Assembly: GCA_019828545.1 (NCBI GenBank)
Contig: JACVRA010000148.1
Location: 310,001-374,000 of the forward strand
Length of the DNA: 64,000 nucleotides
Direction: 5' to 3'
Origin: Paracamarosporium sp. OC-R06-R3
Taxonomy: Eukaryota > Ascomycota > Dothideomycetes > Pleosporales > Didymosphaeriaceae
How positions within the stretch are numbered: position 1 is the stretch's first letter; every line of letters starts with the position of its first letter. Below are positions 1 through 64,000 of this stretch, one piece after another. The notes under the pieces were generated by a model. It saw only the letters and a program-made list of their open reading frames with translations, had not been told where the DNA came from and searched no databases. Made by a program: the position numbers and the translations under genes.

Positions 1-20
1 TTTGAACATTACACTGACTT
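1..20 (+). repeat. Intron-borne 20-mer, copy 1
   Basis: TTTGAACATTACACTGACTT lies in the tail of the intron before fibrillarin exon 38-101 and contains the CTGAC branch-point candidate. It matches 208-227 at 19 of 20 positions. Confidence 0.7.
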
Positions 21-37
21 CATACTTCAACCTGCAG

Positions 38-537
38 CGCAAGGCACCCCATGAAATACCGTATGCTCCTACCGATGGTTGACTGCATCTTCGCGGACGT
101 GGTAAGTAATGCCAGGGGACGAAGTGGGTGCTCATGCGGGCGATTGTCTGAAATTGTCAGACATTGACAGCTAGCTAAGACACCTACTTCCACCCATCCC
201 TTAGATTTTTGAACATTACACTAACTTTGTTCTTTGTCTTTAGGCACAACCTGGTAAGTATAACTTTTGAACAATCATTTTTGCGCTTTTCTAATACCAT
301 ACAGACCAGGCACGTATTGTCGGTCTCAACGCTAGTATGTTCCTCAAGACTGGTGGTGGTGTCCTCATCTCCATCAAGGCGAACTGTATCGATTCGACTG
401 CTGCACCAGAAGCTGTCTTTGCTGCTGAGGTTAACAAGATGAGGGAAATGGGTATCAAGCCCAAGGAGCAGCTGACGCTTGAGCCTTTTGAGCGTGACCA
501 CGCCCTCGTGGCCGGTATTTACCAGCGATCATCGTAG
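38..537 (+). CDS. NOP1: Fibrillarin (rRNA 2'-O-methyltransferase), C-terminal part
   Basis: This is the 3' end of the nucleolar box C/D snoRNP methyltransferase that methylates pre-rRNA; the 5' part lies outside the window. Exons are 38-101, 244-253 and 305-537, giving the last 101 residues. Joined across the introns they read the fibrillarin signatures [23 protein letters not shown], then [12 protein letters not shown] and [16 protein letters not shown], and stop after YQRSS at 535-537. The middle exon is only 10 bp, but it is needed to restore the universally conserved AQPD. Positions 1-37 are the tail of a further upstream intron ending in TGCAG. Family assignment is essentially certain. 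The start codon and the GAR domain cannot be seen. Confidence 0.95.
208..227 (+). repeat. Intron-borne 20-mer, copy 2
   Basis: TTTGAACATTACACTAACTT lies near the 3' end of the next fibrillarin intron (102-243) and contains the CTAAC branch point. It differs from copy 1 only at the branch-point purine. The same intron also holds a perfect 7-bp inverted repeat, TGTCTGA (145-151) and TCAGACA (157-163). Confidence 0.7.
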
Positions 538-2902
538 GAGATGAAATGTCGAAGCGACTATTATGTTTTTATGAAACAGATGGGCTGCGTCATGTACCGA
601 TCACTCGGACAAGCTGGCGTTTCATGGCGCTTGGGATGGGCACTGTTGTACAGATTCTCTAGTTTTCGTATACCAAAATGTTTAAAGTTCATGCGGTCGG
701 ATCCTATGCATTGCGGAATCTCTATCACGTCGTGTACGACACTGGCCGAGAAGAGAGGTTGGACTTTCTTATGTGTAGTTTGGCGCCGAAAAGTCCTCTA
801 AGTGGCCGAAGGTATTCATCGGACCACTGACGTACTACCGACGTACCAAACGCCCTAAAACGACGATATCTTAACTGATTGGTATACACCTGGGGTTGGT
901 GTAGAGCTAGAAAGCTGATATATCATTCTCTTATACAGTCATACTAAGCACGTGTTGTCTAAGTAATTGTTTGGGTCAATCATGCCCTTCCCCTCGTGCT
1001 CAGTCATCCAGGCGGTCCCACTCATCACAGCGGTACGAACTAATTACATCTCCGAACTTATAGTTCGCCAAATCCCATACTCCCGGATTGACGAATGGGA
1101 ACGCTTTCCCGCTGCAATTAAACTCGCTTTACCCTTCTTCAGCACTCTTTGTTCTTCTCTGTGGACTAGAAGGGATGTACGTACGGATATGTAGTGCAGA
1201 GATAGCCCTCGTCAGGACCGGCTGAGGAGATCTTATCGTCCCAATCGTCTCCTGCGTTATCTGTTGGACGTTTATTATGTCAGCCGATGAAGGAGAAGTA
1301 ACGAGTAGAGGGAGGGGTTCATGGATAAGGGTAGGATGTACAGCATTGTCCCAGATTAACTTGTAAATTTTCACAAGCGCCTTTAAAACCAGAATCAGGG
1401 CATACATAGAGGTGTGTGAACTTTTGCGGGATGGGCGTGGGTGGCGGATTGTCCCTGGCTGTGTGTCAGTTGTGGTTGGGTATGTGGTTGTGTCATGGGA
1501 GCTAGAACCTCAGCTTGAGGGACGGTATGGTGAGCGCAGTGGCGCAGGTGGCGGCGAAGATGAGGAAATTCATAGTGATAGGCTAGGTGATCAGTACGAA
1601 GAATAAGACGTCGCGTTTAGATAAGTTTTGCGTGCACGATGACATCCCTTGGGCAGGTAGCTTAACGCGTTCCTCGCGTTGTGTTACCGTCAATGGCTTG
1701 GATGGCGACAGGAAATTTCATTGAGAAACACGTCTGAGTTATGTTTATAAAATTGCAATGAAACTTAATACTCTAATCACCCTATCCCGTGTTTTTTCAT
1801 TCAGACCTTTTGGGTGACTAGCGACCACTACCACAAAGTTATCTTCCTCTAAAAGAAAAAACACAAAGAAGACCTTAGGGTTTCGACTGATTCTGTGGTC
1901 TGTAAAATACCATAGAAGATACGTCGCTCAATGATCACCAATGGAGGACGGGTAAAATTGAAAGGGTTCCTGCCATGCTTGCATAACGGTAATCGAGGCG
2001 GTGAGTTCATGTCTGTTGTGTATATTCAGTAAAGGCAAATGGTGTATACGTTGGCTAGTCTGATGTAGCATATCTCATATTTTCGATAACATTCAATGTA
2101 TTGTACGAAGAAGATGATGATGCGTGAACTACACTTGAAACTCGGTATCAAGGGTGAACCGTTGGCCCACATGTTACATACCTACCGCATTGGGTTAGGG
2201 TCTGTATGTTCTAGTACTGTGGCAGCATCGTTTGGCATGTGATAACCCTTTGTCTTCCAAAAACGTTGAGAATATACACTACCACCGTGGAATCACACTC
2301 TATTGCATCCTTGAGTACCAGTCAACAAAGCGATGATGTATCAATCTCCATAGCCCAACTCTCCTCACACTGTCTCCGAGGATTCCCGAGTCTTCCCCTC
2401 GGTCAATACTCACCACATTACCAACCATCCCCATCCAACCCACTAGATTAAACTCCACAATACAAAAAATGACTCACTCATCCTATCTATCCTCAATTTG
2501 CACACAACGCCCTTTCTCCCCATCAGAATGCCTGTTTCGCACTCGGCGTTTCGGAAATGACGTATGATTTCTCAGCAGTATTAACAAGCCAACCACGCCA
2601 TTGTCCGTGCACACCCTGCCAAGCCGCAATGTAAGCGGATATCGTGCAATTCGCCGGTGCGCTTTTGTAAGAGAACTGATGAGAAAATGCACGATTGTAG
2701 TCAGACAGGAGGGAGTAGAGGGTTAGTATAAGATGACTGGGTTTGTCGTAGTGGAGGATGTCGCAATCGACAGAAATCGCAGAAAGTTGCCTGAGTGAAT
2801 TGTTTCCCAGTGTCCGCTGTACGACGAATATATTTAAAGCGACGACTCTACGAAGAATAATTTTTATTTTGAGAAAGAAAAAAAGGAGACAAGAGTTCCA
2901 AA
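538..2902. other. Intergenic, no gene recognised
   Basis: Only short overlapping reading frames without family signatures occur here. The first part is the fibrillarin 3' UTR and the last few hundred bases the promoter of the SRR1-like gene. I see no tRNA, transposon or tandem repeat. Confidence 0.6.
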
Positions 2903-3658
2903 ATGTCACTGGCTGTAGTAGAATCTATACCTACTACATTCTCCTCGAAACCGCGCCGAAAACCAAAGAGCCTGGGTAAACCCTCGTCACGAGATCAATA
3001 CCATCTTCAAACCATACTCTCTGACGCGCAAAACACATACGCCTCTTCTCAGTTCGCTCAAAACATCGACAAGCAACTCTTATTTCTCACAAAGTCCTCC
3101 ACCACCCCAATAACGCGCATCGTCTCTCTCGGCCTCGGTACTCTTTCTAGCGCAGAAAAGGGCCAAACGCGACGACTAAAGCAACTCGCCGTGCTTCTTG
3201 CCATCAGAGACAGTCTGCAAAAGCAATCAAAAGCTCCCATACAAGTATACGCACAAGATCCGACATTCACCCGACAGGACGAAGCACTCCTTTCTAGCTT
3301 CGATGTCCGGATATCGCGCACACCGTCTGGATCCTCTCTCGGTGAAGCTGCCGACGTGATTGATGCGTCTACGCTTATCTACTCGCCATTCTTGACACTG
3401 GAAGCATACGAACAGTTGCTCGTACAATCGAGGCAGCCGGTGCAGTACTTGATTGGAGACGACTTCAATGCGTTGTTGGAGAAATGGCCGAGATACAGTG
3501 CTGAGCGGACGCAAGTGGAAAAAGTGACGAAGTCAGCGTTGGGGCGATATCGACGGAAAGGAATTTTGGGAGCCGGGTTTTGGGAGGAGGCAGACGGGGC
3601 GTTTCCCATGGCCGTGTATGCGGCGCAGAACAAGGTGAAGGAGAAGGCGAAGATATAG
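2903..3658 (+). CDS. SRR1-like domain protein
   Basis: A single-exon 251-aa protein resembling the SRR1-like domain family. SRR1 proteins act in plant circadian signalling and, in yeast (Ber1), in microtubule-related functions; the biochemical activity is poorly known. Visible marks are the conserved segment IVSLGLGTLSS (about residue 73), a run of hydrophobic residues LAVLLAIRDSL, the YAQDPTFTRQDEALL block with FDVRI, and STLIYSPFLTLEAYEQLL, which follow the order of the family. ATG at 2903 follows an A-rich leader. It ends 89 bp before the convergent gene on the minus strand, so the two 3' UTRs probably overlap. The family call is good; the cellular role here is unknown. Confidence 0.75.
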   Translation: MSLAVVESIPTTFSSKPRRKPKSLGKPSSRDQYHLQTILSDAQNTYASSQFAQNIDKQLLFLTKSSTTPITRIVSLGLGTLSSAEKGQTRRLKQLAVLLAIRDSLQKQSKAPIQVYAQDPTFTRQDEALLSSFDVRISRTPSGSSLGEAADVIDASTLIYSPFLTLEAYEQLLVQSRQPVQYLIGDDFNALLEKWPRYSAERTQVEKVTKSALGRYRRKGILGAGFWEEADGAFPMAVYAAQNKVKEKAKI

Positions 3659-3747
3659 AGGGCGGATGCTGGACCGTTACATAAACCTGAGATACCCAAT
3701 AGACCAACACTTGCATCAAACTTGAGAAAACGTATCGTAACGTGGCG

Positions 3748-5022
3748 TTATCCCAACATCTTGCTGAAGTTCCCGGCGATGCCTGCTGCACTAACGCTCA
3801 GGCTGAGACTCAATCGCAGTCCCTTTGTCTGCGCGCGGAATTCTTGCTTTCTTTCCCCCCATTCTCTTCTTAGTGTCGCTTGGTGCTGCATGCTAGATCT
3901 CCTCGGCGTAGTCTCGATTCGCTTGTGTGATTCTCGCGCTTGTTTTTCTATCTCTTGCGTATCTTTTCCTATCGCAACTTTGATACTCTCGACTCCAGAT
4001 ACCTCATGCGGCGGAATATTTTCGCTGATCAACGTTCCGTTCATGGATTGCGCAATAAAACTATGATATCGATAAGCATGCAGCGCTACATTCTTTACAT
4101 CTGCAATCCCTCGAGGTTGCGTGCGCGAGTACTCCAGCATTCGTGATATGGTCGCATAATCTTTTAGCTCCCAGACTGCGGCATGTTTTTCCGTAATGAG
4201 CAGGAAGTTAGAATCCGCGCCCAGAGCAACGAGGCGTGGTCGATCTATCCAGTTTCCGTCCTTGATCCGCGCTTGGAGGGCTGAGAGCAGGATAGGCGGA
4301 AGACTCATCCAGATATAGGACGTTGAATCGTGGACGAAGAAGGAGGTATTGTAGGGACCAAGTGTGAGGCGAATGGCAGGGATGTTCCGGATAAGGCGAC
4401 CTTGAGAGTTTGTTGCGTACAGGAAGTTGGTAAGTTCAACGGGAAGACCTTGAGATTCTGTGTATTGTTAGTTGCGAATACCTTCCTGTAAGAAAACCTA
4501 GTCACGTACCGATGTGATCGCGCCCATGCTTATCGCGCCAGGTCAACAAGAAGCAATCCTCGAAACCGAGTGCTACATGATGAACTATTTGGACTTGAGT
4601 AGATGTGAGAAGGGAACTGAGCTTTTTAGGTAGACGTGTACTGCGCGAAGGTAAGCCGCCGTAAGGTGTAGTCGGGGAAATGGACATACAAATCGCGCCG
4701 AGAGGGGCATTGAAAGTAGTGGTTTCCCCTCTGACCGAACGTAAGAGTAGTGTCACACATAATCGAAAAACCCCTATGGGTACCGGCTAACAAATGTACT
4801 GGTTGTTTTGTCTGTTTCGATGCGTAGAACAACGGAGGTGCGCGATCGGAACATGATCAGACGTTCACCTCCAGCGTGGCCGCCAAGCGATCGGCTTCCA
4901 GGTTTGTACCAAGGAATCAACGGCGGTATGCACCAACCACCGTAAACAACATGTGCTCCATATTTATCATGCGACCCAATACTTCCGGTCCCTTGCAAGC
5001 CATACTGTCGTTTTCTTTTCAT
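3748..5022 (-). CDS. Orphan protein, paralogue of the divergent neighbour
   Basis: Three exons (5022-4784, 4730-4510, 4457-3748) joined across 53-bp and 52-bp introns give 389 aa. Both junctions keep the frame and use GT-AG. The N-terminus is Gly/Arg-rich (GGHAGGERL). The central part aligns by eye with the divergent gene at 5342: LGPYNTSFF then WMSLPPILLSAL, a Gly-Trp block, and GADSNFLLITEKHAAVWEL against GPDDAFFAMSEYGDVAYRL. The C-terminus is basic and may be helical (RESHKRIETTPRRSS). No catalytic motif is recognised. It is probably a lineage-specific fungal family. The exact start is uncertain, since further upstream 5' exons cannot be excluded. Confidence 0.65.
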
Positions 5023-5341
5023 ACTTGGTGTTCTTTTTGTCTGCGTTCAGCCGGTGTTCTCGAGGTGTTTATCGAATGACGTCATCGCATTATCTATCCA
5101 ATAACAAATAAGCATGAATAGTACTTCGAGCAACACGTGCTTTTTCTCCTTCGGACCAGAAGACAGCTTCATATCAAAGAGTTACGAGGGGTTACGACAG
5201 TATACTACCTCTACCTTCTTCCTTGACCTGCTCTAACACTACCTTAGCCATGATCTTCCGCCTTCCCTTCTCGCCCTCATTACCGGCAGCAGTGTTCTGG
5301 ACGTTCACTGGGCTTCTCTAGGCCATGTAACTGATTCCTGG
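5023..5341. promoter_or_regulatory. Shared divergent promoter of the paralogue pair
   Basis: A 319-bp gap separates two divergently transcribed paralogues. A short 24-codon reading frame starting near 5250 (MIFRLPFSP) lies upstream of the plus-strand gene and could be an upstream ORF or an unrecognised 5' exon. No specific operator is identified. Confidence 0.4.
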
Positions 5342-6511
5342 GTGTTAAGCTTCAATGATTCCTCCCGGACAAACAATCTTGCATGGGGCTCTGCGATACC
5401 ACCACGCCTAGAAAAGGTACTCGCGAAGCTCGCTCCGTCACAACATCTGCGTGTCTTCTTGGGCCCGTCATCCTCGTATATTGCGTGGGACACGTCTTTT
5501 ATCCGCTGGTCAGAACTACCCATAAGTCTAGAAGACACACTCCAGTCATGGCTTACACCTTCGGGATGGCGGGCGGGACCACCCAGGATGGTCAGCTGGG
5601 GCCCGGACGACGCATTTTTCGCGATGAGCGAGTATGGAGACGTGGCATACCGGCTTGGGGACAAGAAAAGAGATGATTGGGCGATATGGAGAGAAACGGT
5701 CGAAGACTGGAAAGCAGAACGAGGCTTCCGTTGGAACGAAGTCGCCTATGTCGCACTCGACCCTACGACAACAGACCAGTTCGTCGCAATACGAAACGAC
5801 GGGACATGGTCCGGTTCCACCTCAGATGAGAACTCTGATGCGCTTACCTCCTTCGTACATAATTTTTTCCGCCTGAGTAAGCCCAAGTCAAAGTCGAAAT
5901 CTCCACCAAGAGCCCACGAGCAAACAAACGGCCACACAACCGGGATTCCAAAACCAGAAGATAGCGCCCTCGATCCGGCCGTCCAGGCTGCCTACCAACA
6001 GTGGTCCACCTCGACAGCTCTCCTCTTCGCATCCGCCCTCGCCGCCACAACACCCTCCCAAACACCAACCCCAACCTCGCCGTCAGCATCCGCAAAACGC
6101 GCCCCCAGAAAACTCCAAATCCGTTCCCAATCCACACCCTCCACTGTCCCCTCACCCTCACCGTCTTCCTCTTCCTCGCCCACCCCCTCAGCACTCCCTC
6201 CCACAACCCTCCTGACATCCTTCCCCTATCCACCACTCCCCCCTGCACCCCATACCTGCACGCTCCCCATCTGCGCTCTCCAAAAATCCGATCCGACCGG
6301 TCTCCGCGCCTGCAAGCACGACATCGAGCTTTTGTTAAGAGCGAGCGGGAAGTATGGGTACGAATGGTTGAAGAAAGAGCGGGTAAGGTGGCATCCTGAT
6401 CGGTTTGGGCGGTTGTGCGAGGAGGGGTGGAGGGAAGAGGGTGTGAGATTGGCGGGAGAAATGTTTAAGATTGTTGATGGGTTGGTTGGGGATGTTGAGG
6501 GGAGGGGATGA
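5342..6511 (+). CDS. Orphan protein with C-terminal WHPDRF motif
   Basis: A single-exon 389-aa protein. Residues 1-160 carry the domain shared with the divergent minus-strand paralogue (PPRLEKVLAKLAPS, LGPSSSYIAWDTSFIRW, SWGPDDAFFAMSEYGDVAY). Residues 175-290 are low-complexity Ser/Pro/Thr, probably disordered. The last 80 residues hold LLLRASGKYGYEWLKKERVR followed by WHPDRFGRL and a helix FKIVDGLV. This resembles the C-terminal HPD-containing segment of NF-kappa-B-inhibitor-like proteins and other J-like domains, but no full DnaJ domain is present. Function is unknown. The paralogue lacks this C-terminal extension. Confidence that it is coding is high because of length and similarity to its neighbour. 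Confidence 0.7.
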   Translation: MLSFNDSSRTNNLAWGSAIPPRLEKVLAKLAPSQHLRVFLGPSSSYIAWDTSFIRWSELPISLEDTLQSWLTPSGWRAGPPRMVSWGPDDAFFAMSEYGDVAYRLGDKKRDDWAIWRETVEDWKAERGFRWNEVAYVALDPTTTDQFVAIRNDGTWSGSTSDENSDALTSFVHNFFRLSKPKSKSKSPPRAHEQTNGHTTGIPKPEDSALDPAVQAAYQQWSTSTALLFASALAATTPSQTPTPTSPSASAKRAPRKLQIRSQSTPSTVPSPSPSSSSSPTPSALPPTTLLTSFPYPPLPPAPHTCTLPICALQKSDPTGLRACKHDIELLLRASGKYGYEWLKKERVRWHPDRFGRLCEEGWREEGVRLAGEMFKIVDGLVGDVEGRG

Positions 6512-6840
6512 TGTAGATAGGGATGGGGGTTAGTTGGATTAAGGTCTTGTTCTGCTCTATTTGACAAGACCAGTGGATTCCGGCTTTGCCAGCTTTTGTT
6601 GGTAGTGGTACCTGAGACCCTGATAATTGCATTGGCATACGTGCGCTGTTTTGTGTACCTTTTAGTCCTAGCCATCAGCTAGCTCTAAGCTGAGCTCCAT
6701 GGCGTGCTGCTGATGCCACATCTCAAACGCTCGATCATATGAGCCTATTCATTCTTCTTGGGTATCATACGCCAGCAAATTCTACATTTCCATCTGATCG
6801 TCACTCCCCAGCTTACGTATTCCAAAAATACCATACTCTC
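6512..6840. other. Convergent 3' intergenic region
   Basis: 329 bp between the 3' ends of two convergent genes. Nothing is seen beyond likely 3' UTR sequence. Confidence 0.6.
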
Positions 6841-8559
6841 TTACCTAATCATCCTAAAAGGATGGCCCTCGGTGCTGAACACCCACCGATCTAAGCTCGC
6901 CACATTCGCATCACTGAAAGTAAGCCAGAGATACTTTAGCGTCTCAGCCGCCCAGAAGCTCTCCTGAGTATCGATCCATCTCCCATCTCCTCCACCGCTC
7001 CATTGCCCTGGATCCACTCTATATACATCAGCCAGCTGCGCATACCCATACGGTGCCTTGCAGTGTTGTTCGATTGCCACGAATGCATCCCATGCCCATT
7101 CTCGAAATCGCGCTTGGCCCGTGGTTCGGTACGCGTAAAAGAGGGACTCGACATACTCGGGACGTCCTTTGTACTGGGCATCTGTGCTCCAGAAACCGCT
7201 CATGAGCCACTCTTCTTTCTCCCGAGAGGTGGTGGGCGAGTAGACAGGTTCGTCGTAGCCGTATTTGGGTATCCATGACCAGGCTTCTGGGCCAATCTTC
7301 GAAGGCGTCGAATCATACGTATGGCGAAAGCCTTGCAGAAGCGCAAGAGCGAATGTGCCGAAATTCGGCTGGGCGTAGAATTTAGAGGCTAGCAAAAGAG
7401 TGCCGGGCGCGAAGGAAGCGAGGTGGCTTTGCCTGTTGAGAAACCATTTGTCATTGCCTCGGGCGAGGAAGAGATGCTGCATGGTGTGGTTCGGAGTCGC
7501 GGCAGAGCGTGAAGCATAGTGTTTGCGTAGAGAGCCCGCAGCCATTATAAACTGCTCTCTGTACCTTTCGAGATAGGGGTCAAATGGCGGAGCGAGGAGT
7601 GTCATTTTCATGAGGTATTCGTAATACGAGTCGTGTCCGGCGTCCCAGTGTCGCTGGCGGCCGACAGGCTCACCCGTGATGATATCATAGGGAGCATCAA
7701 TCATACCAGGGTAGGTCCGAAGCCACTTCGGCCAGACAAAAGGAGCCCAGGCAAGGGTTGAATTCTGAGCGTATATTGGATTACCAGTAAGTCGCGTCAG
7801 GACGCGGTTCTCGAGAATGGAAGAGCCAGCGCGGGCAGGTCCAACTACAGGATTCTTGTAGTTCTTGTATTGTAAAAAGACCTTAGGATCTGCAACACCT
7901 TTCGACTTGCCAAAATCAACACGAGGCCACGGCATGCCGGTCGGCGTGTCATAGGCCGGACCCATCGCATCCGCGAGTGTGACAGCTTTTTGGAGGATGG
8001 CATTACGTGCTTCTTTTGAGACGACGTTGTCCGGTATGACACCTGCATCGTACAAGTCCACCAGCGACACCAACCCTCCTAGATACCTGATGGTCGTCTC
8101 AAAGGGGTCCACCAGGTCATCCGTCCTAGTAAAGTCGATTGTGACAATATGTTCCACCGAAAGCGCCAGTTCGTCCCAGAGTCCCATCAGCACCAGCGTC
8201 GTGGCCGAGTCCACAATGAACGCGCCCCAGCCATTGCGCGAGGAAGAACTGCCCCCAGATACGGGCAGAATATCGTCGCTACCCCAAGCATGCTCGCGAT
8301 ACTTCGAGAAGGTATACTTCATCGCGTCACGGACCTTGTCTGCTTTCTCTTGATCTGCCCTCCCCAAGCCATTTGTCCAATGCTCATACTGTATCTTGGC
8401 CCCATGCTTGGGGATTCTGCCGGACAGCCTGACGGTTGGGTCGGAGAATTCCTTTATAATCAGGTAGAAAGTGATGACGAGGACGGCGGCGAGGAGCTTG
8501 AAGGACGACTCGGGGTTCCTTTCGAACTTGGACTTGCCCCAGCGACGGAAGCCGGGCAT
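6841..8559 (-). CDS. GH47 alpha-1,2-mannosidase (class I), type II membrane protein
   Basis: An uninterrupted 572-aa gene. It trims alpha-1,2-linked mannose from N-glycans in the ER/Golgi. A short basic cytoplasmic tail (MPGFRRWGKSKFERN) precedes one membrane anchor at about residues 20-37, then the (alpha/alpha)7-barrel. Family motifs in order: GWGAFIVDSATTLVLMGLWD, DPFETTIRYLGGL with the catalytic Glu at about 154, GAGSS-like ARAGSS, WDAGHDSYYEYLMK, RPEYVESLFYAYRTTG, TQESFWAAETLKYLWLTFSD, and near the C-terminus FSTEGHPF, whose Thr-563 should bind the catalytic calcium. All expected key residues are visible, so the enzyme should be active. It is divergent from the small gene at 8943. Confidence 0.95.
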   Translation of the reverse strand: MPGFRRWGKSKFERNPESSFKLLAAVLVITFYLIIKEFSDPTVRLSGRIPKHGAKIQYEHWTNGLGRADQEKADKVRDAMKYTFSKYREHAWGSDDILPVSGGSSSSRNGWGAFIVDSATTLVLMGLWDELALSVEHIVTIDFTRTDDLVDPFETTIRYLGGLVSLVDLYDAGVIPDNVVSKEARNAILQKAVTLADAMGPAYDTPTGMPWPRVDFGKSKGVADPKVFLQYKNYKNPVVGPARAGSSILENRVLTRLTGNPIYAQNSTLAWAPFVWPKWLRTYPGMIDAPYDIITGEPVGRQRHWDAGHDSYYEYLMKMTLLAPPFDPYLERYREQFIMAAGSLRKHYASRSAATPNHTMQHLFLARGNDKWFLNRQSHLASFAPGTLLLASKFYAQPNFGTFALALLQGFRHTYDSTPSKIGPEAWSWIPKYGYDEPVYSPTTSREKEEWLMSGFWSTDAQYKGRPEYVESLFYAYRTTGQARFREWAWDAFVAIEQHCKAPYGYAQLADVYRVDPGQWSGGGDGRWIDTQESFWAAETLKYLWLTFSDANVASLDRWVFSTEGHPFRMIR

Positions 8560-8942
8560 GGCTAGCGGTGAGGTATTCGAAACAGGCGGACAGGCAGCAG
8601 CTGTAGCGGAACCATGAGGCCTCGTTGGAGGGTGTTCTTGAGGGTAACACGATACCCAATTCGCTGGAGGTGGGAAGCGCAGGCAGGTGCGGACAGGTGC
8701 GGGCTAGCAGGCCATGGCGGGCGAGAGCAGGCGGTCGCAATATGTTGCAAGAAGACTTGGAGCGCTTTTACATGTCGCAGATTGGCGACTCCACTTTAAT
8801 AAAAAGCAGCAGTTGCAGCAGTGGTGCTGTCGTGGCCTCACCTGCCTGAACGGAAGTCGCATGGAAGCGGGCTTGGCACTTGCTCGAGAAAGCTTGACAG
8901 CAACCGTCCTGACTCCTCCACCACCGTTGTTGCGCGCAAGCA

Positions 8943-9198
8943 ATGTCTGTATGGCAGTACGTCTCTTTGTCAATTGGTCTTCGCCATCATATGCTGACTC
9001 GATGTTAGGTGGTACAAGGGCATTGCGCCCAAGACGCGCATCTTCCTCGGCCTCGGCGTCATGGCCTACGCCGGCGCGGGCATGTTCCTGTCCGATAGAG
9101 TCGAAGAGAAGCTCGGCCTCGTTCCTACCGAGAAAGACAAAGAAGACCTCCAGAAGGCGATACCCAAGATCACGGTGGTAGATAGACCAAGCAAGTAG
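8943..9198 (+). CDS. Small 67-aa single-span membrane protein (two exons)
   Basis: The gene is short and interrupted. Exon 1 is 8943-8956 (MSVW plus two bases), then a 52-bp intron gtacgt...ttag, and exon 2 is 9009-9198. The product begins MSVWQWYKGIAPKTR, has one hydrophobic segment IFLGLGVMAYAGAGMFL (about residues 16-32), then an acidic/basic tail LGLVPTEKDKEDLQKAIPKI, ending VVDRPSK. The composition (short N-terminus, one membrane span, charged tail) is typical of small mitochondrial or ER membrane proteins in fungi; I infer but cannot prove mitochondrial location. Longer reading frames in other frames over this region are shadows. It is divergent from the GH47 gene. Confidence 0.7.
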
Positions 9199-9565
9199 TT
9201 CGAAGAGGGAAAAAGAAGGAATGCAAACAAAGGAAACGCATCTGCACTCCACAAATGTGGGTTCGTTTGCTCTCGCCCACCATGCTCATTGCCTCTCTGA
9301 CGTTTATAGGATGCCTTTCTCGCTAGAGTGGAGTGGTTGCGAATACCTCTTCCATGACTAGGGCGGATCGTCGAAACATGTCGCAAATCATGCGTCTTGA
9401 ATACCACATCTTCATACCAGGCAGAACGGGTTTATGTTTACAATTCACTTCGTCATTTAAACATTATCTACCGATGTCAAGCTCGTACCAATCGCCAAAG
9501 AGCGACACAAATCGACATTATAGTCTGTCCTCGCAATCAGTCTTTGACCTTCCATCCCTCAACTC
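9199..9565. other. Convergent 3' intergenic region
   Basis: 367 bp between convergent genes. No feature seen. Confidence 0.6.
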
Positions 9566-10132
9566 CTAGTCGATTAGCCTCAAATACACACCGCTCGTCG
9601 CCAATTCGTACGTGATATCCGTCGGGGTTGGCCAGCTTCCAACACCCACGGCCTCGAACGCAACACTGTGCACCCCAGCTGGGAGCTGATACGCCTGCCA
9701 TAGCGAGGGGCCCTCTCCTGGCTTTACTGTCGCATCCCCAAATGGTTTCACATAGAATCTACCGAGATGTTGATCACGGTTGTTGGACCCGATGAGATCC
9801 GACGGGGGTGTCCTTGATGAGCTGAAGATATCGACGACGGTATTGTTGTTTACAAGAGAGTCATTGTACCAGAAGCCCACTTTCACCTTTTTGCCAACCC
9901 ATTCTGCTGGGAGATTGAAGACGTGGACCTCGGATGTAGAAGTTTTAAAGTCGATCAGACCCTGGATTTTCGGTATATAGTCGGGAGGAGGGTGGGTGGG
10001 GCTTTGCCTGTAGATGTAGCCTCCAAAGGGTGTAATGATGTTGCCGGAAGGCCAGCGCTTCTCCACGGGGGCAGGAGCCGCAGCAGAAAGACCAACTAGG
10101 CCGATGATGAAGGCTGAGGTAAAGAACTTCAT
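9566..10132 (-). CDS. Secreted protein with Lys-Arg pro-site (copy 1 of tandem pair)
   Basis: 188 aa, single exon. I start at 10132 (MKFFTSAFIIGLVGLSAAAP), a clean signal peptide; the reading frame extends 27 codons upstream but that extension lacks signal features. After the signal comes a short pro-segment APAPVEKR ending in a Kex2-type Lys-Arg, then WPSGNIITPFGGYIYR. The mature part is cysteine-free with alternating beta-like stretches (STSEVHVFNLP, KKVKVGFWYN) and ends VYLRLID. The pattern resembles the But2 C-terminal-like domain of fungal secreted proteins; that assignment is tentative. It shares its layout (KR-[WF]PS, IITP, VYLR at the end) with the gene at 10908. Confidence 0.75.
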   Translation of the reverse strand: MKFFTSAFIIGLVGLSAAAPAPVEKRWPSGNIITPFGGYIYRQSPTHPPPDYIPKIQGLIDFKTSTSEVHVFNLPAEWVGKKVKVGFWYNDSLVNNNTVVDIFSSSRTPPSDLIGSNNRDQHLGRFYVKPFGDATVKPGEGPSLWQAYQLPAGVHSVAFEAVGVGSWPTPTDITYELATSGVYLRLID

Positions 10133-10907
10133 TGCTTTTGATGTGTCCGACTTCTTTGAAAAGGAATTTTTGGAAACTAGCATAAAAACTGAATCACACG
10201 CCCTCAAATACACCTCTCACATTGACCATTTTCCCTCGCGTGAGACCACGCCGAGTAGTAACCTGCATATACGATCCGTATACGAATACGACGCTGCTCA
10301 GCTGCGCCGTTCCTCCAAACGCACCACCAACCACACCCCATCCAAATCGCATCATCCCCGGAAACGGCAATACTGCCAATATTCCCATTGATAATTTGCT
10401 TCGTATGCACATTGGATGGGACGCCCGTGGCGTATGCGTGATCCATTGTTTCTTTGCTATTTCGTTGAGAAGGATTGCGATGACGGTGAGTAATCGTATC
10501 ACGTTTTATTGTTGCCTCTCGGTCGCGGAAGAGGGGATGAGTATTGTGGTAGAGGTTAACTCGGGTCCTTACGTGGCAATCTTGGGTAAACGCGGTTGCT
10601 CTTCGAGAGTACTTGGGTTTCAATACTGCCGTTTCTGTCAGTACGTCGATAACCAGGAACGAAGTAAAGGATCTTCCTTATCAGGTGATGTAGTAGTAGT
10701 AAAAAAACAACTCTCAGTATCGATGACATGATAGTGTGCGTGTGAAATACGGGTTCATCCTATTATTGCATTGCCCCACGAAGGACTGACTACACGCTGC
10801 CCATCCACAACATTGCGTCCACGCTACCAAACACACCAACCGAACATTTCAGCAAGGAGCGACACGAAAGAAAGTAAACAGGCAGGACCTTCCATCAGTT
10901 AAACCCT
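10133..10907. other. Intergenic between tandem secreted-protein genes
   Basis: 775 bp forming the promoter of the 9566-10132 gene and the 3' region of the next. Frames on both strands here have no signature. No repeat is recognised. Confidence 0.55.
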
Positions 10908-11474
10908 CTAATTCCCAACCTCCCTCAGATACACCCCCTCACTCTCCGTATCCCACTGCAACTCCGTCGGATTCTGCCTGAAGATCCCCACAACATTAAA
11001 CGCATACTTTCCCTCCCTCTCAAAAACGAAGCTCTTCCACTGCTGCGGCTCCCCCTCTATCTCCACCGCATCCCCAACGTTCTGTGCAGAAAACGTGCCA
11101 ATATGTATGTCGCGGCCATTGGACGTCTGATCTGGGACGTCGGTCGCAGACGACGGGACGTTGTTGTTTGTGTAGAGGAAGATTGCTTGGATGGGTGGTG
11201 TGGTTTGGTGAGTAGAGTAAAAGAGGACTTGGAATGTTTTTCCGACGTCTGTAGATGTGATTTCGAAGGTGGAGATCGTTTCTATGGAGGAGGCGAAGGA
11301 GGCGATACCAAGGTTGTCCGTAGCGGGCGTCCAGACATTGTTTTGCCAGCGGTGGGTGTAGATGGGGGTTATGATGGGGTCGGAGGGGAAGCGCTTCTCT
11401 AGAGAGAGAGAAGGGGTAGGAGCAGCAGTTGCGAAACTGACCAGGCTGGTAATGAGGGCGAGGGTGAGTTTCAT
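10908..11474 (-). CDS. Secreted protein with Lys-Arg pro-site (copy 2 of tandem pair)
   Basis: 188 aa, single exon, the same length as its tandem neighbour. Signal peptide MKLTLALITSLVSFATAAP, pro-segment TPSLSLEKR with a Kex2-type site, then FPSDPIITPIYTHRW. The mature protein is cysteine-free with regularly spaced beta-like strands (TISTFEITSTDVGKTFQVLF, FVFEREGKYAFNVVGI) and ends GVYLREVGN. Shared architecture with 9566-10132 points to an old tandem duplication; the sequences are now quite divergent. The fold is possibly But2-like, but I cannot confirm this. Secretion is a strong inference, the function unknown. Confidence 0.75.
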   Translation of the reverse strand: MKLTLALITSLVSFATAAPTPSLSLEKRFPSDPIITPIYTHRWQNNVWTPATDNLGIASFASSIETISTFEITSTDVGKTFQVLFYSTHQTTPPIQAIFLYTNNNVPSSATDVPDQTSNGRDIHIGTFSAQNVGDAVEIEGEPQQWKSFVFEREGKYAFNVVGIFRQNPTELQWDTESEGVYLREVGN

Positions 11475-13019
11475 GACGGTGGTTGTAAGAAGCTGTGATC
11501 TTGAAGAAGATCGGAAGTCTATGTTTGATTGAAGGAGGGGATTGCTGTTGAATGATTTTTCTTTCCTCTATAAGTTTCCTCTTTATATATCTCTCTCACC
11601 ACTCCTCGACGTCTCTCAGTCATCTCTCAGCTTCTTCTTAGACCCACCACCAATACGCCAAAAACGGCCTCTCGAGCCATTGTTGTAACCTCAGAACATC
11701 TCCGCCTCCACGGTGGGCTTGTCCCTCAGTCCACTGTCTTCCAGCTTGCTGTTTGTGCACATCTATTCGCTTATTCTTAGAGCCAACCCATTAATACATT
11801 GGGTGGGGTAATGCGTATCCTAAGACCTCCGACCCCCAAATTCAACGCCCTGATGTATTTCTGTTACTCATACTTTCGCACTCTCGTGCGTGGTTCGGTG
11901 CCTCATACAGTTGTTCGTGAGCCATGCATATGGTGGAGGCACAGCTGGTCCCATGATCAGGCTGAAACAACAACGTTCGCGGGCAGGCCGGAAGCATTTG
12001 CTGAATCGGAGTGAAAGAGCGTGTAGTTAGGTATGCTATGTCCTCCGGCAGCTTCTATACGGACCGGTGAACAACAGGCGATGGTGCAACGCAGTTTGTT
12101 AATGGTTTTTACAGTCGGGGAGATGCGCCCGTGTTAGAATTTAGTCAGGCTGACAGTATGGCGTGCAGGTTGATTACTTACATTTTGTTCCGCATGAGGG
12201 TGGAATTGTTTGTGCCAGAATATTGTGCAAAGATCATAAAGACCACGCATTCATTACATCTGAAATCAACATACTGCACGAAATGTAACATCATGCAGCC
12301 GTGGATATCATCATTTAGATGCGATATATCGACAGTTCGTTCCTCGTGACCTGAAACATTGTGCCATCATAGCTTCGTATTATACGGGCATACGTTTTTC
12401 GCCGGGTAAACATAGGATGACGCGACCTCTTGTCGAAAACAGTAGACTGCACGGTTAATACACGTGCAAGATTTGGGCTCGGCAGCTGGAGCTGGGTGGC
12501 ACAGAGCGTGTGTCATGCGGCTGAAGGTAGTGGAGGCTGTGAACACGAGGCAGCTTGTTCGACTTGTAAGCGTGAGGTTCAGGATCGTTCTTCGCTAAGA
12601 ATAATACTGTCACCTCTTTTCCTCTTGTTGGGCTACCGCTCTTCACCCATCCCACATCCCTCGATTGCATTGCTCTCAGATTAGTTTCCACTATGTTCCT
12701 ATGCCAGCATAGTTAGTTTCCTCCTTCGACTTGAGGAAGCATTTGAAGTGTTAATTGAGCCACCTTCGCATTCTGAAGATATTTTGAAGATTGCTTAATG
12801 TCATGATCAATCATAGTTCATACCTAGGTAAAGATTGTTCGTGGTCTATACAAGTGTTTTTGCACGAAAGTCAGATCATCGCCGGATCCTTTGGTTCACC
12901 GTTTCGTACGCCCCCATCAATGCAATGCAAATGTAGCGAGTGTATTCAAATAAATATTTCGGCGCGTGCTGGACTGTTCCGCTCTCTTTTGCCTTCGCCC
13001 TGATCGCACGTCTTCCTCT
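11475..13019. other. Long intergenic region
   Basis: 1545 bp. The first 150 bp include TATA-like TTTATATATC (about 11580), probably the promoter of the 10908-11474 gene. The rest holds only short frames without signatures. Confidence 0.55.
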
Positions 13020-14963
13020 TCAAAGCATGTGTGGGTCGACTTCCACCACTGGTCCATTGTAGCTCTTCTTCGCATATAGCAAGTAGTATCCGATGCTGAA
13101 AGATGCCACGCCTGCTGTAACTACCACAGCCCAGTTCATCTGTGACGCATCCACGACCCTAAAGTTATTTGGCCAGAAGCTGAAGAAGATCAAAAGTAGT
13201 AAGTAGCAACATGCGACGATGTTATTTGCCACGCCTAATGATCCCTTCAGTCTCCATGGTCCCCATCCCAAGCTTCTATCGAGAGTCTCGTCGGCTTGTG
13301 CATTGGAGCTAAAAGCGGTAAGACCCGAGTTCGGGTCGTCCATGTCGCCGCGAAGTCGCCGCCACAAGAGAAGGCCGATCGCAAGGAAATAGGAGATGTA
13401 GAAGCCTTCGAGAACGAGAGAAATCGTTCCGTTGAAGGCAGCATTGTTACCGATGTTGATGAGGGCGAGGAGGGCGGAAAGTGTGGTCACAACGAGGATA
13501 GCAACGACAGGAATGGTTGTACGTTTGTCAATCTGCGCTACGTTAACCAAGTCGAAATACATGAATAATACTCACCATGCTAAGAGCCCGCGCGAACGGC
13601 AATCCGTGATCTCTTGCGAAGGACCATGTCATCCGCGACGCTGCTGCCAGGCAGCCCATTGCACTACAAAACTCGAGAGCTATGATGATAACAGTCATAA
13701 TGATCGCTCCAACAGTGGATCCCGTAGCATACTCGAATATTCGCATGAATAGCGGAGTAGTCGAGGACGAGTCGTTTATCAGTGCTCCAATATCGGGGGC
13801 ACTGAATAGCACCGATATAAGCATGCCAAGAGCGAGACATCCATTGATGCCGAGACTGAGGAGCATTGAGCGTGCGACGTCTGTACTAGCGTTCCTGACT
13901 TCTTCCGACATCTAAGCGCGTTAATGTACAATCTACACGTAATTGGAGCCTTCACTTACATGTACGGCGGAGTCTGTTCCTACGAAAGCCAGAGCATTAC
14001 CCTGTAAACCGATGAAGAAAGCGAATGCAGGCGTGCTCCAACCTCCAAAATTATTGAAAGAGGTGAATATTTCTTTCGCCGAGTGATGAGAAGCTGTCAG
14101 ATAGACCAGCGGTATGAGAATGCCAAAGAATCCAAGAACATGGATGACTAGCACAATCACTTCAATGGTAGGCAGTGCTCCACTGACGAAGACATTAATG
14201 AAGATGCACAGTAATAGGACTGCCCACAAGAGCAGTGTACCGTGCCACAGTTCCCGGTTGTAGTTGCCATGACTGAGAGAGACAAGGCCCAACGTAAGGT
14301 CTGCAACAAAAAAGCATACAGATGTCAACGCAGCGATCCATCCAACGACGGTCAGCCAGCCTGTAGAAGTCAGTTTCCATTTTCGTATAATTAGCATGGA
14401 TGGGATTCAACTCACCAGTAATGTAGCTGAAAAACTTCTTACTTGATCGAGGTGCGAGCAGCGAAACCCAGTGATATTGGCCACCAGCAGTCGGAATAGC
14501 GCTGGAGAGCTCACCTATGGCAATGAAAACCGAGATGTTGCCAAACCATACAAGAAGAAAGCCGTATATGAGGCCCGCAGGACCACCACTTCTTCAGTCA
14601 GCAATGCCGTGCAGGTCGCAGTGCATACACCCACTTTTGAAACCCTATCGAGAACACACTGACAACAATTAGTATATTGAAACGTAATCTTCTACAAGAT
14701 CATACACTAATATACTCTCCCACGTGCACATGAGACCGCAAGACAGTCCCGTCATGCTCACTAGTCCGAAGCGACGCTGATGTTGTTAGGTCGTTTTGCT
14801 TGTCATGGAGAATGTCACTAACCTTCAGCACTTGCTGCTTTCCCACTCGAGCAAGTTCATATCTGTCTCGGTCAAAGCTGGCAGGCTTCGCCTCTGATAG
14901 AGAGCCACCTCTCTGGCGGACACCATCGTCGTCGAGAGTCTGGAACTCCAATGCCTTTTCCAT
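13020..14963 (-). CDS. APC-superfamily amino acid/GABA/choline permease
   Basis: Seven exons (14963-14823, 14776-14706, 14658-14635, 14588-14416, 14360-13960, 13911-13576, 13532-13020) give 552 aa in one continuous frame. It is a plasma-membrane transporter of the fungal GABA/choline permease type. The N-terminal cytosolic part is followed by RRFGLVSMTGLSCGLMCTWE. The hallmark FQNGGPAGLIYGF is only formed when the 24-bp exon 3 is joined to exon 4. Further marks are IGELSSAIPTAGGQYHWV, TGWLTVVGWIAAL, LAFVGTDSAVHMSEEVRNA and ASRMTWSFARDHGLP, with about twelve hydrophobic spans. Substrate cannot be read from sequence. Nothing is broken; the full-length family size is met. Confidence 0.92.
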
Positions 14964-16770
14964 GATGAAAGAACACGCAGTTCGCTATAATCCGCGTAGG
15001 CGCAGGATCAGAGGCCCAACGGCGGAGGATATACCGGCAACCGGGCACTAGCGAAGTTCACCCTCTGGACCCTATGAACAATGAAAGGGTGGACTGGCAA
15101 GGAGAATACAAGTCTTGTGTTGCACAGAACGCATGCAATGCAAGTCAATCAGGAAGATCGACCTGATCTGTCCTGTCAATTCAGAGGTAACGTCAACCAT
15201 GTGCGCCGTCAGCTCATTTAAATTGTGAAGGAAGCCCACGACACCGTTCGGCAGGAGGAACGGCACGTACTCCACGGAGGCTGCTTAGCCGGCTGTCCAT
15301 TCAGCTGGATGGAAGCGTGGGAAACGGCAGACGACAGGTAACAGGCTTGACATATCGTACTGCGTCTTGAGACTTGTGCCGTTGCGCCAGAGCGCCAGCT
15401 GATTTGTTGATCACGTTGCACCACTAGACGCATCGACAAGAGCACATTGCGATGGTATGCATCGGTGGGTATCCCTTGCTCATTTGGACGCTGGGCAGTC
15501 TCATTCTGCGAATCATGTAATTTCCCGACAGCGTTAGTGGGTACAAGACAATCTCGATATCCCCAAGCAGCATTAGATTGCGCTTCTGCACCATCGCACC
15601 GCGGAACTGAGGGGTCGAGGGACAAGCCTAGCTCTTCACGAGCAACTAACGATTCCCAAGGACACACTCTACTCTGTCTCTGTCGCACACTGTTGGGCTT
15701 GTGGCATGTTGAGCAGTTACTAGGAAGCCGGCGTGTCTGACGACAGTAGGAAAGATACAGAAGGCTCCACAGGTGGCAGTGGTACAAGAGAGGACAGGTT
15801 TTTGGGATCAGGAGGTGGTTGGAATGTGGATGCGGAGAGTTAGGAATGATCTGCCGAAGACGTTGTGAAATGGGACGGGCTAGCATCCGATCGTGCTTAG
15901 CGTGCCACGTGGGAGACATCCTCACACCTGGGCAAAAACGCCACCCACATGCGCGACTCCAGCGGCTTTCATCGCCAACTCATCAGAAACGGGACCAGTC
16001 CTGTCGTTGATCTTCTCGGATGGCTCGGTCGAGCATTGCGGTACGAGCAGCCATTCAAGAGACCGTTGTTTGGCTTGGCTACACATGGGGATGACGAGCG
16101 CTTCTTTACTAGCCAATGTTGGAGTAAGTTTCATCTATTTTGATTTGTCAAGGGCGTCGTTCCATCAGGATGCACATCAAGCCATTTCATGAGGTGGCAA
16201 CAACCGGATTGTAGTGCGTGCCGTCGGCTAAGGACGCCCAGGTACCAAGGGCTTCACGGCTTCGGGCTACTTCAGCGCCGAGATGCTGCAGCAGAAGGAG
16301 ATCAGCTCAGACAGTACATGCCCTTTTTTGGTGAAGGTTCTAGCTTGCAGTGCCTCTAACAATAGATTTCGTAATCGACATTAGAGGCTTTGGAAGAGTT
16401 CGGTCAAGTCTTTTGCACGTCCGAGAATACTCGCTGCCTGCTCTATCTATACATGGGAACACTCGTCGGGCATTGAGATTAGAGAGCTTACTGGGTAAAG
16501 GTGGGACACTTTGTGATAGGATACAAGTGACTTCGAACTGTTTAAGTGGAACGAATAGTCGCGGCCGCACGCCGTCGAGAGCGAACATCAATGTTGCAAA
16601 ATCCACCAAGAATTTTATTAACAGATATCTACTCATTACCCATGTTCACACAGTTCGGTCTACCGGTTGCATATCCTTCAGCACCAGAATACATTCGAAC
16701 GCCAACAGGCTTGAGACAGTACTTTTTCGTTAGACAACACGCATAATTCTACATTACGATACAGAACACT
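14964..16770. other. Gene-poor region
   Basis: 1807 bp. The first ~100 bp should be the permease promoter. A 235-codon frame on the minus strand (15218-15925) is rich in Ser, Arg, Cys and His without domain-like order, and I do not accept it as a gene. A stretch at 16240-16320 reads KGFTASGYFSAEMLQQKEIS and could be a coding relic, but I cannot identify it. Confidence 0.45.
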
Positions 16771-18436
16771 CTATACTTTGGAGCCCAGCTCGCCTTTTCT
16801 CAAAACCTCAATCTCATCGCAGCCACTCTCCCTATCTCCACTTCTCCGGTCCTCCCACTCCGCACACACAACCGTAGTCTTCACGATCTTTGCTTGGCTC
16901 CCTGTACTTTCCACCTCCCACCTCCCCTCGCCACCGTGCGCTTCAGCCCTTATTTCCACGTCTACATTGCCATCTGTCCGTTTCGGGCCGCCAGGCAATC
17001 CGCTCGCCGAATTCGCATGGCTCGTGTTCTCGCTCAGCATTGGCAAGAACCGACGTATTGCGCTTTCAGCTTGGCTAGGCCGATGTCGTTTCTCTGGAGA
17101 ATGGACAGTGTGGGAATGGCCGGAGCTGAGCTTGAATGAGGAGGCTTTACTACGGTTGCGGGAGTATCCTAGTTCAGAGGGCGTTCCCCGGCGACGTAGT
17201 TCGTCGGCGCCGTACATGCCTGAAGGGAGCGATTCTAGAAGCGGGCGCAGATATGGAACGCATGACGTGAGGATGGTCACGCATTCGATAACTTGCGCCG
17301 TAAGTGTCCACTTCCACAGCGCGCGAGTGGTATCTGAGTCGTTGAAGGCTGGTGTATACGCCAGTTGAATGGCGGTAGCTATGATGTCACTGCCTATTGT
17401 CAGCATACACAGTATGGTCCCAGGAGATGATTCTTTGTATATGAAGGAGACATACAGTGACCGCGTGCCAAAGAACCCCAAGATTGTGATCTTTTTGCTG
17501 ACGCTCATCTGAAGTGTGAAGATTACATGGACTGGAAAACATATTAAGCACAAGTCGGTGATGATGTTTAGAGCGCCGAAAGAACGCCAAAAGCCTGCCT
17601 AGTTCTTGTCAGTCGATGGCCCAAGCAGACTCTTGACCTCGGCTGACATACCATACTAAGACAGTGAGCTTCTGACCCTATGAACTGCCATGGCTTATGC
17701 GTCCCGCACTGGAAAGCAGCAACAAATTCCGTGATCAAGCCCCACAATGTGATAAAAACCGTTATTATCCATCCAAACTTGCGATGCAAGTTCGAAGCCG
17801 TGAGTATCATGAGTAGCGAGATGATAGACAACTTGGCCAAGGTAAGCGTGGCGATGTAGAGCAATTTGTTCGCATATTCGGCCTGTGAGCATAAGCCTAA
17901 TGTCCAAAAGTGTAAAGAGCACTCCACAGAAATAGGACAGAATTGAAGACGGAGTGGGTTAACATTATGCAAGACGGAAGACTGAATACGAGGTTGTAAG
18001 CACACGTACTTTCTGATACGCCACAATCTGGGCATCCGACAGCAACGACACATCCTTCCCGAGTCCGTTTTCTGTTTGCATGACAACTGCGACCCCGGAG
18101 GCGACGCTCGCCATCTACGCAACCACATCAGCCTCAATATCGTCGCAGAGTCCACACTTTCGATATCTCTGTGCCCCTGTCTTTATCCGCCACTTCATGT
18201 AGAAAGAAAAAAAGAAGCGAACGTACCAGCGCACCGACAACCAAATAATCATCAACATCTATCCTTCTTCTCAAAGCCCTCTTCGTCCCGAGTCTCGTCC
18301 CGACCGCTAGAAAACTCGTAACGAGCAGCACCCACGTAACAACGTCAAGAAACGGGCCCAAATCGCTCTTTGAGCCCGGATGTCGCACCACGATTTCGTT
18401 CACCTCGGCGGGAAAAGCAATCATACTCGCATTCAC
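16771..18436 (-). CDS. Fungal rhodopsin-domain (Pth11-like) seven-helix membrane protein
   Basis: Five exons (18436-18227, 18114-18010, 17882-17652, 17598-17456, 17389-16771) give 435 aa. The order of segments fits the fungal integral membrane rhodopsin domain: FLDVVTWVLLVTSFLAVGTR, DVDDYLVVGALV, an extracellular loop with GLGKDVSLL, YANKLLYIATLTLAKLSIIS, HRKFGWIITVFITLWGLI with FQCG, WRSFGALNIITDLCLICFPV, LGFFGTRSLDIIATAIQL and WTLTAQVIECVTILTSCVPY. The last exon adds a long hydrophilic Ser/Arg tail. Such proteins are often candidate GPCRs, but no ligand or G-protein coupling can be inferred. The exon 4/5 join (CTT GAC) needs the acceptor GGCAG at 17390-17394. Confidence 0.85.
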
Positions 18437-19448
18437 ATCGCAAAGTGAATCATGCCAAAGCGCAACTCACCTCACTTCCTCAGTCAGATCGGAGGATATT
18501 CTTGGGAGTATTGAGCGGGCGGGGAAGGCGCCGGAATGCGAGCGGGAGCTGAGTGGCAGGTATGGGGAGGCGTACACTAGCAGGCATAGCAAGGGGAAGG
18601 GCATTTCACGGCGGCAAACAGGAAGACGACCTTTGTTTTGGGTAGGAGATTTCAAATTGTGCTGGGTGACTTTGCTTGAGTGACGATGGCTGGAGAGGAA
18701 AGGGATGGGCGACCTCGCACATGGATTCTAGCGAGGCGTCACTGAGAGACGGCAACATTGAGGGGTGCGCGTTGTACGGCGAGAGAGGACAAAAGTTGGC
18801 ATGCAAGGACAACATAGGATTCTCTGGTGGGATGGTACGCATGCCTCAGACGCTGTGTTGGTCTTGTGCAACCGTCAATTCTCTTCCGCCCACTCCTACG
18901 CGAATCCACCGGCATTCCACGCTTCCAGTCAAAACCTTCAGCTCCCTCAAGCTGACTCGTTAGCTACCAAAGGTTCGTATTCAAGCGCTGTGTAGCCAGT
19001 GGGGTCCCACAGCATCTGTGGTGCAAATTGGAGGAGCAATTGCGGGTCCAAACCTGAAAGTTGTGGAACATATCGACGCTTGTCCGACCTAACGCGGATG
19101 CTACGGCGTAAGCGCGTCACTTGACATTCGATTACAAGACTTTATGGTCCAGAACAGCTGCAGTGCACCAATACAACAGGAAAGGTGAATTGTGACGCGA
19201 ACGAACACTAGTATCTGTGGAAATGAACGACAAACAGATAGACCTTCCCGCATTTGTATGGAATACAAGATAAGTGATTGTGATTTTATCGGTAGTGACA
19301 GACAACGGCCAGATTATAGCACAACATGATCCACCGCTTGTAGAGCATTTCACTCGGGACTTCCACCGAAGTTGTGGCAGGATGCACAATTGTCCGGTGT
19401 CTGCTATTCGTCAGAGTCGATCTCTATTCTCGCTTCACGAACACTCAC
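18437..19448. other. Intergenic region
   Basis: 1012 bp between the rhodopsin-like gene and the repeat precursor. No coding signature. Just 3' of the precursor stop, a possible donor (gtacgc) could lead into an extra short exon near 19340-19400, but this is not supported strongly. Confidence 0.5.
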
Positions 19449-19799
19449 TTAGTTGCGTACCTCGACCGGACTGTCCAACTCCGTTTCAATAGTAGGAACG
19501 AGCCGACGATCAACATGATTTGGTTTGGTCAGCTCCGCTTCCACAACCGGCAGGCCCTTTTTGTCCACGTGATGCGGGCCCTCGAACTCTACCTCAAAGG
19601 TAGGCACACTTCTCTTATCAACATGATTAGGCCCCACTGCGACAGAACCGACCGGTGGAACACTGCGATCGACGTGATGTGGTGGTTCGAGGTCATGATG
19701 CCAGTCTGGACGGTCGCGACGGTTGTTGGTAAATACAGGCGCAGCAAGACTGCCAGCAAAAAGCGCGCTCAATGGCGGTAAGAGGACAATGAATCGCAT
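19449..19799 (-). CDS. Candidate RiPP/kexin-processed repeat precursor peptide
   Basis: 116 aa starting at 19799, the ATG of MRFIVLLPPLSALFAGSLAA, a typical signal peptide; the open frame reaches further upstream but that part has no signal. After the leader the protein is built of repeated units of 17-18 residues centred on P-[NH]-H-V-D followed by basic residues: PHHVDRS (40-46), PNHVDKR (57-63), PHHVDKK (75-81), PNHVDRR (93-99), with a degenerate last unit ending PVEVRN. Three units end in a dibasic Kex2-type site; the first has a single Arg. Spacers alternate in type. There is no Tyr and no Cys. The architecture matches dikaritin-type precursors (ustiloxin, asperipin) and other kexin-processed peptides, and a DUF3328 gene lies 563 bp upstream on the same strand. 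The actual product is unknown. Confidence 0.8.
   Translation of the reverse strand: MRFIVLLPPLSALFAGSLAAPVFTNNRRDRPDWHHDLEPPHHVDRSVPPVGSVAVGPNHVDKRSVPTFEVEFEGPHHVDKKGLPVVEAELTKPNHVDRRLVPTIETELDSPVEVRN
19505..19685 (-). repeat. In-frame tandem repeat of the precursor (about 54-bp units)
   Basis: Four copies of the [NH]HVD coding unit, spaced 17, 18 and 18 codons. On the plus strand they appear as ATCAACATGATTTGG (near 19508), GTCCACGTGATGCGG (near 19562), ATCAACATGATTAGG (near 19617) and ATCGACGTGATGTGG (near 19668). NHVD and HHVD units alternate, so the underlying repeat is about 108 bp (two units). Confidence 0.75.
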
Positions 19800-20362
19800 T
19801 TTGGTGGTTGATATTTTGTTGGGAAAATCGAGTGTTATCGAATGATAGAGTGCGCGTAGGGCGCTGGCTTCTGGAAATAACCCGTTCACCGTGTTGAATA
19901 TAGCACGAAGGCATCAAGCTAAAGCCCAGGTTTCGTATAAATCGCGTGTCTACTATCATCGGAAGCAGGCTCCGCTTCGTTGAGACTTGTGCGCATTGCA
20001 TTACGAATCAGCGGTCGCACAACGACCACATCACCATGTCACGTAGCAGCCGATGGTCCGGATTACCAGGTGAGCCAATTTACTTGGGCGAAAGCCAGAA
20101 AATTCAAGCCGAACATAGCAATTTCGGGTGGACGGCTTTATCTGTACGCCCAACAAATTTCGTAGTCGGCGAAAACGGTGATGTTCGCTACTGATTGTAA
20201 CGATGCATTGGGGGCGATGCATTGAGCAGGCAAATGTATACCAATCAAAGGTATGCACTGCCTCAATTTTCCCGATGCCGTATCCAGTCATCCTCCAATA
20301 CATGACACCGTCGAACAGATAATCTCCACCTTTGAAATTGATGAACAAGCGCGTTTCCAATT
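19800..20362. other. Intergenic between precursor and DUF3328 gene
   Basis: 563 bp, expected to contain the precursor promoter and the DUF3328 3' UTR. A 109-codon frame on the minus strand (20031-20360) has no signature and is not accepted. Confidence 0.5.
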
Positions 20363-21309
20363 TCAGAATATCACTCTGTCGTCAAACTCTTTTGGCTCGT
20401 AAGGATTCTTGTGACCATGATACTGGAAATAGGCCTCCATGATGGGCCGATATGGTGAGTTTTGCGGACAGTGACCGAAAAGCTCCAGGGTATTGGTAGC
20501 TTCGTGGTAATCATCAAACTGGTGACAAGCATGCTGATCAGGCCGTGTGGCCCAGGCTTTCAGCTTATTCCAATCGCGGCATTGCCGAAGCTGTCCATCG
20601 CCTACGTGATGAGCAACCGGAGCTGGCATTGGGGTGTCGTCGGCTGTACACATGATGTCCTGCCGCAATCCGTCTAAGCAGTGAAATAGATGACTGAGAG
20701 CAAATGTGCGATTCTCTTGGTTATGTTTCGAAACAATTGCTTTGCGTATGAGTTTCTAGAGAGGAGTGAGCGAGTTTTCAACTTATGGCAATGAAGTCCT
20801 ACCAAGCAATGTAAATCGTGAAAGCCCTTGATATAGTAGATGCTCCGCTCGGTATCCCAAGGGAAGCGTGTAGAAGGCCCAAGACCAACCTGCTTTGCAA
20901 AATTGTCGTGCAAGGATATGGCCATTGGGTTCGTGTCGATCGCATCCCAGGCGGCATTCGTTACTTCGTCACTCATATTGGGGTTCCAGTACTCGGTGTA
21001 AGAATGGAAAGGAACCACAGCGTCGAATGTAATGCCACCTACTATTGTTAGGGAAAATGAAGAGCTGGGACTGAACTACTTGCTGTACTTGGTCCTGCCG
21101 AGATCTTGAGACGCATTCCGAAGGCGATTATTATCAATCGCTAACAGGACGTTGACCACGAGAGACAGCAGGAAAGCTGTTATGCACACCGTGACCGCAA
21201 GCCGAGCATTCATAACTTCTACCTTATCCTCGCGTAGATCTGTGACCTTCTCTTCTGCATCGGTCTCTTCGTCCCCACTCAAAGGTTGATATTGCTGGTT
21301 CATTGCCAT
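20363..21309 (-). CDS. DUF3328 (UstYa-type) oxidase
   Basis: Three exons (21309-21084, 21038-20803, 20755-20363) give 284 aa. UstYa-family proteins are membrane-anchored, probably copper-dependent oxidases that cyclise or oxidise RiPP and other peptide products. Visible: cytosolic N-terminus, one membrane span at residues 37-58, then the family segments TKYSGITFDAVVPFHSYTEY, TRFPWDTERSIYYIKGFH, and both HxxHC motifs, HDLHC (149-153) and HLFHC (176-180). These are followed by LDGLRQDIMCTADDTPMP. All key residues are present, so it should be functional. Intron 1 has a GC donor (A|GCAAGT) with an AG acceptor; no GT donor keeps the frame. It lies upstream of, and on the same strand as, the repeat precursor. 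Confidence 0.93.
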
Positions 21310-22023
21310 TCTCGATAGGCGTTAACTGGTGACGATGTACACGCCAGAAAAGAACTAACACTTAGGCTACGCTCTTGCAGCACGAATTTACCGACGCCAC
21401 AGCGCGCCGGTGTGGCTTGACCCTAGCATGACCGCCAAGCGTTTTCAGCTTTCGAGCTCGGGCCACTGATGAATAGCGTGCCGACACCGGTCGGCAGATA
21501 ATCTCGCAGTGCTTGCAGCTTAAATTAGCACCACGCAAGGGTTGATATGCAACAACATCATTGCAAGGGCTGTGATACGTGCGTAACTACCATCGGGGGT
21601 CGTTGATGAGTGAGGGGTCGTGAAACGTGGTTGTTGCCCCATGTGTAACCAATTGATGCGCCAAGGCGCTAACCTCCAACAAGCAGCTGCCTCTTTGAGC
21701 CTGGAGGAACCAGTCCTGCAACGGTCGTTATCTATACGTTTGTGCTCGTGAGGCTCACACGTGCGAGAGCTGTGCCTCAATCCGGCAGTAAACACTCCGT
21801 AAAAGTCCCAGTTGCCAACATCGCCCACACAAAACCAATAGAAGGAAGAACCTTGTGATCTTGAAAGGTAAGTGCGGTCAGCATATGTTTGTTTGCCTGC
21901 TGTTTTGAGTCTGTTTGGAGTGACGACTGACTGGGAATCAATTTAGCATCAACGAGCTCATTTCCGCGGCAACCTGAATGAGATCCTTCAGAATATCTTC
22001 ATAAACTGGGGAACGTGGCGAAG
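21310..22023. promoter_or_regulatory. Divergent promoter between DUF3328 and GNAT genes
   Basis: 714 bp between start codons of two divergent genes. The region is rich in palindromic CGGC/GCCG-like words (for example CACCGGTCGGC near 21486), which could bind zinc-cluster regulators; this is inference only. Confidence 0.4.
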
Positions 22024-22839
22024 ATGGGTTCAGTCTCGGATCACAACATGGCGACTCAATACATCGTTAAAGAGGTGAATGCGAGGGCTGAGATGGATGC
22101 CATCATGGATGTCATCTGGGCCGCAAACTACGACCCCTATGACACCTATGCTCAGTTGTTCTTCCCCGTCTTGGGATATACACATTCCGCCCGCGATATC
22201 GCAATCGCTGAGTCGAAGAATCGATTCTGGGAGAACCACCATAACACGCCGACAAGCCACTGGTTCTACGTGGAGGATGTTGCGACAGGAAGTGTTGCCG
22301 GTTGCGCGCAGTGGGAGATACACAACGAGAATCCGTTCCAGAAGGGGCCGCCGTCATTGCGAGCACCGTGGTGGCCAGAGGGGGAGTACCGCGAGTTCTG
22401 CGAGGAGATCTTGAGGCAGGTCTATTTGCCGCGGACGAACTGGATGCGAAAACCACATATGGGTGAGTACTTCCCTCGAGATTCTGTACCTGACTGACAC
22501 ATCTTAGCGCTCAACTGGATGGCTGTGGTCCCAAAGTACCGGCGGAAAGGTATCGGTTCGCTTCTGATGAAGGTCGGTACTTCGCGTGCAGATGAACTAG
22601 GTGTGGAATGCTGGATGGAAGCCTCGTCGATGGGAAAGCTGCTTTACGAGAAGCACAGCTTTCGATCACTTTTCAAGATGCAGTTTGATATGGAGAGGAA
22701 AGACGCGAGCGATGTGTGGAGGAAGTGTGTGCATGAGCTGACACCCACATCCGTTTTTCCCATGTGGAGACCCAAATACGGAATCTGGGAGCTGGAAGGA
22801 GAGCCTATTAAGCTACCCTGGGATCGGGCTGCTGTTTGA
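22024..22839 (+). CDS. GNAT-family N-acetyltransferase
   Basis: Two exons (22024-22462 and 22508-22839) give 256 aa. It transfers an acyl group from acyl-CoA to an amine; the substrate is unknown. The acetyl-CoA site is LNWMAVVPKYRRKGIGSLLM, with the R-x-x-G-x-G core RRKGIG, directly after the splice junction. Upstream are IMDVIWAANYDPYDTY and WFYVEDVATGSVAGCAQWEI, the beta strands preceding the core; downstream are LGVECWMEASSMGKLLYEKH and FRSLFKMQFDM. The ATG at 22024 (MGSVSDHNMATQYIV) is chosen because no ATG lies upstream in frame. It is divergent from the DUF3328 gene and may belong to the same small cluster, but this gene class is common and the link is only positional. Confidence 0.88.
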
Positions 22840-24555
22840 TACCTGGAACGGCGATAGCTTGACACGCTCGAGTGGATCTTTGATGATTGTTTCAGTTATG
22901 ACTGACAACATCCTGTACTATTACATCCATCTGCATGCTGCCCTGGCCAACAAGGAGGCCGGTAATAATTAATTCATTCTCCTAGTAACTTCGATTTCTA
23001 TGGTGATATCCTGAAATGGCTTAGACATTGTCCTTGCTCGGTATTGTGAACCGGCTCTCGCCTAGCAGTCACGAGGCCTAGAATATGCATGATTGACTAC
23101 GACCTTGACAAAGATCTACATGTATGAAATAACTCTCACCGCCGCACTATCTGTGGTGCGCGTGCAGCCGCTAAGTCAAGCTTTCAAAAGGTGAAAAGCA
23201 AGGTATTGCCAGCCCGATGTACGTGTACGAAGTCTACCGTAGGTACTCGTCAAAGTAACTACTTGTTCTGGGTATATTTAATAAGATATTAACTCCGTTG
23301 TTCAACCATTTACGAAACCTTAAGGGCGTGATTGGCGGATGATACATTATTTGCCGATTTTCAGGAAAAAATGTAATATGTCTGCGTCGTACAGTAATCC
23401 CAAGCATTTATCTCTCCAAAGGGATTCTCGTTCGTCTATTCTACATGCATGCTTCATCTTCATGTAGTAGACACTATAGCCGTTGGAAAACATACTTAGA
23501 AATATTTACCCCAAGTATATTTGAGAGAAATTTTAGTCCAACCACTTCTTTCTTCACTTGAATAGTTCTTGAACTAAGACTGCGAAGTCTCCCAACATCG
23601 TTGTTTTCGGAACATCTCCTCTAGTCGCAGGTAGGACCCAGCATCGTGATAATGCCCGCATATCCTCGTAATTCTGACTCAAAACTGCTGTATCATGCTA
23701 TCCCACTACCATGCGTTTCGAACGAAGCATTGCCCCCTCCCCTCTCCCTCTACAAAACAAGCGCACATTGACTGTACCTATCACGAACATTCAAGACACA
23801 CCCCACATTACAAAAAACCATGCGGCTATAAATACACGGCGTTCATCCAGTATCACAACTAAAATACCAACAAACACTTCCAGATTCAAGCTACAATCCG
23901 ATTCCTACCGACCACTTACAATACCTAAGCTTTCTACTCCCCTGCTTATGCCATACCCTCACCAAGTCACCAACTACACCCTATCTACCCACCAAAAAGG
24001 ACCCTAACTATGTTTCTTTACTTATGCGGTTTGTTACTATCATTAGTGAGGTACGAGGAAGCGATACCTTGCCTCCCACACGAGGGGGGATACAATATCC
24101 ACAACCGAGAGTGCCGGAATACTGTGGCAGAACACGGTAGCATCACAACTAGGCAAGGCAACTGCGAAGTCTTATATAGTTATCCCATTGACATGTACAT
24201 ATTTACATAAAGGTAGGGTATCAGGGGCAACGCACGGCACCGAGGGGCCGTGGGTGCTCAGCTCAACGCTCGTATGTTCCGCAAGCGTAAAGGGTATATC
24301 GTGAAAACCGTAAATTTGTTGAATCATGTCAACCAAGTCTCACGAATGACGTTGGAACCATGATCTAGGTCAACCGTGACAGCTGCCAACGCTGTCTGGA
24401 AACCAAACCGTGAAGTGCGAACTTGATTAGCAGGGCATCTTAGAACCTACAAAGCAGGTAAAGCATGAACGTGGTGATGGTCGCTTTTGGCGTCGTATGC
24501 GTCTGAGAACTACGCTGCCCAAAGAATCCTCGTGACTCCAACCCGATACTACAGA
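22840..24555. other. Long AT-richer gene-poor region
   Basis: 1716 bp with no accepted gene. Short frames at 23711-24007 and 24010-24210 lack signatures. No inverted termini or tandem array is recognised. Confidence 0.5.
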
Positions 24556-26004
24556 CTAGAAAGTCTCGCAGCCGTTATCGATGATAGCCTTGAACTCTAG
24601 ACGCTGCTTAGCAGCACGGCTCTTGGGACGAGGTTTCGCCTCGGGTGTGATATAGTGGTCCTCAGTCTCGATCTCAGCCTTGAGATTCAGAACGAACGGT
24701 TCCAGAGTATCGGCACGCAGCTGCAAAGCTTCCTCATCCTGAGCAGAGTCGTGCCAATGAATCTTGACCTTCTCCAGCTCGGGTGCTCGCAGCAGGATGT
24801 TCACGATGAAATCGGCGCGAGCGTGTAAGAGGGCAGGGAAGACAGCCCGAGCGATGCCGCTAGACTCAGCCCGGATCCAGGTAGTGTCCCATACGAAGGT
24901 GATCTCGGCTTTCTTGACGTGCTCCATCGGTGAGAAAGGGGCCTCAGCGAGCTTGTTCATCGCAAGCTCGAAGAAGCTGAAGTGCAGAAAGGAAGCAGTG
25001 GCGTCGAGTTTTAACGTCGCAACATTGTAGAACCACTCCTTAGCCTCGGTACTGAGTTGCTTCGAGATGAGGAATAGGCTTGCTGGAGGAGGGCACTGCG
25101 TGAGGCGCATGAACTTGGGAACATGGCGCCACTTGTGGTGGGGCTTGATCGTGACGACGTCAGGCGCGGGAGATGCGTCGTCTCCATCAGCGTCAGCCAT
25201 ATCTACTTCCTCAGTGACCTCGTCCTGCTCTGCCTCCCCATCATCTGCGGTAACCTCGTCGTCGTCCTTATCCTGGCCGTCCGCCATACCGTCATCGACA
25301 TTATCCTCGCTGTCCTGTACGACTTCATTAGTCTCCGCCCCAGCATTCCCCACATTGACGAGAGGATCATCCATTACGGCGTCTGTGTCAAGCTCCTCCT
25401 CCTCCTCGTCGAGGTCCATCTCGATGTTTTCCTCGTCATCCTCCCCGTCTTGCTCCTCGTCCTCATCTTCATCCTCTTCATCATCCTGATTCTCGTCTCT
25501 GGATATTATATTAGCTTATATTCATGAAGTTACACGGTGCCAGATCAGTGCCTTCCCCACGACTGCCGGCATGCAAAGCATACCTAAACATCCATATGCA
25601 GGAACCAATGACTGCGGCCACAGCGCACAAACCCAGACTGATACTATAGGTGCCATGACTTACTCTGAGCTCTCGTCATTGTCCTCTTGCTCCACCTCAG
25701 GCTCGTCTTCCTCGTCGTACTCATCATTGTAGCCAGCCACGTAGGTAACGTCCGCGTCGGGGTCATCGTTCAGCTTCTCGGCAATCTGTTCCTGGGCGTC
25801 AATCTTCTCGAACCAATAGCGCAGGGTGTTTCGCGGCTTGACGTCGCGGGCAGCAGCGACATAGCTGTAGACAATATGGCGACACTCGAGCGGGATGTGC
25901 AGCAAGGGCGAGGGAGCGATTGAATCCGCAGGCGACGACATGGTGGGCGATCCGGCTGGGCTAAGAGTATACATATTAGCTTGGTTGTACCGCTGTGTGG
26001 GCAT
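24556..26004 (-). CDS. Acidic F-box-like protein
   Basis: Two exons (26004-25664 and 25498-24556) joined through a 165-bp intron give 427 aa. Residues about 33-50 (LLHIPLECRHIVYSYV) have the Leu-x-x-(L/I)-P-x-E-x-R pattern that opens many fungal F-box-like proteins. A very acidic stretch of about 110 residues spans the junction (runs such as DDEEDEDEDEEQDGEDDEE) and is probably disordered. The C-terminal half is ordered: FMRLTQCPPPASLFLISKQL, STEAKEWFYNVATLKLDA and LEKVKIHWHD, a layout common in fungal proteins where the F-box is followed by a degenerate repeat region. Possible starts are 26004, Met-11 or Met-22. Function unknown, possibly a ubiquitin-ligase adaptor. Confidence 0.7.
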
Positions 26005-26944
26005 TGGTAGGTTCTGGGAAACATACTGTGTGTTGGAAATCGTGGGTTGCTAGTGTAGGAGTTGAGAGCGACGGCCGGCGGTAGGTGCTGCTCGAGACTG
26101 GCAGACAGGTTTTATATAGTCACCGCAGTCGGCGCTGAAGCTCGAGCGGGGGAGAGACAGGTGAAGCCTCGCAGCCGGCACACGCTGGCCTGCTGCCTGG
26201 TCAGCCTGCGTGGGGTGCTGGTCACTGCGTTTGCGAGGCGGCGCGGTGAAAGAAGACGCGGGGGCGAGAAGACGCATAGGGCTCGGTGGAAAGCTGTTTC
26301 TGTCGCATTTCTATGACGGCCGTCATCCGGGTGTTGAGGCGCACACCGTATGTGCCTGTCTACCGTAGTAGCAGGTGGGTCGAGCCGCTCTTTCCGCCCG
26401 ATGCATATCCTGCATTGTATCTGTTGGAAGAGTACAGTCTCGCCCGGAGCTTCATTCAGATCACATCTGGCATGGCAATCTTCTCCGAATTCGTGACAAA
26501 GATATGTGTCGATGTCCTTCGTGAGGTCATCGCGACTTGTAACTTCTACATGTCGATGGTGGTCCAAGCTCCCCACTTGCGCGTCGCGTCCAGGCGCGTC
26601 TTCACCTGTCTATCATCATTGTCACTACTTCCTTGTTCCGCATCTAACCACGATGTGCTATTCGCACGAAATCGATCGCAGTAGTCAAATCCAGTATCAT
26701 GCTAGCTGTACCGGCCGTAACTATGGAAGTGAGATGTCTGAGTCAGTGCTGCCATGTACGAGCTCCCGGACATCGTCGTACCAATGAGGACCATAAAGCC
26801 AGCTCGAAGAATCACTGAAGTTTTATTCCATACTGACAAGACAACACTGTATTGAACCAAATCACCATTTTTCGAGATACTACTCGTTCTCAATTTGATC
26901 CTAGTTCTCTCATTACTCAAAATACCTAAGCACCTCTGCATACA
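26005..26944. other. Divergent intergenic region
   Basis: 940 bp between two divergently transcribed genes. Frames of 75-154 codons occur on both strands around 26050-26690, but they overlap and have no signature. Confidence 0.5.
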
Positions 26945-27724
26945 ATGGTATCCAAATCCTCACCAACCATAACCCTCTTCCGCGGCTGGCACGAACCAGG
27001 CCGCTACGTCTGGTCCCCCTTCGTCACAAAAGTCGAATTCCGCCTACGTACCTCAAACACATCCTACACCTGCGGCATCGGTTCTCCACGTTCAGGACCC
27101 AAAGGCAAAATACCCTACCTCGAAGTCACACATCCCAACGAGCCCACCGAGCTCCTCTCCGATTCATCTCTCATCTTCAAAACCTTCAGCGAGCGCGCTA
27201 TCATCCCCGATCTCAACGCCGGCCTCAGCCCCGCGCAGAAAGGCCAGGATCTCGCACTAAGAGCGCTCTTGGAAGACAAGTTGTATTTCTTCCAGGTGCG
27301 AGAGCGCTGGGTGAGGAACTATTACACCATGCGTGATCATGCGCTTTGGGCTATGCCGTATCCTATGCGTGTTGTCATTGGTGTCCTCGCATATCGCGCA
27401 AACGTTAGTAAGGCACATCAGCAGGGCTGTGGGCGCTTTTCTGACGATGAGACTCGCGAGTTTATTAGGGAGATCTGGTCTGGTGTGAGCGGTGTGCTGG
27501 GAGAAAGTAAGAAGACAACGGGTGGGGAAGAGTGCTTCTGGGTGCTGGGGGGAAATGAACCGACTGAGGCAGATGCTACATTGTTTGGGTTTGTGGTTAG
27601 TTGTTTAGTGTGTGAGGCGGGGCCGGAGAGCAGGGAGCTGGTAAAGAGCGAGTTCCCAGTTGTGGTGGACTACGCAGAGAGGATACATAGGAGGTGGTTC
27701 CCGGATTATGAGATGTGGAAGTGA
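26945..27724 (+). CDS. FAXC/metaxin-like glutathione S-transferase-fold protein
   Basis: Single exon, 259 aa. The N-terminal thioredoxin-like half begins ITLFRGWHEPGRYVWSPFV, with the Pro-Phe of the family, then GPKGKIPYLEVTHPNEPTEL, where KIPYLE is the cis-Pro loop, followed by DSSLIFKTF. The C-terminal helical half has LALRALLEDKLYFFQVRERW, FSDDETREFIREIWSGVSGV and FWVLGGNEPTEADATLFGFV, the typical GST-C capping segment. This is the order seen in failed-axon-connections homologues. Catalytic glutathione use is doubtful in this group. The ATG at 26945 directly precedes the first strand. The coding end at 27724 is 250 bp upstream of the cysteine-rich gene. Confidence 0.85.
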   Translation: MVSKSSPTITLFRGWHEPGRYVWSPFVTKVEFRLRTSNTSYTCGIGSPRSGPKGKIPYLEVTHPNEPTELLSDSSLIFKTFSERAIIPDLNAGLSPAQKGQDLALRALLEDKLYFFQVRERWVRNYYTMRDHALWAMPYPMRVVIGVLAYRANVSKAHQQGCGRFSDDETREFIREIWSGVSGVLGESKKTTGGEECFWVLGGNEPTEADATLFGFVVSCLVCEAGPESRELVKSEFPVVVDYAERIHRRWFPDYEMWK

Positions 27725-27975
27725 GCGTAAGAGAGCGAAGCAAAGTTAAAATTACTTTCTCTATTGTTGTAATAAATCAGGACATTTTAGCTCGTGTGGC
27801 TGATTCGTTAGCTTTCGTGTATAACTCCGAGGTGAACGTCGCGCCGCTCTTGCCTCACACGCTTAGCCAATATAATCATTTCTCCACGCCTTCCAACTTC
27901 ATCCACTCGCTTTGCACCTGCGCAAAACCAACATACCACACCCGCTTGATCTCACTCAAAGTCAAATCCGCTACC

Positions 27976-28460
27976 ATGAAGCTCACTATCGCCCTCCTTG
28001 CCCTCATCTCCACCAGCACATCCGCTTTCGACAAGTCCCCCGAGACCGGCAATCAAAACCTTGACAAACTCCACTGGCGAGGTATGTCCCATTGTCATGC
28101 TGCATCCGAAAATCCAGTTACCCTGCACTGCACCGACAAACTCTGTGCAAACGCTAGCAAAGCCCCATCCAATAAGAAGGCAATCGAAACTGACATGTAC
28201 TAGGCGCTTGCACTGACGACTGCAAATACGCTTATGCTGATTGCAAAAAGGTACTCAGATTAACAGATAGGGCATTTGAAGGGGAGAGCTGACTTATCGG
28301 TACAGTGGTCGTGTCCAGTTAATCGGTGGGGATGCTCCAAGGTGTGCTATATGACTACTTGTCATAACCAGGGGCCTGTACGTATTCTATCTACTGAGAA
28401 AGAATGAGGATCTAGGTAGCTGATTTTACAAAGAATTGCAAGGGCTGTGACTATTGCTAG
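27976..28460 (+). CDS. Small cysteine-rich secreted protein (effector-like)
   Basis: Four exons (27976-28081, 28204-28250, 28306-28377, 28416-28460) give 89 aa; all three introns are GT-AG and in phase. Signal peptide MKLTIALLALISTSTSA is followed by about 20 hydrophilic residues and then ten cysteines at 38, 42, 49, 54, 61, 65, 70, 83, 86 and 89. The last residue before the stop is Cys, reached through KGCDYC. The even number and dense spacing suggest five disulfides. Every exon after the first encodes cysteines and the frame stays open through each junction, which supports the model. Secretion is well supported; a role in host or microbe interaction is inference. No known family was recognised. 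Confidence 0.75.
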
Positions 28461-28913
28461 GCAGTATTGCGGGGATAGACTAGCGATTTCTACACAGCGG
28501 AACATGGAACGAACGATCGGTATTTGTCTCGAATTACTCGTCATGGAAATGAGATATCAGGATATGGGAAGATTCCGTGATACTCGATGGCGGAGCATCC
28601 AAAATGAGGTGGGCTAGGACGTCACGCGTCTCCCCACTTGACAACATGTACCATCTCCAGTCGCACACCGAACCTGCTCATGCAGTAGGTCAATACCGAA
28701 CCTCAGAGATAGTATAACTACCAAAGGTAACACTCAATTATCTCCACAAAACTATCTTCTCTTGCCTCTCGTCTCACAATCACAATGATGTCATTGGACC
28801 CTCCTTCAAACCTCCATGCACACCCCAAGAACCCGCCAACCAGGCCACACTTCTTCACTCATCAGATCCGAATTTAGAATCTAGAACCTAGAGTTCAAAA
28901 TCCAAAATCCAGA
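28461..28913. other. Intergenic region
   Basis: 453 bp, mostly promoter of the RidA gene. A near-repeated word TAGAATCTAGAACCTAGA lies just upstream of its ATG (about 28876). No other feature. Confidence 0.5.
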
Positions 28914-29454
28914 ATGCCCTCCCAGCGCAAGGCAATCCACGCCCCCAAAGCCCCCGCCCCAAACGGAAACTACAGCCACGTCGTCCGCGAAGGCACTACG
29001 CTGCACGTCGCGGGCTGGATGGGCGATGACCCCGCTACCGGTGCAATCGTGGATGGCGGCATAGAAGCACAGACCGTAACCTTTTCCCCTGACCCGCCCT
29101 AGTATCAACGCAGTACGTTTTACTAACATACAAACAACGAAGGTCCAAGCCATAAAAAACATCCAATCCTGTCTCGAAGCCGCAGGAAGTAGCCTGGATA
29201 AAGTTGTCCGACGGAGAATATACATCATGGATATGAAGCAGTTTAGGATCGTGGATAGGGTGTGGGGGGAGTGGGTGAGCGAGCCGTGGCCGGTTAGTAC
29301 GTGTGTGCAGGTAAGTTTTCTTCTATTCTCTGTTTTGGAACTGCGGAGATTTGATGTGGTGGTGAGTGGAATATGCTGATAGTTGGTGTTGTAGATCAGT
29401 GGACTGGCGAAGGAGGGCGCGTTGGTCGAGTTGGAGGTTGTTGCTGAGGCGTAG
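28914..29454 (+). CDS. RidA/YjgF/YER057c family protein
   Basis: Three exons (28914-29075, 29143-29310, 29395-29454) give 129 aa, the usual size. RidA proteins hydrolyse reactive enamine/imine intermediates from amino acid metabolism. Visible family segments: KAPAPNGNYSHVVREGTTLH, VAGWMGDDPATGAIVDGGIE, AQTVQAIKNIQSCLEAAGSS, LDKVVRRRIYIMDM, WPVSTCVQ, and finally ISGLAKEGALVELEVVAEA, which holds the conserved Glu of the signature. The Arg of the active-site R-x-x-x-x-x motif is covered by VVRRRIYIMDM. The frame runs cleanly through both introns. A typical family core Pro/Tyr replacement is present (VSTCVQ rather than RTCV), so substrate range may differ. Confidence 0.87.
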
Positions 29455-29981
29455 GTATGCCGAACAGGGGATCAGTTTTGATGCTAGTATGCATTTGAGG
29501 TGGTTGATAGTGTGGGTAGTGCTGTGTATGTGGGAGGGATGTACGAACGTTCATGATGATTGTGAGTTGTGGGTGTAAGGTGAGGGTAAGTTTAGAGTTA
29601 CCCATCTATATCTGAACAAGACCAAAAGCTTTGAAATCGGAATGAGATGCTACTCTCCATAACTATCGGCATTTTAGATGTGAATAACAGTATGGCTACG
29701 TTTAGCAGAGAAGCGCGTTGATTTCTTCACAGGGCTGCATATATCAAGATGATCAATTTCCGATTAACTCATCAAAATTCGGTCATAGCAGTCACATTGT
29801 CTTAAACGTCGATGTCCCTTCGACATATATATACAGCAAACCTATCAATACAACGAATAAAAAGAGAAGTCGTAGAGACATACACACGTAAGCTGTAGAG
29901 TCAGTGCCTCATCTGCATACTAATCCTTTAGCTCAAACACCCAAAAAGACGTTCACACGATGCAGCGCAACTGCCACTGCC
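29455..29981. other. Intergenic region
   Basis: 527 bp between the RidA gene and the tRNA-Ala terminator. Nothing recognised. Confidence 0.55.
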
Positions 29982-29986
29982 AAAAA
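29982..29986 (-). terminator. Pol III terminator of tRNA-Ala
   Basis: Five T residues on the minus strand, three bases after the discriminator base. Confidence 0.75.
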
Positions 29987-29988
29987 GT

Positions 29989-30127
29989 TGGACTTGCTGG
30001 GAATCGAACCCAGGACCTTTCGCAGACACATTTGATAATGCGAAGCGAACCTGTGAATGTTAGAATTTGTTGTTAAGTCTGTAGCTGACTAAATGGAACT
30101 TACATTATACCCCTAAACCACAAGCCC
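29989..30127 (-). tRNA. tRNA-Ala(CGC) with anticodon-loop intron and an extra GT-AG insertion
   Basis: Minus strand, 5' end at 30127. Acceptor GGGCTTG pairs with CAAGTCC, including the G3-U70 wobble that marks alanine tRNAs, and the discriminator base is A (29989). The A box TGGTTTAGGGG and the B box GGTTCGATTCC are intact. The anticodon stem TTCGC/GCGAA closes the loop TTCGCA...T with anticodon CGC at 30042-30040. A 14-nt intron (30038-30025) sits at the normal 37/38 site. A second insertion of 53 nt (30103-30051) lies between the D arm and the anticodon stem. It begins GTAAGT, has CTAAC 10 nt before its end and finishes ACAG, like a spliceosomal intron. Without both insertions the tRNA is 72 nt. 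A T5 run follows. Confidence 0.8.
30051..30103 (-). other. Spliceosomal-type intron-like insertion inside the tRNA gene
   Basis: A 53-nt segment with donor GTAAGT, branch point TTCTAACAT and acceptor CACAG, located between tRNA positions 25 and 26. Its removal restores D-arm to anticodon-stem spacing. Confidence 0.7.
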
Positions 30128-30771
30128 GAGTGCAGTTCGATGACTAATACAACACTCAAAAATATATAAACACCATGAATCACAAACACGTTGTGGACGT
30201 GTCTTCGTGAAGGTGTTGCTCGTTCGACGTGGCGCTAGTCTCCACTCCGGGAATTTTGCCTGCGCGGTGCGGAAAATTTCGCTAGACTATACCCCACGAT
30301 GCGCCTGCAGTAGGTGATAATAGACAAGTGTGACAGGAAAGTAATATTATAGGAGCGTTTTGACGGCGCCAGCGTGGTTATGAGCTTCCAAGGCAATACT
30401 TGCTAAGAGCACATCTGAACATACACCATTTTCGTGCTTTTCATCCGCATCTCGTGCAGTGCGCGAACACAATAACATGATAGCTATATATGTTTTTCAG
30501 TGTTGTAATCATCAGCCATGGAGCTCTCAGGGTCCCGTCTCTAACAACGCTATAGTGTTCGTTTGCGCCTTGACCAATTTCTTAGTTTCGCTTTACCTGT
30601 GGATCAACTGTGGAGACTTTCGCTGTTATGATTTACCGCTAGGATAGTCTAGCCGGAGGTGTCAGGTCGGAATATCGAGCTTGCAGACGCATTCGTTCCC
30701 CAATTTTGTTTCGCCTTTATATATTATACAATCGAAGCATCGTTCATCAAGCACGCTTAGTAAGCGTATTC
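30128..30771. other. Intergenic between tRNA genes
   Basis: 644 bp. A 62-codon frame at 30459-30647 has no signature. Nothing else seen. Confidence 0.5.
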
Positions 30772-30857
30772 CTCCGCTTGGTGTAGTTGGTTTATCACGT
30801 TCGACTGTAATATCTGTTGTAATCGAAAGGTCCCTAGTTCGATTCTGGGAGCGGAGA
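30772..30857 (+). tRNA. tRNA-Tyr(GTA) with an 11-nt intron
   Basis: Acceptor CTCCGCT (30772-30778) pairs perfectly with AGCGGAG (30850-30856), with discriminator A at 30857. The A box TGGTGTAGTTGG is intact and the T arm is CCTAG-TTCGATT-CTGGG. The anticodon stem TTCGA/TCGAA (30800-30804 and 30823-30827) encloses CTGTAA, then the intron TATCTGTTGTA (30811-30821), then A, giving the canonical Tyr loop CTGTAAA with GTA at 30807-30809. Tyr tRNAs carry introns in nearly all fungi, which agrees. Confidence is high. Confidence 0.93.
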
Positions 30858-30881
30858 ACATGGTTCTCTAAGAGGTGATTA

Positions 30882-30887
30882 TTTTTT
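30882..30887 (+). terminator. Pol III terminator of tRNA-Tyr
   Basis: A run of six T residues 25 bp downstream of the tRNA. Confidence 0.75.
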
Positions 30888-33711
30888 GCCTGCTATAAAC
30901 TTAGCAAAGGGAAGTTGCTATGTAGGAAGACGTCGCTTTTTGCTGAAATCTGTGATGTCGGCAGGTGCCATCTCTTTTTAGAACACGAAAATCCTGCTTC
31001 ATAAAGAAGGGTGAGAGTATTCATAGTGTTGTACAATGTTTTGAGTGTGAGCATGATGCAAGATTTAAGGACAGAATACAGGTGTGTGTATGTTCTTGCC
31101 AGTTCGCACACCTGAGGTGCATCGTGCTCTTCGAATGAGCAGCAACGTGCCATCTGAATTGTCGTTAGACTGCAAACTCTAATAGAGCTCTCAAGGTTGA
31201 CTGGGCCTCTAACAAGGGATTGCAATAGACGTTGGCATTGGGGTAAATCACTAGAACCTAGGCGTAAACGAAAACGTGTAGTCAGTAACATGTGGTTGAC
31301 TAAGCTTGTCAGCAGACGGTCGAAAACAGTACTTGCACTCCTTAAATACAAACGAAGCAAAAGTACGAGCGCATTAAGTTCCAAATCTTGCCACCAGAAA
31401 GGGCACCAGCCCGAAATTCATGAGAAGGGCGTGGAAACAGCATTGGATTTTACCTGAGTATGTCTCGCCCTGTTACAAAGGCATCAAATGAGCAGAATAG
31501 TCAAAATAGTAGCATAGCATTGAGCTCACCTGTTCAGAGCGAATCAAGAATCTTGATATCTCAAAACATAAGCATCACACACAAGGCGTTTATTTCTCAT
31601 AGTCTGTGTAATTTCGAAATGCCCCCCACGTCTCGCTATTTCGGCAAGCTTAGACATACCTCAATCCGTAAAGTGACACAGTACATCTGGCCAATGTCTC
31701 TTTTGCGGATCTGGCATGGTAATACGTACAACGATAAGAAACGTAACTACTACTATCTCTACAATAGATAGTGACATCAACAATCTATACATCTCACACC
31801 GACAGGATGGTAGGCGGACTCCAACACCAGGCCTAACACCCACTCGATCACAATAGTCTCCGCACTCCCGCGGTCACATCCCGGGCGTTTGCGGAGATAC
31901 GTGGGAACCTGAATTTGGGAGAGCTGTCTCTATGTAGTTAGCTGCTACTATTTTTGCAGCAAAAGAACTTCCTGCACGGGAGAACGAACAGGCCATCAGA
32001 TCGCGTCTCACCTCGGACCCTCAAGTATCGGAGAAACGACACCCCGAGCTTGGCTGGGCGAGAAGTGCGATACAAAACCCTATGAACTAGATACCACAGA
32101 TACGAGCAATGTGTTCGGCGTGCGGGAGGCTTCCACGAGGAACGGGTGGCCCGAGGTTGGCGCTTTGAGCGCTAGAGCAGCGCAGGTAAACGAAAGCGAG
32201 ACCGAAAATGCTGCGAATGCTCCTTTTCTTGTTTGAGTCGCTAGGAGTGACCCGAATCACTGTGGCACTGTCTGCTTGGGCGCTTTCTTAACGTTGCACG
32301 AGCCTCTATATCAGACGTCTGTTTGAATAGCATGGCTGTTATGGCGATCTTGAAGGGTTCATGGATAACAGTAACGCAATGAGGCTTGCGGACTGTGCAC
32401 TCACATCGCTTACCCTTGAAGCACCCCAAACACATGACTACAGGCACTCTCGCATGCCGACCTTCCCCTCTGAGGAGGCACTGCGAAAGTCCAGAGCACG
32501 CGGTACAAAATAACTCGTATTAGCCAAGTCAAAAGCCTGACTCGGTACCGCGCCTCGTTGATAATGACTCGAGCGACATATGCCTTTCGTCAGCGACGTG
32601 TTGGGAGCTGTTTACCACGTCAGTATAGATACCACCGCTTTGCTATAGCTAGGTCGAGTGGTGATGATCTCTCTTCATTTTGTTTGTGCTGGGAACCCTC
32701 GCCCACATTTATCCGCCCAAACAGCCCAGATACCCAAATCAAAGGCCTGGGCAGGATCGATTAGAACCGCCAATCATCCGATGATATGTCGACACCCTGC
32801 CCACGCCTAGCACCGAGGCTCAATCCTCCTTCCCGTTCCGGCGCCGCAGCATCGGTACGGCACTTGTGATGAGCCGGACCGGAGAAGGGTCTCTTACAGG
32901 AAGGAAAAATTCGTCGCGGATTTCTATCGCGTGGCAGGCTTGAGGTGAGCTGCGCCAAACTTGCTTGTGGTTCTTGTGGGGCCTGGTGGTTGCGGGGAAT
33001 TGCGTGCTAACTCCCGGGTGCGCGATGCCCGCTGTTAGTGCACTTTGTAGAGTCCGGTGGGTAGTTCGGGGACTATCCCCAACTAAATCCAAGACAGCAC
33101 TGTATACTCGATAGATGATTGACTGAGTGGAAAAACTCGAGCGTTTCCCGATGCTCTCATCGACGCTGGGTCTTTCATTTCGGGGTTCGCGGTTGCCTTC
33201 TCAGACAGTGATTTGAGTTAAGTGTTCTGGCCCCATAAAGCGGTCGTCCCCTCGCAAGGTCCCAACCACGTCCGCCCCAACCCGCACAGACACACGCCTG
33301 ATCTTCAGAAGTCGCCGTCCATCCTTCAGATTCGCTCGCCTAGCCAAAGTGCCCCTGTCCAATCCATCCTGACGGGTTCGATACCCTGTTCCTGGACCAA
33401 CCGACTTCCCTTTTGGACGCCATGCCTGCGTGCTCAGCTCGTATCCCGCGAAGTCGGCCACTGTCGCCCGCTGGCTATGGCGTTCGTACTTGAGGGCTTG
33501 CCGTCGCTCTTGGGGCGTTCAGGTGTGGCTCCCTCTTACCACTTGGGACCTGCGTGCTGGCGTTGCGGCTGTTAGACAAGCTCAGCGCTGGAAACGAACG
33601 ACTGCAGGACCGGCTCTCATACTCCACGATTGCGATACTCATCAACTACGGATGTATCCCACATATCGGTAATCAGCGCTCGACCGTGATAGCCCGTTCA
33701 CGACAGCGACC
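30888..33711. other. Long gene-poor region
   Basis: 2824 bp. Many short frames overlap on both strands, none with a recognisable family. One ATG-less open stretch on the plus strand (about 31906-32237) stays open for about 110 codons, with segments such as TNGWPEVGALS-like composition, but has no start or homology I can name. No tandem repeat or transposon ends seen. Confidence 0.45.
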
Positions 33712-34245
33712 ATGGCACCGAGGCCACTGGACCAGAATGGAGCTCCGCAGCAGCCAACGACGCCGGACCGCCCGGGGCCCTCACATTCTGCCACAAGTAG
33801 CCCTATGTCGTCGCCGTCGGTCGTCCAGGCTGGCGAGATCATGCTCATAATCTCACTTGTCCTAATTCTCTTCGTCGTTCTCGCCGTAACGATCCATTTC
33901 TACCTAAGGCGACAGAAACGACAACGTCGCAAACTGTCACCGAAGAAAGGAGGAAAAAACTCAGATGCACAACCTGAGCTGCAGTCCAGGGAAAAGAAGC
34001 TCGCTGAGCTGGTGGGAACACCGCTTTGCGAAATAGGGGAATCAGAGCCGAGACATGAGATGGAGGATGCGGAGGTCCTCGAACGGCATACTATTGAGGA
34101 ACCGGAGCATCCTGGCGCCAATCCGGTACATCTAGTTAGCCCTCTTACTCCTAACTACGATGCTGGCCGCATGTTCGGAGACATGTCGACTCGTACTGGC
34201 ACACAACCAGAGGCTGGCGTATATGCAGCATATCTGGCGCGATGA
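33712..34245 (+). CDS. Single-pass membrane protein of unknown function
   Basis: Single exon, 177 aa. Residues 1-40 are Pro/Ser/Gln-rich, an extracellular-like stretch without a signal peptide. Residues 43-65 form one strong membrane helix (IMLIISLVLILFVVLAVTIH), directly followed by a positive cluster RRQKRQRRK that predicts an N-out, C-in topology. The cytosolic tail is acidic (MEDAEVLERHTIEEPEHP) and ends with AGVYAAYLAR. This layout occurs in many small Pezizomycotina membrane proteins. No known domain. The ATG at 33712 sits in a reasonable context (GACCATGGCA). I accept it mainly because of the clean helix and topology. Confidence 0.55.
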   Translation: MAPRPLDQNGAPQQPTTPDRPGPSHSATSSPMSSPSVVQAGEIMLIISLVLILFVVLAVTIHFYLRRQKRQRRKLSPKKGGKNSDAQPELQSREKKLAELVGTPLCEIGESEPRHEMEDAEVLERHTIEEPEHPGANPVHLVSPLTPNYDAGRMFGDMSTRTGTQPEAGVYAAYLAR

Positions 34246-35398
34246 ACAGGAGATAGCGGAAGGATTCGTACTCGCTTTCGCTTTACGAATGCCATGTTAG
34301 GCGAGCGTATTGGATAGCTCAGATCGGAACATGTGCTTAACAAAAGCCGAGCCCCAGTCTGTCGTAAGTCTTCTCTGTGAAACTTGCAATTCCAATCTAA
34401 CCCGCATAAGCTCTACATTCTGAGAACGCTCGTCGACATACTCCACGTATCGTACATTTTCGCCACCCGTAAATGCGTTAGTGGAACAACGGACTCAATC
34501 GTGCTGTCTCTAGCCCAGAAGCGATCGTGTCACCTATCGATGCTCCGGGATCGAAGTAAATTAGAGACGACCTGTTGCACAACGCAAGAAGGAACATGGT
34601 CAGACAAAATGGGAGTAGAAGCAGGTTAAGGGAAGCATCCACAAGGAGCTTGACCCGTCGGACGTGAGCCGCCTCGATAGAGAAGATGTCCAGATAGCGT
34701 CGCCAATACAGCGACTATGGAACTCAACCAAAACCTTTGATCACCATAAGCCAGCGTACTTCCATATCTGTCGCACCCTGTATGAGTATGTGCATACCGT
34801 ACTCACAATTTCTCTCCTCAACCTTCTTAGTCACCTGCCAAAGTCCATTTCCGCTGACAAAAAAAAAGGAAAACCCTTAATAGCACCTTGCGTATGAAGA
34901 TTACATCACTGCTTTGATCGTCCTGGCCGTGCGCAGTGTCGATCAAAGCCAGCAATGTCTGGATGCCGCATGCCGCAGATCCACATTTGCGCTATGATTC
35001 TCCATCGATCCGTGTTCGTGGTCCAGGAGGCTGACGGCACCAACACATGTCATAACGTATAGTCAAATCCCGCACTTTCACACATACCGGAAGAACATCA
35101 CCAAACTCAGGTCCTACGATCCAAAGTTCTTAAGATAAGAAAGGATAAAGGTATTTAAAAAATATATATATACCAAACCACACGTTATACATAAGATGAA
35201 CCCAGCCAACATACCAGCCCATCTGAAGGAAACGCCCCCTCTTTTGCCACACCCGTCTAATGCTCCTGGCCATATAACACCATTCATGCAGTTCAATCTT
35301 ACATATGTGCGCTAATAAGTCAACTTAAGAACACATTATTCATCCTAGACCATTCGCCCATACGCATCTCAGCGTCATTTTGGTGAAGGGATGATAAT
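34246..35398. other. Intergenic region
   Basis: 1153 bp, the last part being the PKS 3' region on the opposite strand. No accepted gene. An AT-rich tract lies around 35150-35170. Confidence 0.5.
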
Positions 35399-38300
35399 CT
35401 AGACAAAGGCCCTGATCGCGTTGGCCACGACTTGTAGCTGTATGACATTAGCCAGACTTTCCTGACATGATGATGTAGGAAGAGAAGAAACAACATACCT
35501 GATCCGTAGCCTTCATAAGCGTGAAGTGATTTCCATCGATCCTTTCGAACGTGAATGGACTGCTACCTAGTAGCCTATCCCACCCATTGGGACCAAAATC
35601 CGTCCTGTTATTCAGCATCCACTTCATGCTCTTGCTCTCATCGCCACGGACTTCTGGACGTGGGCTATTGGGGTACCTGCAGACGCCGTATCTCGCCCAG
35701 ATGGCGAGGACCTTTGGCGCGCGGGACGCCGCGCTGGCGGGTATAGGCTGCGGCTTATACTCATCGAGGGCCTTGATGGTAGCCGAAAAGTGCGGGAGAA
35801 GCCAATCGGGGATCTTGGCGCCATTGTCGCTGCCGAGGAGGCCGATTTCGGCAAAGAAGTCGTGCAGGCGGGAGGGGAGGGGCTCGAGGTCGATGGGGCA
35901 GGGAGAGTCGAGTAGGATGAGAGAGGAGACTGTCTCACCGGCTGCGAGGAGTTGAAGTGCTACTTCGTAGGCGACGACACCGCCAGCGGACCAACCTCCA
36001 AGATGGTAAGGGCCCTTTGGCTGGCGGCGGCGTACTTCCTCCAGGTACATGGTAGCGACACCTGAGATGCCGTTGCTCCATTCCGCGGGACAGGTCACAT
36101 ACGGGCAGTTAATCCCGAATATAGCGACGGAAGAGTCGATGGCAGGGATGCTGGCGTAGGAGGTAGCGGAGCCGGATCCATCAGCAAGCAAGAAAAGAGT
36201 CTTCTTGGCAGTACGGGGCTTCCCTTGAATGAGAATAGAGACTGCGCGGCGAACTGGGCCTGACGAAGTAGCCTTGGAGCTTGGCTTGCCCGACAACTTC
36301 TTGGGCGCTTCTTTGGCAGGCTTTGGGGCTTCCTTCTTGGGACTGAGGAACTCGGCGATGGCGTCGAAGGAGGAGTGGGTCAAGAAGAAGTCTGATTCGA
36401 GTTCAATCTCAGCCTTTTCTCTGAGGACACCGCAGAGGGTCATGTTCATGAGCGAGTCGATTCCGAGCGACAAGAGGTCGTTACATCCGACGACATCCTC
36501 TAGGGGAACACCCATCTCTTCGGAAATCGTCTCAACGAAAAGTTGAAGTAGATTACCCCTGTTGGAGGGTGTGCTGAGCAGTTCAAAATCGGGAGGGGTA
36601 GCAATAGCAGGTGTGGGTAATTCATCAGCCGATGTGTCATCGTCAATAACAAGGGCAGGCGCTTCCTCGAACGTAGTACCTTCACTGACATAGGTTCTAT
36701 ACAGGTAGGCCTTGAGCCCTGCGATAGTTTCGCAGTCCGTGAACGTGTGCGGAGGAAGGTCAAGGTCAACAGCTTCCCTGAGCTTACCTAGAATCTGGAG
36801 AGACAACAAGGAGTCAATTCCCAAGTTCGAGAACTCGCAGTCATCACCAAGTTCTTCTTCAGAAAGCTCGGACTCAGCAGAGATCACAGCCATAACCTTA
36901 GACACGATAGTAGAGGCAGAGGTGGCGGCGGGATTGACGAGCTTGGCGGTGATGGCGGTATTCAGTTTTCCGGCATTGACGGCGGCAGTGACCACCTTGG
37001 GAGCGACGGTGGTCTTCGCTACGACTACTGGCCGGGATGTAGGGGTGGGCTTGAGGACAGCAACAGGTATAGGGACAGCGGCAGCGACAGGCTTGGGAAT
37101 AGTAGGAGATACGCCTTGCGGTGGGAGGAACGTGTTGAGCACGGTGCGAGGGATGCGCTGGAACTTGAGTCCAGCACAAATACCGATGACTTTGCCACTC
37201 TCGAAAATGTAAACATCGCCAGCAATGACGTTGCTCTCACCCGTCGGCTGCATCTTGACATACGCGTTATAAGTCTTGTCCTTGGAAAGCGGCTCCGCAA
37301 ACTTGATGGCCTTCCAGCCGTGAGAGATGTGAACGAACTTGCTAGTGTCAATGGCGGTGGTGCCGTTTAAGATGAAACCACCCAAGTGTACAAGACTATC
37401 AATCCAGAAGGGGCTAACGTGGTAGTTTCCATCTTTTTCAGTGGTCTGGAACTTGACGGTGGAAGTACCTTCGAAGTTGGCTCCGTCGACAATAACCTCT
37501 TCCATGCCCTGGAAAGGAGCTTTGTAATCAACGAACATGGAGAAGAGCCTGTAGGCAAGACCGCGGGATATCTTGTCTGCTTGATTTTTGGCCAGTCTCT
37601 CCTTGAGAGTTTCGATACGAGCCTCGAGGAGGTAAGAAATCGAGTTCCAGCTGTCACTCCATGCCGCAGGGTCCTCATATGTAACAACACAGTTCGCGTG
37701 GAGATTGACCTGATTGTTGGCATTTGTGTCAATGCTCTGGAAACGAAGCTTGATCTCACCCTTGGTCAGGTCCACATCGGCAGTGACTTCCAAAATGCGA
37801 CCTTCGGCATCATTCTTGAGGATGAGAGGCTTGAATACTTCCATGTCGTTACAGCTGATACCAGGAACAGCGGCTCCAGGGTTGATTTCCTTCCAGGCAT
37901 AGTCACCGAGCGTAAGTGCCATGTCAGCGTAGATGGAGGACGGGCAGAGACTGGTGTTGTTGACCTGATGACCAGACACAGCAGCGCGGAAGACGGGGTC
38001 GCTCACATCGGATTCTGTAACGATCTTACCGGTAGGACCATCATAGTTCTCCGAGACGATCCTATGGACAGAGCTAGTTGAAAGCTTGGATTGAGCAGGA
38101 GCAGCGGGCTGCACACTCTCGATCTTCTGGACTGTGGTGCGGGGCTCGGTCTTGTGCAGGCACCAATCGTTCACGTACTGGATCCAGTAGTTCTTATTGT
38201 CGAAGCTATAAGTCGGCAGGCTGAGCAGCTGGTGGGCAGAATCAAAGTCACGGTGGAACTCGCCAAAGTCAATGGGCACACCTGTGGTGTGCAAAGAGAT

Positions 38301-41300
38301 TAGAGACTTCGAAAGGCTCTTCCAAGAGTCCTCGCTCTTGTTGAGGGAGGCCACGGTATTGATAGATGGCGAAAAGGTGTTCTTTACCATTCCAGAACAG
38401 ATAGGATGCGGTCCGACCTCAACGAAGATGGTTTTATCGCCAACGAAGCCTTCTTGCTTGGCGGTCTTGAGAGCCTCAACGAAGTTGACTGTCTCCCTCG
38501 CGTGGCGGCAAAGATAGGAGATGTTGAAAACGCCCTGGTCTTCAACAACCTCACCAATCAGTGGCGCAATGACTGGGATAGTAGGAGTGTTGAACACAAC
38601 ACCGCCTGCGAGCTCCTCAAAGGTATCGAGAATAGGCTCGATCTGAGCAGAGTGGAAGGCATACGGAAGGTTGAGACGTGTGGTCTTGACCCCGTTCTGC
38701 ATCAGGATTGCGGTCGCAGAATCGATTTGCTTTACGCTACCTGCAACAACCGTTTCGGTAGGTGAGTTCAAGCAAGCAATTTCATACTGCGAGCCTTGCA
38801 GAGTAGCTTTAACATCCGAAGCCGAAGCTTTGGCAACCAGCATAGCATGTGTGTTCTCAGTACATTTCTCCAACAGAAGGCGTGCTCGGGTTCCCACGAG
38901 ATAGATTGTGTCTTCCATGGTGAGAACACCTGCTGCATAGAGAGCAGCATACTCTCCCAGGCTGTGGCCTGTGACGACTGAAGGCTTCACGCTCCACGAC
39001 TTCCACAAATGCAGCAAGGCAATCTGCACAGATACCAAGGCAAGCTGGGTCTCAAGGGCGGTCAATCCCTCTGTAGGAGTGCCATCCAGCGCAGGGAGGA
39101 AAGAACTAAAACCTTGAGCTTGCGCTAATCGATCAAGATGGAGGATAGTGGATCGGAAGATCTTGGATTGTTCAAGGAGAGTTTTGCCGAGACCAGTGTA
39201 GTATGCTCCTTGTCCAGTGAAAACGAATGCCGTCTTAGGAGTGGCCGAGGGCATAGGTGAGAAATTGCCTCCATCCGCCTTTTCCAAAAGAAGCGTTTTC
39301 AATTCGTCGAGGTTAGACGCAGCCACACCGATGCGGTAGTTGTGGTGCATACGACGCGCGGTCAAAGTGTAAGACAGGCTTGCGAAGTCTTCCGCCGAAG
39401 CATTCGCCGCAAAGGCAGCGATCGTCTTGGCTTGTCGTGCCAAAGAGGAGAGCGATTTGGCGGAAGTTACGAATGGCAAGTATGTGCGAGGGTCGGTACC
39501 TAGAGGCTTGGTCCGAGCAGGCCCGTCGCGGATCAGCATAGCGGTGTTACCACCAGCGGCACTGAAGTTATTGAGAAACACGGTTCTGTCCTTGCCTTCA
39601 GGCCTGGGGTAAGCAGTGTTTTCGAATGGCACTTTGATGTTGCGGACGACCAGGTCGGGGAAACCGGGGTTGATTTCGTGCTTGATACCAACGTGCTTAG
39701 GAATAGTGTTCTTCTGTAGCATGAGAAGCACTTTGATGAGTGCTCCAATACCAGCAGCGGCTTCACCATGACCAATGTTCGACTTCACCGCTCCGATATG
39801 CAGAACCTTTTTCGGATCCGTGCCACGAGCATGCTCAGGGGCAAAGACACTCGTAACCGAGCTAATTTCAGCCATGTCACCAGCCTGGGTACCTGTTCCG
39901 TGCATCTCAACGTAGCTGACATCTAAGGGATCGACGCCGGCTTCGTGAAGGACGCTCTGGTAGAGGTAAGCCTGGTTTCCAGCGTGAGGGTGGGTGATGG
40001 AAATGGCATCGGCGGAATGATTAGTAGCAGTACCTAGGATAACACCCAGAATGTTGTTCTTGTCAGCAATAGCGTCGTCCAATCGTTTCAACACAACGGA
40101 ACCGACACCATCAGCTCGACAGTATCCATCCGCCTTGCTATCCCAGGTCTTGCAAGAGCCTGTCTTAGAAAGAAACTGTCCACGGCTGAGGCCCGCAAAG
40201 ATATCAGGCGCACTAATGATATTCGCACCGCCTGCAATCGCGGTATCGCACTCGCCAGACCTCAAAGTCGAGCATGCAATCTGGATCGCCGCCATACTGG
40301 AAGAGCAAGCGGTGTCGACACTGTAGCTAGGGCCACGGAAACCAAAGTAGTAGCTGATACGACCAGGGGCAAACGCTCGCATACCCCCGGGAATGAAGTA
40401 TGTGCCAATGTTTTGCGCTGTATTGACCTCACGCCAATCGTCCGACGTTTGGCCGTAGAATGTACCAACACGGTCTTGCTGTGACGATGGTGTTGAGTTG
40501 AGGACAAAACCAGATTGTTCAAGCGCTTCATATGCCGTGACGAGAGCTAAACGGTGTATGGGATCAGTTTGGGTAGCTTCAGTAGGCGACATGTGGAAGA
40601 AGCGGGCGTCGAATAGGCCAGGTTCCTCGATGAATGCACCGAACGGTGTGTGGCTAGTGTTGTTGATCTTTCCAGTTGGGTCGTAGTGAGTCTCCGGATC
40701 GAAGCGATCTTTAGGAATCCTCTTGTGCATGTCTCTGCCCTGCACCAGGACATCCCAAAGCGCTTCGACATCAGGTGCACCGGGAAAGCGACCAGACATT
40801 CCGACAATGGCAATACTCGACGTATTTTGGACATGCTTCGAGCCAGTGTCAGCGTTTGACCACTGACTTAAATCTTGAAGCGTAATCGACTTGCCTTCAG
40901 ACTGAATTGCAGTCTGCAGGCTCTTAGTCGCTTGGGATGCTTCGAAACCGGTTAGTGCCGCAGCTTGCGAGAGCAGCGGGTCGCTTGCAACAGCCTTCGT
41001 GATCGAGGTCCATTGCACCGGCTTGCGGAGAATATCGGTAACGGCATCTGTGAAGAGGACGCTTGCGGTTACGGCTTCTGAGCGCTTTCCAGTGCTGGCG
41101 GAAAAGTTTGCCCTCCTGGGAGCGGGAATCTGGTTTAAGGCATCGGACCGTGACTGCATCACTTCTGAAACTTGCGCTTCGCTGTAGATATCGGCCACAT
41201 GCCAGAGTCCCACACTCTCTATGTCTTGCACGGCTGGAGATTGGAAAACCTTGGAGCTCTGCTTGAGCCAATCAAGGCGTGCAGGGTTCCCGTTGATCGT

Positions 41301-42023
41301 GCTTGCAGATTCGCTAATAGTCGAGATGAAGGCACGGTTGGTCACTGGAAGATTCTGGTCACCTTGTTAGATATTCGTCTCATTAGCTGTTTTGAAACTT
41401 ACTGCTGCTTCCTGGAGGCTCTGGAGCTCCGCCTGGAGTTCTTCGAAAGCAACTGGTACAACCAAGCTCCAGCTAGCGTCCGACTCACCAGTACTCCGGG
41501 CTGGGATCGAATATTTCTCTACTACTGCTCCCGTTCGGAATGCCAATCGCACGGATTCTACAGCAATGTCGGGTAAATCGATGATGTTCGCTGCGCAAGC
41601 AACGGCAGCAGCAGCCAGCTGGCCAAGGCCAGTCCCGACGAGAAGGTCATCTGTCGTGTCAAGGGTGTAATTGTTCTGCTCATGGTGGCTGCAGGCCCAA
41701 AGTCAGTAATCTACACCATCTGCAATAGGTCGTTGAACACACCCGATGAAGTTGACCAACTCAGCAATCACCAATAGTGCGCTGGAAACTTCCACACGCT
41801 GGATTCTGGAGGCAGCATGTCGCTCGCTCAGATCGAATACGCTGTTGAAGGGCGGTATCTGATTCCTAACATCCCTGGGAAGATTCCATACTTCTGCCCT
41901 GAGGGCGGAGTATGCTTTCTCGAGGAAGGACTTGACAAGTACGGTCTTTTTCTTCGCTTCGTGCGCTCGTCGAATAAGACCTCGAGTATCTGGTAGTTGG
42001 TCCGGAAACAAAGAAACAGACAT
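35399..42023 (-). CDS. Non-reducing polyketide synthase SAT-KS-AT-PT-ACP-ACP-TE
   Basis: Exons 42023-41743, 41688-41403, 41354-35499 and 35437-35399 give 2153 aa. It builds an aromatic polyketide from acetyl/malonyl units. Order: SAT (about 1-350); KS from about 369 with DTACSSS (Cys-539), MHGTGT (His-674) and KSNIGH (His-718); AT with GHSLGE (Ser-987); product template with His-1318 and Asp-1508; two ACPs, GIDSL with Ser-1704 and Ser-1823; TE/Claisen cyclase with GWSAGG (Ser-1978) and the late GNHFTLM. The SAT motif reads G-T-G-L-G at 112-116, so Gly-114 replaces the usual Cys of GxCxG. The last exon (LQVVANAIRAFV) restores a normal TE end. The TE linker (DFGPNGWDRLLG) resembles the naphthopyrone/THN/cercosporin synthase group. 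Product unknown. Confidence 0.97.
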
Positions 42024-43149
42024 ACTTAGGAAAGAACGACGAAACACAGAAGCAAGAAGCCACAGAGCGAAGGGGGTGATACCATGAAAGGGTGGCGTGA
42101 GAGGAATATGCGAGCAGCAGAATGAACAGACGGGACAAATGGCAGGGTCTATGCTTCAAGACCTCTGGCGTCGGGTTTGGAGTTACAGCATGTTGTGGGG
42201 TTGGTCCGGGACGCTTTCGAAATACAATGCCCGTCTAACACAATCTGACCGTTGCCACGCGAGCTGTGGGGCCCCATACCAGAATCGCATAAGTTTGAGC
42301 CTCATTTCCTGGTCACTGGTACACCTGGTCACGAAATTGTGTTGCTGGACTTACTCGATGTGTGAAGTTTTAGGTAGGTTTGGGTCCTTCACCTCGCTCA
42401 GTTTTAATTCCATTTGTCGATTTGAACTGGTCTTTCTGACGATTTTATTGACTGTCAGTCTTCGGGTCATTAAAAGCAGAATAACGTGCGTATCGCGCTG
42501 TCTTGATGCGGAATCGGTTCCCGAACTAAGCGAAGTATCTTTCAACTCACAAAAAGCCTCGGGATACCCGTGCGCTCGGTCAAATACGCGATTGAGCGAA
42601 TCATGACCCACCATGCTATATAAACATGTCTGGTTGTGTACCGGGCGTAACCTGGGGAGGCATGCCACCCAAGCCTATCATAGCTTCTGGCATATAGAAA
42701 ATCGAGCGGCGCGCATCCAAATGGGTGATTCTGGTATCATCTAAGACTGCATATTAATGCGGATCATGCCGAAAAGCGCGAACTGTTCCGATATGATGCA
42801 TCGACACAGGGTAGCATTAGCTAGATCTGTTTTGTGGCTGTGGCGATTGCGATCGATGGCTAATGGTACGACTCTCGATCGACGCAACTTGCCGTAAGCG
42901 ATATATTATTAACCAGTACTCGGGCTGTCAACCGGGTCTCCGCAATTACAGTCCATCATGAGTGGCAATACTCGGCTTTCGGTGAAGCTCGTGTTCTGAC
43001 ACGGCGGTTACCGACCATGGAAGCGATAGTTCCAAGATCAGGAGATTCATCTAGAAGAACCAACATATCATCGTTGTCTGGCACAGTGCATTTTGAGTAC
43101 TTACACCCTTAAAATCTACGCAAGTGTTCAACAGTAGTGCCTTATCAAC
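42024..43149. promoter_or_regulatory. PKS upstream region
   Basis: About 1.1 kb between the PKS start and the oxidase relic. Contains the PKS promoter. Frames here (for example 42097-42606) have no signature. Confidence 0.45.
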
Positions 43150-44783
43150 AGCGATAGTGTCTTCTCAACGACCGCGACCAAACTCGATCAAGATGAATGC
43201 AACTAATGTCACTGCTCACCGTGAAATTGAGGAGCACTTTGAAGTGTTCAACGGTGTTGACGCCCGACTTAAAAGGATACACCGACGTCATCATCAGATG
43301 GGGTGACAAGATGCAGAAGAAGGTGGTAAGTTGGTTCGACATACGCAGGCTGACTGTGGCCTACAGTTCCTGATAGCAATGGCTGTGTATAGTCGTCTAG
43401 CCCACAACAGCAGAGGATATCGCCACTATAGCCCTACTATTAAAAGAGTTTTCTATGTCGCTTGCCGTATATGGTGGAAAAAACAAAAACCGGGTCCAGT
43501 GGCACCACCCCATCGAGGGTGGCCTTCAAACCGACATGGGTTACATGCAGGGTGTGTCTATTGACCTGAGCAACAACACTGCCAAGGTACATGCAAGGTC
43601 GTTGCCTTTTGGAAAGATAATGACGAAGCTACCGCACCTTATAATCTCACTATGATTGGAGGTATAAGCAATCACACTAACGTCGGTGACTTGCAAGTTT
43701 TGTGGTATCCTGTTGCATTTGTGAACATAGTTGACGATGTACAAGATACTTGGTGGTGGTTACGGGTGGTTAACCGGACATCAAGATCCTACTCTTAATG
43801 AAGTTCGTGCGGTGACCGTGGTTCACGCGATTAGAAGCATCGTCGCTGCCTCCAGCGATGAAAAGCAGGATTTTCTCTGGGTGGTCCGTGGTGCTGGCCA
43901 TTACTTCGGTATCGCTATCGACTTCACCTGCTGACTGCATCCTCAGGAGAGACTTGTATGGAGCGAACACATGATCTTTACTGCTTCTAAGGATCTGGCC
44001 AACGCTGTCAACTTCGTCAATAGTTTCATCGCGACCACCGACGGCGCTTCTGCTATGGCTATGGGCTGACTCAACCTCTGTTCGTGCAAGAGCCTGCCGT
44101 TGTTGCGACCGTGTTCTATGATGAATCGGAGGACGAGGCCAGGGTGATCTTCAACGCCCTGATGGAATTGAACCCCAAGACTAACACCATCAAGGAGCGC
44201 TTTTACATTGAGTAGAACAGCCTCATGAACGGCCCCTTCGATTACGGCAATCGTAAGCTGTCTAAGGGTATGCCGTACACGCTGCCCCTCGGCCCCAAAT
44301 TTGTTCACTCGTTAATTGGTGAGCTAAAGAAGCTTCACTCCCAGGTTGAGGGCTCGACTAAGTCTATCATGCTGTTCGAGTTTTTCCACGTGGGCAAATT
44401 CGTGAAGCCATGGCAGGATGTGGCACACGCCATCCGCGGAGAGCGCGGCCAAATCATGCTTGGTTCGTTCTAGTTCAAGATATAGAACGACACGACAGAC
44501 AAATCGTGGGTGATTAACATGGCTTCCGTGGTTCGTGTCGAGCTCTGCCGTGTAAACGGAAAAGATGTGGCCGACTTAGTAGGTGAGGATGAAAACTACG
44601 ATGGTAAGTGCGCTCCTATATGCGTGAAACCAAGATAAGTCCATATCTGACAGTCGGACGCAGCGCCCTTCGTCAAACCTCAACGAACCTTGGCAAGGAC
44701 CTGCCGCGTCTCACAAGGTTTAAGCAAGAGTTTGATCCGGAGAACATGTTCAACAGGTCATACCTGCTTGTAAACGCGTCATA
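43150..44783 (+). pseudogene. FAD-linked (BBE-like) oxidase relic
   Basis: Pieces of a berberine-bridge-enzyme-like FAD oxidase occur in correct order but in different frames with many stops. In order: GYTDVIIRWGDKMQKK (43275-43322); a broken FAD-binding part with LAVYGG and GVSIDLSNNTAKV; LGGGYGWLTGHQ and FLWVVRGAGHYFGIAIDF (about 43743-43930), typical of the PP-loop region; FTASKDLANAVNFVNSFI; VVATVFYDESEDEA; LGPKFVHSLIGELKK, IMLFEFF; and near the end TRFKQEFDPENMFNRSYL. No intact open frame covers more than about 80 residues. The order and coverage show a full-length former gene, now dead, divergent from the PKS. Confidence 0.85.
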
Positions 44784-45369
44784 AAGGGGGAAAGGCTTGG
44801 ATTTCGTGTAGATAGATAAGCTAACTGAGTGCTCACGAAAACTGATTGGTGACATGTACAAGTTCTTCCTCAGTGACAGTGAGGAAGTGAAAGCGCATTT
44901 TAGCGCGTCAGGCTACCAAGGCGTGAGATTGGTCAGCAGCACTTATGCCTTCCGCATGTCTAGGTCCACCACTTCCTTCTAGCAACTGTTAACTGTTCCA
45001 TCTATGCACCATAAATAAAAAGCCTATTACAAGCTTGTCCTTCTTTTGGGATTGATGACCTTATAATATATTCGAAGACTGCCTAGGATTTCCTATCCAA
45101 GCAACGCGCCACTACTAGTAACTGGCTCGGCATCTCAGGATAGTTTTGCACCAACTTGTTTCAAAGTTACGTCCGTTTGGGATGTACATGTTCTGCGAAG
45201 CATCCACCTACAATATAGTTACCGCTTCATGGGTTCTTGTTCATCTACTAGTACACGTTCGTCAGGTTGCCCGCCCCTACGCTCTACTGGCTACTCAAGC
45301 TGCCTTCGCAGTCCAAGGTTGGAAACTCCCAATGGCTTTGAACCGGCACATTAATTTGCCATCGTGCAT
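44784..45369. other. Intergenic between relics
   Basis: About 590 bp without recognisable coding remains. Confidence 0.45.
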
Positions 45370-46790
45370 TAGGTTTTAGTAGCTCCACGATAGTGTAGTC
45401 CTCGACACTCAGCCAAGGACCCAGACAAAGTCAATGATTTTCTTCCATACAGCGGTGAACTTGTCGTTGCTAGGCCCCGCAATCCTGCGATAGGCGCCTT
45501 CCACGAAGTCTTCTACAGTCATACCAATAGCTTACATTCCGAAACGTTTCCACACGGTATTTCCCGCAAGCAGGATACCCGCCGTGTCAGCCATCAACGT
45601 GTGAACGAATCGAGAATACGCTTGGGCCTGATCAACTTGCTTTTGGGGGGTGAGACATTGTTTGAGACTTACGACTAGAACCTGCGCAGATTGTACAAAT
45701 TGAACCTGCCGCTAAAGTAGGGTGGCTGCTGTATGGGCAACGTAAGCAATTGGCAATGTTAAGTCAGCCAAAGAGATTGTAAAATGACCCAATGTTGAGG
45801 CGACGGTGTTGAAGATGCGCAACTATACCAATGGTCGCGCTGTTTAGCGCATATGCGGGTGAGAACAGCAAGGCTTTCTCTGCTATTAATTTCTTAGGAT
45901 CAGGCTTGGGCTGGTGGCCGTGAAAGTCAATGACTAAAAATGCGCCTACGACAGCAAGGCCTCGCTTGAAAAGGAAAGCGGCTCTCGAAGGCATGTAGCT
46001 GGGGTTCTTGTTGGACCACTTTGGAGGATTTGGCACTTGCTTCTGCAGGCCGGTGGCACGGTAGCTGGGTAGCAGGACAACTTTTTACGCCCACCCAATC
46101 GCTTTCCAACACAAGATGCCACTCATGTCCTACGAGTTCGTTTCGGTCCTATTCTTCTGCCGGCTTACGAGACGCTCGAACTTTTCCTTGCCATCCTGGC
46201 CAAGATGGATGCAGGCGTGACACCAAGGAATCAACCGCTGTCAGGAACAGAAGGTAGAAGGGGCCTCCGGGAAAACCACCCCATGACCTGTTCTCGATGA
46301 AGCTAGATACTGTAGTGCGGGAGGCGAAGTAACTCAAGACAACGATCGGAATGATGGCCAAATGCAAGGGCGAGTGGGGGCAGACATTACGCCCGGCATA
46401 GGTAGATAGAAAGTGCATGCAATAAACTGCCATGGATGCGCGACAGCCACAGCGGACGGGAGGGGGCCGAGAGGCAAGAAGGGCGAGTACATATGCAGTG
46501 AGGACGATTTCCAGCGCTTCGCCCTTGGGCATGGGGGTATGTGGTGCCTTGGTCCCATCACGAAACCGAAGTCATTTCACGTGATCCTGAGATGCAGAAT
46601 GAATGAGCAAACCAAAAGATGCAAGGGGGCGACCCCATACAGTGGATCGCACCGCACTTTTACCAGCCATGTCGACATTGTGCTCCATGCGCTTGAGGAC
46701 AGCGTCGGGCGTCGTTAGACTCGGCCATGCCGTGTTTTGGTGTAATAGCACCGACAGGAGACAAAGCGCAATGCAGACCACGATGCAGAG
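45370..46790 (-). pseudogene. MBOAT/wax-synthase-like acyltransferase relic
   Basis: On the minus strand, fragments in several frames follow the order of fungal wax-synthase-domain acyltransferases. An N-terminal hydrophobic part has LHLAIIPIVVLSYFASRTTV, then GGFPGGPFYLLFLTAVDSLV (46149-46532). A middle part has PSRAAFLFKRGLAVVGAFLV near 45950. A C-terminal part has FVHTLMADTAGILLAG, MTVEDFVEGAYRRIAGPSND and KKIIDFVWVLG (45400-45620). Stops and frame changes interrupt each section. These enzymes esterify alcohols or secondary metabolites at membranes; here the gene is non-functional. Assignment rests on order and motif flavour, not on a strict signature, so confidence is moderate. Confidence 0.55.
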
Positions 46791-47193
46791 TATGCAGTAG
46801 TATACGAGACGGATGGCGCACGACGGGGGTGGCTAGGGCGCGAGGATAGCGAGAGTTAGGTAAGCGCCTCGGTGTCGCGCTTTCGCCATCATCAGCCTCG
46901 TCTCGGTGTATGCCAACACTTAATTCCCGAGCCCGTCGTTGCCAAGTCAGCCAGATCACGGCACGGGCATGGGCGAGCGTAGTTTGCCTCAGGTACCGCT
47001 GCATGCCTCCCTGTTAGCGCAGCCGCGCACCTAATCCGGGCGCGGGGTGCAGACGAATGTCGGCTTTCACTAGGTGCGAGCGTCCCACTCGATTTGCAAT
47101 TCGTGCCTCGCGCACGCAGCAAAGACGTCTGAAGAACGACGTGGCTGCATATTCGCTCCACTACGCTGAAAAATCGTCTCGGACTCGCCCCAA
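46791..47193. other. Intergenic region
   Basis: About 400 bp upstream of the NmrA-like gene. Nothing recognised. Confidence 0.45.
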
Positions 47194-48358
47194 ATGAAAG
47201 CCTTCAAAAAGCTGATCAGTCGCTCCTCCAAGAGCTCCAAACCACGCCCTCAATCCACAGCAGCACCTTCCAAAGAACCAACAACTTCTTCCCAACCCAC
47301 AACCACCACCATGGCTAAGCAAACCATCGTCGTCTTTGGTGCCACTGGCAAGCAGGGAGGCTCCGTCGTCAAGACCATCCTCGCCGACCCCAAGACCGCT
47401 GCCAAGTACCACATCAAGGCCGTCACTCGTGACACCACCAAGGAGTCCGCGCAGAAACTCAAGGATCTCGGCGCTGAGGTCGTTTCTGTATGTGCACCTT
47501 GACCCTTTCCGAGCATTCGTATGTATTAACAATGCTAGGCCGACTTGAACGCCCCTGAAACCATTGCGCCCGTCCTCAAGGGTGCCTATGGCGTCTTCTC
47601 AGTCACCAATTTTCTCGAGAAGATGGACTCCGCGCCTGAAATCACCCAGGGCAAGGCTATTGCCGATGCCGCAAAAGCTGAGGGTGTTCAACACCTTGTC
47701 TGGTCCTCCCTCTTGAATGTGACCAAGCGTACGTCTACACGCCCACTACGACATACCCATACTAATACCATTAACAGTCACCAACGGCAAACTCGCCAAC
47801 GTCCACCACTTCGATAGCAAGGCCCAGGTTGAAGAATACATCCGCGAGCTCGGCATCCCGGCCACTTTCTTCCTTCCCGGCTACTTCATGTCCAACCTGC
47901 CTGGCATGTCCATCTCCGAGCAGACTGGCTGGACCCTGAATCTACCCACCACTAAAGATGCCCCCATTCCTCTCTTCGACGCCGAAGACGACACCGGCAA
48001 GTTCGTCAAGGGCATCTTCGAGAACCGCGACAAGCTCCTCGGACAGCGCGTCCTCGGCGCCACCGCCTACTATACCCCCACACAGATCGTCGATGAGCTC
48101 AAAGAAGTCTACCCCAAGACTTCTGCCTCGGCCGCCTACAACGAGCTCCCCGCCGACGTCTACAAGGGCATTCTCGGCGGCTTCGGCCTCCCAGAGTCCT
48201 TCCAAACTGAGATGCTCGAGAACCACCAACTCTTCGATGTCTCGGGCTATTTTGGCGGTGAGAAGCTCGATGCGAGCCACTCCATCGTCGATGAGCCGTT
48301 AACCACCTGGAAGGAATACATTTCCAAGAGCCCGGTTTTCGCCTCTGTTGCTAACTAG
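47194..48358 (+). CDS. NmrA-like NAD(P)-binding protein
   Basis: Three exons (47194-47487, 47539-47728, 47778-48358) give 354 aa from the first ATG. The second in-frame ATG at 47311 has a stronger context (CACCATGG) and gives 315 aa, the usual family size; the first would add a Ser/Lys-rich N-terminal extension. Rossmann motif IVVFGATGKQGGSVV, then KAVTRDTTKESAQKL, GAYGVFSVTNFLEKM, and AAKAEGVQHLVWSSLLNVTK. The Tyr/Lys catalytic pair of true SDRs is replaced as in other NmrA proteins, so it may act as a redox sensor or have an unknown enzymatic role. The C-terminal half (PATFFLPGYFMSNLPGM) is intact. Confidence 0.9.
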
Positions 48359-48897
48359 GTGGGATGTGTGAGTTGATAAGGAATCACATTGATACCCGAA
48401 CCGTGCGGCTCAATCAGGCTGTGTGGAGGGTAGCTTAGTATAAAATAATCATGAATACAAATGTTAAATGTTACTTTTGTTGTTACTGAGGCCATTCTCC
48501 CAAAGACTGTATATTTGCGTGCTCAACATAGACATTACACAATATTCATATAAAACCGGACAGTCGTTTTGTTTCACAGATCCATAGCCGTCTCTTTTCA
48601 ACTCGTTCAATCATACACGTAGACTTCTGTGCAATCGGTGTACTAGCAGGCATATATGCACGAACGCATGCAATGCAATGCAAAACCTGAACGCTGATTT
48701 CCAGCACGTCCAACACGTGTCTCAAACATGGGCGTTAATCTATTGGACAGATTCAATAGACCTGGACTTGAAGGTCATGAGTCCCAGCTCATACTGGGGA
48801 TTATTACACGTATCTGGACTGTACGTATTTTTAAACAAGCAGCACATCTACTGCCAATACTTGTGATTATGGGGACATTTATTAGAGTAATGGAATC
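48359..48897. other. Intergenic region
   Basis: 539 bp, 3' region of the NmrA-like gene. Nothing recognised. Confidence 0.5.
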
Positions 48898-49239
48898 ATG
48901 ATGTTCCCATCAAAGACACTTGGAAGAAAGGTGGCACTCGTAACCAGATCCGGCTACGGCATTGGGGCTGGTGCAGCTTGTGAGCTAAGTACACTAGGAG
49001 CATCGGTGGTGGTTAACTATTGGAGCAGCGCTGAGGCAGCCAAAGCCCTGGCACAAGAGATTGAAGCTGTAGGCAGCAAGTCTCTTGCTTTTAAGGGTGA
49101 TATCGCCGAGGTCGAGAAGATCAGGACATTATTTGAGGAGACCAAGGCACACTTTGGTAGGATTGATGTTATGTTATCTGACTCTAGTATAGAGCACTTC
49201 GGTAATCTTGTTGAAATGACGCCCGAGACTCATAGCTAG
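48898..49239 (+). pseudogene. Truncated hydroxynaphthalene-reductase-like SDR
   Basis: 113 codons matching only the N-terminal third of an SDR. The cofactor motif reads VALVTRSGYGIGAG where functional enzymes have TGxxxGIG, so the first Gly is lost. ASVVVNYWSSAEAAKALAQE, SLAFKGDIAEVEKI and SIEHFGNLVEMTPE follow as in tri-/tetrahydroxynaphthalene reductases. The frame ends at 49239, and the Ser, Tyr-x-x-x-Lys catalytic residues are absent. No continuation in any frame is clear downstream. It is a relic rather than a functional short protein. Confidence 0.75.
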
Positions 49240-49774
49240 CTCTGTCGATGTCGGTGTTTAGGCGTCGACTTTCGATTTGGGTGCAGACGAGGCACAGGGG
49301 TTCGTGTTGGAAGTGGGAACACGATCAAGGGTCCATTAAAATGATTTCGGTCCTGGGTATCAGTGGATCTGCGTTACATAGGTGATCACACTTAGCATCA
49401 GTGCGTCAGTGTAGCGCCGACGCCGAGTTGCTTAGCAATGGGCGTCTCGCTTAGAGACGCCGCTTGGCTGCATAGTTAGTCTTGACAGGGGCACTACAAG
49501 CAACAAGCAAGGACTCTGAGCAAACTATCAGTTAGTAATGAAACGGCCTTCGGTTCTCGCGCTGCGACTTTGTGATAGCGATGCTTACAGAATGCCGGCT
49601 TGCGTGCTCACGGAGGCGTGGGGTGTTCTGCAAGCGGTGTGCGTAGGCTGTGACATTGCTTGTATACTACCAGTCTCATGAATATAAATACCACCACAGC
49701 ATCTATCTACAGTGTTCAGTCACTTACGAGCTATAACACAAAGAACCACCTTCAAAAACACACACATCACAAAC
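49240..49774. promoter_or_regulatory. Upstream region of the reductase gene
   Basis: 535 bp. A TATA-like ATGAATATAAATACC lies at about 49678, roughly 95 bp upstream of the next start codon. Confidence 0.45.
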
Positions 49775-50879
49775 ATGGCTAACCAAGCTTCTTGGATTCC
49801 CGCCCCCACCAAGCCGGTGTCTGTTGGTCCTGCCGAGATTTACACTCCTGGCCCCAACGAGGTGCTTGTCAAGATCAAAAGCGTTGCCTTCACTCCTATC
49901 GAGGCCAAGATTCAGAAGTGAGCATACACCACTTTAAGATAACATGAAAAGGCTTTGCGACTGACATCTACCTAGATTTGGCGCTCACCCTATCCCTTAC
50001 CCCAACATCCTTGGTACTTCTTATTCTGGTACCGTCGAGGCTGTCGGTGAGGGTGTCACTGGATTCGAAAAAGGTGACCACGTTGCAGCCCTTCGTTCGG
50101 GAAAGACCATCGCAGACCCCCGCTTCGGTGGCTACCAGAAGTTTGCCCTTGCTCCCATCAGCTCCACCTCTAAGATCTCCAAGTCTGTCCCCTTCAACAG
50201 CTCTTCTGCAACAATCATCAACCTTGCCGCGATTGTCTCTGCGCTCAGCGCTCACCTTGGCCTTGAGCGACCATCCCTATCTGGCACTCCCTCTCCCAAA
50301 GGCAAGAAGGTCCTGATCTACGGTGGCTCTAGCTCCTGCGGTGGTCTCGCAATTAAATACGCCGCCACCGCCGGCTACGAAGTTGTCACCACCTCGTCTA
50401 GCCGCAACAAGGATTTCGTTCAGTCTCTCGGTCCTGCCACCATTATCGACCACGAGCAGCCCCACGCTGATGTCGTTGCCGACCTAAAGAAGTACGGTCC
50501 ATACGATGCCGTTCTCGACACCATTGGTCTCCCAGGTCCCACTGCCATCCTCGTCGAGTACTTCGAGTCCCTCGGTGGCGGCGCCTACAACACCATGATT
50601 CCCCCGATCCCTGGAACCCGCGACATCCCCGACAACATCAAGAGGATATTTGCTCCCTACAGCTTTGCCTTTGACGAGCCAGAGCACAAGCCCCTTGCCC
50701 GATGGTTGTTCGAGGAGTATCTTCCCCAGGGTCTTGAGAGCGGTTTGATTGTGCCAACCAGGCAGCATATTGTCACTGGTGGGTTGGAGAAGGCGCAGGA
50801 GGTGCTTGATTTGATGAACGAGGGTGGTATCAGTGGTAGGAAATTGGTCATGGACCCTTGGGAGACTGCTGCTGTGTAA
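49775..50879 (+). CDS. Zinc-independent alcohol dehydrogenase/enoyl reductase-like protein
   Basis: Two exons (49775-49917 and 49976-50879) give 348 aa. Medium-chain dehydrogenase/reductase of the trans-enoyl-reductase/quinone-reductase type common in fungal secondary metabolism. Visible: GPNEVLVKIKSVAFTPIEAK, PIPYPNILGTSYSGTVEAVG, GVTGFEKGDHVAAL, the nucleotide motif VLIYGGSSSCGGLAIKYA, GYEVVTTSSSRNKDFVQSLG and PYDAVLDTIGLPGP. The structural zinc cysteines of classical alcohol dehydrogenases are absent, as usual for this subfamily. It is intact and lies 7.7 kb from the PKS; a link to it is only positional. Confidence 0.92.
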
Positions 50880-52097
50880 GGGAATGAACAAAATAAAAGT
50901 ATCGAACAAGCGCTAGATGTGTACTACGAACTCTAGATAGTAAAAATGCTCTTTCCCTCATTCTGTAGTCCAAACTCATCTGGCAACATGTGTGAATAAC
51001 ATGATACGGTATTCCATTTGGCATGATACGGGATGTGATGGATTTGGTCGTGACGTATGGATATGGTGTTTTTGTGGTGATAGATATGAGCCAAAAGCAG
51101 ACGATATACTCCAAACCTTAGTCACTCACGCATCGTTCCAGGTAAAATTGTAGATTGAATAGATAATTGGCGTTTCTACGCCGAGATGCGAGTTTCCACA
51201 AATATCGAAATCATACGTTTCTTATACAACTGCTGTTCCTCTTCGTCTGGCGGAGTAGTGAATTAAGGGAACTGGCTTGGAGAGCTGTTTGGTGACCAGG
51301 AGTGCATTGCAGTCGCTTTCTACAACATATTGCGTCTTAAATAGCTCTTCCTGCAACTGCATCCTACAGAGCTATAGGTACCTACCACTAAGCCCATAGT
51401 TACTCAACCTTTTCGATGAGAATACCACAGTGGAGTATATACCATTCCTATCAACCTACAAGCCTTTTGCCCACGTAAAGATAGAACAATTTAATATCGA
51501 TTCGATGTATGCAGACCAGCGGATCGTACTTCATGAGCTCAAACCTCGCCCAACACCCAAAATCTCTAGCCAAAATTATCTTTTACAGACGAGGGGCGTT
51601 CCCATCTCAACGGGAAAGGCTTGGATACAACTCGCTCAAATACTATGCATGTCCGGTATGACTGGCGAGCGTAAGACTTGGTGAACACGGAGGGATAATC
51701 TTGATCATTAATGGAATATAGGTTCAGGCAGAGGTAAGAGACTTTGGCTCGCTGTTGTTTAATTGTGATCGTTGCAGGCGGAAGGCTTGATCTTGTTGAA
51801 CGTCAGCCGAGGGTGTGAACAGTATACTGAAGAATCAATAGGTCGAGGGAAGATAAGAGGAACTGAGAAAGTGAGACATGACCTCTAATATACTGTAGAA
51901 ATTGCTCCATATGTCACCAAGAACCATGAGAAACCGCCCTGTTCGAATGTAGGTACAAAGATGAAGTGCCAATGATTCAAGTCATTGATTCATGAACTCA
52001 TGAAGTGGGTATCTAATGCCACAATCCTCCGCTATCAAATGCCCAGCTGTACCAAACGCCTTGCTATGCAATGCTTTCCCGTTTCATTACAACCCTC
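50880..52097. other. Convergent intergenic region
   Basis: 1218 bp without accepted gene. Frames at 51430-51684 and 51985-52167 have no signature. Confidence 0.55.
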
Positions 52098-53060
52098 CTA
52101 CAGATCGATCAAGTCTGGTTCCCCCGAGCCTACACCCCGCAACAACACAATCATGTTCCCTGTCTGACACGGCTCTCCGATCTTCTCGCTGAACTTGAGT
52201 AATCTTCCGCCTTCCACGTGAAATACCCTGAGCTTCTCCTCCTCACCTCCACCGCGATTGTTCACGTTTTGCACTTGTAGCGCCTTGGCCGCCATATCCA
52301 GTACCCGACCCACAGTCCACTCCTTGTTGTAGTAAAATTTGCCCGTGGGATATTTCGCCTTCGTCGTATCGGCCGATGCTTCGACGTAGAGGTAGACGCG
52401 CTTGTCCTGCGGTACGGACGTGTCGCCCTTCGCAGTCCGCTTCAGTTCGTTTGCGGCGGCCAGCGCTTCCCGTGCGGCTGAAGAACTCTTAGATCCCAGT
52501 CCAAGGAAGCCTGCCTTCTTGGTTGTCTTTGCTGCGTCTTTTGCCCGCTTTTCCTCGGCCCACACTTTAAGCTTCGCAAGGGCCGACATGCCCCGGTCCC
52601 GCTGTTGCTGCAACACGCCTAACCGCGCACCAGCCGGCGTCACATTCTTGCAGTCGTGATCCTCGGGAAATCGATGCGGTAAGCAGTAACTTCGATTGCA
52701 TGTTGAGCATTGGTTTGCAGGCATGCGGCTTGTGTTGATAAGCGTCTTGCATGACTTCTCATAGCATTGCTGGTCATGCAAATAGAGCGATAGCTTGCCA
52801 GACAAAGCGCTGAGTGGTACAGTCGTGTCGCGACCTGCTTTGCGGCGCGCCCACTCCCCTTCCTTTGGGCATTTGTGTGCGAGTTCGGAGCGGTGGTCGA
52901 GGCAGTAAGTTCCCTTGCAGCTTTCGCAGCGAAAAGGGAGGAAATCGAGTACGTGGCAATAGGGCATCTGGCAGTGTGCCCCGATATCTTCGACGTCGCG
53001 CCTCATCTCGGTGTAGCTCGTGGCGTTCTGCGGAGTCGTATTTGGTGGTGTGGACGCCAT
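52098..53060 (-). CDS. AN1-type zinc-finger protein (Cuz1/ZFAND1-like)
   Basis: Single exon, 320 aa from 53060 (MASTPPNTTPQNATSYTEM); a longer frame adds 25 hydrophobic residues that do not fit the family. Two AN1 fingers: HCQMPYCHVLDFLPFRCESC with TYCLDHRSELAHKC (about residues 29-64), and a second CYEKSCKTLI...QCSTCNRSYC, LPHRFPEDHDC. Next comes a helical linker (LAKLKVWAEEKRAKDAAKTT) and a C-terminal ubiquitin-like region KRVYLYVEASADTTKAKYPT, KFYYNKEWTVGRVLDMAAKA. Yeast Cuz1 and human ZFAND1 link p97/Cdc48 to the proteasome under arsenite stress; that role is inferred by homology. All zinc ligands appear present. Confidence 0.92.
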   Translation of the reverse strand: MASTPPNTTPQNATSYTEMRRDVEDIGAHCQMPYCHVLDFLPFRCESCKGTYCLDHRSELAHKCPKEGEWARRKAGRDTTVPLSALSGKLSLYLHDQQCYEKSCKTLINTSRMPANQCSTCNRSYCLPHRFPEDHDCKNVTPAGARLGVLQQQRDRGMSALAKLKVWAEEKRAKDAAKTTKKAGFLGLGSKSSSAAREALAAANELKRTAKGDTSVPQDKRVYLYVEASADTTKAKYPTGKFYYNKEWTVGRVLDMAAKALQVQNVNNRGGGEEEKLRVFHVEGGRLLKFSEKIGEPCQTGNMIVLLRGVGSGEPDLIDL

Positions 53061-53932
53061 CTTGGACAGGGGGATTGATAGTGATATAGAGACGGTCTTG
53101 CGGATAGTGAATGCAGCTGAGAAATAGCAACACAAGAAGGCACCAGAAAGCGGCGAGGCTCAGGCAGCGAGAGCTGACGCCGCGAGCTGTGTAAGTCCGT
53201 CGGAAGCTTCGAGATGGATTCCGATGCCGCGGCCAAGATCAAAGACGGAACAGCGGCTTCCTGACTAAGCGTGTGACCTTAGTCCTTTCACTGTTCGACT
53301 TTGTTTCATTACCAAAGCTTGCGCTAGCTGTACTTCCACCTATACATATCATTTTGAAATGATTCTTTCGCATCATACGGTTCTCTTATTCAAGGCTAAT
53401 CCTTTCTTCGTGTACCTCTATGTCACATGTAGAATTCCTGTCTGCCCCTTCACCCTCAATCACTGACATCCTCGCTCTCCTCGTCCATCTGCTTCAACGA
53501 TTTGCTCTACATTTTTGCTTCATACACCATTCTCCTCTTTCTCAGGTATCCCTATCGAGTTTTTTCCTAAATCCTGGCATCTCTGCATCCACGCACACCT
53601 GCTCTTCTGCGCAATATCGTCCTCAAGGATGAATCTCTCATGGGCAGTGTGCCGGTCATTCCATTGATTTTGCACGCCCAAGCGTATAGCGATAACGTTG
53701 GCCTGGTGAGTGGGTCGGCATTCCTGATTCGCTCTTCCATCACAAAGCTAGAGCAACGAGCATGTCCTTCCTTTCGATATGCCCCTTCTGCCATCGGAGG
53801 ATGTCACCAGGGATCGAACGGTAGGCGACCAGCAAGAGTCGTCATGTAGTGCACGTCTACTTGGTGGTCCAGTACATTGCTCGAGATGTTGGGTGGTATT
53901 GTTGTCGGTCATTTTGCGGATGGGTGCGTCGT
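53061..53932. other. Intergenic region
   Basis: 872 bp between the AN1 gene promoter and the secreted-protein remnant. No accepted gene. Confidence 0.5.
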
Positions 53933-54376
53933 TCAATCGTCGTTGATGCATCGAATACCGTGGACCCGGTTCCCCCATCCAACTGTCCCCAGATTGTTTG
54001 TTCCACCGGCGACTGTTATCATGGCATCTTCTGAACCTGTGCAGTCGAAATTGCTATCCACGGATCAGCATGAGCACCCTTCTCACATCCTAAACATAAC
54101 CTACTCATAGAGTATGCAGTACCATTCATCGGTCCTGTTAAACACATCCCAGATGTCGTGTCCACCGACGAGTACAGACTGGACCTTTCCATCAATCATG
54201 TTGTTGTCCAGGCTCAGGCACGTATCATTGCGCAAGTCGATAGCAACCTCGGCAAAGTAGGCTGCTTGGCCGAAGAGAAACACGCGGATGTGATGCGTGT
54301 CAACGTACTGCCCACGCACACCGCCCAGCAGTCCAACAGCGAGAGATAGAAGCGTCGTAATACCAAGATTCGTCAT
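53933..54376 (-). pseudogene. Gamma-crystallin-like small secreted protein, frame broken
   Basis: The first part (54376-54104) encodes a signal peptide MTNLGITTLLSLAVGLLGG, then YVDTHHIRVFLFGQAAYFAE and CLSLDNNMIDGKVQSVLVGG, ending EWYCILYE just before a TAG. About 70 bp further on, a different frame (54031-53933) reads EDAMITVAGGTNNLGTVGW, then NRVHGIRCIND and a stop. This Leu-Gly-x-x-Gly-Trp...RV...IRC ending suits the same beta-sandwich family. The GT donor after YE (gtaggt) and three AG acceptors all give the wrong phase. Either a non-canonical donor is used or the gene has a frameshift. Gene or young pseudogene cannot be decided. Confidence 0.55.
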
Positions 54377-55692
54377 CTTAGCCAGGACATTACCGTAACG
54401 CGGGCCGTACCGACAGGGTCAAGGTCAATGCAAAGCAGATAATGCCGAGAAGTAAAGAAAAGAGCAGCCTGAGGTTGTTGGAGAAGGAACGAAAACTCGG
54501 GGTCCATGAGTGATGTGATGCGCCTGGTGCTGATTCGCCCTGCGCCGACATAGCCCCATTGTACGCCCCAATGTACGCGTGGATTGTCCTAGCGCTAGCA
54601 CTAAGATGGCATCGCGTTGCCCCGAGCCTCAGGCGATCAGGAAAATGTGTGGGTCAGCAGCTGGCTCGGGATGACGATGCCGTAAGTTTCGAAACAATCG
54701 CGAGGAAGTGTGAGAGCGAGGCTGGAGGCTAGCATCGACGCTAATCTTGCCCCGGTGATCATAACAACACGTGCACAGGTTGTCCGTACGCCTAGATATT
54801 TGTTATCGTTGCATCAGAGACTGAGGCTAGATACGTTCTATTATCAATACTTGCATGTAGAATCATAATGCACAGTCATGATGTACAGTGTGGCGCAGTC
54901 AAAGGCCGAAATTGCCATGGGGTGTGGTTCTGCCTTGTCCAGTGCTCACAAGTATAACGCCGACCACGACTTCCAACGCCCCAAGAATATCCCACATACA
55001 CCCTCACCGCCCTTTCACGCAAAATCCTCAGTGGGTGGCGATATTGATCCCAGCAAGGCGAACCACTTCCTCCACTTGACAGAAATTATATAACGCTGGA
55101 GGGCACGCTTGGTGATACCATGGTCAAAGCACTTAATGCTGCGTCCAGCAGGTGTAGCAGATACGAGTGAAGTTAGTTAGTTGACTGTTAGCCACATGGT
55201 TGACAAATGTGAGAACTTAGCGATTTTCTAGTTCCCAAGTACTATCTGGACTTGCATGCTACAGGGCTGATTTTCGACTATTGCTATTACACCTTTCTCA
55301 TATGCGGAATCTATTATTTAAGCATGCGTGCTGTTTAGCGAATATTTTGTCGTTGTTGCGTTGTTGGCACCTAGTACTGTGTGAGAGGGGGCTATCAAGT
55401 TAAGGAAAGAGAAGGCTAAGAAGGCAGTGTTTAGGTGTAATATAAAATCATTGGTTCTAACCCAGCGGAAAGAAGATTATCGTATAATATGCAGTAATAA
55501 TAATATTACTTATTAGAAGTGTGCTTGTCTTACTGATGCTCTCAACTAATAGAGTTGAAACTTCTACCGTAAAATTGTATCTGAAGGTCAACTAAAGAGC
55601 TATCTTTTAGTAACCTAGTTGTTCTCTTTCTGGATATAATCTATGAGTCTAACAAGTATATCTAGTAATAATCCCGGAGTATAGACGGTTTT
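54377..55692. other. Gene-poor, partly AT-rich region
   Basis: 1316 bp. The part from about 55260 to 55690 is rich in TA and runs such as AATAATAATATTACTTATTA, suggestive of degraded repeat DNA (possibly RIP-affected). No coding relic identified. Confidence 0.45.
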
Positions 55693-56907
55693 CTATTCGA
55701 TCTTTCGAACATTAAAATGCGGTGTAACTCTACCAGTGACGACCTTTGCCGTATTAATGATCATCGGATGGTGATAGCTATCTAGCTGTTGCCGCATCTT
55801 TTCCGTACCAATATCGAGCTGCTCTAAAATCTCCATAACCGCAGAATACAAGATGTCGATATTGCCATCTTCGACTTTGACTGCGATTCCAATTGCCGAA
55901 TGCCCGTCACCACTCTCTAACAAATTCTTCGGGGAAGCACGAATAGCGATACCATAACAGCCATCAGCTCCTAATTTTCCGACGAGCGCTCCGCCATACG
56001 TTCCCATAAGAGCAGTGCAAAAGCGTCCCTCTCCACCCACCATGTCCGGGAAAGTAGACATGGACTTGTGAATGCGAGCCAAGTAGGTCTTTCTCTTGTC
56101 TAGCATCATTTGCGAGGAAGAGCAACCCCCATCGATTCCGTCTCCAACACGATCATCACGAGCTTCAGCAAGCCTCGCGTACATCAATGCAAGGTTGCGC
56201 AATGGCAGGGCAGGAGCTGGAAGATTACATCCATCCACAGCCCATTGAACTTGATCTTCGCTCAACCCGCTCATTTCTTCCACAGTTCGCCTCACGCGTT
56301 GCTGCATAAGATGATAAGGCTCATGATACTCGTGGACCGATTGACCTAGTGAAATTGCTCCTGCCATCATCCCAGCGTGTTTTCCTGAGCAATTATTGCA
56401 GATACCGGATGGACTATAGTCCTCTTTGGTCCAATTGCGGTTGACTGCTGCAGAAAGCGCTGGATGTCCACCACATGCTAGATCCCGCTCTTCCAACCCT
56501 ATTTTCTTGATCATTTTCTGTGCCCGGGAGACGTGTCGAAATTCACTGTTATGCGATGCGCACATGAGTGCAACATCAGCATCACTGAAGTCAAACCGCT
56601 CACCGGCACCGGTCTCAAGAATAGCCAAGGTCTGGATAGGCTTTGCCGCTGACCGTGCCAGCGTAATTCTTTCAGGTTCGCCGACTGCATACCGAACCTT
56701 TCCATCTGAGTTGACGATGGCAGCGTGGATGTGATGTCTATTCTCGACGATGCCGCCTCGATCGGTTATTATAATGTCCTCGCTCTTGACATTTACGAGA
56801 CCATTCAAGTTAGGCACATGGATATTCTCCTTCGACTTCAAGTTTGCGCTCTTTTCTTGTTTCGTTGTCCATGTCTCGAGATGTTCTCCGTCCACAGAGT
56901 ATTGCAT
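55693..56907 (-). CDS. L-asparaginase II (AsgA-like) family protein
   Basis: Single exon, 404 aa, longer than the usual ~330 because of about 45 extra N-terminal residues (Met-1 at 56907; the family core starts near EDIIITDRGGIVENRH). Family segments: ARSAAKPIQTLAILETGAGE, ALMCASHNSEFRHVSRAQKM, LACGGHPALSAAVNRNWTKE, CNNCSGKHAGMMAGAISLGQ, WAVDGCNLPAPALPLRNLAL, FPDMVGGEGRFCTALMGTYG and GHSAIGIAVKVEDGNIDILY. These proteins are related to Rhizobium asparaginase and hydrolyse asparagine or related amides. In fungi, homologues often lie near specialised-metabolism genes; I see no such cluster partner directly adjacent. Intact. Confidence 0.93.
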   Translation of the reverse strand: MQYSVDGEHLETWTTKQEKSANLKSKENIHVPNLNGLVNVKSEDIIITDRGGIVENRHHIHAAIVNSDGKVRYAVGEPERITLARSAAKPIQTLAILETGAGERFDFSDADVALMCASHNSEFRHVSRAQKMIKKIGLEERDLACGGHPALSAAVNRNWTKEDYSPSGICNNCSGKHAGMMAGAISLGQSVHEYHEPYHLMQQRVRRTVEEMSGLSEDQVQWAVDGCNLPAPALPLRNLALMYARLAEARDDRVGDGIDGGCSSSQMMLDKRKTYLARIHKSMSTFPDMVGGEGRFCTALMGTYGGALVGKLGADGCYGIAIRASPKNLLESGDGHSAIGIAVKVEDGNIDILYSAVMEILEQLDIGTEKMRQQLDSYHHPMIINTAKVVTGRVTPHFNVRKIE

Positions 56908-57467
56908 TTCTGAAGAAGTTTAGGTAAAAAGCCTTTGAACGATATAAGTAGCGTCTGACTTAATGTGAGTAAACTATTTAATAACAATTAGCAGGTGGAA
57001 TGATTATGTGCCCGTCTCTTAGTGCGTCTAAATTTTTCACATCAATAGTGGGTGGACAAGTAAACTGAACGTCTTGGCACCACGCCCTACACTTGACAAG
57101 CAGTGGCGCTTCTATATAACCCTATTATTATGTAGAACCGTTAAGGAATAGTCGCTGTTAGGTTTCGTATGTACAGGCAATTCTCGGAGGTGTGCTAAGA
57201 ATGTTCAGTTTATTTGTTCACTCACCATGATCCTTCGCGACAGCATCGTGCACGGTTAAGATTGAGTAGGATCGTAAATTTGTCGAGATCTAGGGTCGGG
57301 CCGCTACGAGCTCCTTCGTCTGTAGCTTGGGAGCCGGGGCACGGACCTGCTCTGACGTACTTTTTTAACACACGATCCGCAATTCCTGCTACATGATAGC
57401 GCACCATGGTCAAGTAGCCTCCGTCTTGGGACTAGCGATTCCTACACTGGTTTCCTTGTACCAAGGC
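56908..57467. other. Intergenic region
   Basis: 560 bp, including the asparaginase-like promoter. Nothing recognised. Confidence 0.5.
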
Positions 57468-57911
57468 TTATACGCGCCGTTGAGCATTGTCCACTAACGC
57501 AATCTCATTCGCAGCATTATTGTTACTGTTTTGTTCAGCCTGAGCAACCTGCTCTTCGTCATGAAGCATCGCCGTTCCTTTTTGAACGTATGAAACTCCA
57601 CTGAAAAGGATGTCAATGTCCACAAGCGCCGACATTTTCGTCTCGGGAAGACAAAAGTACACAAAAATCGCCAGGCAAAGGTTCGTGGTCATGAAGAAGA
57701 AGAACATCTTACTAAAAGTCCGGGATATATTAGTTGCATTGATACACATGGGTATGCGTTGAAGAACCCACAGGCTCTCGTTCGCATAAAAAATTGGGAA
57801 GAATTGGCCAAAAATGCAATTTGTGACACCTTGCGTCTGAACACACATAGCCACACCTTGAGCATGAACATTGAGGGGGAAGATCTTACCAGTGTAGATC
57901 CATGCTGTTGC
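57468..57911 (-). pseudogene. MFS sugar-transporter relic, C-terminal quarter only
   Basis: Reads ATAWIYTGKIFPLNVHAQGV, then NCIFGQFFPIFYANES, a 60-bp intron (57771-57712), then LKMFFFFMTTNLCLAIFVYF and CLPETK, the last membrane helices of the sugar/quinate permease family. The intron joins correctly. Immediately upstream of 57911 the frame is stopped (TGA at about 57914), and no earlier helices (of the expected nine or ten) are present nearby in any frame. The 3' tail beyond PETK is hydrophilic and ends AQRRV. It is a truncated remnant that should not make a working transporter. Confidence 0.8.
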
Positions 57912-58910
57912 ACCTCAAGATGGCTTGTAGAAAAAGATAAATGAAAAAGCTCAAAATGCGATAGCGAATCACGGGTTCTGCGCCGGAAATGGCAGGCTGT
58001 CCCACGGTATCTAACGCCTACGAGCCCTGATGCTGTGTTCATACGAACTCTGAGGCTAGGTGATTACGATGCAAGACCGAGCAGTAAATCATTACGTCTC
58101 CAGTGCGATCCTACTCCCATTGGGACTGGATTTGGGTCGTCCACGTTCTTAGGGATCCGTCAGACATTCCTTGAATCGATCGTCAAGGTCTTGGTTGATC
58201 TGACTACTCTTCCTGTAGGATACAACTGCGGTCTTACAATCTACAAAGACACTTATCGACATATATGTATTACCATTGATACTAGTCAGAAGTCGCTGTC
58301 TTTGGAAGCCCGTCTCTCTCAAGCAGAACGCAGACCGACAACAGCACTATCTACAAAGGTTGCAACGTCCGCCAAATTGGCTCTTTCGAGCTCGACTCAG
58401 GAACATGCATTTTCGGTAGAATTTAAATCTGAAGGCCAATCGTCGGATCCACAGTCTCTAGATCAGATTTCATGCTCAAAGATGAGCGGCAACGACTTTA
58501 CAGATGAGGCCAACCTTAGAGCAGAACCTCACGATAGGCCTAATCATATCAACAGGAATAATTTTCGGAGTTTATGTGACTGGTGAGGAAGGAGCTATAT
58601 GTTTTAGGGAGTTTTTTGTAGAGCCATAGAAAACGGCGTGAAGCAAGTGAGAGCTCGGATACAACATGCCGTAACCCAAGCTCTCAAAACTAGGTTGCGG
58701 CTAACTCACAGAAATGTAGGGCTGCTGTTCATATTGAGTTGTAACTACCGTTTGAGGTAAGAGAGCGCAGTCATAGCGTTCCCACAGCCGAACACACAAT
58801 TTAAGAGCTTCGTTCATTTGACTAATCAATGGCCATTCGTTCTTAATTGTATATACTACTACGCGACGTATCCCTTCTCCAACGTTCAAAATGGAGAAAC
58901 AGGTGTCAGG
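57912..58910. other. Gene-poor region with one unassigned frame
   Basis: A 183-codon plus-strand frame at 58035-58586 (starts MFIRTLRLGDYDARPSS, ends FRSLCDW) is Ser/Thr-rich and has no recognisable family or signal peptide. It may be chance or a fragment; I do not annotate it as a gene. Confidence 0.4.
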
Positions 58911-60349
58911 CTACGCAGGCACGCAATTGATGTTCATTTTCGATGTGTCCATGTTGACACAAGTATATGTAGACGCTTTGCCACTTGCTGTGGTGACGTT
59001 GATGTTCTTTGCAACGAAGTTTGTACAAATGTTGGGTGAGCTGCACACGATGTCACCAACTCGGGGATCGTACTTCTTGCTAGTAACTCCCGTGAAATCC
59101 AGCCATTTGATATCGTCCATTGTCACATTCGATGGGTATTGATTGCATAGTTGCTGACTGGCGGCGAAGTAACACTGAGTGAGGGCTATGGCATCTGCGT
59201 TCACTTTAGTCAGACAATACCCGTCATGATTCGTTTTCAAAGACACACATACGATCATTGCCCAAGTTATAGAACTTCTCATAAGTAACATTTCGGACTC
59301 TTCCAGAACCACCACCCGAGTCTGGACTGGTACTGTCAGGAGCCTTCCCTGCCCAGACTTTGATTCGAGCGCCATCGGTGGCATTCTTCATGGAGATATT
59401 GTAAACATAGATGTCCTCAACAATGTCAACCTCACCAGGGTACTGCCCGAGGCTCCCAACTGAGATACCGTGCGATCCAGTGCAGTCAAGACCTTGGACG
59501 ATAACCGAAGTAGAGTTAGGCTTGAACGATACACAATCTGTGTGGTTTGTTAGTCTTCACAGCTTATGTTGTGATCTGAGACGGGAAGGTATCACCATCA
59601 GTATTGACAATCACAGAATTCTGGATCACAATGTTGCTGCTGCGGTAGGTGTCCCAGCCGTCGGTGTTCTTCGCGGGAGCGCTGGAGTTGGTGCTCTTTG
59701 CAGACATATGGAAATCACTGACCAGAACATTGGATGAGTTGCCAATGAAGTTGAACCAGTTGGGGCTATTCCTGAAGGTGAGGCCTGTGACGGTAGAGCG
59801 ACGAAGGCCCTCAGTCCCGAACATAATAGGACGTAAGACGGAAGAATTGCTGGTCATGGCGGTCCAGTAAGTTTGGCCTTTGCCGTCTAGGACGCCTTGA
59901 CCACCACCGTAGATGTTCACATCGGTACCTCCAAAGCGCCAAAACAAACTAACAGACTGATATGGGTACTTAAAGACTTGCCCAGGCCAGATGGCGATAT
60001 TGTCACTGAACGTAATAGTTCCATAGATAGCGAAATCAATGTGGTCAAGGAACGTCAAGTCGAGAGCGGTAGCAATTGTATAATTTCCCTTGGGAAAGTA
60101 CACTGTGCCTCCGTTGTTGCAAAGTTTTGTAGCCTCGAGAATGGCTGGCCCAGTATCGATCGAGTTCGATTGAACCGTGCACACTTTGGCTCTGTTCGGA
60201 CCTTTTGGAGTCTCCCAGTCTAAAGGAATCTTGGGACCAGCCTCGATGTAGGGGAAGGGTGGCAGTAAATCTGTATCGTTGCTTGCCGTGACTGAGAGTG
60301 CGTAGAAAGCAATGGTACTAAACCGCAGTAAGACAGAAGATGGATACAT
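58911..60349 (-). CDS. GH28 exopolygalacturonase, secreted
   Basis: Three exons (60349-59596, 59537-59253, 59203-58911) give 443 aa. Met at 60349 starts a signal peptide [20 protein letters not shown]; the upstream Met at 60379 adds ten residues before it. It cleaves galacturonate from pectin ends in plant cell walls. Family residues: NTDGWD in exon 1, [12 protein letters not shown] formed only across the exon 1/2 junction (donor gtgata), [22 protein letters not shown], and the second part of the beta-helix with [18 protein letters not shown], then SSPNIC. Asp/Asp, His and Arg-Ile-Lys are all present. Several N-glycosylation sites (NSS, NYT, NST). Typical of plant-associated fungi. Confidence 0.95.
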
Positions 60350-61599
60350 AACCGTGTAAGACTCAGGATACGGTTTCAAGACAAGCAGAAGTGGATAGCA
60401 TCATGACATGGCCGGTAGTGAACCATACTATCTGTAAAATAGAGAACATCAGATGAAATGTACCTAGGTAACGATTAACCTAAGTCTAGCTCTAAGCCAC
60501 CTTGACATCCGGATTCAAAGCATCTAATCAGTGGATGTGATTTCTTCCGGTCGATGCGCAAGAATTTCCCGTCTAAAAGCTTGGAGGCGAATGATAGTCC
60601 CGTGGTATCTGTATGTAATCCCAAATCGCAATGATTTACCTGCGGTCATGACTACTAATAGATATAAGGGTGATTCTACTGTAAGGCTCTGAAGCTTTCC
60701 AACCCCGTACCATTGTAAATCGTGCGGAGTCTTTAGGCTAAATGAATCCGACATGGACCAGGATCCCTGAGTGCGGCACCATGCAATGTGTCGGCGGAAA
60801 GATATCAGTGAAGAAACTCATTGTTGTAAGCAAGCAGCTGGATTCATTTGTGGAACACGATTTACCGTGAGCGACGTGGTTGTGTAGCTTTATTAGCCGT
60901 TACTTAACATCACCGCGAAGTGGCGATGCTCCTGCGCGAGACTGTCATATATCACCCAATTCCGAAATTTAAGCGAGCCGATAAACAGTGCTCGCTCAAG
61001 ATCACTTTAGTCAAATAGTTCATAATGAGGGGTCAACACCATGCTTGGAACATTCTGATTTACTTTAGCGGCTTTTTGCAGTTTACGGTTACGCGGCACA
61101 CTACAATCCCACGAAAGACTCTAGAACACTGTCCTCATGGTACAATCTTAGTGGGAAGGAGAGCTTATGTGGCTTTCCAGACTATCTAGACAGCCATAAA
61201 ATCTCTTTCCAACGACAACACCACGAGTACAATCCTAGTGCTGGCTAAGAATTATACAGCGCAGCTCAACATACACGCAATCGAATAACACTACTACAGA
61301 TTAGAATTGTTATCGTGCTGTGGCTGTGCATCTATGTGCAGGTGCACAGACCAATAGGAAGCTGCAGGTACCTGTAGACGCAGATACTGATCACATAGCC
61401 CCTCTAGCCTTGTTTCGCCTGTACACGTCACAAATCTTCAGTACAATCTCTCTCCTGCTCATTTTTAGACTACTTCGCTCCTAATACAAGGAGATACTCG
61501 AAATAATTTTACTAAATACCTATTGACACTGAGTTCGCACTGGTGCGGGGACCTTTATGCCAAGATTCGTTCTTTTGTTGATCGCTTGACGCGCCGACC
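60350..61599. other. Divergent intergenic region
   Basis: 1250 bp between divergent genes. Nothing coding recognised. 61200-61560 is AT-richer with no clear repeat. Confidence 0.5.
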
Positions 61600-63702
61600 A
61601 TGTCTCTGGCTTTCTCCTCTTCGGGTTTTGCTCAGCAAGGGACGGTGGACTGGGTAACATTATCTCAGACATCCTTTACAGCATCTTTTGCGGTTCTAGC
61701 GCGACTTTCCGGGGCTGGTCTAGAACCCATGACTGTAGCTGTATCTCAGGTCATCTGCTCGATGCTTCCGATAAGTATGGCTGGGGAAGAAACTTTACGA
61801 ACAGCAATGAAAACATGTAAAGCGTTCAATAGTTATGGAGAGGCGATCTGGTTTGGGATCGGTGTTCGGCACATCCTACAAACTTTGGTCCAGTCCCGGG
61901 AAGGTGCATCTTGCGTTGCGCTAGCAGCTTGCCTCACAGAAGGCTTTAGCTCTCAATACTCCGCCGTTGTCTTATACGAGATGGCGAAGCTAATGAAGGC
62001 CCCTGATGAGCTTACCCCGAGCTATTCACAATGGCGGAAATATGTCGAAACATGTTCCGGAATCCTCAGCTCATCGACCTTCGGGAAGCAAATTAGCCAG
62101 TTATCCAAATTGTCCGGCTATGCAACCGTCCTTACTAGTTTGGGGTCTAATAGGGCAGTACAAGCGAAGGAGATGGCCGAGTTCCTTCTCTTGCTAGGAC
62201 GTATACAACTTGGCCATCTTGACATGATCGAGGTTTCGAGCGGCCCGGTTAGTAGCTGGGTCGTAGCATTTTGCGACTCTTTCATCGGCCTACGAGTTGT
62301 TCTGTACTCTCAAAACGACAGGATCCTATTCCAGAATTTTGACTCGTCAATCGAGCTGGCACAAGTCGTGATCCGCAATACTACGGCATCGAATCTAAGT
62401 ACCTCTCTTATACTCAAAGGGAGAGTATTCTCGCTGAACTCAGGAGAGTTCGTTGAAGAGTGGCACCTTCCACAGTACGAAGCGACGCCGTCTTCCGTTC
62501 TCTTGAACTCCCGAATTGGATGGGATACCATGTTACGAGACTGTTATGATCTAGAAGCATCTAAGATCTTTGACACCGAGAACGAGGAAGGTTCCGCAAG
62601 TGACTTTTGTGATCTCTTTGCGTCTTGTGCCTTGTTATACCATAACACTAAGGGCATACAATATATCAAAGCGTATAAATCCGCCGAAGATCTGCTAGAT
62701 AGATTTTGCGATGTATTCAGCGAACTTCGGTACCTCAAACAGAAAGCCAAAGCTACGATCCACGATGTAGAAGATAAGTGTGGAATCTCGGCCCATATTG
62801 CTGATTACCATAACGGTAATAATGGCATGTTCAATCAACAAGATTTGAACCAAAAACAGACAGATGACGAATCCACAAAAGCTCATTTCCGACGCACAAG
62901 GATACTGGATATTCACAAAGAAGCTGTCCGGAAGATACAAAATCGTTGTCGATGCGGAGGTCATCCACTCCGATGCACCACTGTGACTATGCTCTGTACA
63001 GCTATAGTCCTGGCCAACTTATTCGCTAATGTTTTGATCGATGATGAAACCGATCTGCAATTATCAAGGCTCGGCGTGCGAGCCATACACGAGGAGATAT
63101 TCCATCATAGTCACTCATGGGATCTTTCAGGCTGGACCCCGGGCTACTTACTAACTGGTATGGTTGATGGTAAATATACTACCGACTATGCGACAATGTT
63201 CGAGACTTATCTGCATCTCTTCAGTGGGTACAGCCCGTTGTCATCATTCAGCGCAAAGACCCGACCAAAAATCTCTGCCATGGCCAGTGGAGGTTTCTAC
63301 TGTTACGTAGACTACCTCCGAGACCCAATGCAGTCCGAGATTCAATGTAGTCGCGTTCATATTGGGCGCGGCACAATTCAGATCGATGGTCGGAGCTATT
63401 CTCGGGTGTACGATCAGGACCGGGAGCGACTTCCTGTGCGTGATTTTACGCCAAAAGAGATTATAGAGAGTCGCGCGCGTGCGCTTATCGAAGAAAATGT
63501 CACTCTTCGGTTTTGGTATGAGCAATGGGACGAGTCCGCTCCAAAAAGTAGAGTAATCATCAATCCGATGGAGTGCTTGGCCATGGGGTGGTTTGGGACA
63601 TCCGGTGCATGGCCCCGGGTCAACACACGAGTACCTCTTCCTCCGATAACCTACACAACTGGGCTACATGCGGACGTGAAGGGCGGCCACGAAGCAAGTT
63701 AG
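61600..63702 (+). CDS. 700-aa orphan protein, single exon
   Basis: A long intron-free frame, very unlikely by chance. No signal peptide. The N-terminal part (to about 300) is rich in hydrophobic helices: SFTASFAVLARLSGAGL, KAFNSYGEAIWFGIGVRHIL, MAEFLLLLGRIQLGHLDMIE, then VSSGPVSSWVVAFCDSFIGL, a block seen in a large fungal family of unknown proteins. A Gln/Asn/Asp-rich linker lies near 400-440 (NNGMFNQQDLNQKQTDDEST). The C-terminal part includes KIQNRCRCGGHPLRC with a Cys cluster (possible zinc binding), then VTMLCTAIVLANLFANVLID, which could be a helix. Related genes are typical of accessory, lineage-specific regions, but I cannot assign function. Confidence 0.65.
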   Translation: MSLAFSSSGFAQQGTVDWVTLSQTSFTASFAVLARLSGAGLEPMTVAVSQVICSMLPISMAGEETLRTAMKTCKAFNSYGEAIWFGIGVRHILQTLVQSREGASCVALAACLTEGFSSQYSAVVLYEMAKLMKAPDELTPSYSQWRKYVETCSGILSSSTFGKQISQLSKLSGYATVLTSLGSNRAVQAKEMAEFLLLLGRIQLGHLDMIEVSSGPVSSWVVAFCDSFIGLRVVLYSQNDRILFQNFDSSIELAQVVIRNTTASNLSTSLILKGRVFSLNSGEFVEEWHLPQYEATPSSVLLNSRIGWDTMLRDCYDLEASKIFDTENEEGSASDFCDLFASCALLYHNTKGIQYIKAYKSAEDLLDRFCDVFSELRYLKQKAKATIHDVEDKCGISAHIADYHNGNNGMFNQQDLNQKQTDDESTKAHFRRTRILDIHKEAVRKIQNRCRCGGHPLRCTTVTMLCTAIVLANLFANVLIDDETDLQLSRLGVRAIHEEIFHHSHSWDLSGWTPGYLLTGMVDGKYTTDYATMFETYLHLFSGYSPLSSFSAKTRPKISAMASGGFYCYVDYLRDPMQSEIQCSRVHIGRGTIQIDGRSYSRVYDQDRERLPVRDFTPKEIIESRARALIEENVTLRFWYEQWDESAPKSRVIINPMECLAMGWFGTSGAWPRVNTRVPLPPITYTTGLHADVKGGHEAS

Positions 63703-64000
63703 TCGACGTCAGCGAGTTCATCGTTAATTGTGATCAGCCCTCAATCCGCGAAATCGCAACGTTTTTGTAACAGATGGGCTGTCAAAGCGCTTTCGCATGC
63801 ACCAAACAGGGTTTTCTATAGCACCTTGGGATATGGTCATTCTCATTCAACCGACTCAAATGTTGCTGATTCTAGCAGCTGAAGCAACATTGCAATAGCT
63901 ACAGGAAATCCGATGTGCCACTGTTCGATTTGACAATGCAATCGTCAACTTCGCTCCAAGGATCTGGCCAGAATGCTTGCGATAAGCACGATTAATGCCC
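63703..64000. other. Window end, no gene seen
   Basis: 298 bp downstream of the 700-aa gene. Only its likely 3' UTR. Confidence 0.5.

Follow-up and report, generated by a model that had tools for sequence, protein, structure and literature searches.

The window analysed here, a stretch of 64,000 nucleotides of the genome of Paracamarosporium sp. OC-R06-R3 (C37:310001-374000, in a genome of 43.09 Mb and 337 contigs), contains an oxidase gene of the UstYa/DUF3328 family (PF11807) and a gene for a Kex2-processed repeat protein (KEP), located on the same strand and separated by 563 bp, the oxidase gene being upstream in transcription. A DUF3328 protein with two HxxHC motifs close to a repeat precursor is the association by which dikaritins are recognised, and both the intact gene pair reported in the first-pass annotation and its designation as a dikaritin-type core are borne out by the present analysis. 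The coordinates of both genes, of their main features and of the neighbouring genes are given in Table 1.

Table 1. Features of the precursor/oxidase locus and of its neighbours, in positions of the window
Feature	Position	Strand	Basis
KEP precursor gene	19449..19799	-	single open frame, no intron needed
Probable signal peptide, residues 1 to ~20, MRFIVLLPPLSALFAGSLAA	19740..19799	-	sequence and hydropathy measure
Repeat motif 1, PHHVD-R (single Arg)	19665..19682	-	coordinates derived from residue numbers
Repeat motif 2, PNHVD-KR (Kalmusia: PNYVE-KK)	19611..19631	-	translation and alignment to Kalmusia homologue
Repeat motif 3, PHHVD-KK	19557..19577	-	translation and alignment to Kalmusia homologue
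Repeat motif 4, PNHVD-RR	19503..19523	-	translation and alignment to Kalmusia homologue
UstYa/DUF3328 (PF11807) oxidase gene, 3 exons, 284 aa	20363..21309	-	Pfam, alignment, spliced translation
UstYa intron 1, GC-AG, 45 nt, contains CTAAC	21039..21083	-	in register with Karstenula relative
UstYa intron 2, GT-AG, 47 nt	20756..20802	-	spliced translation, alignment
HxxHC motif 1, HDLHC	20806..20820	-	alignment; coordinates counted by hand
HxxHC motif 2, HLFHC	20678..20692	-	alignment; coordinates counted by hand
GNAT acetyltransferase gene, divergent neighbour beyond the oxidase	22024..22839	+	Acetyltransf_7 in 22519-22839, E 9e-07
Fungal rhodopsin-domain membrane protein	16771-18182		Pfam
Amino-acid permease, nearest transporter seen, ~5 kb from the precursor	13020-14406		Pfam

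The precursor gene is intact and translates into 116 aa without any Tyr. Its N-terminus is hydrophobic (2.17 by a simple hydropathy measure), and this leader, which ends AA-AP, is probably a signal peptide. The P-x-H-V-D motif occurs in four copies (residues 40-44, 57-61, 75-79 and 93-97) that are followed, in order, by R, KR, KK and RR, in agreement with the first-pass description of a secreted-type, Tyr-free repeat protein whose P-[NH]-H-V-D repeats mostly end in dibasic sites (three of the four, the first one ending in a single Arg). Every unit except the first opens with x-[VL]-P, and the last, fifth unit is degenerate and ends SPVEVRN. Pro, His, Val and Asp are conserved between the repeats, Phe and Trp are not; Asp is accompanied by a His pair in two of the repeats and by one His in the remaining two. 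These repeats exceed chance, as P.HVD[KR], found four times in the protein, never came up twice or more when the mature region was shuffled 200000 times, and the similarity between the segments bounded by dibasic sites was matched in only 7 of 20000 within-segment shuffles. These segments measure 35, 18 and 18 residues and all contain P-x-H-V-D, the longest consisting of two repeats split by the single Arg. With at least three tandem repeats of at least eight residues between KR, KK, RK or RR sites, the protein has the repeat structure of a KEP. The computed [M+H]+ values of its plain peptides are 1530.791 for SVPPVGSVAVGPNHVD, 1825.839 for SVPTFEVEFEGPHHVD, 1717.912 for GLPVVEAELTKPNHVD, 1911.007 for LVPTIETELDSPVEVRN and 2001.895 for DRPDWHHDLEPPHHVD.

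The oxidase was assigned by a PF11807 match of 98.3 bits (cut-off 25, E 7.8e-28). Its first intron combines a GCAAGT donor, an AG acceptor and, near the 3' end, CTAAC, the usual fungal branch site. GT donors were dropped in favour of this GC-AG intron because it keeps the reading frame aligned with that of the related proteins; an intron of this kind could escape automatic gene callers. The H, H and C of both HxxHC motifs are invariant in all 38 aligned sequences, the window's UstYa included. A model predicted for the Karstenula relative (38 sequences, mean pLDDT 72.2) displays a long N-terminal helix (residues 34-65), whose hydrophobic counterpart in the window's UstYa is predicted to be of the kind expected for a membrane anchor, and places the two motifs (148-152 and 175-179 in alignment numbering) near the starts of helices 145-164 and 173-190. 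Solved structures were retrieved neither by sequence (E <=1) nor by fold with the model of the Karstenula relative (E <=0.001). The closest paralogues in the same genome share at most 46% identity over short stretches and 37% over the longest one, and the oxidase is single-copy in its genome.

The two genes differ in their apparent distribution. Relatives of the oxidase form 80 protein clusters at E <=0.001, 79 of which are below 1e-30, the nearest being from Karstenula, Bimuria and Paraphaeosphaeria; the named genera mostly show 51-84% identity over the aligned part, and presumably most of them belong to the Pleosporales. Kalmusia is not among the genera named, one name being shown per cluster, and no relative was present in the viral and prokaryote contig collections. 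For the precursor, a single homologue was found, in Kalmusia sp. IMI 367209 (P0001, 58% identity, E 2.8e-36); Kalmusia and Paraphaeosphaeria are both Didymosphaeriaceae (Pleosporales). The searches, which retrieved 22 candidates and then 1527 with both known precursors as queries, reach annotated proteins sharing exact 5-residue words, and within these limits no homologue was found among the 22 + 1527 candidates in Karstenula, Bimuria or Paraphaeosphaeria, the genera with the nearest oxidases. The homologue search proposed in the first-pass annotation was thus productive to the extent of one homologue, and the wide occurrence of the repeat protein away from DUF3328 genes, which would have spoken against the proposed pairing, was not observed in these searches. 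A second, weak match of the precursor in the Paracamarosporium genome (C331, 38% over 43 residues) was taken as a chance match given its E value of 0.0755.

In the Kalmusia homologue the four basic sites are placed identically, the first being again a single Arg, and the last unit shows the same degeneration. The second repeat of the homologue carries Tyr where the other repeats carry His, so that an oxidisable aromatic ring is kept. This exchange is a hint that the residue may be oxidised; being a single case, it could also be due to chance. An extension at the C-terminus such as the Kalmusia gene model has is at most weakly suggested: the DNA located 3' of the window precursor resembles it with a score of 26 in another frame, as against 18 and 25 for the two remaining frames.

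The significance of the pairing was evaluated at the scale of the genome, where PF11807 has 75 exon-wise matches, grouped by hand into about 55 UstYa genes, several of them clustered (C163, C50, C260). By another counting method, a survey published in 2020 gives 9399 DUF3328 genes in 1461 strains, i.e. about 6 per strain (PMC7329392). With about 55 genes in 43.09 Mb, a random position has a probability of roughly 0.15% of lying within 600 bp of one of them, and same-strand adjacency at 563 bp is unlikely to have arisen by chance. Partners were also sought in 20 regions around the best-scoring of the ~55 UstYa genes and in the window, together 257,554 bases with 102 signal-like ORFs, using a repeat score and thresholds devised for the present analysis. 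Repeat precursors were found in four of the 20 regions and in the window, with scores of 2.44 to 5.86 (5 of the 102 ORFs at >=2.4); the remaining signal-like ORFs of the UstYa regions scored at most 1.6 or had too few segments for scoring. The control consisted of 39,604 bases and the rest of the window, and none of the 18 signal-like ORFs in the 39,604 bases scored above 1.33. These five precursors suggest that UstYa genes of this genome fairly often have such a partner. The window precursor has the least similar repeats of the five (2.44 versus 2.94 to 5.86).

The precursor of L026 (G000:C241:381200-391100, ORF from 1592, minus strand), which a further UstYa gene neighbours at a distance of about 3 kb, is made of FPTWIKR / FPDWIKR units, in which the aromatic residues are Phe and Trp; it is, with the window precursor, one of the two Tyr-free proteins among the five. 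The L013 precursor (G000:C200:16800-23900, ORF from 3335, plus strand) has near-identical QWYDLTYIDKR units and lies between two UstYa matches, and that of L023 (G000:C260:33600-43500, ORF from 3269, minus strand), beside a UstYa match, contains many near-identical TEFAPWYRATNILPASDEKR units, a unit also given as TEFAPWYRATNILPASD. The fourth, L024, also near a UstYa gene, has two clear repeats only.

The GNAT, rhodopsin-domain and permease genes are neighbours of the pair, and their membership of the locus is only a candidate one. The first frame of the GNAT gene (22024-22497) matches no Pfam family. The first-pass annotation had seen neither of two partners known from ustiloxin, tyrosinase and methyltransferase, and neither came to light here: no tyrosinase was found on contig C37, against at least 39 exon-wise matches elsewhere in the genome, and no methyltransferase was detected by Pfam in a selection of 25 ORFs or exons from the window, a scan that a small or intron-split gene could escape. 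The same 25 ORFs or exons gave no peptidase or metal-uptake family, and the PF11807 matches listed for C37 are two exons of the window's UstYa, with no further DUF3328 gene among them. At a distance of 14 kb, a polyketide synthase frame (35448-41366, minus strand) comprises KS, AT, a dehydratase/product-template-like region, two ACPs and a thioesterase, with a SAT just under cut-off; it may be read as non-reducing and is probably unrelated to the RiPP locus. Two adjoining frames on the minus strand (9566-10216 and 10908-11567) encode secreted proteins without Pfam family that have a leader ending EKR followed by similar starts, and are apparently related to each other.

On the basis of these genes and their conservation, we consider it probable that the window holds a minimal two-gene RiPP locus of the Kex2-repeat/UstYa (dikaritin) type, in which the P-x-H-V-D block would be oxidised by UstYa. 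The precursor would enter the secretory pathway, as its leader suggests, and would be cut at the basic sites by Kex2 and then Kex1, a step suggested by the presence of these sites and by their retention in Kalmusia. This cleavage would yield four to five different peptides of 16-17 residues, most of them ending P-[HN]-H-V-D, and UstYa, presumably membrane-anchored and copper-dependent by family, would oxidise this C-terminal block. Copper dependence is described for the DUF3328 enzymes, some of which halogenate or hydroxylate (PMC12874468).

Two chemistries could be envisaged. Pro, Val or Asp might be desaturated or hydroxylated, in the manner of PhomYc, PhomYd and PhomYe, to which gene inactivations are reported to trace the desaturated Ile, Asp and Pro of phomopsin (PMC10880069). 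Alternatively, a side-chain crosslink might be formed in which the conserved His, replaced by Tyr in one Kalmusia repeat, is redox-active; Tyr, Trp or His can play this role in plant copper cyclases (PMC12874468), and His crosslinks in RiPPs are relatively rare but known (PMC10206099). The first-pass annotation had reasoned that, Tyr being absent, crosslinking must involve other side chains such as His, Phe or Trp. This necessity is not supported, as members of the UstYa family are also reported to desaturate, hydroxylate or chlorinate (PMC10880069), and since desaturation fits the conserved Pro, Val and Asp as well, such a crosslink is one of two readings. The balance is in favour of some oxidative modification of the peptides by the window's UstYa, the two chemistries being given no firm ranking. 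The more precise proposal that UstYa closes a macrocycle between the His of P-x-H-V-D and a C-H of Val, Pro or Asp appears unlikely. If true, it could provide the first His-crosslinked fungal RiPPs, several of them from one precursor; no such fungal product is reported in the titles and abstract openings of the papers listed from a literature comprising few subscription journals.

Among the alternatives, the one that best withstands the evidence is that the precursor gives rise to plain linear secreted peptides, signals or others, while UstYa acts on something else. The oxidase is much more widely found than the precursor, found outside the window in Kalmusia only, so that it could serve another substrate; such an unequal spread would be accounted for by a conserved oxidase whose partner changes fast, and equally by an oxidase with another main substrate. 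Moreover, among the 7878 KEPs of the 2020 survey (Umemura), 6120 have no nearby DUF3328 gene (PMC7329392), and mushrooms are documented to make KEP peptides that are linear and little modified (PMC9769878). However, the same-strand adjacency at 563 bp is hardly expected by chance and pairs of precursor and UstYa recur in the same genome. In the survey itself, 1758 KEPs are accompanied by a DUF3328 gene within a distance of 15 genes, with a peak at the adjacent position (PMC7329392). A role as the Pleosporales alpha pheromone was ruled out, since its motif PYG[L/M]P[I/V]G differs from the repeats (PMC6339444). We regard the linear-peptide explanation as rather unlikely. It is far less probable that the peptides, oxidised or not, serve to bind a metal such as copper outside the cell through their His-His-x-Asp arrangement: a His pair or a single His does stand with Asp in each of the four repeats, and noursin, a bacterial His-crosslinked RiPP, binds copper (PMC10206099), but the scan of 25 ORFs or exons of the window revealed no metal-uptake family. 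A decaying or orphan relic that has lost its expression or processing, as the divergent repeats, the monobasic site and the degenerate last unit might suggest, is also highly improbable, because the Kalmusia protein, 58% identical, has kept this site and this unit, which speaks for selection.

The interest of the probable two-gene RiPP locus lies less in the absence of Tyr as such, which the first-pass annotation had put forward as distinctive. Among the repeats of the 1758 DUF3328-accompanied KEPs, Y is present in 65.6% and absent in 34.4% (PMC7329392); these counts, together with the second Tyr-free precursor of L026, make the Tyr-free state unexceptional, and the ring of victorin is likewise closed through residues other than Tyr. 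With one oxidase, one intronless precursor, predicted masses and oxidase relatives across the Pleosporales, the locus would represent a convenient test case for the action of UstYa enzymes on Tyr-free substrates, which make up about one third of the repeats encoded close to such genes (PMC7329392).

Compared with described systems, the locus departs from dikaritins in the narrow sense (Ding), which comprise a precursor, a tyrosinase, a methyltransferase, several DUF3328 genes and a transporter or peptidase (PMC12048977), in that no tyrosinase and no second DUF3328 gene were found on its contig, and its precursor does not contain the Tyr (YxI) core of the ustiloxin/phomopsin type. With phomopsin it shares a Kex2 repeat precursor (PhomA) and oxidases of the UstYa family (the PhomY proteins), and the PhomA stretch YVIPID, ending Pro-Ile-Asp, bears a loose likeness to P-x-H-V-D. 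Phomopsin differs in its Tyr-Ile ring, its tyrosinase and its five DUF3328 genes, whereas the window precursor has no Tyr and the contig has no tyrosinase found and one DUF3328 gene among the matches listed. Asperipin-2a also relies on a KEP and a single DUF3328 gene (PMC7329392), but its ring is closed via Tyr side chains (PMC9233826). Victorin, a KEP-derived RiPP of Cochliobolus (Dothideomycetes), has a ring between Phe and Leu without Tyr and differs from what is seen here in being chlorinated (PMC9233826). For His, the parallel is with the moroidin-type plant burpitides, whose copper-dependent cyclases are able to crosslink this residue (PMC10206099, PMC12874468); these are BURP-domain enzymes, a family other than UstYa.

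The closest likeness by description is with KEP types G-3 and G-8 of the 2020 survey, which, like the window locus, associate a secreted Kex2 repeat protein having di-His beside Pro with a nearby DUF3328 gene, in 57 of 64 cases for G-3 and 45 of 49 for G-8 (PMC7329392). These two types and P-3 (Trp and Pro) are separated there from the Y-containing types, and the di-His content is 5.7% with DUF3328 and 3.9% without, values which the paper calls similar (PMC7329392). The window precursor may belong to G-3 or G-8. However, G-8 spans 18 genera, with Paraphaeosphaeria, Periconia, Pyrenophora and Bipolaris among them (PMC7329392), as against one detectable homologue of the window precursor and none found in Paraphaeosphaeria, which argues against this identity. 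The precursor/oxidase pair is new in its sequence, while the type of system to which it belongs is an established one, the initial observation being confirmed and its interpretation partly supported.
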